The notes under the pieces were generated by a model, which was not told the origin of the DNA, did no database searches, and saw nothing but the letters and a program-made list of their open reading frames with translations. A program made the position numbers and the translations under genes. 64,000 nt of DNA from Candidatus Vallotia laricis (lineage in GTDB: Bacteria; Pseudomonadota; Gammaproteobacteria; Burkholderiales; Burkholderiaceae), in the NCBI RefSeq assembly GCF_020541325.1, contig NZ_CP047399.1:744001-808000 (forward strand). The letters are read 5' to 3'. Shown piece after piece: positions 1 to 64,000 of the stretch (its first letter is position 1; the number at the start of each line of letters is the position of its first letter).

Positions 1-1827
1 CGTTGATACGGTTTCTGGATTACAGTTGACCATGATTGTTTCGTAGCCATCCTCACGCATTGCTAGCGCAGCATGCACGCAGCAATAATCGAATTCTATG
101 CCCTGACCGATTCGATTCGGGCCGCCGCCTAATACCATAATTTTTTTATTTATTGTTGGCTGAGCCTCACATTCCTGTTCATACGTAGAGTACATGTATG
201 CGGTTTTTGTTGAAAACTCTGCTGCGCAGGTATCTACACGTTTATATACTGGACGCACATCTAACTGAATACGTCGAGCACGTACCTCAGCTGGTTTTGA
301 ACCTAAGATCTTAGCTAGACGCGGATCTGAGAAGCCACTTTGCTTTAAGTACAAAAGCTCATCGCGAGATAGGCTATCTAGCGAGCGTGTAGTGAGTTTT
401 TTTTCTTTTAGGACGATTTGCTCGATTTGGGCGAGGAACCAAGAATCAATTCCTGTTTCCTCGAAGATCTCATGGCGTGATAAACCTACGCGAAATGCAT
501 CACCAACATACCATATCCGGTCTGGACCTGGCGTACTAATTTGCTCGATTATCTCGTCTCGGTTTGTGGACTTTTCATCTAGCCCATCCACGCCTACTTC
601 CAGCCCGCGCAGCGCTTTCTGGAACGATTCCTGGAACGTGCGTCCAATTGCCATGACCTCGCCAACAGATTTCATTTGAGTGGTTAAGTGCGGATCGGCC
701 TCGCGGAATTTTTCAAAGGCAAAGCGCGGTACCTTGGTTACTACGTAGTCAATCGTCGGCTCGAACGATGCTGGAGTTTGGCCGCTGGTGATTTCATTTT
801 TTAATTCATCTAGTGTATAGCCAATCGCAAGCTTGGCCGCTACTTTCGCGATTGGAAAACCCGTTGCTTTTGATGCAAGCGCAGAAGATCGCGATACGCG
901 TGGATTCATCTCAATCACGATCATGCGACCATCGAGAGGATTAATCGCAAATTGCACGTTAGATCCACCAGTATCGACCCCAATCTCACGCAGTACAGCA
1001 AGCGATGCGTTTCGCATCAACTGGTATTCTTTATCGGTTAGCGTTTGTGCGGGCGCAACAGTGATCGAATCGCCGGTGTGGATTCCCATCGGATCAAGAT
1101 TTTCGATCGAGCAGACGATAATACAGTTATCGTGGCAGTCACGAACGACCTCCATTTCAAACTCTTTCCAACCTAGCAAAGATTCCTCAATCAGTAGCTC
1201 ACGCGTGGGCGATAGATCTAAGCCACGTTTACAGATCTCCTCGAACTCGATGCGGTTATATGCAATCCCCCCCCCCGAGCCACCAAGTGTAAACGACGGC
1301 CGAATCACGACTGGAAAGTCTCTATCTCCAGTTGCTTGAGTAATCTCGGTCCGGACCTTTAGCGCTTCTTCCCACGAGTGCGCAATTCCTGACCTAGCGG
1401 AGCTTAACCCGATCGAATTCATTGCTTGTTTGAACTTCTGCCGATCTTCGGCTTTATCGATTGCTGTATACGACGCGCCAATTAACTCAACACCGTATTT
1501 ATCTAGCACACCGTGTCGATGTAAATCTAGGGCACAGTTCAGCGCAGTCTGCCCCCCCATTGTTGGCAAGACTGCATCGGGATGCTCTTTGGCAATAATC
1601 GCCTCAACAACTTCCCAGGTGATTGGTTCAATATACGTGACGTCAGCCATATCCGGGTCAGTCATAATAGTTGCCGGATTACTGTTAACTAGGATTACTT
1701 TGCAGCCTTCCTCACGCAGAGCTTTGCATGCCTGTACGCCGGAATAGTCAAATTCGCATGCCTGGCCAATAATAATCGGCCCAGCGCCGATGATCAGAAT
1801 ACTATTGATATTTATCCGCTTAGGCAT
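1..1827 (-). CDS. carB: Carbamoyl-phosphate synthase large subunit, N-terminal 609 residues (partial)
   Basis: Makes carbamoyl phosphate from bicarbonate, ATP and the ammonia channelled from CarA, feeding arginine and pyrimidine synthesis. The ATG at 1827 opens with MPKRINI and the [17 protein letters not shown] motif of the first ATP-grasp half. I read all 609 codons to the window edge and found no stop or frameshift. The first synthetase half is complete, and the second is just beginning ([17 protein letters not shown]) where the sequence is cut; about 470 residues of a usual ~1080 lie outside. The ATP-loop SGGG is encoded by a run of ten G (1267-1276), which keeps frame at this length. It lies 93 bp downstream of carA on the same strand, so the two are probably co-transcribed. 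Confidence 0.96.
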
Positions 1828-1920
1828 AACGATACTCATTAGTATGTAAGTATGCGCGTGTATCGCGCTGATATTTGTCTTTTCGATAGTGCTTGGATAC
1901 GCTGGGATGCATCACGTATT

Positions 1921-3099
1921 TCAGCGTAGATGCGTAATGCACTCGGCGCTCGCGGAATAACTACGATTAGCCTTTCTCGCCTCCATCAGATTGATAAAGC
2001 GGTCGAACAGGTAGCTGATGTCGTGCGGACCGGGCGACGATTCGGGATGCCCCTGAAAACAGAACATAGGCTTATGTTTCAGTGCAAACCCCTGAAGAGT
2101 TCCATCGAACAGTGAAATATGCGTAACCTTTGCGTTGGCTGGTAGCGTTGACGCATCAACTACAAAGCCATGATTCTGCGAGGTGATTACGACCCTACCA
2201 TTTTCTAGATCCTTAACAGGGTGATTAGCACCATGGTGCCCAATCTTCATCTTCAACGTTTTCGCACCAACAGCCAATGCCATAATTTGGTGACCAAGGC
2301 AGATTCCGAACATCGGCATACCAAGCTCAATCAATTCGCGCGCTGTAGTAACCGCATAATCACACGCTTGCGGATCACCAGGTCCATTAGATAGAAATAC
2401 ACCATCCGGATTTAGTGCTAGAGCATCAGCAGCACTTGATTGCGCGGGTAGAACGGTAACCTGGCATCCCCGCTCTGCAAGCATGCGTAGAATATTACGT
2501 TTGATGCCGTAGTCAAACGCGATCACTCGATGCTGAGACGTTTTTTGGGACCGATAACCTATTCTAGGATGCCATTCAGATTCGGTCCATTCATAGCTAG
2601 TGTTCGTTGATACGACTTTTGCTAGATCTATTCCAGCTAAGCCTTCAAACGAGCGTGCGAAGTTAACTGCGCGCTGTTCATCGGTTCCAACAAGGATACA
2701 TCCGTTTTGTGTACCACACTCGCGCAGGATGCGCGTTAATCGGCGAGTATCTAAACCGGCGATCGCAACTATACCCTCACCAGAAAGATAGTCAGACAAT
2801 GTGCATTGAGAGCGAAAATTCGATGTTAGCACCGGTAGGTCACGAATCACTAGACCGGCCGCGTGGATACGATCTGACTCAATATCTTCACCGTTCACAC
2901 CAACATTACCAATGTGTGGGTATGTCATCGTGATAATCTGGCGAGCGTAGCTTGGATCAGTAATAATTTCCTGGTAACCAGTGATCGCAGTATTAAATAC
3001 TATTTCACCAATCGTGTTGCCGATGGCACCGATCGAGTAGCCGCGTAAAATAGTGCCATCGGCAAGAGCGAGCAGAGCTGGAGTAAAAGACGGCAACAC
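1921..3099 (-). CDS. carA: Carbamoyl-phosphate synthase small subunit (glutaminase)
   Basis: Glutamine amidotransferase subunit that hydrolyses glutamine and passes ammonia to CarB. The N-terminal CarA domain begins [14 protein letters not shown]; the class I amidotransferase domain carries the nucleophile loop [13 protein letters not shown] and the later GHPE site. I chose the GTG at 3099 (392 residues). It matches where the family starts, and a GGAG lies six bases upstream. The frame stays open upstream to a TTG at 3225, but the 42 extra residues resemble no CarA and would sit in the leader RNA. Part of a carA-carB operon; a good sigma-70-like promoter lies about 210 bp upstream. Confidence 0.95.
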
Positions 3100-3561
3100 G
3101 GAGGACTCCCTTCCAGAGATACCCTGCGCCGACCTGTTGTCTTTATCCGAACGGCAGGTGTGCAATCTTGGTCCGTTTGACTCACATATGACGTACGCGC
3201 ATAAAGCGCCTATTGCTGTAGGCAATAGTTCAAATAGAATCGGGTTTGCGGCGACCTGCCAGTTTTTAGAAGGTAGGCACTAGGGTGTTAGTTGATGCAC
3301 TAATATCTCAGCATTATAGCGCGAAATCGCGAGCACCTCAAATGCATATATTGAGCAAGGAAAATGTAAGCACTCTCCACTAGAGCAAGAAATTTTAAGG
3401 AATTATCGCAGTACGATCCTAGTAATTCTAATGTTTCCTATTGAAATTCGTATGCATCTCTAATCTTGTAAGCTCATACTAACTTCCGATATAGCGGAAT
3501 TATTGGTGTAAGCAAGTATATCTTAATTAATTACTCATTTTTCTACAAGCATACGACAGCT
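3100..3561. other. carA leader and promoter region / mltD 3' spacer
   Basis: A 462-bp spacer between mltD and carA, both on the minus strand. It holds the carA promoter (3313-3341) and a leader of about 200 nt. No gene was recognised. I saw no strong terminator between the mltD stop and the carA promoter. Confidence 0.6.
3313..3341 (-). promoter_or_regulatory. Probable sigma-70 promoter of carAB
   Basis: On the minus strand a perfect -10 TATAAT (3313-3318) follows a -35 TTGAGG (3336-3341) after a 17-base spacer. The spacer contains the small inverted repeat CGCGA-AA-TCGCG, which could be an operator. The predicted transcript would have a leader of about 200 nt before the GTG start of carA. 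Hexamers and spacing are seen; function is inferred. Confidence 0.6.
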
Positions 3562-5319
3562 CTATCTAAGGGTGTCTTGATGCACTCGTCCTGTCTGATG
3601 CACTCGTCCTGTCTGATGCACTCGTCCTGTCTGATGCACTCGTCCTGTCTGATGCACTCGTCCTGTCTGATGCACTCGTCCTGTCTGATGCACTCGTCCT
3701 GTCTGATGCACTTGTCCTGTCTGATGCACTTGTCCTGTCTGATGCACTTGTCCTGTCTGATGCACTTGTCCTGTCTGATGCACTTGTCCTGTCTGACTAT
3801 AGCGCGCATTGTAGAACGAAACAACACGCCTGTTCTTTGCGCTTGCTGCAATCTTCTCTATATGGCTAGTATGGAACACTAGCATCTCTTTAGTAGTTGT
3901 ATGCCGGACTGGGATGTGTAACATCAACCGCTGACCTGCCATTACTGTGTCTCGCCGCGTATGGTTCCACGCTTTAACTTGAGCGACTGTTACACTATAG
4001 CGCATCGCGACAGATGCGATTGACTGCCTGCGACGAATGCGGATCAACATCTTTCGAGTATCCGGCACATCTGGTTCTATTGTGAGTACCGCATTTTCCG
4101 CAACGTCGGCGCTGATATCCTCATCATCGCTATTATCTTTTGGCACTAGCAATGTAGAGCCAGGCTTTAGCCGCATACCGGCCGGAATTCTATTGACCGT
4201 CATGAGCATGCTCGAGTCGACGCCAATTTTTTTGGCTAGTACTGCTGGTGTTGCGCGCTCAGTTACCTTGTATGTTGTCCAGGATGAGAGGTTTCCGTCG
4301 TAATCTTTCAGGTTGCGCTCGAACAGATTCGCGTTTTCAAACGGAAGCAAGATCTGTGGTTGCGATGCTCGGAGAATTACTGGTTGCTTAAATCCCGGAT
4401 TTAGCGAGTAAAACTCTTCTTGAGAAAGAACTGCAAGCTTAGATGCCACCTTGATATCAAGGTCGCGCGCTGTGGTTACCATAACGAAGTATGGGTGATT
4501 TGGGATATCTGGTAACGATAATCTATATTTCCGTGAGTTCATCACAATGTTTTTTACCGCCTGTAGCTTGGGCACATAGTTTCGCGTCTCGAGTGGCATA
4601 GACAAACTTTGATAGTCGGTTCGTAGCCCGCGCGCTAAATTGCGTGCAATCGCGCGTTTTACACTGCCCTCGCCCCAGTTGTATGCAGCCAGCGCTAAAT
4701 ACCAGTTGCCGAACATATCATATAGCTTCGCTAAATAATCAAGCGCTGCACTAGTAGAGGCTATGACGTTGCGTCGTTCATCTTGAAACATGTTTTGCTT
4801 AAGCTTAAAATTTCGACCTGTTCCAGGCACAAACTGCCACATGCCAGCGGCTTTCGCAACTGATAGTGCATGCGGGTTAAATGCAGACTCGACGAACGGC
4901 AACAATGCTAATTCCGTTGGCATATGCCGCTGCTCAAGCTCCTCAACGATGTGATATAAGTACTTCTTTGAGCGTTCAGTCATGCGCTCAACGTATACGG
5001 GACGCTGCACATACCAATTCGTCTGCATATCGACCAGATTACTTTTTAAATTCGGAATTCGGAATCCGGCACGAATCCGGCCCCACAAATCGTCGGAGCC
5101 CTGTAAGGCTTGCACGCTGCCATGATCAATATCGATGGTGTGCTTAGAAGAAGATAGCTCAGCGTGATTCTGAATAGGATTATCTTCGAGGAGTTGCGAG
5201 CTCTGCAATATGAAAGGCTCGATGGAAGCCGATTGCAAAGTTTTCACCATATTTCTGCTATTGCTGCTCGAGCATGCGGCGAGCAGCAATATCAACAGCG
5301 CGCTGAGTACCAATCGCAT
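3562..5319 (-). CDS. mltD: Membrane-bound lytic murein transglycosylase D with a repeat tail
   Basis: Lipoprotein that cleaves peptidoglycan glycan strands in the periplasm. The signal peptide ends in a lipobox LAAC with C16 as the lipidated residue. An SLT domain (about 110-230) carries the catalytic glutamate E144 in LPFVESAFNP, followed by AAGMWQFVPGTGR and LAAYNWGEGSV. LysM-like modules follow; the last has a core near RRRQSIASVAMRYSV and ends at LMLHIP. The C-terminus is odd: residues 509-580 are twelve tandem hexapeptides (five QTGQVH, then seven QTGRVH) before a short QDTLR end. I know of no such tail in the family. Seven Gs lie about 20 bp upstream of the ATG. It is 230 bp downstream of gloB on the same strand. 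Confidence 0.93.
   Translation of the reverse strand: MRLVLSALLILLLAACSSSNSRNMVKTLQSASIEPFILQSSQLLEDNPIQNHAELSSSKHTIDIDHGSVQALQGSDDLWGRIRAGFRIPNLKSNLVDMQTNWYVQRPVYVERMTERSKKYLYHIVEELEQRHMPTELALLPFVESAFNPHALSVAKAAGMWQFVPGTGRNFKLKQNMFQDERRNVIASTSAALDYLAKLYDMFGNWYLALAAYNWGEGSVKRAIARNLARGLRTDYQSLSMPLETRNYVPKLQAVKNIVMNSRKYRLSLPDIPNHPYFVMVTTARDLDIKVASKLAVLSQEEFYSLNPGFKQPVILRASQPQILLPFENANLFERNLKDYDGNLSSWTTYKVTERATPAVLAKKIGVDSSMLMTVNRIPAGMRLKPGSTLLVPKDNSDDEDISADVAENAVLTIEPDVPDTRKMLIRIRRRQSIASVAMRYSVTVAQVKAWNHTRRDTVMAGQRLMLHIPVRHTTTKEMLVFHTSHIEKIAASAKNRRVVSFYNARYSQTGQVHQTGQVHQTGQVHQTGQVHQTGQVHQTGRVHQTGRVHQTGRVHQTGRVHQTGRVHQTGRVHQTGRVHQDTLR
3580..3795. repeat. 12-copy, 18-bp tandem repeat at the 3' end of mltD
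   Basis: Twelve head-to-tail 18-bp units. The first seven read ATGCACTCGTCCTGTCTG on the plus strand and the last five have CACTTG instead of CACTCG; no other differences were seen. On the mltD strand the units encode QTGRVH or QTGQVH. Eighteen is a multiple of three, so copy-number changes keep frame, and five of the six frames through the unit lack stops. The block arrangement of the two variants points to recent expansion by slippage or unequal exchange. Confidence 0.97.
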
Positions 5320-5549
5320 TGAACGTCTCGAATTCCAAGGGGGGGCGCCGGAAAATGCGACCCAATAGTATGCAGAACTCCTACATTACGTCAACCTAAA
5401 AAATCCCAAAAATCTAGGTTCTGAGGTCTCTTGAGGGGCGTTTAGATGATTTAGCTTACTAGAAGTAATCTAGTATTGATTATCGAATCTAGAAATTTAT
5501 TGTCATGTTATAGCTCGTGATAGCATTTTCATCTACTAGGGTATGCGTA

Positions 5550-6392
5550 TCAGCGGAAAACGTTTTTCCATTCACGCAACGCAGTAAAAGTCTCGAGCCG
5601 TCCGATCGTGTATACATGCCGCTTATTAGCTAGCCCTTGACGAATTGAGGATAGATGGACGCGTAGAAATACATTAACTTTCTTTTCATGACCTATTGTA
5701 GTTGGCAGGGTCGATACCCCGGCAGCACGCAGCTCCTGAGCCTGATTATGCCAGATTAGTAAGTCTTCGTTATCTGGTTCTACCTTAAGCGCGAATGCAA
5801 TATTAGACAGCGTATATTCATGTGCACAATGCACTTCCGTAGTATCAGGTAGAGTCATTAGTGCGTCTAGAGACGCCAGCATCTGTTTCGGGGTACCCTC
5901 AAATAGACGCCCACAGCCGCTAGAAAACAGCGTGTCACCACACAGTAGGTGTGGAACTGAATCTAAGCTAATATCCGAGAAATAGGCAATATGTCCGAGC
6001 GTATGACCGGGCACATTAATTACGGATAATACTAAGCCGAGTGGCTCAATCCAGACTTTATCCTTATCCATAAGTGGCTTCGTAATTGCCTGGATAGCCT
6101 CACTTCGTGGACCATATACTGGGACCGGGTTGTCTGTGCCACACATCCAAATCAATAGATCAACTCCATCAACATGGTCAGCATGGTGATGAGTGAGTAA
6201 AATAGCGATTAGTTGTAGGCTATGTCGTTGAAGGAAGTGGATAATCGATACGGCATCGCCCGGATCAATCACCACAGCATCACATCCATTTGTGATAACC
6301 CAGATATAATTATCTTTGAGCGCCGGAACCGGGATGTATTGCAACTTATGACCAGTATTATATGCCAACTTAGCTTTTAACGGTATGTTCAT
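5550..6392 (-). CDS. gloB: Hydroxyacylglutathione hydrolase (glyoxalase II)
   Basis: Metallo-beta-lactamase-fold enzyme that hydrolyses S-lactoylglutathione in methylglyoxal detoxification. The metal motif THHHADH is at residues 67-73, with later ligands in VPGHTLGH, CGDTLFSSGCGR and CAHEYT. The length (280) is a little above usual because of an N-terminal extension before YIPVPALKDNYIWV; the ATG at 6392 is the only methionine available. It is divergent from the methyltransferase, with only 12 bp between the two start codons, so each promoter must lie inside the other gene or the starts are leaderless. Glyoxalase I is not in this window. Confidence 0.94.
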   Translation of the reverse strand: MNIPLKAKLAYNTGHKLQYIPVPALKDNYIWVITNGCDAVVIDPGDAVSIIHFLQRHSLQLIAILLTHHHADHVDGVDLLIWMCGTDNPVPVYGPRSEAIQAITKPLMDKDKVWIEPLGLVLSVINVPGHTLGHIAYFSDISLDSVPHLLCGDTLFSSGCGRLFEGTPKQMLASLDALMTLPDTTEVHCAHEYTLSNIAFALKVEPDNEDLLIWHNQAQELRAAGVSTLPTTIGHEKKVNVFLRVHLSSIRQGLANKRHVYTIGRLETFTALREWKNVFR

Positions 6393-6404
6393 CGCGCAGG
6401 ACCT

Positions 6405-7226
6405 ATGGAAACAATGTTAAACCGACCAATTATAGACTGGCCAACCTGGGCTGAGTCAGCACCAGGGCAATATATGCTCGCCTGGGAACAAGACCAACTT
6501 GATAGCTTAGTCTCTAATATGTTCGGCTATTACGCGCTTCAGTTGGGCTTGCCAAAACTTGATGCGTTACGGGAAAATCGAATGCCATGTCGTGGTCTAG
6601 CATTAGATAAAGCTAGCGCTGCAAGTGAGCCATATCAATTACAGGGTCTAAGCAGTAGTAATGCTTCTAATGTTTGCGGTTACGATGCATCACTAACACG
6701 AGAAATACTTTGGTGCAATTTCCTAGATTTACCATTCGGATCTCGGAGCGTGGACTTACTAATTCTACCTCACACGCTTGAATTTACGCATGATCCGCAT
6801 CGGCTGTTACGAGAAGCTGAACGGGTTCTCATGCCAGAGGGCCGGCTCGTGATTATCGGCTTCAATTCTCTGAGCTTGTGGGGCATACGACAGTGGATTA
6901 GCCGCCGAAGCGGCTATGTGTTTGTACCAGCAGTAAACGATCTAATTGCATTTAAAAGAATGAAAGATTGGATCAAGTTGCTTTGCTTGGAATTAGACCA
7001 AGGACGTTTTGGATGCTATCGTCCAGCGCTAAACACTGCAAAATGGCTCTCTAGGTATGCGTTTATAGAGGCAGTCGGCGATCGTTGGTGGCCAATTTTT
7101 GGTGCTATATACATAATTACTGCAATTAAGCGAATGCATGGCATACGACTAATAGGGCCGTCCAAAGCGAAAAAACAGATGCTCGCGACAACACTAAAGC
7201 CAATTGCAGCGACAAACGCTTTTTAA
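6405..7226 (+). CDS. Class I SAM-dependent methyltransferase (gloB-rnhA neighbour type)
   Basis: Predicted cytoplasmic methyltransferase of unknown substrate. The core motif LILPHTLEFTHDPHRLLREAERVL-PEGRLVIIGFN around residues 120-155 is typical of the betaproteobacterial methyltransferase that sits between gloB and rnhA. The classical glycine-rich motif I is not obvious; from memory this is also true of relatives. The C-terminal part is basic with hydrophobic stretches (WWPIFGAIYIITAIKR). The start METMLNRPIIDWPTWAES fits relatives. It begins 12 bp from the divergent gloB and lies 48 bp upstream of rnhA. Confidence 0.82.
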   Translation: METMLNRPIIDWPTWAESAPGQYMLAWEQDQLDSLVSNMFGYYALQLGLPKLDALRENRMPCRGLALDKASAASEPYQLQGLSSSNASNVCGYDASLTREILWCNFLDLPFGSRSVDLLILPHTLEFTHDPHRLLREAERVLMPEGRLVIIGFNSLSLWGIRQWISRRSGYVFVPAVNDLIAFKRMKDWIKLLCLELDQGRFGCYRPALNTAKWLSRYAFIEAVGDRWWPIFGAIYIITAIKRMHGIRLIGPSKAKKQMLATTLKPIAATNAF

Positions 7227-7274
7227 CAATGTCAACATAGGCTATAGCGTGAGTTTTATTTGATTAACAAATGT

Positions 7275-7766
7275 ATGGAATGCAACAATATTCTTATTGA
7301 GATTTATACGGACGGCGCATGCAAGGGAAATCCAGGTCGAGGTGGCTGGGGCGCGCTTCTGCGCTTTGGTAAGCAAGAAAGGGAACTATTTGGCGGGGAG
7401 CTCTCGACGACTAATAACAGAATGGAGCTGATGGCTGTAATCGCCGCGCTTGAGGTGATAAAACGGCCATGCAAGGCGATTATTTATACCGATTCTCGGT
7501 ATGTTCAAAGGGGAATTAGTGAATGGATTCACAGATGGAAGAAAAAGAACTGGATGACTACTGCAAAGACTCCTGTTAAAAATGCAGATTTATGGCATCG
7601 GCTTGATGCGCTAGGCTTACTACACGATATTAAATGGCGGTGGATCCGTGGCCATGCTGGCCATCCAGAAAATGAACGGGCTGATGCGCTAGCTAATCGA
7701 GGCGTAACATTACTAGAGCAAGAAATAGATGTGTGCGGTCTCGAGCTGTGCGCTAACTTCTTATAA
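7275..7766 (+). CDS. rnhA: Ribonuclease HI
   Basis: Cuts the RNA strand of RNA-DNA hybrids during replication and R-loop removal. The four acidic residues are present: D13 ([11 protein letters not shown]), E51 (NNRMEL), D73 (YTDSRYV) and D137 (ERADALAN), with the histidine loop [11 protein letters not shown] chose the ATG at 7275 (163 residues), which places the first aspartate as in relatives; an in-frame TTG at 7260 would add five residues and neither has a clear ribosome binding site. Followed 11 bp later by dnaQ, the usual partner. Confidence 0.95.
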
Positions 7767-7777
7767 ATTTTTATATC

Positions 7778-8494
7778 ATGCGTTTTCTTGTTCTCGATAC
7801 AGAAACTACTGGTCTGAATGCTAAAAGCGGAGACCGGATTATTGAAATTGGCTGCGTAGAAATAGTAAACCGACAACTGACCGGCAATAATCTGCACTTT
7901 TATATCAATCCAGAACGTGACAGTAATCCTGGTGCCTTAGCGGTGCACGGATTAACTACTGAATTTCTAAGCGATAAGCCAAAGTTCGTAGATATTTCTA
8001 ATGTGCTGCTTAATTTCGTGAAGAATACAAGCATTATTATCCATAATGCACCTTTCGATATTGGCTTTCTCGACGCAGAATTTGCAATGCTAGAGCTACG
8101 ACCATTTCGCAATTATTGCGGCAATGTAATTGATACACTTATCCGGGCCAAGGCGATGTTTCCTGGTAAGCGAAACTCGTTAGATGCGCTATGCGAACGA
8201 TTAGGCATCAGTAACACACATCGAGCACAGCATGGTGCGCTACTTGATGCAGAATTGCTAGCTTCCGTCTATCTTGCGATGACACGAGGGCAAGAAAATC
8301 TAGTCATTAATGTGCTAGCCGACATGCCAGATTTTGGATCAGTAGCCCGAGATGGCGTGTCGCTCGATCAGTTTGATCTACCTGTGATTAGTGCTAGAAA
8401 TGACGAGCTTATTGCTCACGCGAGCATACTTGATGAACTTAACAAAACAGGTAAAGAGCCGTGTGTGTGGCGGGAGTCTGCACACAGCTTGTAA
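7778..8494 (+). CDS. dnaQ: DNA polymerase III epsilon subunit (3'-5' proofreading exonuclease)
   Basis: Proofreading subunit of the replicative polymerase. The DEDDh exonuclease fold is visible: Exo I LDTETTGL (D7, E9), Exo II in IIHNAPFDIGFLDAEF, and Exo III around HRAQHGALLDAELL. The C-terminal tail (about 60 residues) would hold the alpha-binding segment. At 238 residues it is a normal length. It probably shares a transcript with rnhA, and a 22-bp perfect hairpin begins 26 bp after the stop. Keeping proofreading while neighbouring repair genes appear lost fits a reduced genome. Confidence 0.95.
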   Translation: MRFLVLDTETTGLNAKSGDRIIEIGCVEIVNRQLTGNNLHFYINPERDSNPGALAVHGLTTEFLSDKPKFVDISNVLLNFVKNTSIIIHNAPFDIGFLDAEFAMLELRPFRNYCGNVIDTLIRAKAMFPGKRNSLDALCERLGISNTHRAQHGALLDAELLASVYLAMTRGQENLVINVLADMPDFGSVARDGVSLDQFDLPVISARNDELIAHASILDELNKTGKEPCVWRESAHSL

Positions 8495-8520
8495 ATGAAA
8501 AACCCTGAGCTTATCCTTAT

Positions 8521-8568
8521 GGAATATCAATAGGTTGTCATAGGGATATGACAACCTATTGATATTCC
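8521..8568. terminator. Perfect 22-bp hairpin after dnaQ, no U-tract
   Basis: Arms 8521-8542 and 8547-8568 are exact reverse complements around the four-base loop GGGA. It starts 26 bp after the dnaQ stop and ends 113 bp before tRNA-Val. There is no T-run on either side, so it is not a canonical intrinsic terminator. A role in termination or mRNA 3'-end protection is inferred from position. Confidence 0.7.
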
Positions 8569-8681
8569 CGCAATCTATCGATTACTATGACTTACGTGCG
8601 TCATTATTGATAACCGTAGCCCGGTCTGCTGAAGAATGCTTTACTAGGCATTCAAATTCTATTAGCATTTTGCATACTTAA

Positions 8682-8756
8682 GGGTAGTTAGCTCAGAGGT
8701 AGAGCACTGCCTTCACACGGCAGGGGTCACTGGTTCGATACCAGTACTACCTACCA
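8682..8756 (+). tRNA. tRNA-Val (anticodon CAC)
   Basis: A full cloverleaf can be drawn: acceptor GGGTAGT with ACTACCT (a G-U closing pair), D arm AGCTC-AGAGGTA-GAGC, anticodon stem CTGCC/GGCAG with loop TTCACAC giving CAC, T arm ACTGG-TTCGATA-CCAGT, discriminator A and an encoded CCA end. CAC reads GUG codons. Confidence 0.95.
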
Positions 8757-9232
8757 ATTTTCTCACAAAAGCTAGTTAGATATATACTAACTCTTCGTGT
8801 GGAGGGTATTTTCTGATGGGTGATTTGTGGAAAAACACTAAAGCAATCATAAGCTATAGTAACAACATAAGTAACTATTTACAGAGGTGCAGTATTCCTC
8901 ATGTTTATAGACGTGCTTTATAAACTAACTTTTACAAGTTAGTGATGAACAACTAACTTAATGTTAGCAAGTAAACTTACGCTCTTCGTTTTCTTGCTGG
9001 GTATGAGTATGTTTTTAATTTCTGCTATCCGAATGGAATTTGTGCACTATTTAGTAGATTTCTAAGCCTCGGCGCATTATCTATTACACATACATGCTTC
9101 TGGACCAAATAAGCTTCCAAAAGAATAGCGAGCATTAGCACTTCTCTATATCTTGTCTCCAGACTGCCGAAAGAAGATATTTTCGAAATATCGCATGGTG
9201 CTAATAAATTCTAGAAAACATCAAAATATATG

Positions 9233-9272
9233 TATCGCAGCTAGCGATCACCTTATATCGCTAGCTGCGATA
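9233..9272. repeat. Perfect 16-bp inverted repeat in spacer
   Basis: Arms 9233-9248 and 9257-9272 match exactly around an 8-base loop; the stem is relatively GC-rich (CGCAGCTAGCG) within AT-rich DNA. No gene ends nearby, so if it is a terminator its gene has been erased. Confidence 0.7.
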
Positions 9273-10864
9273 TGAGAGCAGAAGGGTGCTAAACAATGTT
9301 TTTTGGTCTTTTACTACAGAGGTATGCAAGAAGAAACTTATAAAACCGCGAGATTACTTATGAGACGTCTGGCGCTTAATGAGTAGTTAGTTGTTATCGT
9401 AATCTAATATCATTCAAACTTATAATCCACCCCAAATACAGCGACTTTTTTCTCGATCGGTTGCTATACCACAGCAATGGGTGCAACTATTACATATTAA
9501 TAAGGTTTCGATTAGAAGATAAGCCCTTGGCCGCACTCGCCTGATAGCCTGCTAAGGCATGAAATCTCTAATAAGATAATGAGATGAATATAGTAAAACT
9601 GCGCATAGTCCAGCATAAGTAGTACTATTCAGTACAAGTAGTATTATGATGATAGAAAAGTGATAGCCGATTTTTTCTCTTGCAGAATGCAATTTGCATG
9701 ATATCTATTTTTAGTAGAATTTTTTCTTACACTATTATCATTTTTTCTTCTACTGAAGATATAATCTTCCGGTGAAAATACAATTCACTACATATCTCTC
9801 GGATTTAGATATAACAAGCCAAACACAATATATCCGATATTCTATAAGCTGTTAATAACACTTACTTCATATAGTAAAGTTACTATAATAATACTATTAT
9901 AGTATTAATGCCAACTTTAGTTAGCATTACTCAAATAGCTGTTTACTTACTCAGAATCAATGCCCCTTTAATTAAAATCGTCATCGTGCGTATAATCTGT
10001 AGTTAAATGTAGATTTGTTCAGTCTATTCAGATATTCTGAAGAACGCTTTTCTCTTTGAGAATTACTGCTTTATTGTTGTGTACTTCTGGGGTTAGTGGT
10101 TAGTTAACTTCGCCAAAATGGTACGTAAGAAATTGATTTGTTTCGGGAGCCATGAAATTTCTGCTGGTTTCACTTTAGCGAATGTAATTTTAATATTAGG
10201 TTGAGAGGCACCATTTTACGTCTACGCAAACTTAGCGCCCTAGATTTAAAGCGAGGCAATTTATTGATTCTAATGCTAGAGTGCAGTGAATGAGTCTAAG
10301 AAGATACTCAGCAATTTTATTGCTACCCTCAGTTTAATTATCGAGAAAAGCGATTTGTTTACCCGAATATAATTCTTATTACTGAAATGTATTGTTTGTC
10401 TAAAAACGATCTCTAGAGCTACTGACTTAGCTATACCAAAAACGGCATTTTTTAACCCGTGAGAATTTCTGATCTTGCCTGAGAATAAACCGCATGTTCT
10501 AGAATAGATAATTAGCACACATCTATTGGAATCTCCGTATTATTTGCTTAATATCAAGTTTTTTTAAAAACTTTTAATATGCTTGAAACTAACTATAAAT
10601 AAAGAAGTATGTTAGAAACAACTAAATGGATTTAGCAGGATTATACTAATCTAGTATTAATTTTTTGAAATTTCATTCATAAAAATTTAACTATCTAAAA
10701 ATTCCTTATTTCTATTTTAGAGTATGACTAATTAATGAATCATTAATAGTACCAATACTGCGTAATCAAAATATTAAAGTACGATTTATATCGTTTTGTA
10801 ATGCGACATACATTATTAATTGTTTTTTATTTAGCTTTATTAACATAAAAGTGCTAAAATTTAT

Positions 10865-10905
10865 TACTATTAATAAGTATATAATATATTTACTTATTAA
10901 TAGTA
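10865..10905. repeat. 15-bp AT-only-like inverted repeat upstream region of spacer
   Basis: Arms 10865-10879 and 10891-10905 are exact reverse complements (core TTAATAAGTA) around an 11-base AT loop. The very low GC makes chance more likely than for the other hairpins. It lies 210 bp downstream of the glycosyltransferase stop and could belong to its 3' region. Confidence 0.5.
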
Positions 10906-11114
10906 GTGTATAGAGAGGAGTGTTATAAAAATTAGACTGCTACACTTCTTTAGGCGACATCTAGTATGCTAATGTATGATAACTTTTATGTTAAAGGTAG
11001 ATATAGTACTTTGTTTATATTAGTACACACTATAAAAATATATCGTATATCAATATTATATAAATAATTTATATTACTTTAATCCTCGATATATCAAGTT
11101 CTATAAATACCAAC

Positions 11115-12179
11115 TTAGTCGGCAGTAACTTTTTGCGTTACTGCTTGGTGGCTAGTGTGCAGCAGTTTCTCATATACATGAACATAATTTTGTGCCATCA
11201 CCTTCGATGTAAAACGGGATTCAAACGCTGCCCGCACACTAGCTCGTGATAGCGTGTGTAACTGGTTCACTGCTATAACAGCGCTTAATTCGTCTTCGAC
11301 AACAAAACCCGATACGCCATTTTCAATTACTTCCGGCACTGACCCTCGCTTAAACGCTATTACTGGTGTGCCACAGGCCATTGCCTCGATCATCACCAAA
11401 CCAAACGGCTCTGGCCAGTCGATTGGAAACAGCAACGCATGTGCACCAGATAAAAACTTAGACTTTTCAGCCTCAGAGATCTCACCGACGTACTCAACAT
11501 GTGGTAGTGATATAAGTGGCTTAATCTGTTCTTCGTAATATGTACGATCAGCTTTGTCAAGCTTCGCAACAATTTTAATTTTCATGGCGCACTGTTGTGC
11601 AATTCGAATCGCAGTATCTAAGCGCTTTTCCGGCGAAATACGCCCTAAAAAAGCTAGATAGCTTGGCTTAATATCAGCGTGCGGCATTAGTAGATCAATA
11701 GGAAGACCATGATGAACAGTTGAGAGCCAATTAGCCTGTGGTAGCGGGTTACGCTGGTTCTCGGATATTGATACGACCCTTACATCTTTAAACATATTAA
11801 AAATCGGCTGTAGCTCTGGCAAGTCAAGCCGGCCGTGTAATGTTGTCAAATGTGGTACCGATTGGCGCGAAAATAATTGGAACGGATAGTATTCAATATG
11901 AAAATGTAGTACATCAAACTCTTCAGATCGTCGCCATACTTTCTCGAGTAATAGCATGTGTGGCGCCATCGTGTCCTGAATCAATGGATCTAGTCGCAAA
12001 GCCTGGGGCCATACCGCATCGAGCTTAGCCGATGTTTTCGAATCTCCGCTAGCAAATAAAGTCACATTATGTCCGAGTTCGACCAGCGCTTCGGTTAAAT
12101 AGGACACAACACGCTCAGTCCCACCATATAGTTTTGGTGGGACTGCCTCGTGCAACGGCGCAATTTGAGCGATTCGCAT
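11115..12179 (-). CDS. GT4-family glycosyltransferase
   Basis: Predicted retaining glycosyltransferase of the GT-B fold. The N-terminal domain begins MRIAQIAPLHEAVPP with the glycine-rich YGGTERVV loop; the C-terminal nucleotide-sugar domain has FLGRISPEKRLDTAIRIA and the E-x7-E motif in EPFGLVMIEAMACGTPVIA. Length 354 is normal and the frame is intact. Acceptor and donor are unknown. From memory, relatives in Burkholderia sit beside glycogen-debranching-type genes; none is seen here, so it stands alone between eroded stretches. Retention suggests a role in surface or storage glycan, which is inference. Confidence 0.85.
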   Translation of the reverse strand: MRIAQIAPLHEAVPPKLYGGTERVVSYLTEALVELGHNVTLFASGDSKTSAKLDAVWPQALRLDPLIQDTMAPHMLLLEKVWRRSEEFDVLHFHIEYYPFQLFSRQSVPHLTTLHGRLDLPELQPIFNMFKDVRVVSISENQRNPLPQANWLSTVHHGLPIDLLMPHADIKPSYLAFLGRISPEKRLDTAIRIAQQCAMKIKIVAKLDKADRTYYEEQIKPLISLPHVEYVGEISEAEKSKFLSGAHALLFPIDWPEPFGLVMIEAMACGTPVIAFKRGSVPEVIENGVSGFVVEDELSAVIAVNQLHTLSRASVRAAFESRFTSKVMAQNYVHVYEKLLHTSHQAVTQKVTAD

Positions 12180-12843
12180 ATCGGTAAACTCCTAAAAAGT
12201 CAATCGAAGTGACTGCTTCAGTTTAATATAGGTTCAGAGCCCCCAATTTGCAATTCTAGACGCTTGCTTGTGCTATTGGCACTAGCAAAGCGTCCGATAT
12301 TTTTGCAACAGCTCGGCGCAGATTACCCTTAGATTAATTAGTCTTCAGCGCTCCATAGCATAGCTTATGCATAGTGCGTAAGCTATAATCTTTCAAGATA
12401 CTAAGCCACCTACTATTGGAATAAATGACTTAAGAAGATGGCAGATTTGTGATAATCGAGAGCTATATAGTGAGACTTCTAGCTAGACTTCCAAAGTTTT
12501 TACGAAATTTTTATGCACCCAGCAAACCTTGCTCTATAAAGCTGTTTTAAATTATTTTCAGGGCTAACAAAGTGAACCGAATAGTCGAGCTGCGTGACTT
12601 CCATCATTTATTGCAAGCCGATTTTCATCGTATCTTAAAATACTTTATTAAAAGTATGGATAAGATCACAATAACTTTCATGGTTAACTATACTGATACT
12701 CAGTCAGTACATTAATGGAATTACTATAGTATTTGTATAGCTTCAATTCAGAAAATTCCGCCTTTCTCGCTACAGTCTTTTACTATGCTACGGTATCGAC
12801 CGATACTGCTGATGTAAAATTTTTGTGATTATGCGGTTTTGGG
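12180..12843. other. Spacer upstream of the glycosyltransferase
   Basis: 664 bp without a gene. It holds two imperfect hairpins: 12259-12294 (stem GACGCTT-GCT with one bulge, inner GTGC/GCAC) and 12360-12386 (11 bp with one G-T pair, loop ATAGT). No clear promoter was seen for the glycosyltransferase. Confidence 0.55.
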
Positions 12844-12914
12844 AGGCGCGAGCCGGAGTCGAACCGGCCTAAACGGCTTTGCAGGCCGCAGCATAACCGC
12901 TTTGCTATCGCGCC
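12844..12914 (-). tRNA. tRNA-Cys (anticodon GCA)
   Basis: Acceptor GGCGCGA pairs with TCGCGCC; the anticodon loop CTGCAAA gives GCA; T arm GCCGG-TTCGACT-CCGGC; discriminator T, as usual for tRNA-Cys. The three bases after the discriminator read CCC, so the CCA end must be completed enzymatically. It lies 8 bp downstream of tRNA-Gly on the same strand. Confidence 0.93.
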
Positions 12915-12922
12915 ATAATGTT

Positions 12923-12998
12923 TGGAGCGGGAGACGAGTCTCGAACTCGCGACCTCAACCTTGGCAAGGTTGCGCTCTACCAACTGAGCTACTCCCGC
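12923..12998 (-). tRNA. tRNA-Gly (anticodon GCC)
   Basis: A complete 76-nt cloverleaf with acceptor GCGGGAG/CTCCCGC, anticodon loop TTGCCAA giving GCC, T arm with GTTCGAG, and an encoded CCA end. It forms a gly-cys tandem downstream of pgsA, the arrangement I recall from free-living Burkholderia. Confidence 0.96.
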
Positions 12999-13020
12999 AC
13001 AATTTGTACCTTTATTTATA

Positions 13021-13069
13021 CTTCTACACTTTCAGTGTAGAAGCGACCATTATACTAAGAGTATAATGG
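13021..13069. terminator. Twin 10-bp hairpins between pgsA and tRNA-Gly
   Basis: Two adjacent perfect hairpins: 13021-13043 (CTTCTACACT/AGTGTAGAAG, loop TTC) and 13047-13069 (CCATTATACT/AGTATAATGG, loop AAG), separated by three bases. They follow pgsA by 65 bp and precede tRNA-Gly by 22 bp. On the minus strand a TATAAA (13015-13020) lies directly after them, so the first hairpin would fill the -35/-10 spacer of a possible tRNA promoter. Confidence 0.65.
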
Positions 13070-13134
13070 GGTGTCAAAAACTATAGTCGATGTAAATATA
13101 TGTAAAATTGGAAAAATTTCGGTTGCATTCTAAT

Positions 13135-13722
13135 TTATGATGCTCGATCTCGAATCTGGGACCAGGCTAGCTTCATATAATAAAGCATCGACCAGATTGT
13201 CAAAAGCGCCGCCAAGTAAAGAAGCGACGCTCCTAAAACGCGTGTATTAACTGAAAACCACCCTAATATTCTAATCGGCGAGTAGTACAGTAATAATGGG
13301 ATCGCAATCATCTGGCATGCAGTCTTAAATTTTCCTAACGAGTTAACGGCTACTCTCTCAGATGCACCAATATTCGCCATCCATTCACGCAGTGCAGAAA
13401 TCGCGATTTCACGCCCCACAATCACTAGAGCAATAGCTGCGTCAAGGCGAATCAACTGTACTAAAACTAATAGTGCAGCAGTCACCATTAATTTATCTGC
13501 AACGGGATCAAGAAACGCTCCGAATACGGAGGTTTGATTCAACTTGCGTGCTAGAAACCCATCAAACCAGTCAGTCAGCGCCGCTAAAGTGAAGATGGCT
13601 GCAGCTACTTTATTTTTATTCTGTAGGGTCAATATTATGCCAGGCAGATAGTATACACCAATGATTAACGGGATGAGCACGATCCGTAACCATGTTAAAA
13701 AAATCGGTAAATTGAAAGGCAT
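13135..13722 (-). CDS. pgsA: CDP-diacylglycerol-glycerol-3-phosphate 3-phosphatidyltransferase
   Basis: Inner-membrane enzyme making phosphatidylglycerol phosphate, the first committed step to phosphatidylglycerol. The CDP-alcohol phosphotransferase motif D-G-x2-A-R-x8-G-x3-D-x3-D is visible in TDWFDGFLARKLNQTS followed by FGAFLDPVADKL. Several hydrophobic segments match a multi-pass membrane protein. I chose the ATG at 13722 (195 residues), beginning MPFNLPIFLTWLR as in relatives; a TTG at 13755 is in frame but adds unrelated residues. Upstream, where Burkholderia carries uvrC, the DNA is gene-free. Confidence 0.93.
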   Translation of the reverse strand: MPFNLPIFLTWLRIVLIPLIIGVYYLPGIILTLQNKNKVAAAIFTLAALTDWFDGFLARKLNQTSVFGAFLDPVADKLMVTAALLVLVQLIRLDAAIALVIVGREIAISALREWMANIGASERVAVNSLGKFKTACQMIAIPLLLYYSPIRILGWFSVNTRVLGASLLYLAALLTIWSMLYYMKLAWSQIRDRAS

Positions 13723-13852
13723 CAAAGCAAGCTGGCGATAAAAAGTGACGCACAATTGCCATTGTGCCGCGTGATCAGACTCTCCATAAAGAGTACGCTC
13801 TATTAGATACTCTTGGTGCAGTTGATGATAGATTTTCTTAGCAAGTGTACAC

Positions 13853-13898
13853 GATATGCTATTGCTAGTTCATTTTTCAGAACTAGCAATAGCATATC
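13853..13898. repeat. Perfect 19-bp inverted repeat
   Basis: Arms 13853-13871 and 13880-13898 are exact reverse complements around the 8-base loop ATTTTTCA. It lies 131 bp upstream of the pgsA start, with no surviving gene ending beside it. Confidence 0.75.
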
Positions 13899-14336
13899 CT
13901 ACGTACAGCCTCCCCTAAAGCGCGTAAGTAACGCGTTGGCCGGATTGTCAGTAACGCGTATTTAGAGTACTGAGAGCGGGCCGCAATATAGTAAGATATA
14001 ATGTCTCATCGTAGATCTGCGTAACTCGCATCAATCAGCATTCTCTTTACCTAAATTGAGCGACGGCCGATGGTCTGTGAAGATTGTGGTCTCAAGATAA
14101 ACCTTAAGGCTTTTCTTTTCGTGACCCTAACTCAAACCATCATATCTCATGTCAGTTTCGAGAAAACCTGATGGGCAGTCTTAACCCGCCGCCCCCTATC
14201 GCTATTAATCAAGACAATATGCAGTAGAGTGACGAGATTCGAATATGCTTATGCTACAGGGCGAACGCGCCATGGGCGAACACAGAAGCGACGGCTGTTT
14301 AGCTCTTTAGGCACAAACAATAAACAACAATGCGCT

Positions 14337-14371
14337 ATTCAGCGCTATAAGAAAATCTTATAGCGCTGAAT
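14337..14371. repeat. Perfect 16-bp hairpin with a 3-base loop
   Basis: Arms 14337-14352 and 14356-14371 (core TTCAGCGCTATAAGA) match exactly around AAA. It is only 44 bp from the next long hairpin (14416-14461), and no gene is nearby. Confidence 0.75.
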
Positions 14372-14415
14372 GAAACCTACGCGCCACAGGCAGTACCACC
14401 GTGTAATATGCGTGA

Positions 14416-14461
14416 TATTATGGTATCTGAATTTAGTATTCTAAATTCAGATACCATAATA
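14416..14461. repeat. Perfect 21-bp hairpin with a 4-base loop
   Basis: Arms 14416-14436 and 14441-14461 are exact reverse complements around TATT. No T-run follows. The arm sequence is unrelated to that of its neighbour at 14337. Confidence 0.8.
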
Positions 14462-16035
14462 AACAACACATAAGACCCTGGTATCTTACTTATCACATAC
14501 GAAATATCAAAATTTCGATATGCAATGCAAATAGTCTTGCGGCTTAGTCGAGAGAACATATCCATAAAACATGGGCGAAAGTGCGCGTACGTATACTTCC
14601 GGGATTCTTATTTGGAAGGCATCTGAACAGAGAAAGTTATGCATTTTTCTTCATTATCAATAACTATGTCTGTTTCTGGCTTTATGGCTGATGAATAAGT
14701 GAAACCTTGTACTAGCACTGCTGCACTAGAACTTTTAGTAGATTACTTGTGTACTTGTAAACCGGTGTATTGCTGACGATGACCACTGTGAGAACTAAAT
14801 AACCGAGATAACGATGTGCGATGAATGCTTAGAGCATCTTGGATGCAGTAGACTTCTATTCTTTTTCCCGTGCCACGGTTCTCTACCAGAACATCATCTG
14901 CTGCATTACTAAGGATCAGAGTTTAAATGCTGTTACTCTAAATCTATCCCTAGCTCCAAAGAAATTTCTGGTTTTAGCAATGCAGCCATAGCAATCTCCT
15001 AGGATTTTAAGGCCTCTTCAACGATAATTTCATCTTGCGTAGACGATGCGATCTCTATGTATGGATGGATAGAATCTTTACTAAATTAACTCTACCACCC
15101 CTCATCATAGCCAAGTTAACGCATACGCGTACCTTACCTAAGAAACTACCCTGGGATATCAATATCAGCTACTGATGCGCTCTTCTCTAATCTCGATCGA
15201 TTCCTAGTACAGCACATTGAACAGTGAACTAATCTGACCGCATACCGTAGCTTGATTACGTACCATAACCGCTAGTGAAAATTTTAGTTTAGCCGCATCA
15301 CTATATATATTTTTATTCTGCTTTTTATCACTTCAAACTGACGACCCCCCCGCAGAAAGCTCACCTCATTCTGTACATTGCTCGTATAGTCTCGCCGATA
15401 TAAGGTGTAATGTATAAGATAATCTAGTGCAGCAGATAACCGAATACAATTGCTAAACACCGATTTTTTGAAAGTACATACTGAAATACGCGTTGCAAGA
15501 TACGCATACTTCTCTACACTCCTGGAACGCTCGGAAATGAGCTAAAGTCTGGCTGCTCTTATCGACTGCGCTAAGTAGCATGCAGCATTAAAAGCAATGT
15601 TCGGTATACTGAACATGTACACGATTTATCATTGTAAATAAGATATTTGTAACTCGGTCTCAATGCTTATTAAGATTATTCTTAGTAGAATTGTTGCTAC
15701 TTTATAGCAGGTCATCGCGAGATCAATAAGAATAATGCAGGACCATCGTAAGATGTGTAAGGTAACTGGGGTCTTTATAAAAGCATGATATGCACTAAGT
15801 TATGTAACTTACTCAGGTACAATGCAGACCGTATGCATGATAACATTGATATATATCGATCAGATGCTATAACACTTTTAAGGTCAAAACCTGTATTGAG
15901 CTTTAGATTACACTGATAATCAACTGCTCAATTATTAATATTAGTCTTATACGACGCATAAGACCCGCGCCTGAGAATATGAAGATAAGAGTCTCATTCG
16001 AAGTCTGATCATTTGTTAAAAATTCCGCATGTTGT

Positions 16036-17256
16036 ATGCGTTCTATATCCTCCTACTCAGATCTATATGTTAGCGAGCGAGTTCCCCTCGTATGCCATAT
16101 TTTTTGTTCTGTTATCGATAATTTCGGCGATGCCGGTGTCTGCTGGAGGCTTGCTCGGCAGTTAGCGAATGAATATAGCTGGAAAGTACATCTATTTATT
16201 GATAAATTATCTACACTTGCATACCTGGTGCCAGAGCTGGATACTAGGCGCGAGCAACAAGTGCTAGCTGGTGTCGATATTGAACACTGGCATGATCTTA
16301 AGTTTACTAAGTCGATTGCAGCGGCACTAAATATCTCCGATGTTGTAATTGAGGCATTTTCTTGCCACTTACCACCATTATACCTTGCTGCGATGGCGCA
16401 GCGCCCATCGCAGGTAGTTTGGATTAGCCTTGAATACTTATCGTCCGAAGACTGGGTGGTAGACTTTCATTTACGCACGGCGCCTCATCCCTACTATACA
16501 CTGACCAAAACGTTTTTTTTTCCCGGCTTTGATAAGCATACTGGAGGAGTACTTTGCGAGCAAGACTTAGACGTACAACGTCGCAATTTTATCACATCGG
16601 TGGCCGAAAGGGAGTGCTGGTGGACGACTCTCGGGATACCGCAGCCTGATCCAACTACCATAATCGTATCTTTGTTTTGCTACAAGAATTTAGGTCTTGA
16701 CTCGCTGCTCGAGCAATGGCGCGATGGAGTAGATCCGTTAATGCTACTTGTTCCGGAGGGTCAGATCTCCAAGTCTATCGCTCGGTTCTTTACCCATCTA
16801 ATGGGATCCAGGAAATTTGTAGCGGGCATGCATGCAAACACATGTGCACTAAGCATCTATATTCTGCCGTTTACTAGTCAGCTTAGTTACGATAAATTGT
16901 TATGGAGCACTGATGTTAACTTTGTACGTGGAGAGGATTCATTTGTGCGCGCGCAGTGGGCACGCAAGCCATTCGTCTGGCACGTATATCCACAGGAGAA
17001 TTATGCACACCTACCAAAGTTAGACGCAGTCCTTGCGCGTATTGGTTTGACACTAGAATCGTACCCCCGTGACGCATTAATACGCTTCTGGCAGGCATGG
17101 AATGGCAACACAACGTACGGCCCCCTAGATTGGAAAGATTTTATTCAGTATCGAGAGGCTTTTGAGTCACGCGCACACACATGGGCAGATGAGTTATCTT
17201 CCATAGGTGATCTAGCTAAACATCTGTCTATATTCGTCCAAAATACACTAAAATAG
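16036..17256 (+). CDS. earP: EF-P arginine rhamnosyltransferase EarP
   Basis: Transfers rhamnose from dTDP-rhamnose to an arginine of elongation factor P, activating it for polyproline synthesis. The N-terminal signature VIDNFGDAGVCWRLARQL (with the catalytic aspartate of the family in NFGDAG) is clear, followed by WISLEYLSSEDWV and the C-terminal nucleotide-sugar part with RGEDSFVRAQWARKPFVWHVYPQ. Length 406 is normal; the ATG at 16036 lacks a clear ribosome binding site. It lies 86 bp upstream of its substrate gene efp, and that EF-P carries the arginine the enzyme needs. Confidence 0.94.
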   Translation: MRSISSYSDLYVSERVPLVCHIFCSVIDNFGDAGVCWRLARQLANEYSWKVHLFIDKLSTLAYLVPELDTRREQQVLAGVDIEHWHDLKFTKSIAAALNISDVVIEAFSCHLPPLYLAAMAQRPSQVVWISLEYLSSEDWVVDFHLRTAPHPYYTLTKTFFFPGFDKHTGGVLCEQDLDVQRRNFITSVAERECWWTTLGIPQPDPTTIIVSLFCYKNLGLDSLLEQWRDGVDPLMLLVPEGQISKSIARFFTHLMGSRKFVAGMHANTCALSIYILPFTSQLSYDKLLWSTDVNFVRGEDSFVRAQWARKPFVWHVYPQENYAHLPKLDAVLARIGLTLESYPRDALIRFWQAWNGNTTYGPLDWKDFIQYREAFESRAHTWADELSSIGDLAKHLSIFVQNTLK

Positions 17257-17289
17257 TAAGTTTTAAGATTGACACTAAACCATTCAATG

Positions 17290-17319
17290 TTGAGCATACT
17301 GTTAGCCCTTCATTATACC
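17290..17319 (+). promoter_or_regulatory. Possible promoter of efp
   Basis: TTGAGC (17290-17295), an 18-base spacer and TATACC (17314-17319) lie 23 bp before the efp start. Each hexamer matches the sigma-70 consensus at four positions. It would allow efp to be expressed beyond the earP level. Confidence 0.35.
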
Positions 17320-17342
17320 TATTTATCTAACAGGATAGTCTT

Positions 17343-17900
17343 ATGAAGACTGCTCAAGAACTGCGTACTGGAAACATTATATTGATTAGAAATAATCCCA
17401 TGATCGTGCAAAAAACTGAGTATAATAAATCAGGACGCAATACTGCAGTCGTCAAGCTAAAGCTAAAAAACCTACTGACTGGCGCTGGAAGTGAATCTGT
17501 ATATAAAGCTGATGATAAGTTTGATATCGTCATGCTTGACCGAAAAGAAGTCACCTATTCGTATTTTGCTAATCCGATGTATGTATTTATAGATACTGAC
17601 TATAATCAGTACGAAGTTGGAAGCGAAATAATGGGTAGTGCGTTATTTTATCTCAGAGACGGCATGGCCTGCGAAATTGTATTTTACAATGACAGGGTAA
17701 TCTCAGTAGAGATTCCAACTACGCTTGTACGCGAAATTGTCTATACAGAACCTGCGGTTAAAGGCGATACCTCCTCCGGAAAGATATTTAAAAGCGCTAA
17801 ATTATCCACTGGATTTGAACTACAGGTGCCACTATTTTGCAATATCGGTGATCAGATCGAGATCGATACTCGTACACATGAGTACCGAAGTCGCGCATAG
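17343..17900 (+). CDS. efp: Elongation factor P (arginine type)
   Basis: Ribosome-binding factor that relieves stalling at polyproline. The KOW-like N-terminal domain has the modification loop [10 protein letters not shown] with arginine R32, the residue rhamnosylated by EarP; two OB domains follow, ending in the family signature [17 protein letters not shown]. Length 185 is standard. AGGAT lies seven bases before the ATG. Directly downstream of earP; a 26-bp perfect hairpin lies 115 bp after the stop. Confidence 0.97.
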
Positions 17901-18015
17901 TAGCACGTAGTTCGCCTTAATTCTACTCGGATACAGGTATGCTAACTAAGTATTAAAATCTACCTAACTTTGTTTTAAAAAACAAGTGAATGATAATAAT
18001 GCGGAAAATTAACGG

Positions 18016-18071
18016 ATAGTACTCTATTTCATCCCCTGACTTAGCAGTCAGGGGATGAAATAGAGTACTAT
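18016..18071. terminator. Perfect 26-bp hairpin after efp, the longest in the window
   Basis: Arms 18016-18041 and 18046-18071 are exact reverse complements around the loop TAGC. The stem includes a GC-rich ATCCCCTGACT top. No T-run follows on either strand. It lies between convergent efp and nagZ, so it could end transcripts from both sides. Confidence 0.75.
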
Positions 18072-18543
18072 GTTATATCAGATGTCGTAACCTCTTACGG
18101 TCAACCAAGAATACTAAAATAGCAGATATCTAATTGCTATAGATTTTATCGACATTACTACTAAATTATACTTGAATAGTATTCAGTAACATATGCATGT
18201 TGTTTCTAATGTAGTTTAGATTTATACGCTAGTACCAAGAGAAACGTGCAGCATTCTTTCCTACCATAGTGCAATGAGCTATTGCGCTATATAATAGTCT
18301 TTAGTATATCAACGCGATTAATATCTGTTGGTTTCGTCATTTACTGACAAAAATTTTTCTTACTATCAGTAAATCTTTGATCCATCTGAAATGCTACTCT
18401 TTCTTGGGAAGCTAACAACCAATAAAAATCCCTTCGGAAAACAAGCGATACTTCCAAAGATTTTCTATCTAAGTTAGACTACAGAAACTACTGTACCGTC
18501 GATAGACACAAAATACTGTGAGTATACATGGTGTATATACGGC

Positions 18544-18590
18544 TAGAAAATACTAGTAACTACTCAGTAGTAACTAGTATTGGTTTTCTA
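18544..18590. repeat. Long imperfect hairpin
   Basis: Inner arms 18549-18564 and 18566-18581 (AATACTAGT core) match with one mismatch, and outer TAGAAAA/TTTTCTA (18544-18550 and 18584-18590) extend the stem after a short bulge. It lies in the efp-nagZ spacer. Confidence 0.5.
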
Positions 18591-18798
18591 TTAACTAGTA
18601 TAAGATTATTTATAATTGTGCGTCAGATAAGCGGCGTATATAATATAAACGAAAACCTTTGAGTCGTTTTGAATTGGCCTAGTTTATTTTACTAGCGTAT
18701 AATCTCTGATGTCTCTTACACTAGTCAATTACATGCAGTGTATATATGCATTGCCGTAAAGAAAAATCTGAGTCAATCTACAGCGGTTACTTAACTAT

Positions 18799-19836
18799 TT
18801 ACTCTAGGCTATCTATTAGCTTTCGCGCTTGGCAATAGCCGGAATGGCGCGATAAATCGCGCCATTTTAGTGAATTACCCTTTGGGGTTATCCGATTAAT
18901 GATACCCTGAGATAGGGTATCGATGATATGCATACGCAGGAAATGCAGCACATCGTCGATTTCTTCCGGACAATTGCAAACGAGAACCATCCCGCATCCC
19001 GCATCGATCGCTGCATGCGCAGCCTCGGCGATAGTTCCAGCTTGACGAGCTGCCTCCATCGACAAATCATCGCTGAATATCACACCATTAAATCCAAGCC
19101 TACTACGCAGGATCTGCTTCAGCCAAATAAACGAAAAACCGACCGGTCGAGAATCGACAGCTGGATAAATAATGTGCGCCGGCATCACTGCGTCGAGCGA
19201 TAAGCCAGGCCATTGATATGGCTGCGCATCATAAGAGAGAATCTCATCGAGAGTACGGGTATCAATAGGTACCTCAACATGTGAATCTGATTTTACGTAT
19301 CCGTGCCCCGGAAAATGCTTACCACAAGCCGCCATTCCGGCTAACGTCAAACCATGCACGACACTTTTTGCTAAGCACGAAACAACTCTCGGATTAGAAT
19401 GAAAAGCACGGTTTCCAATTACCTTGGAGCATCCATAATCTAAATCAAGTACTGGCGCAAAGCTCAAGTCGATACCACTCGCACGTAACTCTACTGCCAT
19501 TACATAACCAATGGCTGTAGCTATTCGCATTGCTGCGATCGCATCGTTGTTCCATGACGTTCCTAGGGAACGCATCGGCGGCAATGACGTAAACCCATCG
19601 CCCCGAAAACGCTGTACGCGCCCACCTTCGTGGTCCACCGCAATAATTACATCTTTGCGTACATCGCGAATGGCACTAGTAAGATCAAGAAGCTGCGCAC
19701 GGCTAGTATAATTGCGCGCAAACAAAACCACTCCGCCGGTTAAGGGATCACTGATTCGACGGATATCGTCACAATTTAATGAAGTCCCGGCAATATCTAG
19801 CATCACCGGAGCATATTTATACTTATGATTATTCAA
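18799..19836 (-). CDS. nagZ: Beta-N-acetylhexosaminidase NagZ
   Basis: Cytoplasmic GH3 enzyme that removes GlcNAc from anhydro-muropeptides in peptidoglycan recycling. Visible: VDHEGGRVQRF (68-78), KHFPGHG (173-179), the flexible-loop SDSH (183-186) and the nucleophile aspartate near D256 in FSDDLSM. Length 345 is normal and the only plausible start is the ATG at 19836. From memory, Burkholderia has acpS between pdxJ and nagZ; here only 236 bp separate them and acpS is absent. Confidence 0.95.
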   Translation of the reverse strand: MNNHKYKYAPVMLDIAGTSLNCDDIRRISDPLTGGVVLFARNYTSRAQLLDLTSAIRDVRKDVIIAVDHEGGRVQRFRGDGFTSLPPMRSLGTSWNNDAIAAMRIATAIGYVMAVELRASGIDLSFAPVLDLDYGCSKVIGNRAFHSNPRVVSCLAKSVVHGLTLAGMAACGKHFPGHGYVKSDSHVEVPIDTRTLDEILSYDAQPYQWPGLSLDAVMPAHIIYPAVDSRPVGFSFIWLKQILRSRLGFNGVIFSDDLSMEAARQAGTIAEAAHAAIDAGCGMVLVCNCPEEIDDVLHFLRMHIIDTLSQGIINRITPKGNSLKWRDLSRHSGYCQARKLIDSLE

Positions 19837-20072
19837 CTTAAGTTTTTGGAATTAATTATATGCAGATCTGTCACGATATTACGGTACATCTATTAATACA
19901 TTGATTGATAGATCACAAAATATGCTATAAAAATTATATTTGTTGCCGACAGATGTTCCTAGATTGGGTGTGTAATCTCTTATCTGCCGTCTAGGTTGCT
20001 GAGCGTGATGGTCCACTAGCTTTTCTTTATACTATATATGAGCTCTTGCAAAAGAGTTATAGTATGTTACAG

Positions 20073-20822
20073 CTACACACGCGCTTCAATGATCAGCGCC
20101 TTCATTTTACGCACAGCTATCTCCCATCCCACAAAAATTGCATGTGCAACAATAGCATGACCGATATTTAGCTCAGTAATACCATGAATGGCGGCAATAG
20201 TCTGTACATTATTGTAGTGTAGACCATGGCCTGCATTAACTTTTAGGCCCAAAGACCGCCCTAGATCAACGCCTATAGCAATCCGCTCGAATTCTTTCTG
20301 TCGAGCATTATCAGCCGCATTAGCATAGCGTCCAGTATGGAGCTCAATTACCAACGCACCGCTTTCGTAGGCTGCTTGAATCTGTTCTAAATCGGCATCG
20401 ATAAATAGTGATACTTGCGTACCTACATCTGCTAGTTGCCGGCGTGCCGACTTGATAATATCAAAATGTGTAACTACGTCTAATCCGCTTTCAGTAGTCA
20501 ACTCGTCTCGCTTTTCTGGTACTAAGCAAACATTATATGGTCGTACATCACAAGCAATATCAAGCATTTCTCTCGTTAATACACACTCCAAATTCATTCT
20601 AGTCTTAAGTAAGGGTCGCAGAGCGTACACATCAGCATCAACAATATGTCGGCGGTCCTCACGCAAATGCAGTGTGATTGCATCTGCGCCAGCAGCCTCA
20701 GCTTGGAGCGCTGCATGCAATAAGTTAGGATACAAGGTTCCACGAACGTTACGTAATGTAGCGATATGATCGATGTTAACACCCAGTTCAATTGGGGATT
20801 GTAGCAATGGAGAAACGTTCAT
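20073..20822 (-). CDS. pdxJ: Pyridoxine 5'-phosphate synthase
   Basis: Condenses 1-deoxyxylulose 5-phosphate and 3-amino-2-oxopropyl phosphate to pyridoxine 5'-phosphate, the last ring-forming step of de novo vitamin B6 synthesis. The TIM-barrel protein begins with [17 protein letters not shown], and contains [29 protein letters not shown] and [12 protein letters not shown]. Length 249 is standard. Its ATG overlaps the recO stop by four bases (ATGA), so translation is probably coupled. Confidence 0.96.
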
Positions 20823-21688
20823 AAATTTTGAAGGTCGATTAAGACATGGCGCGTAGCAAGCGGCGTATTCCCAAGATACGTATTTAACAAAAAACGCATT
20901 AAGACTTTACTTTGCGCAATAGTTTGCGCACGAGAATAATCATCGCGCTCCATGTCGAGCAGCGTTTGTCCGGCAATGACTGGACTTCGAAATGTATCCT
21001 TCTGGGACTCTAGCATGTCTACATCGTATAAACCGCGCTCCGGATCAAACACATATGATCGACCAGTTACAACACTTTGCCTTGTCACGGTCCGATCAAG
21101 TGACGAGGCAAAGCCGGTCTCACGCAGCAAGAGAAGCTCAAACGAGCGCAATACTTGCACAGCTGGTTCTTGATCGGCAAGCCGTGTCAACGTTAACAAG
21201 TAATGATCAAATAACACAGTATACGGATCTTCCTGTGCACAAAATCTAACAAGCAACTCATTGACATAAAAGCCATATAGTAATGCGTCGCCAGCAAGCG
21301 GTCGCATACCGCCAATCCATTCGGCTTTAGTGAGAGTACGCATTTCCGACTTTCCGGCCCATGACAACCCAAGTGGCTGGAATGTTTGCAGCACGCCGCG
21401 CAACGCTGAATATGGTCTTTTAGCTCCTTTCGCAAGAAGTGCAAGACGACCGTGTGAGCGGGTAAACGCATCGATAATAAGACTCGTTTCTCGATAAGGG
21501 TGGGTGTGTAACACGAAGCCTAACTGATCAGCCATACGATAATCTGAATGCGATGAAGCAGTGCGGCAAATGGGGGGCAGAACAGTACAGCTTACTGGGG
21601 ACTGTTGTGTAAGATCATTTGATATCGACATTGGAACGATATCATCCGCTTCGCTAGCATGAGGTTGGACTTTATCTGGATGACTCAT
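20819..21688 (-). CDS. recO: DNA repair protein RecO
   Basis: Mediator that helps load RecA on SSB-coated DNA. After an unusual N-terminal stretch of about 50 residues, the OB-fold part begins [26 protein letters not shown], followed by [16 protein letters not shown] and the helical C-terminal domain with [14 protein letters not shown]. Its start lies 17 bases inside the era stop region and its stop overlaps pdxJ, so era-recO-pdxJ forms one tight unit. The N-terminal extension matches what I recall of Burkholderia RecO. Confidence 0.9.
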
Positions 21689-22586
21689 CTAGGCTGTATT
21701 CGTACTCATAGGCGTATAATTTTACATCCGTATCTGCTCGGCTATTCTTAATTTTGACGAATGTTTCTAGATAAACTGGGGCATCGAAGAGCCTTGTCAT
21801 ATTAATTCGTGCCTCAGTATTAATCTGCTTAAGTTTTGCACCTTTTTGTCCAATAATCATTGCCTTATGGTTATAATGGTCAACAAGAATCGTTGCGAAA
21901 ACCCGACGCAGGCGGCCTTTTTGTTCGAACTTCTCGATCTGTACAGTACTTGTGTACGGCAATTCATCTCCAGTCCAGCGGAATATTTTTTCCCGCAGGA
22001 TCTCTTCTGCTAAGAATCGCTCACTGTGGTTAGTTAGCTTATTCTTATCATAGATAGGCTGACTGAATGGAAGGAATAACCTTAGTATTCTCAATAGACG
22101 TGTGATATCAGCGGGCCGTTTAGCACTCATCGGTACGACGTCTGAGAAAATGTACAATGGCTCTATTCTTTTTAAGAATGCAAACAGCGCATCTTTATCC
22201 GAAAGCTTATCAAGCTTATTTACGACTAATATCGATTTTGCTGTCTTTGGAATGAGCTCCTTGACGTGTCGATCGTTCAAATCATAATAACCCGCCTCGA
22301 TCACAAACAATATAATGTCTACCAAAATCAGTGTTGATGTAATTGTACGGTTCAGTGCTAATCTATATTTAGTTTGGAAGCCAGGGGTGTCATAAAAGAT
22401 AAATTGCGCGCCCTCTATCGTCCGAATGCCGGTAATACGGCACTGCGTAGTTTGTGCTTTGCGTGAGGTAATACTAACTTTTTGACCAACCAGGGAATTC
22501 ATCAGCGTTGACTTGCCAACATTTGGGCGCCCAACAATTGCTATTGTGCCGCAACGGAAATCAATTGGTTCAAGATTCAAATTCAT
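21672..22586 (-). CDS. era: GTPase Era
   Basis: Essential GTPase for 16S rRNA 3'-end maturation and 30S assembly. G1 GRPNVGKST (19-27), G3 DTPG, G4 NKLD and G5 SAK are present, followed by a KH domain with [13 protein letters not shown]. Length 304 is normal. It lies 124 bp downstream of rnc and overlaps recO by 17 bp, the usual rnc-era-recO order. Confidence 0.97.
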
Positions 22587-22710
22587 AGCAAGCGGACGCG
22601 CAGGAAATACCTGCTAACATGCGCACACAATACGTGCCCATGGCTGTCAAGTTTAGGGTTAAAGTAAAGCCGAAGTAGATCATGCTACGACAAGAACTAA
22701 ATTACCAAAG

Positions 22711-23799
22711 TCAAATACTAAAATCTGCCAGGTGCGGCAAATGAGGTTCTATATCAGGTATCTCATGAAGCACCTGAGGCAGCTCGGTAGATATATCAAG
22801 CGCAGTAGTCGTAGTAATGGCTGGAGCTACCTTCGTCAATAAGACATCAGATGCTCTGACCACAGTGAGACCTTTATTATTAGTCATAATCGAGACAGCG
22901 TCCTGGTTCACTACGCTACTCTCGAACTTATGGTCATAACTTGATGGCCGCATTGCTTGCATTACTTGTCCTGATAGCTTTTCTAGACGCTTAGCTTTAC
23001 GGCCCAACACGCTAGTAACATTTAGTGTTCTCTTCATCCCAGAGCTGCGCAGCTGTGCGCTTTTAGGCTCTAGATAAGCAAGGGGTTCTGTTTCCTGAAG
23101 ACGTTTTAGCTTGCTGAGCAGGTGTGGCGCTATCGTTATCATTTTTTCGAGTGCCTTACTTGCAGCAGTCTGCTCAGCAGTGCGTCGACTAACACCAGTA
23201 CCGAAAACCCTAATGTCGAGCTTAGGAACCGCACACTCAACCTCAAATTGTTGTTTATGAGCAGCACCCGCAATCGCGATTATTGCATAGCGCGGTAAAG
23301 CAATCTTATGGCTCTGAAGATACTCCTGCAATAGTGTTTTAGCATCTTTACCTAAGATACATGGATTAATTTTGTCTAAAATGGGGGCATATAATCGCTT
23401 AATTACGGCTTGAACTTGGTAAAATCCTCCATCTAAAAAAATCGCGCCTAGTAGTGCCTCAAACGTGTCGGCTAAAATTGATGGCCGTCGGAATCCGCCG
23501 CTACGAAACTCTCCCTCACCAAGCCGTAATACCTCCGAAATATTGAGCGTCTGAGCAATCTCGTATAGGGAGTGTTCCTTAACTAAGTGTGCCCGAACTC
23601 GAGACAAATCGCCCTCGTCAAGCTTGTTAAAACGTTGAAATAAAAGGGCGGCTACTACGCAGTTGAGAATCGAATCTCCGAGGAATTCAAGTCGTTCATT
23701 ATGCGTAGCACTATAGCTTCGGTGGGTTATAGCCTGCCGCAACAATTCCGCATTACGGAATTCATAGTGCAGTCGGCTTTCCAGCGGTGACAAAGACAT
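22711..23799 (-). CDS. rnc: Ribonuclease III with a long C-terminal extension
   Basis: Cuts double-stranded RNA in rRNA processing and mRNA turnover. The catalytic signature ERLEFLGDS is at 35-43, a second metal-binding region at [17 protein letters not shown], and the double-stranded RNA-binding domain runs from about KTLLQEYLQ to [11 protein letters not shown]. The last ~140 residues are a low-similarity tail; from memory, long tails also occur in Burkholderia RNase III. I chose the ATG at 23799 (362 residues), matching relatives ([10 protein letters not shown]); a GTG at 23823 is in frame. It lies 50 bp after lepB. Confidence 0.94.
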
Positions 23800-23849
23800 A
23801 GGTGGAAGTATAATGCAGTCCACTGCTTAAGTGGAGCAACTCTCGCGCT

Positions 23850-24761
23850 TTATTCGAAGAAGCCAATGCGCTTTAAACTTGAAAAGTTAAGCCAAATAAA
23901 AAATGCACGACCGATAAGATTACGATCTGGTACAAAACCCCAGTAACGACTATCTTCACTATTATCACGATTATCGCCCATTACAAAATAGTGGCCTGGT
24001 GGCACCTGACAAATCATGCCGTGGCTGTTATAAAGACAATTATTGCGATAAGGATAATCGTTTGTTTCAATTAAGAAAGGCGGTATAGTTGGATCATTTA
24101 GTAACGCATGACGCCTACCACCGAGCGTCTCGATATACTGCTTAACGTACTTAGCAGGTTGCCCAGATAGCACCGAACTATTATCTAGATAATCTGAGAA
24201 CGGCGTTTCTACTACTATTTTACCATTGATTTTTAGCTGCTTATCTTGATATGAAATTATATCTCCAGGCAACCCAACAACGCGCTTGATATACGCGATT
24301 GACTCTTTTTTGGGATATCGAAATACGATAACATCGCCGCGTTGTGGATTTTGACCGGCGGTAATCTTCTTGTTGATAATCGGTAATCGAATCCCGTAGT
24401 TATATTTATTAACTAAAATAAAGTCACCGACAAGCAGCGTAGGTAACATCGAACCGGACGGAATTTTAAACGGTTCGACAACAAATGAACGAAGTAAGAA
24501 TACTACTAATAGTATTGGAAAGAAACTTGCCGAATACTCAAGCCACCATGGTTGGCATAGTTTTTCTTCGCGAAGCCTTGCTCGAGCGCGAATAGCATCT
24601 TCGCTGAGAAAATGCTTGTCTATCCGACCATGTTCTTGAGTGTATCTGTGCACCACAGCGCTTGCGGCTCGATGACGACGAGGTAGAAAAATAAGTTTGT
24701 CTGCCACCCATACAATGCCAGTTAATACGACTAAGATAAAGAAGATAAGCGTAAAATTCAT
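23850..24761 (-). CDS. lepB: Signal peptidase I
   Basis: Inner-membrane protease that removes signal peptides from exported proteins. Two hydrophobic segments (about 2-22 and 79-93) anchor it; the nucleophile S104 lies in PSGSMLPTL, the general-base lysine in YIKRVVGLPGD, and the C-terminal box GDNRDNSEDSRYWGF is intact. Length 303 is normal. It is 17 bp downstream of lepA, the classic lepA-lepB-rnc-era order. Confidence 0.97.
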   Translation of the reverse strand: MNFTLIFFILVVLTGIVWVADKLIFLPRRHRAASAVVHRYTQEHGRIDKHFLSEDAIRARARLREEKLCQPWWLEYSASFFPILLVVFLLRSFVVEPFKIPSGSMLPTLLVGDFILVNKYNYGIRLPIINKKITAGQNPQRGDVIVFRYPKKESIAYIKRVVGLPGDIISYQDKQLKINGKIVVETPFSDYLDNSSVLSGQPAKYVKQYIETLGGRRHALLNDPTIPPFLIETNDYPYRNNCLYNSHGMICQVPPGHYFVMGDNRDNSEDSRYWGFVPDRNLIGRAFFIWLNFSSLKRIGFFE

Positions 24762-24778
24762 GAAGGATCTATTTTGGG

Positions 24779-26572
24779 TTATTTGTCTTCGACTTTAAGA
24801 ATAGCTAGAAATGCCTCCTGAGGAATCTCGACACTACCAACTCTCTTCATTCTTTTTTTGCCTTCCTTTTGCTTTTCAAGCAGTTTCTTTTTTCGAGTAA
24901 TATCGCCACCATAGCACTTTGCTAATACGTTCTTACGTAATGCCTTAATATTTTCTCGCGCAATAATATTCGAACCGACAACTGCCTGTATTGCTACATC
25001 ATACATCTGCCTTGGAATGATCTCGCACATCTTTGAAGTTACCTGACGACCCCAAGACAGTGATTGTGATCGATGCACAATCACTGATAACGCATCAACA
25101 GTGTCACCGTTGATTAGCATATCAATCTTAAGCATATCTGATACCCGATATTCCTTAAACTCATAGTCCATAGATGCATAACCGCGAGATATAGATTTAA
25201 GGCGATCGAAAAAATCCAGAACAATTTCAGCCATCGGTATTTCATATGTGAGCTGTACTTGGCGACTGTGATATATCATGTTAATCTGATTGCCACGTTT
25301 GCTTGTACATAGATTAATCACAGCACCGATATACTCCTGGGGAGTATATAAGTTTACAGTTACTATTGGCTCACGAATCTCGATGATCCCAGATGGTTTC
25401 GGCATCTTCGCTGGGTTTTCAACCATAATGATTGAGCCATCTTTAATCAGTACTTGATAAATGACAGTTGGCGCAGTTGTAATCAGATCTATATTAAATT
25501 CGCGCTCGAGTCGCTCTTGCACGATCTCCATGTGTAGCAAACCTAGGAAGCCACAGCGAAAGCCGAAGCCTAGCGCTTGAGATACCTCAGGTTCATATTG
25601 CAGCGATGCATCGTTCAGCTTAAGTTTCTCCAGCGACTCGCGCATCGTATTGTACTGGTTAGATTTGACAGGATATAGTCCAGCGAACACCTTTGGTTTG
25701 ACCTCTTTGAATCCGGACAGGGGCTTAGCTGCTGGCTTTGTCGAATGAGTAATTGTGTCGCCGACTTTCGCGGCTGTTAATTCCTTAATGCCAGAGATTA
25801 CGAATCCTACCTCACCCGCAGATAAAATGCTTCGGTTTTGTGACTTAGGCGTAAATACGCCTACACGCTCGACCGGATACTGCGCGCCAGTTGCCATCAT
25901 CCGGATTTTATCCTTCGGGCGTAACGCGCCATTCATAATTCGCACTAGCATTACAATACCTACGTAATTGTCGAACCACGAGTCAATTATTAGCGCTTGT
26001 AGCCTCGCTTGTGCATCGCCTCGGGGAGGTGGTACTTTGGCGATGAGTACCTCAAGCACGTCTTGTACACCTCTGCCAGTTTTTGCGCTGCATTGAACTG
26101 CATCTGTAGCAGAAATACCAATTACATCCTCAATTTCAGAAATCGCGTTATGCGCACTCGCTGCGGCTAGATCTATTTTATTAAGCACAGGCACAACTTC
26201 AAGACCTAACTCGATAGCGGTATAGCAGTTTGCAACGGTTTGAGCTTCAACTCCTTGGCTGGCATCAACGACGAGCAGCGCACCCTCGCAGGCGGACAGC
26301 GAACGACTTACCTCATAGGAAAAGTCAACATGGCCTGGAGTATCAATTAGATTTAGGTTATAAATGCGACCATCACGCGATAGATAGGTCAATGCAGCAG
26401 TCTGTGCCTTAATCGTAATACCACGTTCCCGCTCTAGGTCCATCGAGTCAAGTACTTGCGCTTCTATTTCACGGGCCGCCAAGCCGCCGCATAATTGGAT
26501 AATTCTATCAGCGAGCGTCGACTTACCGTGATCGATATGCGCAATGATTGAAAAATTACGAGTATTACCCAT
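24779..26572 (-). CDS. lepA: Elongation factor 4 (LepA)
   Basis: Ribosomal GTPase implicated in back-translocation and initiation. G1 AHIDHGKST (11-19), G2 RGITIK, G3 DTPGH, G4 NKIDL and G5 SAKTG are all present, followed by EF-G-like domains and the LepA-specific C-terminal domain ending [22 protein letters not shown]-like. Length 597 is standard. First gene of the lepA-lepB-rnc-era-recO-pdxJ series; the spacer to mucD upstream is short and I saw no strong promoter. Confidence 0.97.
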
Positions 26573-26760
26573 TCAATGCCCATTAAGCAAAAAGGGTAGA
26601 CGCAAATAAGAGCGGATTACATATTTCGGTAAAATTAAGGATTGTACATATTTGCACATTTTATCGAAATTGCATCTGATTAAGCCTGGATAAGCACACT
26701 ATTGCCTAATAAATCAGCTATCATCTGCGTGATGTAACTGCCTCGATATCCCCCCTAATA

Positions 26761-26788
26761 GCAATACAGATATCCCATATCTTATTGC
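26761..26788. terminator. Hairpin downstream of mucD
   Basis: GCAATA pairs with TATTGC and the adjoining AGATAT with ATATCT, interrupted by one bulged C, around a CCC loop. It lies 75 bp after the mucD stop, in the 291-bp mucD-lepA spacer where I recall a glutaredoxin gene in Burkholderia; no such gene is visible. No T-run follows. Confidence 0.45.
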
Positions 26789-26863
26789 GACTGTAGTAAT
26801 AGATCCCCTAATATGTTTAGGCAAGATCGATAGCGCGCTTACCAGTCTTGATTTATCATTACA

Positions 26864-28366
26864 CTATTCTCGTGACTTCTGTACTGGTGCAGCCCTCGGC
26901 TTAACTGGAATAAACTGCGTGTTATCGCCACGGCGCACTAGTAAAGCAATATTTTTTTGAGGGTTGAGTTTCTGCATGAGCAGCGCAAATTGTTTAGTAT
27001 TCGCAACGTCAGTATCGCCGATTCGCAGGATAATATCACCCCGCTTTAATCCGGTGTGAACTCCTGGTCCGTATACGTCATCAATTTGAACACCCCCCGT
27101 CAAATGCATCGATTTGAGTTGTTCTGGCGATAGATCGCTGATAGCTAGCCCAAGTTGGTTAAATTCGTGATCGTGCGATGGAGCATGCCGACTAGTTTTT
27201 GCCTTCATCGTTATGTCCGGCTGCATCTCAGATATAACAACTAAAAAATCTTTTATTTTTCCTTTACGCCAAATAGTTAGCGTCGCCCGAATACCGGGCT
27301 TAGTTTCACCAATCATCCTCGGCAGGTCTGTCGCTGTATTTACATTGCGCCCATTAAACTTCAGGATAATGTCTCCTGGTTGTACGCCGGCTTTATCGGC
27401 TGAGCCATTTATCTCGACGCTGGATACTAGCGCACCCTTAGTCTTAGCTAGACCTAGAGATTCTGATACTTCTTTAGTGACCTCACTAATTGATACTGCG
27501 ATACGACCTCGTACGACACGCCCATTAATCTTCAACTGATCTGAAACGCGAATTGCCTCATCGATCGGAATAGCAAAAGAGATTCCCATATAACCGCCGG
27601 TACGGCTATAGATTTGCGAGTTGATGCCAATTACTTCGCCCTTCATATTAATTAATGGCCCACCCGAATTTCCTGGATTAACTGCAACATCAGTTTGAAT
27701 AAATGGTAAATAATCTCCGGTATCACGCCCCTTCGCACTAACAATGCCAGCGGTAACCGTATTCTCTAGTCCAAATGGGGAGCCGATTGCTACAACCCAT
27801 TCTCCAACTCGGACTTTATTCGAATCGCTAATTATTACCGTCGGCAGATTTTCCGCATCAATCTTCACAAGCGCGACGTCGGTACGCTCATCTACGCCGA
27901 TTAACTTTGCTTTGAATTCACGTTTATCAGTTAAAGTTACATAAATAGTATCCGCATCGTGTACCACGTGCGCATTAGTCATCACATAGCCATTAGATGA
28001 CAAAATAAAACCCGATCCTACGCCACTGCTTTGCTCGGAATCTGCTGGATCTTCTAAACCCCCATCTCCTCCGTGAGAAGAGTCTGGTTTGCCTGGCTGT
28101 TGTGGTAACGGAATTCCAAAGAATCGTCTGAAAAATTCAGACATCTCGCCTTCCTCTAGACCCAAAGGTGGGCTTGTCAAACTCCGCTGTTGCGCATGCG
28201 TAGCGGTACGAATATTGATAACTGCTGGACCTACTTTATCAACTAGGTCAGTAAAATCTGGCAGGTTAGAGGCAGGTGGTGCACCAGCTGCGCACAGGTA
28301 CACTAACGGAATACAGATGGTTATAAAAACCGCGAGCAGGAATCTGCGCACCGGATAAATACTCAT
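26864..28366 (-). CDS. mucD: Periplasmic serine protease of the DegP/MucD family
   Basis: Periplasmic protease and chaperone for misfolded envelope proteins. A signal peptide covers about residues 1-28. The triad is H133 (TNAHVVHD), D163 (DERTDVALVKID) and S234 (NPGNSGGPLIN). Two PDZ domains follow, around ALVSSVEINGSADKAGVQPGD and VQIDDVYGPGVHTGLKRGD. Length 500 is typical. Its ATG overlaps by four bases (ATGA) the stop of the upstream rseB fossil. In Burkholderia this gene belongs to the rpoE-rseA-rseB-mucD envelope-stress operon. Confidence 0.95.
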   Translation of the reverse strand: MSIYPVRRFLLAVFITICIPLVYLCAAGAPPASNLPDFTDLVDKVGPAVINIRTATHAQQRSLTSPPLGLEEGEMSEFFRRFFGIPLPQQPGKPDSSHGGDGGLEDPADSEQSSGVGSGFILSSNGYVMTNAHVVHDADTIYVTLTDKREFKAKLIGVDERTDVALVKIDAENLPTVIISDSNKVRVGEWVVAIGSPFGLENTVTAGIVSAKGRDTGDYLPFIQTDVAVNPGNSGGPLINMKGEVIGINSQIYSRTGGYMGISFAIPIDEAIRVSDQLKINGRVVRGRIAVSISEVTKEVSESLGLAKTKGALVSSVEINGSADKAGVQPGDIILKFNGRNVNTATDLPRMIGETKPGIRATLTIWRKGKIKDFLVVISEMQPDITMKAKTSRHAPSHDHEFNQLGLAISDLSPEQLKSMHLTGGVQIDDVYGPGVHTGLKRGDIILRIGDTDVANTKQFALLMQKLNPQKNIALLVRRGDNTQFIPVKPRAAPVQKSRE

Positions 28367-28701
28367 ATTGTCAACAAAAAGAAAAAACCGTGCAAGACCT
28401 CGATCGAGGAGTCTTCTATTCTATAGAAGAAATGAACTATAAAAGCATAATCATCGACACTCCGCCGTACATGGAATCTAATAATTACTATTGCGCCTGA
28501 CTGGGATATGTGTAGCCAAACTTGCACTAGAGGCTTTTTCTCAGGAATTTTGTTTACATATGGCTCGACAAAAATTGAGATCACATAAATTTTATCAGAA
28601 AACACTGCCAAACTATTGACAGTAGTCAACGCTGATAGATCAGATAAATTATCAGCCAACGAAGTCTCTACACACTGAGAAATTTTGGAATATAATTCCA
28701 C
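28363..28701 (-). pseudogene. rseB: Fossil of the C-terminal domain of anti-sigma-E regulator RseB/MucB
   Basis: A 112-codon open stretch between mucD and rpoE, where rseB belongs. It aligns by eye with the end of MucB/RseB: VFSDKIYVISIFVEP fits the family VFSDGL-x2-S-V/I-FVEP strand, SQSGAI and VRRSVDDYAFIV fit SxxGAI and RRVDDYxVTV, and the end RIEDSSIEVL fits the last strand and helix. The stop still overlaps the mucD ATG as ATGA. The N-terminal two thirds are gone; an in-frame stop lies just before the GTG at 28701. It contains a palindrome CCTCGATCGAGG (28398-28409) and an 8-bp hairpin at 28412-28430. Assignment is by pattern and position, without a database search. Confidence 0.65.
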
Positions 28702-29684
28702 GATTTATTATCTTACCATCTCTATATTGGTACGTTCTATAGGTATTCATGGATTCATAAGATTCTGCTTACCATTACACCAACTGAGCCCCCCCTATAA
28801 CAAGCAATTTTCTAAGTACTTACTATCCTCATCTAATAACTGCTTGCGAAATAGTACATTAGTTTTCTTACTATTTATATAACCTACTACCTATAAAATA
28901 CTTAATTTTCTTCATGCTTGCATATTTGCATATGCATATCTTTAGAAGCAAGCAATATAGACTTGGTCGAGTACATAATTATCACTATTTCTACAAAATA
29001 TGCGATAAATTTACCGCACAATCACCTTTAGATAAAAATTACTCGTGGATCTATGGTCACACCGCTTGATATGAATATAATTTCAGCTAATTAGCTGTCT
29101 CGTATTGATTAGAAAATGTATTATCAATCAGATAATTTCAACGTAGAAACCATAGTCTCGCAAAGCAAAATCGTATAGCTAAATTCGGCAGCAGCGCAAC
29201 AGTATGTTTTCTCCGCTAAATATTGATTAATCCATATTATATATAAACATGCCCATATCTTCCCGAACGCTGTTACTCGCTGGAGTTGGACCTAATCATA
29301 TCCCCACATGACCTAAGTCATGTGGTTAGCAAGTTTTCATTTCCAAAGCTTTTTATTTTAAAAACTAGAAATACAGCGCTGTCATGCTAATCTTCACCGC
29401 ATATTGCTTCGCTAACATAATCATCTAATGGTGATTTATGCAGAAAACACCGATCAGATAAAAAATCTATTTTGTAGCATATAGCATTGACAGGAAACCT
29501 GTAAACCTAGGCGATGTGTGTTTACTATTGTATATCTATCATCTTTCTACGATTTCCTATATCTAGGAATACGATCGAAAATTTCCCTGTTACTTTCGGG
29601 CTAATTTAGCTACTATGGTATATATTTTATAATTTTCTCTAGTTTAACCGTCAACCTTGTAGGTTCTGTTTGTTCCTTTCTACC
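28702..29684. other. Decayed region where rseA and the 5' part of rseB are expected
   Basis: 983 bp with no intact gene. The RseB N-terminus and the membrane anti-sigma factor RseA should lie here; I recognise neither. It includes a run of seven C (28789-28795), the palindromic TGCATATGCA patch near 28.93 kb and a 9-bp hairpin at 29304-29325 (CCACATGAC/GTCATGTGG, loop CTAA). Confidence 0.6.
29304..29325. repeat. 9-bp GC-containing hairpin downstream of rpoE
   Basis: Arms 29304-29312 and 29317-29325 match exactly around CTAA. It lies about 360 bp after the rpoE stop; a role as the rpoE terminator is possible but unsupported by a T-run. Confidence 0.45.
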
Positions 29685-30284
29685 CTACCATCGTTTTCCT
29701 ATTGGTGGATCTAGTAACGGTCTCAACCTTTTTGCAATAGATTCGCGAGCCCGGAAAATCCGAGATCGAACAGTACCGATTGGGCACTTTATCATCTTAG
29801 CAATTTCCTCATAGCTTAATCCCTCGATCTCTCGCAGAATAATCGCTATTCGCAATTCTCTAGATAACACCGCTATAGCAGTGTTGACTGTTTGAGCGAT
29901 CTGCTTACTCATTAACACTGATTCGGGAGTATTGATATCTTTTAGAGAGGCAGTGTCAGAGAAAGTTGCAGCCCCATCTATATCCACTGTAGTAGATGTT
30001 GGCACACGTCGCCCCTGCGTTGAAAGATAGTTCTTTGCGGTGTTGACGGCGATTCTATGCAGCCACGCATAGAATGCAGACTCGCCTCGAAATTGTGGAA
30101 GTGCTCGATATGCTCTAATAAACGCATCCTGCACAACGTCTTCAACTTCAGCTGGATCTCGTACGAGACGAGAAATCAGCCTAATGATCTTACGGTGGTG
30201 TTTAGCAACCAAGAGGTTAAACGAAGCTTTGTCACCCTGTTGTATGCGCTCGACTAATGCTTGATCGATTTCTTTTTCGCTCAC
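29685..30284 (-). CDS. rpoE: Extracytoplasmic-function sigma factor sigma-E (RpoE/AlgU)
   Basis: Alternative sigma factor for the envelope-stress response. Region 2 is clear (LVAKHHRKIIRLISRLV, then VEDVVQDAFIRAYRALPQFRG) and region 4 has EIEGLSYEEIAKMIKCPIGTVRSRIFRARE. I chose the GTG at 30284 (199 residues), which begins VSEKEIDQALVER as in relatives; a TTG at 30320 would add 12 residues. No rseA gene follows, and rseB survives only as a fragment, so the protein may be free of its usual membrane anti-sigma control unless that sits elsewhere. mucD further downstream is intact. Confidence 0.95.
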   Translation of the reverse strand: MSEKEIDQALVERIQQGDKASFNLLVAKHHRKIIRLISRLVRDPAEVEDVVQDAFIRAYRALPQFRGESAFYAWLHRIAVNTAKNYLSTQGRRVPTSTTVDIDGAATFSDTASLKDINTPESVLMSKQIAQTVNTAIAVLSRELRIAIILREIEGLSYEEIAKMIKCPIGTVRSRIFRARESIAKRLRPLLDPPIGKRW

Positions 30285-30389
30285 CTGAAAAATCCGTTGT
30301 TGTATAGATTTCGACTGCAAAGATTCTATTGAGGTATATTTTTAGTTAAGCAAGCCTAGAAATAAAAATCCTGCGAGGATACCAGCGAT

Positions 30390-30447
30390 AAATAGCCCAT
30401 CGGATAGCACTAACACTAATATGATAGTGCTATCCGATGGGCTATTT
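30390..30447. terminator. Perfect 23-bp hairpin between fabF and rpoE
   Basis: Arms 30390-30412 and 30425-30447 (core AGCCCATCGGATAGCAC) are exact reverse complements around a 12-base loop. On the fabF strand it is the second of two hairpins after the stop. No T-run follows, though the arms end in AAATA/TATTT. Confidence 0.75.
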
Positions 30448-30544
30448 CAATTGCGTTCTGCTACCTATGCATTAGAATGCATGAAGCACAACTTTAAGAA
30501 GACATAAATACCTAAGGATGCAGTGTACTGTTATTGGTATGCAT

Positions 30545-30581
30545 TTTTAGTAATGCCTAGCGCTGCTAAGCATTACTAAAA
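30545..30581. terminator. Hairpin after fabF with AAAA/TTTT flanks
   Basis: Outer arms TTTTAGTAATGC (30545-30556) and GCATTACTAAAA (30570-30581) pair perfectly, and an inner TAGC/GCTA extends the stem past one mismatch. It begins 68 bp after the fabF stop and resembles a bidirectional intrinsic terminator more than most of its kind here. Confidence 0.7.
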
Positions 30582-30649
30582 CATAAATAACTTATGCTCT
30601 TAGAGCGATAGTATTAATGTAATTTCCAGTGCAGCAGTGCTATCTGTTA

Positions 30650-31888
30650 TTAAACACGCTTAAATACTAATGTCCCATTCGTTCCACCGAAGCCAAACGA
30701 GTTCTTTAAGGCGACATTAATCTGCATATCTCTCGCATTATTTGCACAATAATCCAGGTCACACTCCGGATCTTGATTAAAAATATTGATTGTCGGCGGC
30801 GATATCTGGTAATGAATAGCTAACACAGTAAATACTGATTCCAATCCACCCGCACCACCTAGCAAGTGGCCGGTCATCGATTTTGTCGAATTTACGACCA
30901 TGTGCTTTACGTGGTCACCGAAGGCGCGCTTAATGCCGATGGTCTCTGCTAGATCACCCAATAGCGTTGATGTGCCATGTGCATTTAGATAGTGGACTTC
31001 ATCTAAATTTACTCGAGCGTTCTTTAACGCCGCTAGCATACAACGACGCGCTCCGTCGCCATCCTCGAGCGGCGATGTTATATGGTAAGCGTCAGCACTC
31101 ATGCCATATCCAGCGACTTCGGCATAAATATTCGCGCCTCGCGCCTTTGCACGCTCGTATTCCTCAAGCACCATAACGCCAGCACCCTCACCTAATGCGA
31201 AGCCGTCACGATCTTTATCCCACGGACGACTAGCAGTAGACGGATCATCATTGCGACGCGATAGCGCGCGAGCTGCAGCAAATCCACCGATGCCTAGCGG
31301 AGACACAGCCGCTTCGGCACCACCGGCTAGCATCACGTCGGCATCACCGTATTCAATCAGCCTCGCTGCCTCGCCGATACAATGTAGTCCCGTCGTACAT
31401 GCGGTTACCATCGCCAAGTTTGGACCCTTCAGGCCGTAACGTATTGATAAATGACCTGAAATCATATTAATGATCGAGGCTGGAACAAAAAAGGGGGAAA
31501 TCCTCCGTGGTCCGCGACTAAGCATTTCAGTTTGCGTCACTTCGATCATTGGCAGACCGCCAATACCTGAGCCAATAACAACACCTATACGTTCTAAATC
31601 CTCACTTTCGGTGTCGATGCCAGCGTCTGTCATAGCCTGAACACCAGCTGCAAAACCGTAGTGGATGAACGCATCCATATGGCGGGTTTCTTTGGCCACC
31701 ATATAATCCTCAATATTAAAGTTCTTAACTTCACCAGCAAAACGCGTTGAAAAATTCGACGCGTCAAACTTCGTAATATTAGCAATCCCCGATTTACCAG
31801 CGACCAAGATCGCCCAACCGTCGGCAACGTTATTACCAACGGGCGAAATTAGTCCTAGGCCGGTAACTACTACACGACGACCGCTCAA
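30650..31888 (-). CDS. fabF: 3-oxoacyl-ACP synthase II
   Basis: Condensing enzyme elongating acyl-ACP in type II fatty acid synthesis. The Cys-His-His triad is visible: C164 in VTACTTGLHC, a histidine in NAHGTSTLLGD and one in TKSMTGHLLGGAGG. Length 412 is standard. Last gene of the plsX-fabH-fabD-fabG-acpP-fabF series, followed by two hairpins. Confidence 0.97.
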   Translation of the reverse strand: MSGRRVVVTGLGLISPVGNNVADGWAILVAGKSGIANITKFDASNFSTRFAGEVKNFNIEDYMVAKETRHMDAFIHYGFAAGVQAMTDAGIDTESEDLERIGVVIGSGIGGLPMIEVTQTEMLSRGPRRISPFFVPASIINMISGHLSIRYGLKGPNLAMVTACTTGLHCIGEAARLIEYGDADVMLAGGAEAAVSPLGIGGFAAARALSRRNDDPSTASRPWDKDRDGFALGEGAGVMVLEEYERAKARGANIYAEVAGYGMSADAYHITSPLEDGDGARRCMLAALKNARVNLDEVHYLNAHGTSTLLGDLAETIGIKRAFGDHVKHMVVNSTKSMTGHLLGGAGGLESVFTVLAIHYQISPPTINIFNQDPECDLDYCANNARDMQINVALKNSFGFGGTNGTLVFKRV

Positions 31889-31920
31889 GATATTTCCTTT
31901 GATAGAGAACTAAAATTAAA

Positions 31921-31960
31921 AGCCACAGAAGCTACACGGAACTCCGTAAGCCCTGTGGCT
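31921..31960. terminator. Hairpin between acpP and fabF
   Basis: AGCCACAG (31921-31928) pairs with CTGTGGCT (31953-31960), with a smaller inner ACGGA/TCCGT stem. It lies 30 bp after the acpP stop. It could be a partial terminator or a processing site that keeps acpP mRNA more abundant than fabF, as expected for the very abundant carrier protein; that is inference. Confidence 0.5.
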
Positions 31961-31990
31961 GTGATCCACGAAACTCTAAAATATAAATTC

Positions 31991-32230
31991 TCAAACTTTA
32001 ACGTGAATCCTTGCGTAGTCGATTGCCTGCTGGACTGTCGTAATATTTTCGGCCTCCTCATCCGGAATCTCAATACTGAACTCATCTTCTAGAGCCATTA
32101 CAAGTTCAACAGTATCGAGCGAATCAGCGCCTAAATCGTTGATAAAAGAGGCCTCGTTCTTGATTTCCGCCTCAGCTACACCGAGCTGCTCTGCGACGAT
32201 TTTCTTAACACGCTGTTCCATACTGTCCAT
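31991..32230 (-). CDS. acpP: Acyl carrier protein
   Basis: Carries growing acyl chains on a 4'-phosphopantetheine arm attached to S37 in the [11 protein letters not shown] motif. The acidic four-helix protein has 79 residues, exactly the family length, from the ATG at 32230, which has GGAGG seven bases upstream. Its modifying enzyme AcpS is not at its usual place next to pdxJ. Confidence 0.98.
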
Positions 32231-32320
32231 GCATCCCTCCAGGGAAAATGAGTTCAAAAATGCAAGTGCGCGCATTTTATCAGGTTTATCCGGCATCAAA
32301 ATGAGGCGCAATTGCACCCT

Positions 32321-32341
32321 CACAATGCTTACAGCATTGTG
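32321..32341. terminator. Hairpin between fabG and acpP with an alternative partner
   Basis: CACAATGCT (32321-32329) pairs with AGCATTGTG (32333-32341) around a TAC loop, 21 bp after the fabG stop. A second copy of AGCATTGT at 32345-32352 could compete for the same left arm, so two mutually exclusive hairpins are possible in the fabG-acpP leader. Confidence 0.5.
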
Positions 32342-32361
32342 GTGAGCATTGTAAGTACCTG

Positions 32362-33111
32362 TTAGCACATATACATGCCACCATTGACGTGTAAGGTCGT
32401 GCCCGTAATATATCCAGCCTGTGCCGAAGCGAGAAATACAACTGCGTTAGCGACGTCTTCAGGCGTACCTAGTCGGCCTAATGGAATCTGAGTGTGGAGT
32501 GTTGCTCGCTGGACTTCTGGCATCATACGGGTCATATCTGTATCAATAAAACCCGGTGCCACACAGTTTACAGTAATGTTGCGGCTACCAATCTCGCGTG
32601 CTAACGCTCGCGTCATTCCAGCTACTCCCGCCTTGGCTGCTGCGTAATTAACTTGACCTGAATTACCGGTTGAACCAACAACCGATGTAATGCTAATAAT
32701 GCGCCCGACACGCGCCTTAATCATTGGTCGTAACACGGCGCGCGACAGGCAAAATGTGGCCTTAAGGTTAGTATTAATTACCGCATCCCACTCGTTGTCT
32801 TGCATTCGTATGGCAAGCTGATCCTGCGTAATACCAGCATTATTTACAAGGATGTTCAATGTCCCGAACTCTTTAACTACTGAGTCAACTAACGCATCGA
32901 CTGCGCTGCTATCATCAACGTTTAGTACTACACAACGACCAACAATATCATCAGCGCGCAGCATGTTATTCATTAAAGATGAGCTACTATTAGACCTAGT
33001 AGTACCAATTATCGTCGCACCAGCACGACCAAGCATTAGAGCAATTGAGCGGCCGATGCCACGCGACACACCAGTAACCAATGCAATTTGTTTATCGAGC
33101 AATTTCCCCAT
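32362..33111 (-). CDS. fabG: 3-oxoacyl-ACP reductase
   Basis: NADPH-dependent short-chain dehydrogenase reducing 3-oxoacyl-ACP. The cofactor loop [13 protein letters not shown], the NNAG motif, the catalytic serine in [11 protein letters not shown] and YAAAKAG (Tyr-x3-Lys) are all present. Length 249 is standard. It lies 47 bp after fabD and 131 bp before acpP. Confidence 0.97.
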
Positions 33112-33158
33112 TTCGTCTTATCTCCGAATTAATGATAAATTCTGCGGGCGATAGGAAT

Positions 33159-34091
33159 TCAATACCTCAATAGTTCCAGCGTCTCATTAATGGACGCTGG
33201 ATCAGCGATTGCGCTACTCACCAGGTTAGAATCAATACATCGCGTCATCCCGGATAGTACTTTTCCGGGGCCGCACTCGATCACATGCGTAATCTTCTGT
33301 GCAGCGATCAAGCGCACACATTCCACCCATCGTACAGGCGAAGCCGCCTGGCGTACGAGCGCATCTTTTATTCCAATCGGATCTGAGACTATTGCTACAT
33401 CAACATTATTAATCAGTGGAATCTGCGGCACGCGTACGATGACATTAGCTAGATATTCTCGCAAATGCTCAGACGCTGGTTTGAGTAGAGACGAATGAAA
33501 GGGTGCCGATACCGGTAGTAATACCGCGCGCTTCGCGCCTTTAGCTTTAGCAATTTTACATGCCTTTTCTACGGCTATCATATGGCCTGCAATAACGATC
33601 TGTGTTGGTGCGTTGAAATTAACCGCCTCGACGATGCCAACAGATCCTGCGTCAGCGCAAGCCTCGAGCACGGTGTTATTATTCAGTCCTAGGATTACCG
33701 CCATTCCCCCAGCCTGCTTTTGCACGGCCTGCTGCATCGCCTCTGCACGAAAACGTACTAGCAACACTGCATCGCGAAATGTAATCGCATCCGCAGCAAC
33801 TAGCGCTGTATATTCGCCTAGGCTATGGCCAGCAACAACTACTGGTACCTCGCCTCCGGCCTGCCTCCACACGCGGTAAATCGCATATGCCGCAGAAAGC
33901 ATTACCGGCTGCGTATAGATAGTTAAGTTCAGTTGATCGGCCGATCCATGTGCAATCAAATGCCTAACATCCTGGCATAATATATCAGATGCTTCCTCAA
34001 GCGTCTCTTTCACGACAGGATGATCGCCGAATACGTCAAGCATACCGACTGATTGCGAACCTTGTCCGGGAAAAATGAACGCGAACTTCAT
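33159..34091 (-). CDS. fabD: Malonyl-CoA-ACP transacylase
   Basis: Loads malonyl units on acyl carrier protein. The N-terminal FIFPGQGSQSVGM, the nucleophile S90 in VAGHSLGEYTAL and the histidine in SAPFHSSLL are present. I chose the ATG at 34091 (310 residues), matching relatives (MKFAFIFPGQG); the upstream frame adds 18 unrelated residues. Between fabH (79 bp) and fabG (47 bp). Confidence 0.96.
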   Translation of the reverse strand: MKFAFIFPGQGSQSVGMLDVFGDHPVVKETLEEASDILCQDVRHLIAHGSADQLNLTIYTQPVMLSAAYAIYRVWRQAGGEVPVVVAGHSLGEYTALVAADAITFRDAVLLVRFRAEAMQQAVQKQAGGMAVILGLNNNTVLEACADAGSVGIVEAVNFNAPTQIVIAGHMIAVEKACKIAKAKGAKRAVLLPVSAPFHSSLLKPASEHLREYLANVIVRVPQIPLINNVDVAIVSDPIGIKDALVRQAASPVRWVECVRLIAAQKITHVIECGPGKVLSGMTRCIDSNLVSSAIADPASINETLELLRY

Positions 34092-34170
34092 ATCGGTCTC
34101 GAAAAAAGTAGAAACAGCATGTGGTGAAAGGGTGAAAGGGCGCAATAAGCACTTTTATGCCATAACAAGT

Positions 34171-35154
34171 TTACATGCAAATAATTACTGCGCCCCAGGT
34201 AAATCCCCCACCAACGCCTTCGATTAACACTCGGTCGCCAGATTTGACGCGTCCATCACGGACCGCCACATCCAGTGCTAGCGGAATTGATGCAGCCGAA
34301 GTATTTCCATGTTCACCAAGCGTTACAATCATACGCTCTACTGGTAACCCAAGCTTTCGGCATGTGCCGTACATAATCCGGATATTAGCCTGATGCGGAA
34401 TTAGCCAATCGATTTGGTCCGCAGACATATTGGCTTTAGTCAGCGCTTCTCGTGCCACCTTCTCAAGTACGTTTACTGCAAGTTTAAATACTGCGGGCCC
34501 ATCCATATGCAGCAGCGCACTACCTTGAATAACGCCACCATTAACATGGCCCGGCGCACACAAGATGTGCGCATAGCTGCCGTCAGCGTGGAGCGCGCTA
34601 GCTAACATCCCCGGACGATCTGATTCGGTAAGCACGACAGCACCAGCACCATCGCCGAATAGTACGCAAGTAGTCCGATCTCTAAAATCAAGTAGCCGAG
34701 AAAAAGTTTCAGCACCAATCACTAGAGCATTACGATACGTGCCGCCGCGGATTAACCCATCAGCTACCGCTAGCGCATACGCAAACCCTGAGCAAACCGC
34801 TTGCACGTCGAATGCTGCACTGCCATTACGTATACCAAGCTTATCCTGAACCAGGCAAGCTGTGCTCGGGAATATGAAATCGGGCGTTGATGTAGCGACA
34901 ATAATTAGTTCGATCGCCTGAAAGTCAATACTAGCCGCTACTATCGCGCGCTGTGCAGCTATCAATGCAAGGTCACTGGTGGTCTGATCAGGCGCAGCAA
35001 AATAACGAGAATGAATCCCAGTCCGCGCTACAATCCATTCATCGCTTGTCTCAATTCCATTCTGCGCAAGCCGTTTAGCTAGCATCTGATTAGTGACATA
35101 AATCCGCGGAAGATAGCTACCAGTACCAAGAACACGCGAGTAAGAATAAGCCAT
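34171..35154 (-). CDS. fabH: 3-oxoacyl-ACP synthase III
   Basis: Starts fatty acid synthesis by condensing acetyl-CoA with malonyl-ACP. The nucleophile C121 lies in [12 protein letters not shown], the histidine in [11 protein letters not shown] and the asparagine in [11 protein letters not shown] chose the ATG at 35154 (327 residues), giving the family start [16 protein letters not shown]; the frame upstream to 35220 looks unrelated. Third gene after rpmF-plsX. Confidence 0.96.
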
Positions 35155-35300
35155 TATACATTCGAGGATAACTTGACCAACGTCTGAGTGCCGATTTTTC
35201 GGGGCTGCTAGTAGTCGCATTCAAAAGCATTTGTGTATCAGATATATGAGATTCACCAAAAGCGCTGTTAGCAGTACGAGCAAGGAGAGCGGTATTTTCC

Positions 35301-36293
35301 TTAGATTTTATTTAGACGCTGCAGAGCACCGTTTTTGATAGCATCATATCCGCGTTTGATAGCCCACTCAAACGCGTGCGCATCTGCTGCACCGTGACTT
35401 TTAATCACCAAGCCGCGCAATCCAAGCAGCGCAGCGCCATTGTACTGACGCACATCAACCCTCTTTTTAAAACGGGATAACACTGGTAGTGCAAGCAGTG
35501 CTATAAGCTTCGTAGCCCATGAGCGACTAAACTCTTCACGAATAATATCGGCAAACATCTTCGCGAGTCCTTCGGATGTTTTTAATGCAACATTACCGAC
35601 AAAACCATCGCAAACAATCACGTCGATCATACCTTTGTAAATATCGCTTCCTTCGACATTTCCGTGAAAATTGAGTGCGCTTGCGCGCAGCAGTTCGCCA
35701 GCACGCTTGATAATATCGTTTCCCTTAATTACTTCTTCGCCAATGTTTAGTAACCCAATCGATGGGCGGTCCTTGCCATCAATCGCAGACACAAGTGCAT
35801 GGCCCATTTCAGCGAATTGCAACAAGTTATGAGGACCGCAGTCAACATTCGCGCCTAAGTCTAACATCGTGGTATATCCCTTCTGGTTCGGCAGGGCGCA
35901 AGCAATTGCGGGTCGATCGATTCCAGCTAATGTTTTAAGAACGTACCGCGACACCGCCATCAAAGCGCCCGTGTTACCTGCTGAAATGCATGCTTGCGCA
36001 CGACCCTCCTTCACTAAATTCAGGGCGACACGCATTGACGAATCCCTTTTCTTGCGTAGAGCGACTTCGACGGAGTCATCCATTGCAATGACCCCACTCG
36101 CGCCGATGATAGATAGTGTGAGCATGTCAAATGTCTTATATCGATTGAGCTGCGTTCGGATTAAATCCGGCAAGCCTACCAACACAAGTTGCACATCTGG
36201 ATGTGCCCGAACGAAACTAACTGCGGCAGGAACTGTAACGGTTGGACCGTAGTCACCTCCCATGCAGTCGATTGCGATCTTTATTGTAGTCAT
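35301..36293 (-). CDS. plsX: Phosphate acyltransferase PlsX
   Basis: Makes acyl-phosphate from acyl-ACP for phospholipid synthesis with PlsY. The N-terminus [14 protein letters not shown], then [42 protein letters not shown] and [16 protein letters not shown] are all family hallmarks. Length 330 is normal. It lies 119 bp after rpmF with a canonical terminator hairpin between them. Confidence 0.97.
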
Positions 36294-36314
36294 GGGATGC
36301 TGGAAATCTTAGAC

Positions 36315-36348
36315 ATAAAAAAGCGGCATATTAATGCCGCTTTTTTAT
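36315..36348. terminator. Canonical bidirectional intrinsic terminator between rpmF and plsX
   Basis: Arms 36315-36329 and 36334-36348 match exactly (ATAAAAAAGCGGCAT core) around ATTA: a GC-rich stem with six-base A and T runs on either side. It lies 64 bp after the rpmF stop and 21 bp before plsX, so it may limit read-through into the fab cluster. One of very few hairpins here with a true T-run. Confidence 0.85.
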
Positions 36349-36412
36349 TTAACGAATAAGGTAATCTACTTGTAAGAGAAAGGTAAATCGGGCGACTATT
36401 GCTGCTAAATAG

Positions 36413-36592
36413 TTAATCGCTTTTAGGCTTAACGACCTTTTTTCCGCGATAGTAACCATTCGGACTAATATGGTGACGCAGATGAATTTCACCAGTGCTC
36501 GGCTCAATCGCTAGTGGCAATACATCCAGAAAATCGTGTGAACGGTGCATACCGCGCTTTGATGGGGATTTTTTATTTTGCTGAACTGCCAT
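36413..36592 (-). CDS. rpmF: Ribosomal protein bL32
   Basis: 59-residue protein of the large ribosomal subunit. The reading [20 protein letters not shown], the middle [21 protein letters not shown] and end KPKSD match the betaproteobacterial L32. The ATG at 36592 has GGAG six bases upstream. It keeps its usual place before plsX; the DUF177 gene that usually precedes it is reduced to a likely remnant. Confidence 0.97.
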
Positions 36593-37276
36593 GGTAGCTC
36601 CAAAATTTCGATCATTTTAACATAACCCACTACTTCACCGGCCTAAATATATATTGTAATATATTACCCAGATCAAACTGACTGCTGCAGAAAGTTTACT
36701 CATACTAAGGCGTTAGCACAGACTTTCACTTGTGCCCATAGGTATTTCGAGCGTGGCAAATAGATATACTCGTTGTAGTTTGTTTCTCTGTAACAATATG
36801 TAGGTTCGACAATAGTGGATCCTGTGTATCTAAATCGAACTATATGCCCTAACTGGCCATAAAAAGATTTTTTATTTATTTTTTTGTTAATTCTAGAAAA
36901 TCGAATTAATGAAGTATGCATCATAAACGTAAGGAGTTAACTCATCTGCCAGTAATTGGCTGCTAACTAAGTCAATTTACGCATTCCAAACTCTATCACT
37001 TATTGAAACTATTACTAGATCTATTTATGATGATGAACGCTATCTCATAATCTATTAAACCCCCCCCGCTTATCTCATACGTTGCCACTTAAACCTCTCA
37101 CTCTAATAAACAAAGCTAGATACAACAAGCTACTGTAGTTTGGCGTTTATGGTCTCATAGATACAAAATCATTATCGTTTTATTGCCTTTACGTACTAGG
37201 TGCTTAGCTGGCATCTGGTGTATGAGCCAGGTGCTATCCGCAGTTAAATCGTGTATTTCAGACTGATTTCGCCAAC
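36593..37276. other. rpmF-maf spacer with a possible DUF177 remnant
   Basis: 684 bp without an intact gene. The likely DUF177 fossil (36700-36924) is listed separately. A run of eight C lies at 37060-37067. No promoter or strong hairpin was seen. Confidence 0.6.
36700..36924 (-). pseudogene. Possible remnant of a DUF177 (YceD) gene
   Basis: A 74-codon open stretch on the rpmF strand, 108 bp upstream of rpmF, where Burkholderia encodes the DUF177 protein linked to 23S rRNA. Its end, EYIYLPRSKYLWAQVKVCANALV-like, resembles by eye the family's VLPR-x2-LLELVEDELLLALPLV helix, and the 108 bp left over would fit the missing tail. The rest is too diverged to judge. Position and weak similarity only. 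Confidence 0.35.
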
Positions 37277-37918
37277 ATGCATTCTATAATCACGCCGAGC
37301 TCCACTCGGCAGCTTATTCTCGCCTCTAGCTCACCATATCGGCGTGCATTGCTTAATCGGTTGCGCATAACTTTCGACGTTGAGGCACCATCTATTGATG
37401 AAACTGCATTTCCTCATGAGAAGCCGTCTGATACCGCCCTACGACTAGCCGAATCAAAGGCTCGCACCGTAGCTGTAAGCCGGCGCAATGCGTTAGTGAT
37501 CGGCTCGGATCAGGTTGCAACGCTTGCTGGACGGAAAATTAACAAGCCAGAAGACCATATAAGCGCCCTAGAGCAGCTTCGTATGATGCGAGGTCGTAAT
37601 GTTCACTTTCATACCGCGGTGTGCCTTTATGATCCACACAACGATATACAGCGTTGTGTGGATGTTATCACGCGGGTACGATTTCGGAACTTGTCCGATA
37701 TTGAATTAGATGCTTATTTGAAGATAGAGCGGCCCTATAACGTAGCCGGTAGCACTAAATCCGAAGGACTTGGTATTGCCTTGCTGGAAGAGGTTGACAG
37801 TAGCGACCCTACTGCTTTAGTAGGCCTGCCGTTAATCGCATTAACCAATATGCTACGCGAGGCTGGCGTAGCATTATTTAATACCACCGACCCCTCTACT
37901 AAAGGGCTAGACATATGA
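37277..37918 (+). CDS. Maf-family nucleotide pyrophosphatase, YceF subfamily
   Basis: Predicted to hydrolyse modified nucleotides such as 7-methyl-GTP, keeping them out of nucleic acids. The N-terminal ASSSPYRRALL, IDETAFPHEKP, IGSDQVA and GSTKSEGLGIALLE motifs place it in the YceF branch. Length 213 is normal. It stands alone between two eroded stretches: on the left the likely DUF177 remnant, on the right 0.9 kb where I recall methyltransferase, S49 peptidase and Rieske genes. Confidence 0.9.
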   Translation: MHSIITPSSTRQLILASSSPYRRALLNRLRITFDVEAPSIDETAFPHEKPSDTALRLAESKARTVAVSRRNALVIGSDQVATLAGRKINKPEDHISALEQLRMMRGRNVHFHTAVCLYDPHNDIQRCVDVITRVRFRNLSDIELDAYLKIERPYNVAGSTKSEGLGIALLEEVDSSDPTALVGLPLIALTNMLREAGVALFNTTDPSTKGLDI

Positions 37919-38853
37919 GCTACTTTCTTTGATTAGGACCTACAAATACATTATTGCTGCTACAGCACTAGCATCTTTCCAAAACTATAGATTGCTTACA
38001 TCGCACACATTACCATATGTCGTCAAAGTGCGAAAATTACATAAAGTTTTCTACAAATAAGTTTATTTCAATACGGACTAGACATTAATATCCGACGAAT
38101 TGAATGTCAATGCAAAGCGAGTGTCAAGATCTACTAATAGTTAAAGATAGCCTTGTTCTGCTAGCGCTGCCGGATGAAAATAGCGTCTTGTGCAGAGGGT
38201 GTTGTGTGTATCATTAATCACCAAATAGCTGAACACTTTCAATTACATATAAAAGTAATGACTTTCATCACCTGTATATTAAAAATATCTGGTTTCTTGA
38301 TTCTTGAGAGCTATTGATCGGCATAGCTAGAGTACCAGTGAATCTATATTATGATTTTAGTACTCTTACTATCATCTGGAAATTACCTGAAATACACTTA
38401 GTTTTTTCTACTATCTTAGCTTAGTATAGTTTTATTTCATTTTATAAATAAACTACGCATACCATGATTTTATCACTCTCTCGCCATCATAGATCAAGGC
38501 ATATTTCGCAAAACGTCACATATTCTCGATACCATTATTGGGCTTGGAAATCAACATTAGTAGTGCCCGCTTACTAGACTAAGGCCAATCGATAATACTA
38601 GCTTGAGCCTTATCGGGTACAACCCCATCGGATCTTATTGGAAATGGAAATAGCTACACTGCGTACTAATAGCGAATTTTTTGAAAAAAATCGTATTGTG
38701 CTCAATGTATAGATCTTATACTCCTACATTATTAGAGAATTTTCTCTCAACTGACTATACTGGACCTATATGCATCGCTTAGATCGTGCAGTTATGCGGA
38801 TTATAGTGACAAAATGATTTTGTCACTATAATCCGCATACACTCCCTAATGCA
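37919..38853. other. maf-gph spacer, probably several lost genes
   Basis: 935 bp without a gene, ending in the 23-bp palindrome at 38793-38839. In Burkholderia, as I recall, a SAM methyltransferase, an S49 peptidase and a Rieske ferredoxin lie between maf and the HAD hydrolase; none is recognisable here. Confidence 0.55.
38793..38839. terminator. Perfect 23-bp palindrome after gph with a single central base
   Basis: Arms 38793-38815 and 38817-38839 are exact reverse complements with only G38816 between them. It begins 14 bp after the gph stop. A T-run of four occurs inside the arm (AAAAT/ATTTT) but not after the stem. Position fits the 3' end of the rluC-gph transcript. Confidence 0.75.
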
Positions 38854-39510
38854 TTAGTGCTCGTGCAACCAATGCGCTAGCGATTCGACATCTCTAGCGC
38901 AAAAGTTAGGCTTTAGCTTTCCCAATTTCTCGGCTGGATGAGCGCCATAAGATACTGCCACAGCAGCAATTCCAGCGTTAGACGCCATCTGTAAATCGTG
39001 TGTTGTATCACCAATCATCAAAGTACGCGCAGCATCTTGCCCCAATTCTTGCATCAACGAATGCAGCATTGCTGGATGCGGCTTTGAGAAAGACTCATCC
39101 GCGCAGCGAGTTGCATCGAACATCGTCATCAATTGTACTAAGTTTAATGCGCGGTTCAACCCACCCCGTGATTTACCGGTCGCTATTGCTAGTAAATAAT
39201 CCGCAGCGCATAATTCATTTAACATCTCTCGAACACCGGGGAATAATTTAATGTGAAGATCACCGCTCAGATAATGAACCCGGTAGCGTTCAGCAAGAAG
39301 AAAATATTGGCTTGGATCGAGTGCGGGTACAGCGATCTGTAGCGCATCATGTAATTCCAGTCCAATAATATAGCTCGCTGATGCTGAGTCAGGTACCGGA
39401 AAGCCCAGGTCTTGACATGCTCGCTGGATACTGCGAATAATGTGTGGGGTTGAATCTATAAGCGTTCCATCCCAATCGAATACGATTAAATTAAACTGTT
39501 TTCGTGTCAT
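38854..39510 (-). CDS. HAD-family hydrolase, phosphoglycolate-phosphatase-like
   Basis: Predicted small-molecule phosphatase. Motif I FDWDGTLIDS has the nucleophile D12, motif II ATGKSRGGLNRAL, and motifs III-IV KPHPAML and MIGDTTHDLQMA. Length 218 is normal. It overlaps the rluC stop by 20 bp, so it is probably translated with rluC. The exact substrate cannot be told; Gph-like or general metabolite repair are the options. Confidence 0.88.
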   Translation of the reverse strand: MTRKQFNLIVFDWDGTLIDSTPHIIRSIQRACQDLGFPVPDSASASYIIGLELHDALQIAVPALDPSQYFLLAERYRVHYLSGDLHIKLFPGVREMLNELCAADYLLAIATGKSRGGLNRALNLVQLMTMFDATRCADESFSKPHPAMLHSLMQELGQDAARTLMIGDTTHDLQMASNAGIAAVAVSYGAHPAEKLGKLKPNFCARDVESLAHWLHEH

Positions 39511-40498
39511 TTACACTTAACATATCCGTTAATTGTTGCAGAAAGATAGCGCATTCCTCTGGCAATGGCGCCTCGAAGGTTAGAGGCGCGCCATGAGCTG
39601 GGTGCTTAATGTTTAGATGCCACGCATGAAGGAACATGCGACTTAATCCTGGCTTAGCACCGGGACGAGCGTGCAATTTGTTTAACAAAAAATTTCCATA
39701 CTTATCGTCACCAACAATTGGTAAGCGCAAATGCGCAAGATGCACGCGAATCTGGTGTGTTCTACCAGTCTGAAGCTTCACCTCTAATAGTAAATAATTA
39801 CCCAAACGCTGTCGCAGGTTGAGGATTGTATGCGAGGCTAATCCATCAAGCTGCACGCGAACGCGCCGTTTACCATCAGCACCCAAGTACTTGTACAAAG
39901 GTGCTTTTACCGAATGGCGTACACCCCACTCTGCTGGCCATGCGCCATATGCGCACACCAGGTATCGCTTATCTATCCGGCCCGTACGCATCTGATCGTG
40001 TAGGCCAATAAGCGCAGCACGTTTCTTGGCTAGCAACAGTACACCAGATGTTCCTCGATCAAGCCGGTGAACTAGTTCAAGCATGCTTGCATGAGGGCGT
40101 GCTGCTCGCATTTGCTCGATCACACCAAAATTCACTCCGCTGCCGCCATGTACTGCGATATCTGTTGGCTTATTTAATGCAATCAGGTAGTCATCCTCAT
40201 ATAGTACCGGGAACGTCGCAGCTGGCGCGCTTGCTGCGACGCTAGATAGCTGTTTCCATATTGGAGGAACACGTACGATATCACCAAACTTCAGCCGGTA
40301 TGAGGCGTCTATTCTGCCTGTATTAACTCGCACTTCGCCGCTTCGCAGAATCCGATAAATGTGACTTTTAGGAATTTTTTTGTATATGCGTAGAAGGAAA
40401 TTGTCAATTCTTTGGCCAGATGACGTGTCATCCACATTTATCCGCAAAACACGATAATCCGGAACAGCATCTCTTGAAATTTTGCCTAACTCATTCAT
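39491..40498 (-). CDS. rluC: 23S rRNA pseudouridine synthase RluC
   Basis: Makes pseudouridines in domain II of 23S rRNA. An S4 RNA-binding domain covers about 27-90 (GQRIDNFLLRIYKKIPKSHIYRILR region), then the RluA-type catalytic core with D147 in ELVHRLDRGTSG and later QTGRTHQIRVHLAH. Length 335 is normal. It is divergent from rne across a 743-bp intergenic region, as in many proteobacteria. Confidence 0.95.
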   Translation of the reverse strand: MNELGKISRDAVPDYRVLRINVDDTSSGQRIDNFLLRIYKKIPKSHIYRILRSGEVRVNTGRIDASYRLKFGDIVRVPPIWKQLSSVAASAPAATFPVLYEDDYLIALNKPTDIAVHGGSGVNFGVIEQMRAARPHASMLELVHRLDRGTSGVLLLAKKRAALIGLHDQMRTGRIDKRYLVCAYGAWPAEWGVRHSVKAPLYKYLGADGKRRVRVQLDGLASHTILNLRQRLGNYLLLEVKLQTGRTHQIRVHLAHLRLPIVGDDKYGNFLLNKLHARPGAKPGLSRMFLHAWHLNIKHPAHGAPLTFEAPLPEECAIFLQQLTDMLSVNDTKTV

Positions 40499-41241
40499 TC
40501 TGAATATACTTTATAAGATAAGCTATGCGTTTATAGCGGCGCTCCTGATAGGAGACGGGCTATTCAATGTAAGAAACCCGTTGTTATGCTATCTCGCATA
40601 CCAGGCTAGCTGCTTGCCTGGAATATAAGGGCAGCAAGTTGCACGCATATCGTTACGCGGCGCAGGGATATCGCCCACAGGTGAATTCGGCATCGTCAAC
40701 GATAATTCGGTAACGGAAATTTTGGTTATAAAGAGTTTTGCATCTAACTCACAGCACTTTACATTGACCAATATAGCACGTGTAAGCTGTGTGGATTGTG
40801 ATTAGCATGCGAAAAGCAGTCAGATCGAGCGGAGGTATACGCGAATAAGAAAAACACCCGGATTACGGAATTAGTTGTCCGTAATCCGAAGCTCTCCTTC
40901 GCGTGCATTTGTGTTATAGCTACCGATTAGGTAGAGGTGACTCATACGGTTTAATGCTGAGCTTACGGTTTGATGCCGGGCTTTAAGCATTTAATTACGT
41001 GATGTGCCTTGCATTGCCTACCGGGATTACCTACCGGGTTTTTCTATGCTGTGCTTTTAATTTATTCGCAGAAGATACCCGCGGTACGCTACTCTTTCGT
41101 TTACTCGTGTGCCAGCCAAGGAAATTCTTACCAGACAAAGTTTCCTGGTCGAGCGTGTTTTTTGACAAAAGGCGGCGCACCACTGCTTATCCGGTTTTAA
41201 TCTAGACCGTAGTAGGACGCTGGGCCGCACTGGAGCTGTTA
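40499..41241. other. rluC-rne divergent control region with long rne leader
   Basis: 743 bp without a gene. Near rne it carries a TTGACA (41162-41167) about 75 bp before the start, with only a weak -10. Further up are an 11-bp hairpin (40859-40888), a near-repeat ACGGTTTRATGC around 40.95 kb and a doubled TACCGGG at about 41.02 kb. In enterobacteria the rne leader folds and is cut by RNase E itself; a similar role here is inference. Confidence 0.5.
40859..40888. repeat. 11-bp hairpin in the rne upstream region
   Basis: Arms CGGATTACGGA (40859-40869) and TCCGTAATCCG (40878-40888) pair perfectly around an 8-base loop, about 350 bp upstream of rne and 360 bp from rluC. It might be a transcription or leader element of rne. 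Confidence 0.55.
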
Positions 41242-44200
41242 ATGAAACGTATGTTGTTCAACGCAACGCAGCAGGAAGAGTTGCGCGTGGCGATTGTCGA
41301 TGGTCAGAGACTAATCGATATCGATATCGAAACCGCTGGGCGCGAACAGCGTAAAGGCAATATCTATAAAGGAGTGATTGCGCGAATTGAGCCGTCGCTT
41401 GAGGCAAGTTTCGTTAACTATGGCGAAGATCGCCATGGTTTTTTGCCATTTAAAGAGGTGAACCGGCAGTATTTCAAGAATGATGTCGATATGCATCCCG
41501 TAAGAATCCAAGACGTGCTGCATGAAGGTCAGGAACTCATTGTCCAGGTTGAAAAAGAAGAGAGGGGAAATAAAGGCGCCGCACTAACCACGTTTATCTC
41601 ATTGGCCGGGCGCTATTTAGTACTAATGCCCAACAATCCGCGTGGCGGTGGCGTATCGCGCCGTATCGAAGGCGACGACCGGAAAGAATTGCGAGAAACG
41701 ATGTCGCAGCTTAAGTTTCCGGAGGGCATGAGTATGATCGCTCGCACTGCGGGAATTGGTCGTTCCGCCGAAGAGATGCAATGGGACTTAAATTACTTAT
41801 TGCAACTCTGGCGTGCTATTGAAACAACCGCAAGCGGCGCATGTGCGCCGCTGCTTATCTATCTTGAATCAAGCCTAGTAATCCGCGCAATTCGAGATTG
41901 TTTCCAACCGGATATTGGTGAGATCCTAATTGATACACAGGATATCCACGATCAGGCGCGCGCGTTTATGGAAGTGGTAATGCCAGACAATCTTGGTAAG
42001 GTAAAACGCTACCATGATGATGTGCCGTTATTCTCAAGATTCCAAATTGAGCACCAGATCGAGACAGCATATTCTCGCATTTTACCGTTGCTATCGGGCG
42101 GTGCCATTGTGATCGACCATACAGAAGCGTTAGTAGCTATCGATGTAAACTCCGCCCGATCTACTAGGGGCGCCGATATCGAAGAAACAGCTTTGCGCAC
42201 AAACCTGGAGGCGAGCGATGAAGTGGCGCGTCAGTTGCGGTTACGTGACCTAGGAGGGCTGATTGTGATCGACTTTATCGACATGGAATCGGCTAAAAGC
42301 CAGCGTGAAGTCGAACAGCGGTTTAAGGATTCGCTCAAGCATGATCGTGCCCGAGTTCAAATGGGTAAGATCTCGCGTTTTGGGCTTATGGAGCTGTCGC
42401 GCCAGCGGTTACGTCCAGCTCTGTCTGAGAGCAGCCACGTAACCTGCCAGCGTTGTAACGGCACCGGCCATATCCGCGATACTGAATCGTCGGCTCTACA
42501 AGTATTAAGACTTATTCAAGAAGAGGCAATGAAGGAAAATACCGCGGCAATCTACTGTCAAGTGCCAGTCGAGGTGATGTCTTTCTTATTGAATGAAAAA
42601 CGCCAGGAAATTAATAGGATTGAATCACGTTTCAAGGTTAACGTGTCGCTAATTCCAAATAAACATCTCAAAACACCACATTATAAGCTTGAGCGGCTAC
42701 GTTATCACGACGCTCGACTTGATGAACCCCGTGCGTCCTGGCGTATAGCCGAAGAGGCAGCGCGAGAGTTGGAGTTAGAAATTGATTGCAGTAAGCGTGA
42801 CAATGACGCAAAGCCGAAGCAGGAGGCCGCCGTCAAAGGAATTACCCCTGAAATGCGCGCACCCAGCACCGGACCGAGCTTGACATCAAAGTCGTCATCG
42901 TACACACCGATCGCACTGTCAGCTATAGCAAGTAGGGGGCTTATTGGGTGGTTTAGACGCATTTTTAGCGTAGAGTCCCTCACTAGGACTACCAAGGCTA
43001 TAGACCAAGGTATTCCAATGCAGCCTATCGGAGAGCGAGTTAGTAACATAACCAATCAAAACGCAGAATGTAACGCACTATATCGACAGAAACATCAGTC
43101 TGATAATCGTGCGTCGATACCTCATGTTGCTGCTCAATCGAGTCGTGAGTCCCGTCGTGATGAGCAAGGTATACAAGCCGGACGTATACCTAGCAACGAG
43201 CAAAATATGTGCGATACCCGAGTTTCACACCAGGAGCAGCAATCTAAAACCCGTATAAAGGCAAAACAACCAATTCGTATTGAACGGATAGTGAAATCCG
43301 ATCGTACAGAGGGCACTGAATGGGCCAGTGGTAGTGAGTATAGTAATAAATATACTGACCAGAACGGACGTAGTGAACAAGATACGCATAAGCGGTTAGA
43401 TCAACTGCCGATTGAGTTATTGCGCGATAAGGAGGGAGTCGCACAATCCCAGAAAGAGACAATTGGATTAACAAGTTCTAGCCTGATACCAGAAACTGAT
43501 TGCGTGCGAGACGGCGAAGAACGCCGACGCCGTCGGCGTGGACGGCGAGGTGGGAGACGCGAACATAGCGAGGGAGGGGTTAATATGATTGATGCCCAAG
43601 AGGTAATTGTAGAAAAAGAAAAAATGAGTTGCGCCGCATTGAACGCTATAGCCCATACTAAATCAGTAGATCAACCAGCATCGACTCACAGATACACTCC
43701 AGAGCTAGAGTCAGTAGTCGAACATGCTCCGGATAGATCCACCAAATCGATGGAAGCTAATCAATCTAGTGAATACTACTCAAGGTTACACATATCCGTA
43801 TCTGCTACCAAGAAACTAGAAATGATTACAACACAACCACTAGTTGTTAAACCGGAATGTGATGATCCGTACCCGGATCATCACATCACTAGTGAAGCTT
43901 CACAGACACAAGAACCCTTTCTTCGACCATCGTCGGCATCAACGGTAGTCATCACTGCTACTAAATCAGATCCGACTAAATTGGAATCAGTGGAATGCGA
44001 TAAGTCGGTGTTGCTACGAAGTGATAAACCAGCGCTAGTAATCTCGAAAATCGAAGATGAGTCGACTCGCGTTTGTGCCCCCGTTATATCGGATCAGATC
44101 CCATCTACGCAATCAGATAACATAGTGTATAGATGCGGTGAGGCGGGCTATGGGAAAACTATTATCGGCAATGAAGCGGTAGGCGTGTTGTCAATTGACA

Positions 44201-44385
44201 CTCTGACTCCGATTCTGGAATCTGCTGGACTGGTGTGGGTTCATACAGATCCAGACAAGCTGCGATCGATACAGAAAGCCTCGGAATCAGCTCAAAAGAT
44301 ATCGAGCAGTGATCGTAAACATAACCCATTATCCATGCCACCGATAGAATTAATGCAACAAGTTGAGACCCGACGCAGGCTATAG
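41242..44385 (+). CDS. rne: Ribonuclease E
   Basis: Endoribonuclease of mRNA decay and rRNA/tRNA processing, scaffold of the degradosome. The catalytic half has an S1 domain (about 35-120: GNIYKGVIARIEPSLEASFV), metal-binding D301 (AIDVNSAR) and D344 (IVIDFIDM), and the Zn-link C402/C405 in CQRCNGTGH. The second half (about 520-1047) is low-complexity with an arginine-rich segment near 760-775 and a conserved-looking end near GLVWVHTDPDK. Length 1047 and an intact frame mean the scaffold arm is retained despite genome reduction. A 13-bp perfect palindrome lies inside the scaffold coding region (43857-43886). Confidence 0.96.
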   Translation: MKRMLFNATQQEELRVAIVDGQRLIDIDIETAGREQRKGNIYKGVIARIEPSLEASFVNYGEDRHGFLPFKEVNRQYFKNDVDMHPVRIQDVLHEGQELIVQVEKEERGNKGAALTTFISLAGRYLVLMPNNPRGGGVSRRIEGDDRKELRETMSQLKFPEGMSMIARTAGIGRSAEEMQWDLNYLLQLWRAIETTASGACAPLLIYLESSLVIRAIRDCFQPDIGEILIDTQDIHDQARAFMEVVMPDNLGKVKRYHDDVPLFSRFQIEHQIETAYSRILPLLSGGAIVIDHTEALVAIDVNSARSTRGADIEETALRTNLEASDEVARQLRLRDLGGLIVIDFIDMESAKSQREVEQRFKDSLKHDRARVQMGKISRFGLMELSRQRLRPALSESSHVTCQRCNGTGHIRDTESSALQVLRLIQEEAMKENTAAIYCQVPVEVMSFLLNEKRQEINRIESRFKVNVSLIPNKHLKTPHYKLERLRYHDARLDEPRASWRIAEEAARELELEIDCSKRDNDAKPKQEAAVKGITPEMRAPSTGPSLTSKSSSYTPIALSAIASRGLIGWFRRIFSVESLTRTTKAIDQGIPMQPIGERVSNITNQNAECNALYRQKHQSDNRASIPHVAAQSSRESRRDEQGIQAGRIPSNEQNMCDTRVSHQEQQSKTRIKAKQPIRIERIVKSDRTEGTEWASGSEYSNKYTDQNGRSEQDTHKRLDQLPIELLRDKEGVAQSQKETIGLTSSSLIPETDCVRDGEERRRRRRGRRGGRREHSEGGVNMIDAQEVIVEKEKMSCAALNAIAHTKSVDQPASTHRYTPELESVVEHAPDRSTKSMEANQSSEYYSRLHISVSATKKLEMITTQPLVVKPECDDPYPDHHITSEASQTQEPFLRPSSASTVVITATKSDPTKLESVECDKSVLLRSDKPALVISKIEDESTRVCAPVISDQIPSTQSDNIVYRCGEAGYGKTIIGNEAVGVLSIDTLTPILESAGLVWVHTDPDKLRSIQKASESAQKISSSDRKHNPLSMPPIELMQQVETRRRL
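43857..43886. repeat. 13-bp perfect palindrome inside rne coding sequence
   Basis: Arms 43857-43869 and 43874-43886 (core TGTGATGATCCG) pair exactly around TACC. It falls in the unstructured C-terminal half, codons about 872-882, where the protein sequence is free enough to tolerate it. Confidence 0.7.
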
Positions 44386-44392
44386 CAGATAA

Positions 44393-44410
44393 CCCTTGCC
44401 CCGGCGAGGG
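44393..44410. terminator. GC-rich hairpin directly after rne
   Basis: CCCTTGCC (44393-44400) pairs with GGCGAGGG (44403-44410), with one G-T pair, 7 bp after the rne stop. The following CTCTTAG is not a clean T-run. Likely the rne 3' end. Confidence 0.55.
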
Positions 44411-45535
44411 CTCTTAGCCCATTATCTAGCAAGCGCACTTTTCACTCTACTAGTGAATTGATTCGGATTATCCCTAAATGAGCTGATTGCGGGGCAAATG
44501 TGTTCTTAAGCAGCTCGATATGTGCTATGGTAAACTACGTTTATTAGTTATAAAACCCCAATTTTTACTGCATTTATAGCATATGGTAAAGAATTTTAAA
44601 CTATAACTAGATTTTTTCTGTCACAGAATACACGGCTGCCCCTCCTAAACATGCTCGCATACAGTCATGCCGCAGTATAGACAACCATCGATGATGGTGC
44701 AGACCAAATAAGAAATAGTAGAGAGCTTATCGCGCTTGCGAGCTTGAGGTGCCAACTGCATGTGTTATACATTCCCCTGAATGATTTTCTTGTCTCTCTC
44801 TAAAAAGCCATGATTTTAAATGGGCACCACTAGATTTTCGACTTCTGACGAATTGCATTCGATAGGAGCATAACAGTAGTTTGCTATAAGAGGTACTTTG
44901 CTCTGCCCGAACATAGATAGTATTGATCTTAAGCGTAGTTCTCATCTGACTAGCGCACGCGAGCAGGTCAATACTGTAAACGCAGTAGTATATAGACTAT
45001 CTATAACGTAGACTCTACACGTGTGCAGTAATAGACTCAGCTGAGTAGAGCTGCATCCTACGGCGATTCGACTAGACTGACTCTTAAGATTCAGTCTTAC
45101 CTAAAATAGGTATATAAAGATACTGAATACTGTATTGTGCTCTACCTTCAAGACAATTGAGATTGTACTTGAATAATTTTCTGCAAAAACTTGATTATCA
45201 CCCTAGCTTATGTCGCTCATCAGGGCTGGCTAGTATTACCTGAAAATTGCACGCACTTCCTACGAAAGTAACGGGTATTCTATGTGCGATAAGTAATGCT
45301 GATTATTGTAGTATTTGAGAGATCATTAACCCTAGGTCGATTACCTCGAAAGAACGTAGTCTATTTGTGTTGTAACGAACTAATCGTTAAGTTATTAACG
45401 AGATAATTCTATTTAAATCTCTGTTTTGCGTATTCATTATTATTTTACGTAATTTTAAGATACGCGTCAGCACGACTATTCTCGGGAAGAATGGACACTA
45501 CTTCAATATAAAACAGGCCTTATATTTTTACTCCG

Positions 45536-45560
45536 ACATTAGTATCCTAGATACTAATGT
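45536..45560. repeat. Perfect 11-bp hairpin in spacer
   Basis: ACATTAGTATC (45536-45546) and GATACTAATGT (45550-45560) around CTA. No gene ends nearby. Confidence 0.6.
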
Positions 45561-45714
45561 ACCCGCATTGAATATGAACCAGTAAGACGTATACTAGCTC
45601 ATAGTACTTTGAGGTACTAGCTGGAGACGTTATTATTGAGAAGCTACACATCTATTTCGGGTGAGCAGTGAAAATACGGAATCATAGTAGACTGCTGCAC
45701 GTATCTAGAAACGA

Positions 45715-45733
45715 AGCGCTACTAAGTAGCGCT
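45715..45733. repeat. 9-bp palindrome AGCGCTACT with a 1-base centre
   Basis: Arms 45715-45723 and 45725-45733 pair exactly. It lies 115 bp after the rmuC stop, next to the C/G-run hairpin. Confidence 0.55.
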
Positions 45734-45760
45734 CATATGTGTTTCCGGAGAAGGAGAGAA

Positions 45761-45797
45761 AACCCATCCCCCACCCAAAACTGTATTGGGGGGGGTT
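45761..45797. terminator. C-run/G-run hairpin downstream of rmuC
   Basis: A C-rich left side (45761-45776, with five Cs in a row) faces eight Gs (45788-45795) across an AT loop. On the rmuC strand the structure is followed by GGGTTTTCTC, which ends in a short T-run. It lies 50 bp after the rmuC stop. The register of pairing is ambiguous because of the homopolymers. Confidence 0.5.
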
Positions 45798-45847
45798 ATG
45801 CAGTATTAATATCCGTGTATTAGACCTCTACTGGGCTTGTGGGGCCT

Positions 45848-47350
45848 TCATACTGAATCATCGATACCGCTCTGTAGCATTTTGGGCGTTTTCTCGTCAT
45901 CCTCCAGCAGTTCTGCAACTTTCTCTCCAGGTAGAGCTTCTACATCACGCAGTTTTCTATTCATCTGCCGTGTCCGAGTTTCGGCTAATTCGATTGATTT
46001 AGCAACGGTTGCAAGCTGATTCTTTGTTTTTGTTAAAACGTCTCCGAATTTTCCAAACTCCGTTTTTACTGCACCAAGCACTTGCCATACCTCGCTAGAG
46101 CGTTTTTCAATCGCCAGTGTACGGAAACCCATCTGCAAACTGTTGAGTAGTGCAGCTAGCGTAGTGGGTCCAGCAATCATGACTCGGTAATCGCGCTGCA
46201 GCGTATCAGTTAGCCCAGGTCTGCGTAAGATTTCCGCATAGAGTCCCTCTGTTGGTAGAAATAGCAGGGCGAAGTCAGTCGTATACGGCGGCGATACATA
46301 TTTATCTGTAATTGCTTTAGCCTCTAGCTTAACGCGGGTTTCTAGTGCTCGAAAAGCGTCTTCTAGACCAATAGAGTCGGCTCTATCCTGTGCTTCGATT
46401 AATCGCTCGTAGTCTTCGCGAGGGAATTTTGCATCGATTGGCAACCATACTGGTTGAGCATTATATTTCTCGCTTTCGTTCCGGCCTGGTAGCCTAATCG
46501 CGAATTCGACTCGCTCGTTGCTATGCGGCACCGTAGCCACATTTTTTGCATATTGATCAATCGTGAGCATCTGCTCAAGTAAAGCCTGAAGCTGAACCTC
46601 GCCCCAGTTACCACGTGTCTTAACGTTCGTTAACACCTTCTTCAGGTCACCAACTCCTGCAGCAAGGGTCTGCATTTCGCCTAAACCACGATGCACTTGT
46701 TCAAGTCGGTCCGATACCATCCTAAAAGACTCACCTAGGCGCTGCTCAAGCGTGGCGTGAAGCTTTTCATCAACAACGCGCCGCATTTCATCAAGCTTAG
46801 TTGAATTATTAGCCTCAATATCTTTGAGCTTTTTCTCAAGAGTTGCTCGCACCTCTGAAAGACGCCGCTCATTGCTCTCCGACAACACGGCTAATTGCTG
46901 GTTTAATGTATCGCTAAATCTCTTTAATGCAATAGCTTGCTCCTCGCGCGCATATTGCGCCTGCTGTTGCCCAGATAGACGAAAGGCATCAAGTTGCTGT
47001 GCATTGCTCTGCGTAAGTTTACTTAATTGCTGCGCGAAGCTATCAATCTGATTATTTTGCACCGTAGCGATACTTATAAGCTGTGCCGATAGCACTTGTT
47101 GTAATTGAGTAACACCGGCGCCTGCATCGGCTCTGGATACGCTAGAGCTTTCGAGCAACTGCGAGCGCAATTCACGCTCTAACTTTGCCTGGGCGTGTAC
47201 GAAGATATCGCCTAGTTCACGTAGGCGCTCCACGATCACCTGGAGCATTGCCTTGGTTGTCTTACTAAAATTACGTTTTCGTATCATGGACGCGAAAATA
47301 AATAGCGTAACAGCTAATACAACTACTGTAGCTAGGATAATCTTTAACAT
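45848..47350 (-). CDS. rmuC: DNA recombination protein RmuC
   Basis: Predicted nuclease-like protein that limits inverted-repeat-mediated rearrangement; its role is known mainly from Escherichia coli genetics. An N-terminal membrane segment (about 3-22) is followed by a long coiled coil (about 70-240) and the RmuC core with VKTRGNWGEVQLQALLEQML, LPIDAKFPREDYERL and FLPTEGLYAEILRRPGL. Length 500 is normal. It lies downstream of pncB on the same strand. Its presence is noteworthy because this window is full of long inverted repeats. Confidence 0.94.
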   Translation of the reverse strand: MLKIILATVVVLAVTLFIFASMIRKRNFSKTTKAMLQVIVERLRELGDIFVHAQAKLERELRSQLLESSSVSRADAGAGVTQLQQVLSAQLISIATVQNNQIDSFAQQLSKLTQSNAQQLDAFRLSGQQQAQYAREEQAIALKRFSDTLNQQLAVLSESNERRLSEVRATLEKKLKDIEANNSTKLDEMRRVVDEKLHATLEQRLGESFRMVSDRLEQVHRGLGEMQTLAAGVGDLKKVLTNVKTRGNWGEVQLQALLEQMLTIDQYAKNVATVPHSNERVEFAIRLPGRNESEKYNAQPVWLPIDAKFPREDYERLIEAQDRADSIGLEDAFRALETRVKLEAKAITDKYVSPPYTTDFALLFLPTEGLYAEILRRPGLTDTLQRDYRVMIAGPTTLAALLNSLQMGFRTLAIEKRSSEVWQVLGAVKTEFGKFGDVLTKTKNQLATVAKSIELAETRTRQMNRKLRDVEALPGEKVAELLEDDEKTPKMLQSGIDDSV

Positions 47351-47919
47351 ATACAGGGGTAATTGGTATCAGCGGGCTGTGTGCGTGAAAAGATAATTAT
47401 TGCGATTTATATCAATATCTGGTTTGGTAACAAACTGGCAAATCAGCTTAGATAGTGCATACTATACTAGTATAGTATGCTTCTCGCTGCGAGTTTTGCC
47501 TTGACTTAGAGAGCTGCCCACCTAGTAAAAGGGTAATTAATATAAAACATATTAAACTGTATTCTATTAATTATAGATCAGCTTCAAACTATTAATATCC
47601 ATTTAATATGCAGAATACAGCAGTAAGATAAAGTCTAATATCAAAATACAAAAACTATCTCATATTTTGCATCAGTGATATTAATGAGGAATTTATTCAA
47701 TATGGATATACGTAAGATATATAAGCTGTACGTATCCGCTTAAAGCTACTAATCAACTGGCCTATTACAGTATATAATTGAAGTTATAGTATATATTGCA
47801 GATAAGTGCTATAAATAGAATCATCCGCGAGGGGTGCACATGGCACTAGATTTCTGGGCATCACAGAGCAAGCGGGATTCTGATACCAAACGGGTAGCGC
47901 GTTTTCCATACCACTCGCA
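47351..47919. other. pncB-rmuC spacer
   Basis: 569 bp without a gene, AT-rich, with a fully palindromic 24-mer at 47457-47480. No clear promoter for rmuC was seen. Confidence 0.6.
47457..47480. repeat. Fully symmetric 24-bp palindrome
   Basis: GCATACTATACT followed at once by its reverse complement AGTATAGTATGC, with no central base. It lies 107 bp upstream of the rmuC start. It could be an operator for a dimeric regulator or a cruciform-type element; neither is shown. Confidence 0.65.
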
Positions 47920-49122
47920 TTATGCTTGCTTAGCTCTATCTGGCTGCGAGTCAATCTCGAACACCTGCTGTAAGTACGCGATATACGCAGGATTGTTACA
48001 CATATTTTTGCCGGGAGAATCGGAAAATTTTGCAACTGGCTGGCCATTGCATCGGACTATTTTCATCACGATCTGCAGTGGTATATAGCCTAGATCGTTA
48101 GTTAGATTAGTACCTACACCAAATGCTAGCTGGCATCGCCCTCGAAAACGCTCGTACAACTGTAGCACTTTTGGGATATCGAGTGCATCGGAAAAGACTA
48201 GAATCTTAGTATGGGGATCACATCGGTTTATCTCATAGTGTTCTAATAACCTCTCACCCCACTTAAAGGGATCGCCTGAATCGTGCCGCGCACCATCAAA
48301 TAGCTTACAAAAGTACATATCGAAGTCGCGCAGAAATGCTGTCATACCATAGACATCGGACAGCGCAATACCTAGATCACCCCGATATTCTTTAGACCAT
48401 ACCTCAAAACCAAAGATCTGCGAATCTCGTAGTCTAGTCCCTAGCGCCTGACAAGCCTGCAGATACTCGTGCGCCATTGTACCAAGCGGTGTCAACCCAT
48501 ATTTCATCGCGTAGTATACATTGCTCGTGCCAGAAAATTGTTTACCAAGCTGTCTCATTAGTGCTAAGACAACCTCCTCGTGCCACTGCTTGGAAAAACG
48601 GCGTCGTGTACCGTAGTCAGCAATCTTACAATCGGCATAGTTAGGCTTAGCGCCTAACATCGACATTTTGTCTATCAGCCGCGCGCGCCCCTCGTTGTAT
48701 GCTGGCGCGCGCTGCGTATTGCGGAAATAGACCTCATTGACAATCGCTAGCACTGGAATCTCAAATAAGATTGTATGTAGCCATGGCCCATGAACAACGA
48801 TCTCGATCGTGCCGTCAGTCTGAGTTGAAGGCCGAATACAAATATATTTCTCTTGAAGCTCGAATAGCGAAAGGAAATCGACAAAATCGCTCTTGATAAA
48901 GCGCAACTGACGCAAATAATAAAGCTCGTCATCGGAAAAGCGCAACCGGCATAATAACCCTATTTGCTCCTTAATCTCGTCTATGTATGGCACTAAATTA
49001 ATATCTCGAGTGCGACAATGAAACCGGTACTCAACGCTAGCAGCAGGAAAATGATGCAGCACAACCTGCATCATCGTAAATTTATAGAGATCAGTATCGA
49101 GTAAAGAAGTGATAATCATCAT
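47920..49122 (-). CDS. pncB: Nicotinate phosphoribosyltransferase
   Basis: Salvages nicotinate to nicotinate mononucleotide for NAD synthesis. Visible: [14 protein letters not shown] at the N-terminus, FGTRRRFS-like [14 protein letters not shown], the phosphorylatable histidine region [15 protein letters not shown], and [17 protein letters not shown]. Length 400 is normal. It is divergent from fdxA with 178 bp between the starts. Retention suggests the cell relies on nicotinate from its host. Confidence 0.96.
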
Positions 49123-49300
49123 CGCCTAGATAAGACAAACAGTAAAATTGAATGTGTTACATATAAAACATTGTTAAAGTGTATAACAGCATCTCATCAT
49201 CAGCGAAACTAGGAAGCAGTAAGCTAGAAAAGTAATTATGTAGTTCTATCGCTTTATTATTTGCCGATATGGCTATCTATATATAGATGCAGGAGCTTTC

Positions 49301-49624
49301 ATGACTCACGTTGTAACCGAAAACTGCATTAAGTGCCGCTATACTGATTGCGTTGATGTATGCCCAGTTGACTGTTTTCGCGAAGGTCCGAACTTCCTTG
49401 CGATCGACCCTGATGAATGTATTGATTGCGCCGTTTGTGTAGCGGAGTGTCCAGTTAATGCAATCTATTCGGAAGAAGATATACCCGCAGATCAACAGCA
49501 ATTTATTCAATTGAACGCGGAACTAGCAAAGAATTGGCCCAGCATCACGCGAACTAAACCTGCTTTACCAGACGCAGAAGTATGGCAAGACGTGCAAGAT
49601 AAGCTAAAGCTGCTTGAGCGATAA
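49301..49624 (+). CDS. fdxA: Seven-iron ferredoxin FdxA
   Basis: Small electron carrier with a 3Fe-4S and a 4Fe-4S cluster. The first cysteine set C-x2-C-x4-C-x3-CP is in [18 protein letters not shown], the second in [13 protein letters not shown]. Length 107 is standard for the FdxA type with its C-terminal helix. A strong AGGAG precedes the ATG. A 15-bp perfect hairpin starts 15 bp after the stop. Confidence 0.97.
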
Positions 49625-49639
49625 GCCAGATGTATGTAT

Positions 49640-49673
49640 AAGGTCTACATTGATGATTATCAATGTAGACCTT
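49640..49673. terminator. Perfect 15-bp hairpin after fdxA
   Basis: Arms 49640-49654 and 49659-49673 (AAGGTCTACATTGAT core) match exactly around GATT, 15 bp after the fdxA stop. A short TTAAT follows instead of a T-run. It probably separates fdxA from the tRNA-Asn promoter 14 bp further on. Confidence 0.75.
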
Positions 49674-49686
49674 TAATATCTATCTA

Positions 49687-49715
49687 TTGACAAAAAGATA
49701 GGACACAAACAGAAT
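49687..49715 (+). promoter_or_regulatory. Promoter of tRNA-Asn
   Basis: A perfect -35 TTGACA (49687-49692), a 17-base spacer and a -10 CAGAAT (49710-49715, four matches) lie 16 bp before the tRNA 5' end. Confidence 0.6.
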
Positions 49716-49731
49716 ACTGTTCTGATCTTTT

Positions 49732-49807
49732 TCCCCGATAGCTCAGTTGGTAGAGCAACGGACTGTTAATCCGTGTGTCCCTGGTTCGAGCCCAGGTCGG
49801 GGAGCCA
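49732..49807 (+). tRNA. tRNA-Asn (anticodon GTT)
   Basis: Complete 76-nt cloverleaf: acceptor TCCCCGA/TCGGGGA, D arm GCTC-AGTTGGTA-GAGC, anticodon loop CTGTTAA giving GTT, T arm CTGG-TTCGAGC-CCAG, discriminator G and encoded CCA. Confidence 0.97.
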
Positions 49808-51789
49808 AAATTCTAAAAATTAGATGCCTATATAAGATAGTGTCTGTGTATTATGTCAATAATATAAAAATTATGTGTGCCTACACGCAGTGTTTTACGT
49901 AAATACGGCATTTAATGTTAGAAACTAACTGTGCTGTTTACTCTTATACTAAAATTTTTTACTGCTCTACTCTACGTAGATTGCAACAAATCGACTATTT
50001 ACTAAACGTTTTTGCAGTTTCAAACGCCCAAAAAATAGCAATTTGAGTAGCTCCGCTACCCACATGGTTAGTATTGACGCTACTTGTTATGTACTAGTTA
50101 AGTATTAAGATATGTATGCCAATTAACCCCGTAGTTTACAGGTAAACCACTGTTCTGAAACTACCTAGGCTATGTATGAGCATACCATGAGACTTATTTA
50201 AACGTTACTAACTCTGCGATGAGTTTGTGAGAATCTAGCTAATACATAGTAAAAATCAGATCATTTGCATACCAATTTGTATAAATTCCTAATTATCATA
50301 TTGGAAGATATAATACAAAAGATATTTTCAAAAAATCTAAACCAAAACGTTAATTATATACGGCAGGTTGTCGCTCTTTAGCTTTAAAGCACCGTGGATT
50401 AGCATCTGCTCAGAAACTTTGACAAAGTAATTACAACCGATAATTAAGATTATATATGTTATGCGTATAGTTTACTAAAGCCTCAATGTAGCAAGATTAG
50501 CTTCAACGCGCATCGCGTGATGCGGAGAAATTAATCCTGCATTTTTAGGTGCCGCTTCAAAAAAATAATTTGGATAATGCGATGAAATACCCACTATGCG
50601 CGGATAAGATGAATTTATCTTATTAAAAATGGATGACATATCATCGCTAGCCTATCGAAGGCTTATATAGCAATATTTGCACTAAAGCATTTGAATTTCA
50701 CTTTTAAACAAGTGAGCGTATTGACCAGACCTAGCATCAACATATCATTAGTCCTTAGATTTAACACTTGCTTGCTCCGTCTACGCAAAACAAGTATGTT
50801 CTTAATTCTAGTCACTTCAAGTAAGTGTCGTAACACTTACTGTTATCAACGTAGAGTTGAACTTAATACAACAGACTGATTAAATGGTGGGCATTAGTGT
50901 CCCTCGAGATTATTTACAGAAAAGTCGGGCAGAATAGATAAACTGTTTTAAAAAGACCATCTATAAAAGCTCCGGAGACAGTCTCCGAATAGACTTGCAC
51001 GTCTCTGATTCTTATGGTTACAAGATCACCGATGAATTCTAGAGACTAGCTATCACTTGTAAGAAACGATTACTCAGTAACGGTATACCTGAGATACATG
51101 AAACTAGGTTTTTCCTCGGATACCGTATGTTAAAACCCTTTCTTTTGATATAACGATCCTTATAATGAGGCCCGCTAAGGGTAGAAGAGCTTACTTAGCC
51201 CGTTGGTTATAATCGCTATTAGTTGAAAACAGATACGAACTATTGCTCACGCCACAGTTCTGCTCTGCAAAGAATGTCGCAGTAGATTTTACAATACCAC
51301 TGTGCGCAAAAGTAAGCTAGCTTACCTATTTCAGAAAATATCAGATAATATGTACGTAGTTTGCGTTAGGAAAATATAACGATCATTATCGTACAAAATT
51401 CTTGTAGGCAATCAACAGATACTACATCGATTATAGTTTTCAGTGGGTGATGCTGTGAGTAATAGTATGTTTAAGCATACTATGCTGTGACTTAATTTGT
51501 CATGAGCGGAGCTTATTGTGGGTTAAAAATTTTTATCTTGCTTAAAGCTATTACAAGCATGATACCAACATTGAGTGTATATAGATCTATGTGAGGACAA
51601 ATAGCCTATAGCTAACATTCAGACTACTGATATAACACACAATTAAGAATTCTACAGAAATCTATATAAATATTTATTTTGTGCTGGTAATAGCTAAATA
51701 AGCATACGATACTAATAAAAATTATATGTAAAATAGCCTATTCGATTTTATAGCTATATTTAGCCAGGTAAACAACTCAGCGCTAGTTC
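49808..51789. other. Gene-free AT-rich spacer
   Basis: 1.98 kb without a recognisable gene or RNA. It has only modest inverted repeats: 50820-50841 (9 bp, loop CGTA), 51312-51325 (14-bp palindrome GTAAGCTAGCTTAC) and 51462-51483 (8 bp). Open frames here look like chance. Confidence 0.7.
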
Positions 51790-52626
51790 ATGGATGTACT
51801 GTATCTGTCTATTCTTCGGGAGCTACTTGAACACGGCGCAATTAAGAATGATCGCACCGGAACAGGCACGCGCTCACTGTTTGGTGTGTCATATCGACAT
51901 GACTTATCTACTGGTTTTCCACTACTGACCACTAAGAAACTACATGTGCGATCGATCCTTTACGAATTGTTATGGTTCCTGAAAGGCGATACGAATATTC
52001 GTTACTTAAATGAGAATGGAGTGACAATCTGGGACGAATGGGCTGCGCCTGACGGAGAACTCGGACCTATCTATGGATCGCAGTGGCGTTTCTGGCGTAA
52101 TACTGATGGCACTCAGACCGATCAAGTACAGGCACTGCTTAACTCGCTGCGCACGAATCCGGATAGCCGCCGTCATATTATGAGCGCATGGAATGTATCA
52201 TGCCTACCAGATGAGTCGAAATCTCCCGCACAAAATGCTCTAGACGGTCGCATGTCACTGCCACCATGCCATATTCTATATCAGTTCTATATTGCTCATA
52301 ATAAGCTGAGCTGTATGCTCACTCAGCGCTCTGGCGACTGGTTCCTGGGTATTCCATATAACTGTGCATCACTGGCATTTCTCACTCATATGATTGCGCA
52401 GCAACTCGGCTTGAAGCCTGGCGAAATAATCCATTCAATCGGCGATACTCATCTATATCTTAATCATACCAACCAAGCCCGGCTGCAACTCACCCGTACG
52501 CCACGGCCGCTACCAAAGCTTATTCTTAAGCGACACCCAGAAACTCTGTTTAATTACAATTTTGAAGACTTTGAGATTACTGGCTATGACCCACATCCAT
52601 CCATTGCTGCACCGATTTCCGTATAG
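51790..52626 (+). CDS. thyA: Thymidylate synthase
   Basis: Methylates dUMP to dTMP with methylene-tetrahydrofolate. The nucleophile C160 lies in [48 protein letters not shown], and the dUMP-binding [10 protein letters not shown] are present. Length 278 exceeds the 264 of E. coli owing to an insert before the active site ([20 protein letters not shown]), which I recall from other proteobacterial ThyA. It lies 134 bp upstream of folA, its functional partner. Confidence 0.96.
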
Positions 52627-52760
52627 CTAGAGCATCTTCCTAAAGTATCAGCCGTATTAACAGCTATTACTATTTTATATTTACTATCGATAACCGATAC
52701 TAGGCTCTTGCCTATATAAAGTAAAGATGACTAATTCTTAGATTGTTTTATGGTAAAATA

Positions 52761-53255
52761 ATGACGACTCTTTTCTTAATTGTCGCCCACGCACGTAACG
52801 GCGTAATCGGGTGCAATAATAAACTTCCATGGAATCTGCCTGAGGATCTTGTCCATTTTAAGCGTAAAACGATGGGTATACCGCTTATTATGGGACGTAA
52901 GACTCATGAATCTATTCGACGCGCACTGCCGGGCCGGCCGAATATTGTCGTGACTCACAATTCTAGTCGGCGTTTTAATAGTTGTAAAACAGTTGAAAGC
53001 CTGGAGGCAGCAATTGCGTTTTGCGAAACAATATGCGCGCCGTTTGCATACTTGATAGGTGGTGCTCAGTTATATCAAGAGGGCATGCGATATGCCGAGC
53101 GATTAATTATTACCGAGATTGATTACATATTTGAAGGCGATGTAATGTTTCCTGCGCTATCGCGAGAGCAATGGCGCGAGGTATCGCGCGAAACTTATCG
53201 CGCGCGCTCACCGAATGACTTTACTTACGCATTTGCTGAATATGAAAGGATCTAA
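52761..53255 (+). CDS. folA: Dihydrofolate reductase
   Basis: Regenerates tetrahydrofolate after thymidylate synthesis. [23 protein letters not shown] gives the substrate loop with W24 and the catalytic acid D29; [20 protein letters not shown] and [10 protein letters not shown] bind NADPH. I chose the ATG at 52761 (164 residues), the family start; a TTG at 52743 is in frame. It converges with pmbA with only 15 bp between the two stops and no terminator visible. Confidence 0.96.
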
Positions 53256-53270
53256 AATCTGCCTAAGAAC

Positions 53271-54629
53271 TCACTGGCCAGCGATGGTCATATGCTCGAT
53301 TAGTACTGATCCAGTTTCTTTCGTCCCGCGTACGATCCTATCGTTGCCGATCGCAACGATTTGTGAAAACATTTGTTGCAGCGTACTCGAAACCGTAATC
53401 TCTTCAACTGGATACTGGATTTGGCCATTTTCTACCCAAAATCCTGATGCGCCGCGCGAGTAATCGCCCGTTACAAAGTTCACACCTTGCCCCATAAGCT
53501 CAGTTAACAGCAAACCCGTTCCAAGCTTTTGTAACATTGCTTGGAAGTCATCATCTTCCCCCGTAATCGTACTAGTCAGTAGTAGATTATGTGGGCCACC
53601 AGCATTACCTGTAGTTTTTAAGCCTAGCTTTCTAGCGGAATATGTCGATAAAAAATACCCTTGTACGACGCCATCACGTACGACTTCACGCCTAGCAGTG
53701 CGTACACCCTCCCTATCAAATGGGACGCTGCCAAGCCCTCGAGGTATATACGGATCCTCATGGATCTGCACATGCGGCGCAAATATAGATTTACCGTACG
53801 AATCAGTTAAGAAGCTCATCTTACGGTACAATGCCCCACCGCTGGTTGCCTGTACGAAAGCGTCAAGTATACTAACAGCAAGAGGTGCCTCAAATAATAC
53901 TGGACACCTACGGGTATTAAGCCGGCGGGAGCCAAGACGCGCTAGTGCACGCTTAGCAGCATAGCGACCTATAGCTTCAGGCATGTCTAGCTCGGCTGCA
54001 CAGCGGCGCATCATATACCAGTCATCACGTTGCATCTGCTGGCCACTGCCAGCAATCGGTGCGCAGGAGATACCATGACGTGAGTACGGGTAACCCGCGA
54101 TGAAACTATGCGAGGTAGCCATAACAAACTGTGAATGCTGTACTGAGACGTTAGCACCTTCAGTGTTACAGATCCGTGGGTCTGTGTCAAAAGCCGCCTG
54201 TTCCGCACGACGTGCGATCTCTACGGCATCCTCAGTACAGAGATCCCAAGGATGAAACAAATCTAAATCCATTGGATGCATTTCAAGTAACTCTGCTTCA
54301 GCAAGTCCGGAGCAATTATCCTCTGCCGTGAACCGCGCAATGTTATATGCGGCAGCTACTGTATCACGCAGTGCTGCTGGCGAGAAATCAGAGGTGCTTG
54401 CATTACCGAGTTTTTTGCCTATTAATAGAGATACACCTATCATTTTATCGCGGTTTTGCTCAATCGTTTCAACCTCGCCTCGCCGCACTAATACTGATAA
54501 GCCATCGCCCTCCGAGATCTCAGTTGCTGCATTAGTTGCCCCAAGAGTCTTGGCATATCGCAAAATATCCGATGCAATATTTTTTAGTTCCACCTGAGTG
54601 TGTAGGAATACGTGCCGCTGTACTGCCAT
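53271..54629 (-). CDS. pmbA: Metalloprotease subunit PmbA (TldE)
   Basis: With TldD it forms a protease that matures small peptides and degrades unfolded ones. Visible: SVLVRRGEVETIEQNRDK, ATSHSFIAGYPYSRHG, YSARKLGLKTTGNAGGPHNLLL and the C-terminal VTGDYSRGASGFWVENGQIQYPVEEIT, all typical. Length 452 is normal. TldD is not in this window. Relatives in Burkholderia are flanked by yjgA and mog, which are missing here. Confidence 0.95.
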   Translation of the reverse strand: MAVQRHVFLHTQVELKNIASDILRYAKTLGATNAATEISEGDGLSVLVRRGEVETIEQNRDKMIGVSLLIGKKLGNASTSDFSPAALRDTVAAAYNIARFTAEDNCSGLAEAELLEMHPMDLDLFHPWDLCTEDAVEIARRAEQAAFDTDPRICNTEGANVSVQHSQFVMATSHSFIAGYPYSRHGISCAPIAGSGQQMQRDDWYMMRRCAAELDMPEAIGRYAAKRALARLGSRRLNTRRCPVLFEAPLAVSILDAFVQATSGGALYRKMSFLTDSYGKSIFAPHVQIHEDPYIPRGLGSVPFDREGVRTARREVVRDGVVQGYFLSTYSARKLGLKTTGNAGGPHNLLLTSTITGEDDDFQAMLQKLGTGLLLTELMGQGVNFVTGDYSRGASGFWVENGQIQYPVEEITVSSTLQQMFSQIVAIGNDRIVRGTKETGSVLIEHMTIAGQ

Positions 54630-55118
54630 ATCAGTTTAATCCTTGTTTAACGATACAATCATAACAAGCTGACTGCCTAATCGCGAAAACGACTTGCCAA
54701 AATATAAGTATTACACGCAAGGTAAAACCAGGCAGTAATACTGCTGAAACCGTTATATTCTAAAGCATCCGAGGTAGTACATAGGGCGAAATTAAAAAAC
54801 TTCATAACAACTATTCCAGCGCTAAACACTTATGAGCACACTACGCAAAGATATGCTGTTTAATCATCTATACCCGAAAAGGAATTATATGATGCAGTAA
54901 ACAAAGCACACAACATTATAGTGTCTATAAAAGCAAGTGCTAAAAGTTGAAATTATATAAGGAGCGGTTTATTGACAACTTATAGAATACTAACGTTAGC
55001 AGCTCTTGCGAACCATGTTTAATTTTAAAAAAACTATCGGGTACATATTCCCATATATGTAGTTCTGACTAGTTTTTTTGCACGCCCAAGGCACCCCGCA
55101 CCTAGCGCTGTAGAGGTG
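54630..55118. other. pmbA-orn spacer
   Basis: 489 bp on the 5' side of pmbA without a gene; it should hold the pmbA promoter and ends in the orn terminator (55027-55079). I recall yjgA and mog at this place in Burkholderia; nothing of them is recognisable. Confidence 0.55.
55027..55079 (-). terminator. Terminator of orn with a T-run and nested hairpin
   Basis: On the minus strand AAAAAAACTA (55079-55070) pairs with TAGTTTTTTT (55036-55027), enclosing a second hairpin TACATAT/ATATGTA (55042-55061). The structure ends in seven Ts, as in a canonical intrinsic terminator, and starts 40 bp after the orn stop. Confidence 0.65.
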
Positions 55119-55709
55119 TTAGGCATGCATGCGTAGGAAATGTTTCCGATAGTACCTTAACTCATCAAGTGATTCATAAATGTCATCTAAAGCGCTATGC
55201 AATACGCGCTTCTGTAATCCCTGATAGATCTCTGGCCTCCATCGACGGCACAATTCTTTTAGTGTGCTTACATCTAAATTACGATAGTGAAAAAATGCTT
55301 CTAGCTCTGGCATCCAGCACGCCATAAAACGACGGTCCTGGCAAATCGAATTTCCACACATCGCCGACTTTCCAGCTGGAACATATTGTGATAAGAACTC
55401 GATAAATAAGGAAGCTGCATCAGCTTCGGTAATCGACGAGATACGAACCCGCTCAATTAAGCCCGAGTAACCATGTGTTCTTTTGTTCCATAAATTCATT
55501 GCATCTAACGTTAAATCTGATTGATAGATCGATAGTACTGGACCCTCAACAAGTACTGATAAGTTCGCATTGGTGACTACCATAGCAATCTCAAGAATCC
55601 GATCAGTGTTCGGAATTAATCCAGTCATTTCCATATCCAACCAGATTAGATTACATTCACTCTTAGGTAGAGTGAGGTGGCTATCTAGTTTCTTAAAATT
55701 GGAGCTCAT
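55119..55709 (-). CDS. orn: Oligoribonuclease
   Basis: 3'-5' exonuclease that degrades di- to oligoribonucleotides, the last step of RNA decay. The DEDDh motifs are clear: [25 protein letters not shown] and [20 protein letters not shown]. An N-terminal stretch of about 20 residues precedes the core. Length 196 is normal. Together with rne, rnc and rnhA it forms a retained RNA-turnover set in this window. Confidence 0.96.
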
Positions 55710-55791
55710 ATAAACTATTTAAATAAATTCTGTGCTATTTTGCTTGAAGCACTAAGTCAAAATATTTATGTCGAAAGCATAGCTATAACAA

Positions 55792-55830
55792 ATACACCGT
55801 TCTTATAAATAAATGTTGAGAACGGTGTAT
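55792..55830. repeat. Perfect 12-bp inverted repeat upstream of orn
   Basis: ATACACCGTTCT (55792-55803) and AGAACGGTGTAT (55819-55830) around a 15-base loop, 82 bp before the orn start. It could be an operator or a fossil terminator. Confidence 0.55.
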
Positions 55831-56456
55831 GTTGGCGCAATTCTCATAATTAATATAGCATGTGGCTAAATACAAAGTATTTCTAGTGAGCGGTATATGA
55901 ATGAGTCTAATATTTTTAATATCTACGCTCTCTGCTATTATAGTATGAGTTCATTTTCAGATGGACTGCGCATAGTGTTATAATATAAATATATTGTTAA
56001 TTATTAAAAATAATGTAATCCTGCAGAGCTAATATTTATTAGCCTATAGCTAAGAAATATTAGTTTGTACTACTTTAAAAATAATTTCGTCCAATATTCT
56101 GGATTAAGTGTTCCTTGTTTGAGCGGCGCACAGCATTAGCGAGTCACCTATCTATATCGAAATATAACCCAACTGCAGTTATAACATGAGGAACTGCTAT
56201 GTAATGTATTCAGTTATTCATGCGCCCATACAAGACTTGATATTTTACAGCCCGTATTATGATTTTCTGACATACTCCTTCGTCGGCTTGATGCTAGCTA
56301 GTTGAGTTGATTTGATAGCGACTCTGTGATTTTAAAGCGGTAGTGCTGCAATAGCATTAGTTTTTATTGTGATTTGTATTACCCAGCTTGCGCTCCCAGG
56401 ATCCAAGGCTTTACCCAGGTTTAGATCTTATATCGATAATAACTAATTCAAACGAT

Positions 56457-56612
56457 ATGCCGGTATTGATCTTGTTTTTCTTCATACTAATCTTCTTATT
56501 GTTTACAATGTCCATCAATAGTTTATTGTTATGCGGATATGAGTTCGAAGTACAAACTTTCTCTGTAATGCAGAGATTCTCATGGAATTTAATTCCAGTT
56601 AAGTTTGATTAA
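56457..56612 (+). pseudogene. Possible N-terminal remnant of an M48-family membrane protease
   Basis: An open stretch of 51 codons just upstream of rsgA and on its strand, where I recall an M48 peptidase gene in Burkholderia. It starts with a strongly hydrophobic segment (LILFFFILIFLLFTMSI) and then has QRFSWNLIPVKF, which by eye resembles the family's QHR-x3-VP-x-QF after the first membrane helix. The rest is gone. AT-rich chance is a real alternative. Confidence 0.28.
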
Positions 56613-56710
56613 AATCATGCATAGGTATTAATATATAATCGCATTTACTTTGCATATTATTACCCATTCCGTAGTAGGACATATCAAGAAGCCGTTGCAC
56701 ACAAGCAAAT

Positions 56711-57670
56711 ATGAGCAGTCGCACAGATCTAGCAATAGAATTCGGTAATAATTCTTCCCCAGGAAACCTAAAAAAAGGCCGAGTTCTTACTGCGCATGGC
56801 CGGCATTATATGGTTCAACCTGATGAGAGTAATTCGCTGCTGCAGTGCTTTGCGCGCGGGAAAAAGAGCCAAATCATCGTTGGTGACCGCGTCAGCTTTA
56901 AGTCAATATCTACGAATCAGGGGATCATTGTTGCAACCGATAAACGATGCAATGTATTCTTTCGATCTGACCAGTTTAAAATGAAATGCTTTGCAGCTAA
57001 TTTTGATCAGCTGCTCATCGTACTAGCTACTACACCATATTTCAGCGAGGACTTGCTTAGCCGAGCACTAGTAGCCGCCGAAGCCCACCAACTTAAGTCA
57101 GTGATACTGCTTAACAAGACCGATTTACTCGTCTCGCTATCGCTTGCTCGAGAACGTGTAGCATCTTATATAGCACTTGGCTATTGGGTCGTGGAAGTAT
57201 CTGCAGCGGCTGAAGCTGATGCCGCGCGAGCGCGGCTCGAGCCGCTTCTCGAGCGGCGTTCTACCCTTCTACTAGGCCAATCCGGTATGGGAAAGTCAAC
57301 TCTAATAAATCTGCTGGTGCCGGATGCGAATGCCACAACGATAGACATTTCATCTGCCCTGAACAGCGGTCGCCACACCACCACTTTTACCCGTTGGTAT
57401 GAATTAGCAAATGGCGGAGCACTAATTGACTCGCCAGGTTTCCAAGAGTTTGGATTATATCATTTGACAGAAGGTCAACTCGAGCGTGCATTTCCTGAAT
57501 TCCGCTCTCTACTTGGAGATTGTGGTTTCTACAATTGCCATCATTTACGTGAGCCACGTTGTGCGATACTACGGGCAGTATCGCAAGGAAGAATTGCGCC
57601 AGCGCGGCATGCATTGTATGCACAACTTCTGCTCGAAACAAATCAACCCAATGCACGTCGATCCCGTTGA
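56711..57670 (+). CDS. rsgA: Ribosome small-subunit-dependent GTPase RsgA
   Basis: Checks late 30S subunit maturation. After an OB-fold the GTPase motifs come in permuted order: G4 NKTD (135-138), G1 GQSGMGKST (189-197) and G3 DSPG (240-243). The zinc knuckle C271-C276-H278-C284 follows ([14 protein letters not shown]). Length 319 is normal. Convergent with rplS across 775 bp. Confidence 0.96.
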
Positions 57671-58170
57671 TTAATATATATGATGTGCGATTTTCTTAAT
57701 AAATTTTGCCCGTCATAGTAATAATACTATTCACTCGATTGCAAGATATGCGATTGAGAATTTACATTCGTAGGTTATATCACACCCCTTGATCTAGGTA
57801 ATAGTTGAGTATATCGAGTTTAATTAATTTGATACAACAGGTAGTAGATCGTCGACGCTGCTTCACTTTATCACACAATGATGGAAAGCTATGAAGGAAA
57901 ATTACTCTAATTCTGTCGAGAGTTTTTCAAATGTTCGTCAAGTACTATTAAGATAAAATTTCGCTGTCATAGTACTAAAATGTTTGGGTTAGTATCGACT
58001 ATACTAGAAAAGGTATACAGCAGGTTCTGTAAATAAGTTTGATTTAAATACTAAAAGGTACTGCATTATAATAGTATGCAGTCTCAGCTCCGTAAGCTGG
58101 AATCTATAAATAAACAATGTTTATTGCTGTTTCACCAGAAATGCTATTCGTACTATACATACTAATATAG

Positions 58171-58198
58171 CTTAGAAGTACTTTCTAGTACTTCTAAG
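58171..58198. repeat. Perfect 12-bp hairpin
   Basis: CTTAGAAGTACT (58171-58182) and AGTACTTCTAAG (58187-58198) around TTCT, halfway between rsgA and rplS. Confidence 0.65.
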
Positions 58199-58398
58199 TG
58201 AGAATGATATAGTCTTAAAACTATAAGTTTTAGATGCATCCATACAAAAAGTAGTATTTCTATATAAAAATATTTCTTAACAAGAAGAGCATGTATATAA
58301 AACTCTCTGATACTTATAGCTGTTAATTTTTATCTAAACTAAAACAGCAACAGTAATAGTATAAAATTACCAATTAGCGGCGGGTAAGAGATTAATCG

Positions 58399-58441
58399 AA
58401 ATGTAATAAAAGCACCTCTATGAGGTGCTTTTATTACATTT
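58399..58441. terminator. Perfect 20-bp terminator of the rpsP-rplS operon
   Basis: Arms 58399-58418 and 58422-58441 (AAAAGCACCTC core) match exactly around TAT, starting 4 bp after the rplS stop. The stem itself includes TTTTATTACATTT, giving a T-rich 3' side. Confidence 0.8.
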
Positions 58442-58445
58442 ATAT

Positions 58446-58832
58446 TTACCTAGTAGGTATTGTATGCTCTTTATACAAAAGCTTTTCTTTAATGCGAGCG
58501 GATTTGCCTGAACGCTCACGTAAATAATATAACTTTGCACGGCGCACAGCGCCATGGCGCTTTACGCTAATACTAGCAATCAATGGTGAATACATTTGAA
58601 ATGTCCTCTCAACGCCTTCGCCTGATGAAATCTTACGGACAATAAACGAAGAATTCAGTCCACGATTTCGCTTTGCAATTACTATGCCCTCATATGCTTG
58701 TACACGCTTTCGATTGCCTTCGACTACGCTTACATTAACTATGATCGTATCACCCGGCGTAAAGGCTGGGATGCTTTTTCCTGCAAGCACACGCTCAATT
58801 TCTTCCTGCTCAAGTTTTGCAATCAGATTCAT
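58446..58832 (-). CDS. rplS: Ribosomal protein bL19
   Basis: Protein at the 30S-50S interface. Recognised by [35 protein letters not shown]-type core ([30 protein letters not shown]) and [17 protein letters not shown]. Length 128 is normal. Last gene of rpsP-rimM-trmD-rplS. Confidence 0.97.
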
Positions 58833-58911
58833 GATTGGCTCCTATAACCATCTTGCCGCTGTTTTCCTTACCTCGCGATCGAGGTCTCGGTAGAGGATGG
58901 ATTAACTTTTA

Positions 58912-58929
58912 GCGGCCGAACTTGGCCGC
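58912..58929. terminator. Small GC-rich hairpin between trmD and rplS
   Basis: GCGGCC (58912-58917) pairs with GGCCGC (58924-58929) around GAACTT. On the trmD strand it is followed by TAAAAGTT. It lies 22 bp after the trmD stop and could attenuate read-through or mark a processing site. Confidence 0.45.
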
Positions 58930-58951
58930 CACCTTTCTCTTATACCGACCA

Positions 58952-59734
58952 TCAGCATTTCGATACCATGAGAGTTGCAAGCCATACTTCATCGGTATGA
59001 CTTAACATTTTGTTGCGCCGAGCACGCTGAATAAGGTCGGGACGCTTGACTAATGTATTGCGCAGCGCCTCACGCCGGCGCCAACATGCAATCTGTGCAT
59101 GATGCCCAGTAAGTAGAACGTCGGGTATCCGCGCGCCACGATACTTACAAGGACGCGTGTAATGGGGGCAGTCAAGTAGCCCATTGACAAAACTGTCCTG
59201 GGCAGCTGACTTTGGATCGTTTAATGCGCCGGGCAATTGCCGAATTATCGCGTCTATTAAGGCCATTGCGGGCAACTCACCGCCAGATAATACGAAGTCA
59301 CCAAGACTTACTTCATCATCTACCTCTTGATCAATTAATCGCTGGTCGATTGCCTCATAGCGGCCGCATAGCACGATTAAAGAAGGCAGCGCTGCATATT
59401 CCATCACTTTTGCATGATCTAATGGGCGACCTTGCGGTGACATTAAGACAACCCGCGAACAATCTGAGGTTGATTTGACCGCATCGCTTTGAGCCTCCCG
59501 AGCAGCGGCTATTGCATGAGCGAGTGGCTGGGCCAGCATTACCATACCCGGACCGCCCCCATATGGACGACCATCAATTGTCTGGTGATTATCCGTCGTA
59601 AAGTCGCGGAGATTCCATGTATGTAATGTGTAATTACGTTGCTTAGCAGCTCTGCCGGTGATACCCCAATTTGTCAAAGCACGGAACATCTCAGGGAATA
59701 GCGTAATAACATCGAATTGCATTCCACGCTGCAT
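58952..59734 (-). CDS. trmD: tRNA (guanine-N1)-methyltransferase TrmD
   Basis: Methylates G37 next to the anticodon to prevent frameshifting. The trefoil-knot SPOUT core is visible: [38 protein letters not shown] and [17 protein letters not shown], then [11 protein letters not shown]. Length 260 is normal. Start at the ATG 59734 overlaps the rimM stop by one base and has GGGGAG ten bases upstream; an ATG at 59722 (MQFDVITLF) is also possible. Confidence 0.96.
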
Positions 59735-60327
59735 TAATAGTCGACTCCCCAGTCAACCATAACGTAACGGGTCAGCAGATCGATTTTTTTTACGTAAGTA
59801 TCAACAAATGGAATTAGCCGCTCTGCCTTCGTGATGAGCCCATTGCGCTCTACCTTGTCATATTCTACACATAGGATTGTATGTGCACCATTATCAAGCA
59901 GGTTCACGACATGACCAAGCACGTTACTAGACATAGTAAGTACTACTAAACCAATCAAATCAACCCAATAGTATTCGTCACTCCCCAGCACTGGAAAATC
60001 TGAACGACGCACATACACTGTTGAGCCGCACACCGCAAGTGCCTGATCTCGATTTGAATATCCAGCGAGTTGTGCCACTGTAATGGTGCCATGTTTCTTG
60101 CTTGATAAAACTCGCTCGACACTATAGTTACCCCCCTTAAAAAGCCACCATGATTTAGTACTTAGTAGTGCACCACCACTAAGACCAACGCAGGCATATG
60201 GCATAATCTTTAACCAGCCTTTAACGCCGTAAGCATTAATGATCGCGCCAACTTCGATTACATCTTCTGGAAATAACTCCCCTTTATTAGGACTAGATTT
60301 AGACCAGGCCATACGCTCTCTTTTCAT
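59734..60327 (-). CDS. rimM: Ribosome maturation factor RimM
   Basis: Assists 30S head assembly by binding S19. The N-terminal RimM domain begins [20 protein letters not shown]; the C-terminal PRC-barrel has [13 protein letters not shown] and [19 protein letters not shown], ending [19 protein letters not shown]. The start is uncertain: ATG 60327 (197 residues) is listed, ATG 60312 has a better GAGAG upstream, and the frame opens at a TTG 60360. A run of six C occurs within it near 60.13 kb. Confidence 0.92.
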
Positions 60328-60491
60328 CAAATTGCGCACAGAATAGCTAAACAGATACAAGTCTGCTTAATAGTACGTGGACTGAGATTTATCTGCACCT
60401 TGATTATTTTACAGATTGCATACCGCGGTCTAGTAGATATAGAAATTTTATACGCGGAAAATCTGGATAGATTGCATTTAAAATGCTAAGC

Positions 60492-60740
60492 CTAAAGTTT
60501 TATAACTTGTGCTTTCTTAACTAATCGGGCTACGGTCATTGACAGCTGTGCGCCAACACCTTGCCAATATATCAAGCGATCTTGTGCAATATGCAAGGTT
60601 TTTCCTTGTAGTGGAAGTGGATTATAAAAACCAATGCGCTCAATAAAGCGACCATCGCGACGATTACGAGAGTCAGTTGCAACGATATTATAAAATGGGC
60701 GCTTTTTCGAGCCGCCACGAGCAAAGCGGATAATGACCAT
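60492..60740 (-). CDS. rpsP: Ribosomal protein bS16
   Basis: Small-subunit protein, first gene of the rpsP-rimM-trmD-rplS operon. Recognised by [39 protein letters not shown] and [19 protein letters not shown]. Length 82 is normal. A perfect -10-like TATAAT lies on the minus strand at 60799-60804, 59 bp before the ATG, with no good -35. Confidence 0.97.
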
Positions 60741-62326
60741 GATATGTTTTACCTAATGACACGTAGGAAGACCTAAATTTTGAATTTAGAGAAAAGTGAT
60801 TATACTTGAAAGAGCAACGGAATACTTGGACTTACGTGGATTGCCCAGCGCCGCGCATCTATTAAGTAAAATCTAGATTCTGGTAGGACCGTGTTGCCGG
60901 GTAATATCATAGTCAATGTTTAGCAGTATTATAGTAACCTACTGCTATAAAAGCACAGCTTAACTTAGGGAGATTTTTACTTAAACTTAGTACTCTATAT
61001 ATAATAGAACTTAAGCTTATATCTTTAGTCCATGGATTAATGCGAGTTGTTTTATTGTTTTTAAAACAATTCAGGGCTAAGTACTATATATAATAAGCGT
61101 GTTAAAGCAGCCTCTAGGGAAACTACGGACTGAGTAGTAAGGCCTCATAATTCTTAATAGTCGAGCACCTCGCTAGTAAGTGCTTTAAAAAAAGCTAATC
61201 TCCTAAAGATTTCGTATTCTGTAATACTATGTAAACTACCGCCTTTATGCTCTAGTACGAGCTAGATAAGAAACGGGTATTTTCGTTGAACTCACATAGT
61301 TCAGCTCATGATGAATACACTTAGTCATAGCAATCGGCAATTATCCTACTGCACTTTCATGGGGTCTTAATAGTGTGAATTATTAGCCGCGCTGGATTTA
61401 GAAAAATTCTTTATTGTCATGCGATCATAAATCTGTAGTAGACTTAGCATATTAGGATTCATCTTCTATCTTCTTGAAAAGAAGATGTGTAATTCTCTTT
61501 ATATCCTTATACTCTGAGAGTACTTGAGTCTAATAATTAATAGTATTAAAATAAATCTCAGATAAATCAAAGCATTGTATGTCTTATCCGTTTTTTTGGA
61601 GTAGCGTAATCCACTTTAAATACTATCACCATCTAATCTAGCTAGGCATACTACAAGATCATTTTAGTGGAGAGTACGTTAGGTGGTGTACCCATAAGAA
61701 AGCTAATGTCACTGGGTTTGTCATACTACCTACGCTGTATACGATGCCTCACATATATAGTCATAAAATATTATGGCTAGGATACATGGGGTACAAATAC
61801 CAAACTGCAATAATATTCAGCGGCGAATCGATTCAACTTGTCCGAGAACTGATATTAGTATATATGCCAGCTAGCCTTATTAAGTCAAGTTTTGACCCTA
61901 TTTAAAGTTATTCAGTCACGATGCCAATCCACACATTCCAAATGTGTGTCAATAATCCATATTAAGCCACCTCAACATAGTTCATCAAGATTTTAGAGCA
62001 GCTTTTTCTCCTAAAATCTAGCACACCGATTACTAATCAGATAATTAGTTTTTATCTTCCCTAACACCGCTCGGTCAGGCTACGTTTAGCTAAATAAATC
62101 ACACAGATCATAAGCATAGCTGGGCTAGATTATCTTTATTAATAGCGCTCCATAATCTAGGCCATGAATCTCTCTTAGATTGCTTTTTCCGAGGGGGGGG
62201 CAAGTAGTGTGCAAGTAGCAACCACATACTTACCACTTAACACAATTAAGGCGTAATTTGGATATATAGTTATATCCATACAATATAAAACCATGAGATA
62301 GTATATTTTTTTTACTATTACAAGTG
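60741..62326. other. Gene-free spacer between rpsP and etfA
   Basis: 1.59 kb without a gene. Small inverted repeats: 61468-61486 (8 bp, GAA loop), 61930-61948 (8 bp) and 62259-62278 (8 bp, 49 bp after the etfA stop). A run of eight G lies at 62193-62200. The rpsP promoter should be at its left end. Confidence 0.65.
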
Positions 62327-63295
62327 TTATTTTTTTTGGTAAACGTGCAGTGCGTTAACTAGTTCCGGGATAAGCATAAATAAATCGCCCACAAGACCAT
62401 AGTCGGCAACGTCAAAAATTGGTGCCTCTGGATCTTTGTTGATTGCTACGATAACCTTGCTATCTTTCATTCCAGCTACATGCTGGATCGCACCGGAAAT
62501 CCCGATAGCGATGTACAATTGTGGCGCAACAATCTTTCCACTTTGTCCAATCTGATAGTCATTGGGCGCGTATCCTTCTTCGACTGCTGCTCGTGAAGCG
62601 CCCAGCGCAGCTCCTAGCTTGTCGGCTAGTGGCCCTAGCATATGCGCATAATTCTTTTTGCTGCCCAGCCCTCGTCCGCCCGATACAATTACCCGTGCGC
62701 TGGTTAATTCAGGACGATTTAACTTTCTTAGGTTACGGCTTACGAAGCTTACACTAGGTACTGCTGCCGCAGCTTTAATCACTTGTATAGGCGTGCTACC
62801 GCCATCGGCAGAAACCGGATTAAATGCCGTGCCTCGTATAGTAATAACCTTAATCGAATCTACTGATTGCACAGTTGCGATAGCATTTCCGGCATAAATC
62901 GGTCGCTCGAAAATATCTGTTCTTATTATTGCCGTAATATCACTTATTTGCGCGACGTCTAACTTAGCGGCAAGACGAGGTGCTATATTCTTTCCGTATG
63001 TAGTTGCAGGCAGCACGATATGTGTATACTGACGCGCAATCGAGAGCACTGTTGCCTCGATATTCTCCGCCAATCCTTCACACAACTGCGGAGCATCAGC
63101 TAGAAGTGTCTTCGCTACCCCAGCTATGTTAGCTACGGTAGCGGCCACAGCTCCTGCCCTATACCCAGCCACTAGTACGTGGACTTCGCCGCCCAATTTC
63201 TGGGCGGCCGCTACTGTGTTTAATGTTATGGCCTTGAGAGCTATGTTGTCGTGTTCTGCAATAACTAGTATTGTCACATCTACCTCTTTGCGCAT
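62327..63295 (-). CDS. etfA: Electron transfer flavoprotein alpha subunit
   Basis: With EtfB it carries electrons from acyl-CoA and other dehydrogenases to the quinone pool. The N-terminal domain begins [10 protein letters not shown]; the FAD domain has [30 protein letters not shown] and [18 protein letters not shown]. Length 322 is slightly above the usual ~311. It starts 6 bp after the etfB stop. The C-terminus is encoded over a run of eight As, which keeps frame. Confidence 0.96.
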
Positions 63296-63301
63296 TGAGC
63301 A

Positions 63302-64000
63302 TTAGAGTACTTTTGCTTCACTCCTAAGCTTTTCGACCAGTGTAGAGATATCTGGTATTTTTATACCCATACTGCGCTTATGTGGCTCGGCCACTTTTAG
63401 TGTTTTAAGACGCGGCTCTACTTTTACCCCTAAGGTTTGCGGTGTTACGCGCTCTAGTGGTTTTTTCTTTGCCTTTATAATGTTGGGCAATGTTATATAA
63501 CGTGGTTCATTAAGTCGAAGATCGGTGGTTACCACCGCCGGCAGCTTTAATAAGAGCGTCTCCGTTCCGTCGTCTACTTCACGGGTCACCGTAGCAAAAC
63601 CAGCCTCAACTGTTACCTTCGAAGCAAACGTAGCCTGTGACCATCCAGCTAGCGCAGCTAGCATTTGCCCAGTCTGATTTGAATCATCATCAATTGCTTG
63701 TTTTCCAAGGATCACGAGCTGAGGTCGCTCCCGTGTGATAAGCACGTTAAGCAATTTGGCAACCGCCAAAGGCTGCAGCTCCTCCTGGGTTTCGATGAGG
63801 ATTGCTCGATCTGCACCGATCGCTAGCGCAGTACGTAACGTCTCTTGACATGCGAGCACCCCAGCAGATACAACGACTATTTCCCTAGTCATACCTGATT
63901 CTTTTAATCGTACCGCTTCTTCTACGGCAATTTCGTCGAACGGGTTCATCGACATCTTCACGTTTTTTATATCCACGCCCGTGCCGTCCGACTTCACGCG
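63302..64000 (-). CDS. etfB: Electron transfer flavoprotein beta subunit (5' end outside the window)
   Basis: Partner of EtfA that binds AMP and docks dehydrogenases. The frame is open to the right edge; 232 residues are inside, and about 18 N-terminal residues lie outside judging from relatives. Visible: [57 protein letters not shown] and the recognition-loop region [19 protein letters not shown]. No damage seen. Confidence 0.96.

Follow-up and report, generated by a model that had tools for sequence, protein, structure and literature searches.

Comparative analysis shows that the genes for RseA, RseB and RseP, the regulated-proteolysis branch of sigma-E control, have been lost from the Vallotia symbionts, with rpoE intact in three of the four genomes and mucD in all four. 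The locus belongs to a familiar kind of system and shows its control circuit being taken apart. We consider it fairly probable that RpoE is here free of membrane sequestration, with its activity set by its amount, an interim state from which rpoE, too, can be lost. The window analysed is a stretch of 64,000 nucleotides from the genome of Candidatus Vallotia laricis (G000; 1,125,782 bp in two contigs, the second of 61,393 bp with 38.1% GC over 60,000 bases), whose genus group holds both 3.3-3.8 Mb and 1.2 Mb genomes. The four Vallotia genomes are G000, G002, G003 and G005, a name that we infer for G002 and G005. On the minus strand of the window the order is fabF, rpoE, a 1.3 kb gap, mucD and lepA, and the following features were recognized.

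30285-30345, minus strand: leader of rpoE with the sequence upstream of it; CTCAAT at 30328-30333 in place of the TACAAT box found in relatives
29685-30284, minus strand: intact rpoE for an ECF sigma factor; 199 codons, from a GTG start at 30284 to the stop at 29685
29601-29609, minus strand: lost start region of rseA; CTA AAT TAG against ATG AAC GAG in Mycetohabitans, from a DNA alignment with G002, G003, G005 and Mycetohabitans
28870-29684, minus strand: degraded DNA of rseA and of the 5' end of rseB; in G000 its protein similarity does not rise above that of shuffles
28404-28869, minus strand: rseB relic, in pieces with stops and frameshifts; 31.6, 29.6 and 20.0 bits against Mycetohabitans RseB
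28363-28701, minus strand: 112-aa open frame without a Pfam match; shares 4 bp with the start of mucD
26864-28366, minus strand: intact mucD (500 aa) for a periplasmic protease of the DegP/HtrA type; Pfam finds Trypsin_2 and PDZ domains

An earlier note on this DNA had described rpoE and mucD as intact, and this was confirmed by the open frames and Pfam domains of both genes. RpoE carries Sigma70_r2 (1.7e-20) and Sigma70_r4_2 (1.5e-15) in Pfam; the region 2 and region 4 domains and the ECF length of a sigma-E are all present. Its best match among solved structures is E. coli sigma-E (1or7, residues 1-191, E 1e-63), and its identity to the four Mycetohabitans copies is 81-82%. The gene lies at the orthologous position, with fabF on one side and, downstream on the other, the HtrA-type protease gene mucD, whose frame is open in all four Vallotia genomes. 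Sigma70_r2 proteins number three each in G000, G003 and G005 and two in G002, and by frame length and position we read the Vallotia set as RpoD, RpoH and RpoE. The TACAAT box upstream of rpoE is present in all four Mycetohabitans genomes, in four of five other Burkholderiaceae (Pandoraea being without it), in G003 and in G005; this -10 box of the relatives is altered in G000, suggesting that the transcription of rpoE itself may have changed there.

In all four Mycetohabitans genomes the gap spans 1805-1814 bp, in which rseA takes up about 228 codons and rseB 348; in the four small genomes it measures 717-1417 bp with a GC content of 0.34-0.42, and the relics in Vallotia keep the ancestral order of the two genes. 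No rseA had been seen in the 983 bp from 28702 to 29684, and indeed no such gene was found, the alignment showing only the rseA start position as CTA AAT TAG. A protein-level comparison of the gap listed no rseA similarity in G000, and the sister genome G002 still bears an rseA relic (29.6 bits versus a shuffle maximum of 23.1). The claim that the last third of rseB is readable has to be revised. Two pieces of the relic (31.6 and 29.6 bits) score above the highest value (21.2) among 100 dinucleotide shuffles, and the 20.0-bit piece alone falls below it. In the 112-aa open frame the first ~48 codons match RseB in frame, and the remainder is out of frame after a 2-bp insertion that is common to G000 and G003. 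Because it contains several stops and broken pieces, the remnant is a frameshifted pseudogene rather than a readable third of a gene. Furthermore, a 4-bp insertion at the old rseB stop codon is common to G000, G002 and G003, and the rseA codons CTA AAT TAG are common to G000 and G003. The lesions common to G000 and G003 thus indicate that rseA and rseB were probably inactivated before these two lineages split, a dating that rests on one alignment of decayed DNA in which the TAG is also found in G005 and is absent from G002; the TAG codon may have arisen twice. Frameshifts are a common assembly fault, and the broken state of rseA and rseB could in principle be ascribed to assembly or sequencing errors. 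This explanation is strongly disfavoured and has hardly any chance of being correct, as this locus has suffered losses in all four Vallotia, which are catalogued as distinct species, the lesions differ in part between them, and rseP is lost as well, at another locus.

Searches of whole genomes gave the same picture. RseA_N (Pfam) had no match in the 1.13 Mb genome of G000; it matched in 28 of 41 genomes, and within the genus in each of the four large genomes but in no small one of the four. With a 20-sequence burkholderial RseA profile, nine of 25 genomes matched and none of the four Vallotia, although this profile may miss a diverged RseA, as the case of G041 below suggests. Thus, with the Pfam model and the burkholderial profile together, no rseA elsewhere in the G000 genome came to light. 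The RseB profile found only relics in Vallotia, with E values of 2e-11 (G002) and 1e-7 (G003) and of chance level in G005 (0.23) and G000 (0.59), and hence no intact rseB anywhere. A genome-wide Peptidase_M50 search found a full-length RseP in each of the four large genomes and not in any of the four Vallotia. A short M50 paralogue is kept in G000 and G005, and that of G000, the only hit in this genome, is a frame of 231 aa as against ~454 aa for RseP. Between dxr and bamA, where rseP lies in Mycetohabitans, the interval in Vallotia is about 450-760 bp by aligned ends, and it contains a C-terminal rseP relic in G005, G003 and G000 (weak in the last, 27.3 bits), with none listed in G002. It might be argued that control has passed to another anti-sigma factor or to some other means, be it transcription, proteolysis or an RseA that has moved and diverged. 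In G041, an ORF directly after rpoE is RseA-like by position and is unmatched by the burkholderial profile, a sign that the profile can overlook a diverged RseA. In Vallotia, however, the position after rpoE holds relics only, and RseB and RseP have gone too, and we consider a takeover quite improbable.

The fate of rpoE itself differs among the four genomes. A stop-free frame of 199 codons is kept in G000, G003 and G005, and in G002 the gene is dead (five stops in the match, four TAG and one TAA, and no start), mucD being kept there despite this. Between G000 and G003, pN is 0.124 and pS 0.464 for rpoE (Fisher p 1e-16; 0.084/0.508 for sigma2 and 0.121/0.446 for sigma4), and pN/pS of sigma2 and sigma4 is 0.13-0.27 among the three Vallotia keeping the gene, values that are pairwise counts with a high pS. 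As pN has remained far below pS since a split at which the regulators were already dead, rpoE has been selected without its anti-sigma factor; judged from these substitutions, we have shown purifying selection on rpoE since rseB, and by alignment rseA, died. The segment CPIGTVRSRIFRARE, which we take to be the recognition helix of RpoE, is identical in G000, G003 and G005 save for E181A in G003.

These data bear on a different possibility, namely that rpoE is on its way out, having lost its function soon after its regulators and being intact only through slow decay. Consistent with this are the death of rpoE in G002 and the lack of an RpoE match in G074, the third Mycoavidus genome. In G000 the upstream box is changed, and so are 24 of the 170 near-invariant RpoE sites, including T73A and Y76H. 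Selection is also looser than in Mycetohabitans: dN/dS of rpoE is 0.187 for G000-G003 versus 0-0.036 in six Mycetohabitans pairs, a rough comparison because those pairs are less diverged. Under the same comparison, dN/dS was not raised for mucD (0.083 versus 0.083-0.167) or fabF (0.032 versus 0.032-0.061) and was modestly raised for lepA (0.050 versus 0.016-0.035). Against this possibility stand the three stop-free frames of 199 codons and the constraint on sigma2 and sigma4 noted above. In addition, a simple simulation of neutral decay in one lineage produced 5.4 stops in rpoE on average at 0.36 substitutions per site, with stop-free runs in 0.35% of cases (2.2% at 0.2 and 11% at 0.1 substitutions per site), and rpoE is constrained in two Mycoavidus genomes (pN 0.031, pS 0.180). 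Both readings fit parts of the data; the constraint seen in sigma2 and sigma4 leads us to prefer an RpoE set by its level, and we regard a slowly dying gene as unlikely, though with a better claim than a takeover by other control. An order of loss was also sought in the pN/pS of the relics, and this was abandoned as the codons are too few to decide: in G005, rseP gave 0.31-0.39 and so seemed the younger relic beside rseB (0.63), and in G002 rpoE gave 0.44 and 0.40, inside the 0.38-0.77 of the rseA and rseB relics.

Two further features of RpoE were considered. First, the inter-domain linker (94-116) is near-neutral in the three Vallotia pairs (pN/pS 0.71-1.07) and near-invariant across 80 relatives. 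The idea that the loss of RseA had freed the linker was not upheld, as linkers vary just as much in genomes that carry RseA and whose domains have diverged to a similar degree; relative to Mycetohabitans, the RseA-bearing L099 has changes at 9 of 21 sites in the linker and 19 of 163 in the domains, and G000 at 10 of 21 and 23 of 163. One observation still speaks for a freed linker: between the two Mycoavidus copies, 8 of 19 linker sites differ and only 5 of 163 domain sites. RseA-bearing pairs with 4 to 8 domain differences have just 0 to 2 linker differences. Second, the promoter pattern GGAACTT-N15-17-TCNNA, an E. coli-like sigma-E consensus, was counted in each genome against its own reversed control, giving 3/8 in G000, 6/4 in G002, 0/7 in G003, 5/6 in G005 and 5/14 in Mycetohabitans G007. 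An excess was thus seen in one of the five genomes, G002, where rpoE is dead, and in none of those keeping rpoE, and the prediction of a regulon by this pattern was abandoned. The lack of an excess even in the complete system of G007 suggests that the pattern may be unsuitable for this family. A local scan of 17 sources for a related sigma-E pattern found nothing in the window.

A similar state was observed in Mycoavidus. In G024 and G060 (the latter of 2,795,004 bp), the rpoE stop lies ~70 bp before mucD, neither the RseA nor the RseB profile has a match in either genome, and G024, the one Mycoavidus checked for RseP, has only a short M50 protein. Among 13 genomes without RseA_N, an RpoE of at least 60% identity was found in five (G000, G003, G005, G008 and G024); in G008, RpoE is present, RseA and RseB matches are lacking, and mucD is absent within 1.5 kb. 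A close RpoE occurs in 319 of 398 sampled genomes of the family, a minority of which were tested for RseA. In a FabF tree, Mycoavidus is separate from the Vallotia-Mycetohabitans clade (100/100 and 100/99); since Mycetohabitans keeps RseA, the loss of RseA has occurred at least twice. A separate origin of G005 was considered as well, because the FabF tree set it loosely among Mycetohabitans, and rejected, because a tree of 11 concatenated proteins joins it to the other Vallotia (100/100); this tree has long branches, and its outgroups, available for four of the 11 proteins only, fall inside Mycetohabitans at low support.

Herein, we propose the following course of events. A stable intracellular habitat might have made the sensing part of the system dispensable. 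With RseA gone, RpoE would not be held at the membrane, and its activity would follow its own synthesis and turnover, being set by level and constitutive, and not envelope stress. As an uncleavable RseA would shut sigma-E off, RseA probably went before or together with RseP. The freed RpoE would have been tolerated, with a benefit that is weakened yet still selected, and RpoE itself has been lost in some lineages, Vallotia G002 and Mycoavidus G074; these losses argue that the state is a passing one, which lineages have entered on at least two occasions. The earlier note had suggested a constitutive sigma-E or a changed control circuit. The latter is well supported, because the anti-sigma loss is common to the four Vallotia genomes, and the former, constitutive activity of RpoE in Vallotia, is what we infer from the known role of RseA. 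The looser evolution, the loss in G002 and the changed -10 box speak against a stable and important role of RpoE, as may the lack of a promoter excess. More tentatively, sigma-E without its brake could be a repeatable and long-lived state of intracellular Burkholderiaceae, with separate origins in the adelgid symbiont Vallotia and the fungal symbiont Mycoavidus; once the habitat is stable, the sensing branch would be dismantled and RpoE would temporarily serve as a second housekeeping sigma factor set by its level, to be discarded later. We regard this broader view as possible rather than probable. The genomes form a natural series from the complete system (four Mycetohabitans) through a sigma factor without its anti-sigma factor (three Vallotia, two Mycoavidus) to loss of the sigma factor (G002, G074). 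Such a series lets one ask in what order a regulatory circuit is dismantled in symbiosis, and whether constitutive service is open to a sigma factor that is otherwise kept sequestered. As an isolate of Mycoavidus cysteinexigens, B1-EB, has been obtained from the fungal host (PMC5877345), the question may be testable outside an insect.

Several known systems can be compared with this locus. SOPE resembles Vallotia in that alternative sigma factors are lost in symbiosis: rpoE is pseudogenized in SOPE and kept in Sodalis glossinidius (PMC3914690). In Vallotia, by contrast, the sigma factor has survived the loss of its regulators, and the passage on SOPE is silent on rseA (PMC3914690). No report of RpoE retained without RseA in these symbionts was found in the literature searched, and the main texts of two Vallotia papers contain neither "sigma" nor "rpoE". 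RseA is described as tethering sigma-E to the membrane until RseA is degraded by a series of proteases, DegS and RseP among them (PMC2909356; PMC11481867), and the latter source gives rpoE, degS and rseP as essential in E. coli BW25113 and not in two ST131 strains (PMC11481867). In Bordetella, also betaproteobacteria, rpoE, rseA, rseB and degP form one operon and DegS is lacking (PMC8263021). The envelope-stress operon RpoE-RseA-RseB-MucD (sigma-E/AlgU) of Burkholderia, Mycetohabitans and Bordetella has the same sigma factor as Vallotia, and the order fabF-rpoE-gap-mucD-lepA is common to Vallotia and the Mycetohabitans-type operon; unlike in those bacteria, RseA, RseB and RseP of Vallotia are missing or pseudogenes, leaving no membrane sensing branch. 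In rseA mutants of E. coli and in mucoid mucA mutants of Pseudomonas aeruginosa, loss of the anti-sigma factor frees the sigma factor, and this likeness offers a model for how Vallotia would work. Those mutants are laboratory or infection-adapted strains in which the rest of the system is complete, whereas in Vallotia the whole branch, including RseP, has gone across several symbiont species.

Two inverted repeats lie in the gap between fabF and rpoE, the sigma-E gene. The first, at window positions 30390-30447, has arms of 26 nt with 96% complementarity, separated by a spacer of 6 nt, and the second, at 30545-30581, has arms of 17 nt with 94% complementarity. Across the 211 loci compared, exact copies of a 20-nt stretch of an arm of the first repeat were confined to this genome's two loci. 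In Mycetohabitans and a number of other Burkholderiaceae (loci L135-L138, L007, L040, and L052), the rpoE TACAAT box is preceded by repeats of another kind, paired and TGTAAC-like; none of these were seen upstream of rpoE in Candidatus Vallotia laricis (G000) or in the Vallotia genomes G003 and G005.

The RpoE protein of G000 carries the changes T73A and Y76H (window 30057-30068), at two positions that are invariant in 80 of 80 relatives. The RpoE pair from Mycoavidus (L166 versus L167) differs at 8 of 19 sites in the interdomain linker versus 5 of 163 domain sites. Elsewhere in G000, a short M50 peptidase paralogue with a frame of 231 aa was observed at G000:C1:484212-484739; it is also present in the Vallotia genome G005, and no match to it was found in G002 or G003.

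In genome G041, an ORF downstream of rpoE (L161 2057-2698) resembles the anti-sigma factor RseA by position but gave no hit with the RseA profile built from burkholderial sequences, cautioning that RseA can escape detection. In Ca. Burkholderia pumila, a symbiont of leaf nodules, rseA (L057 6670-7300) is apparently divided over two frames, whereas the rpoE and rseB frames are both open. This split could be a fault of the draft assembly, or it could mark the onset of the same loss as in Vallotia.
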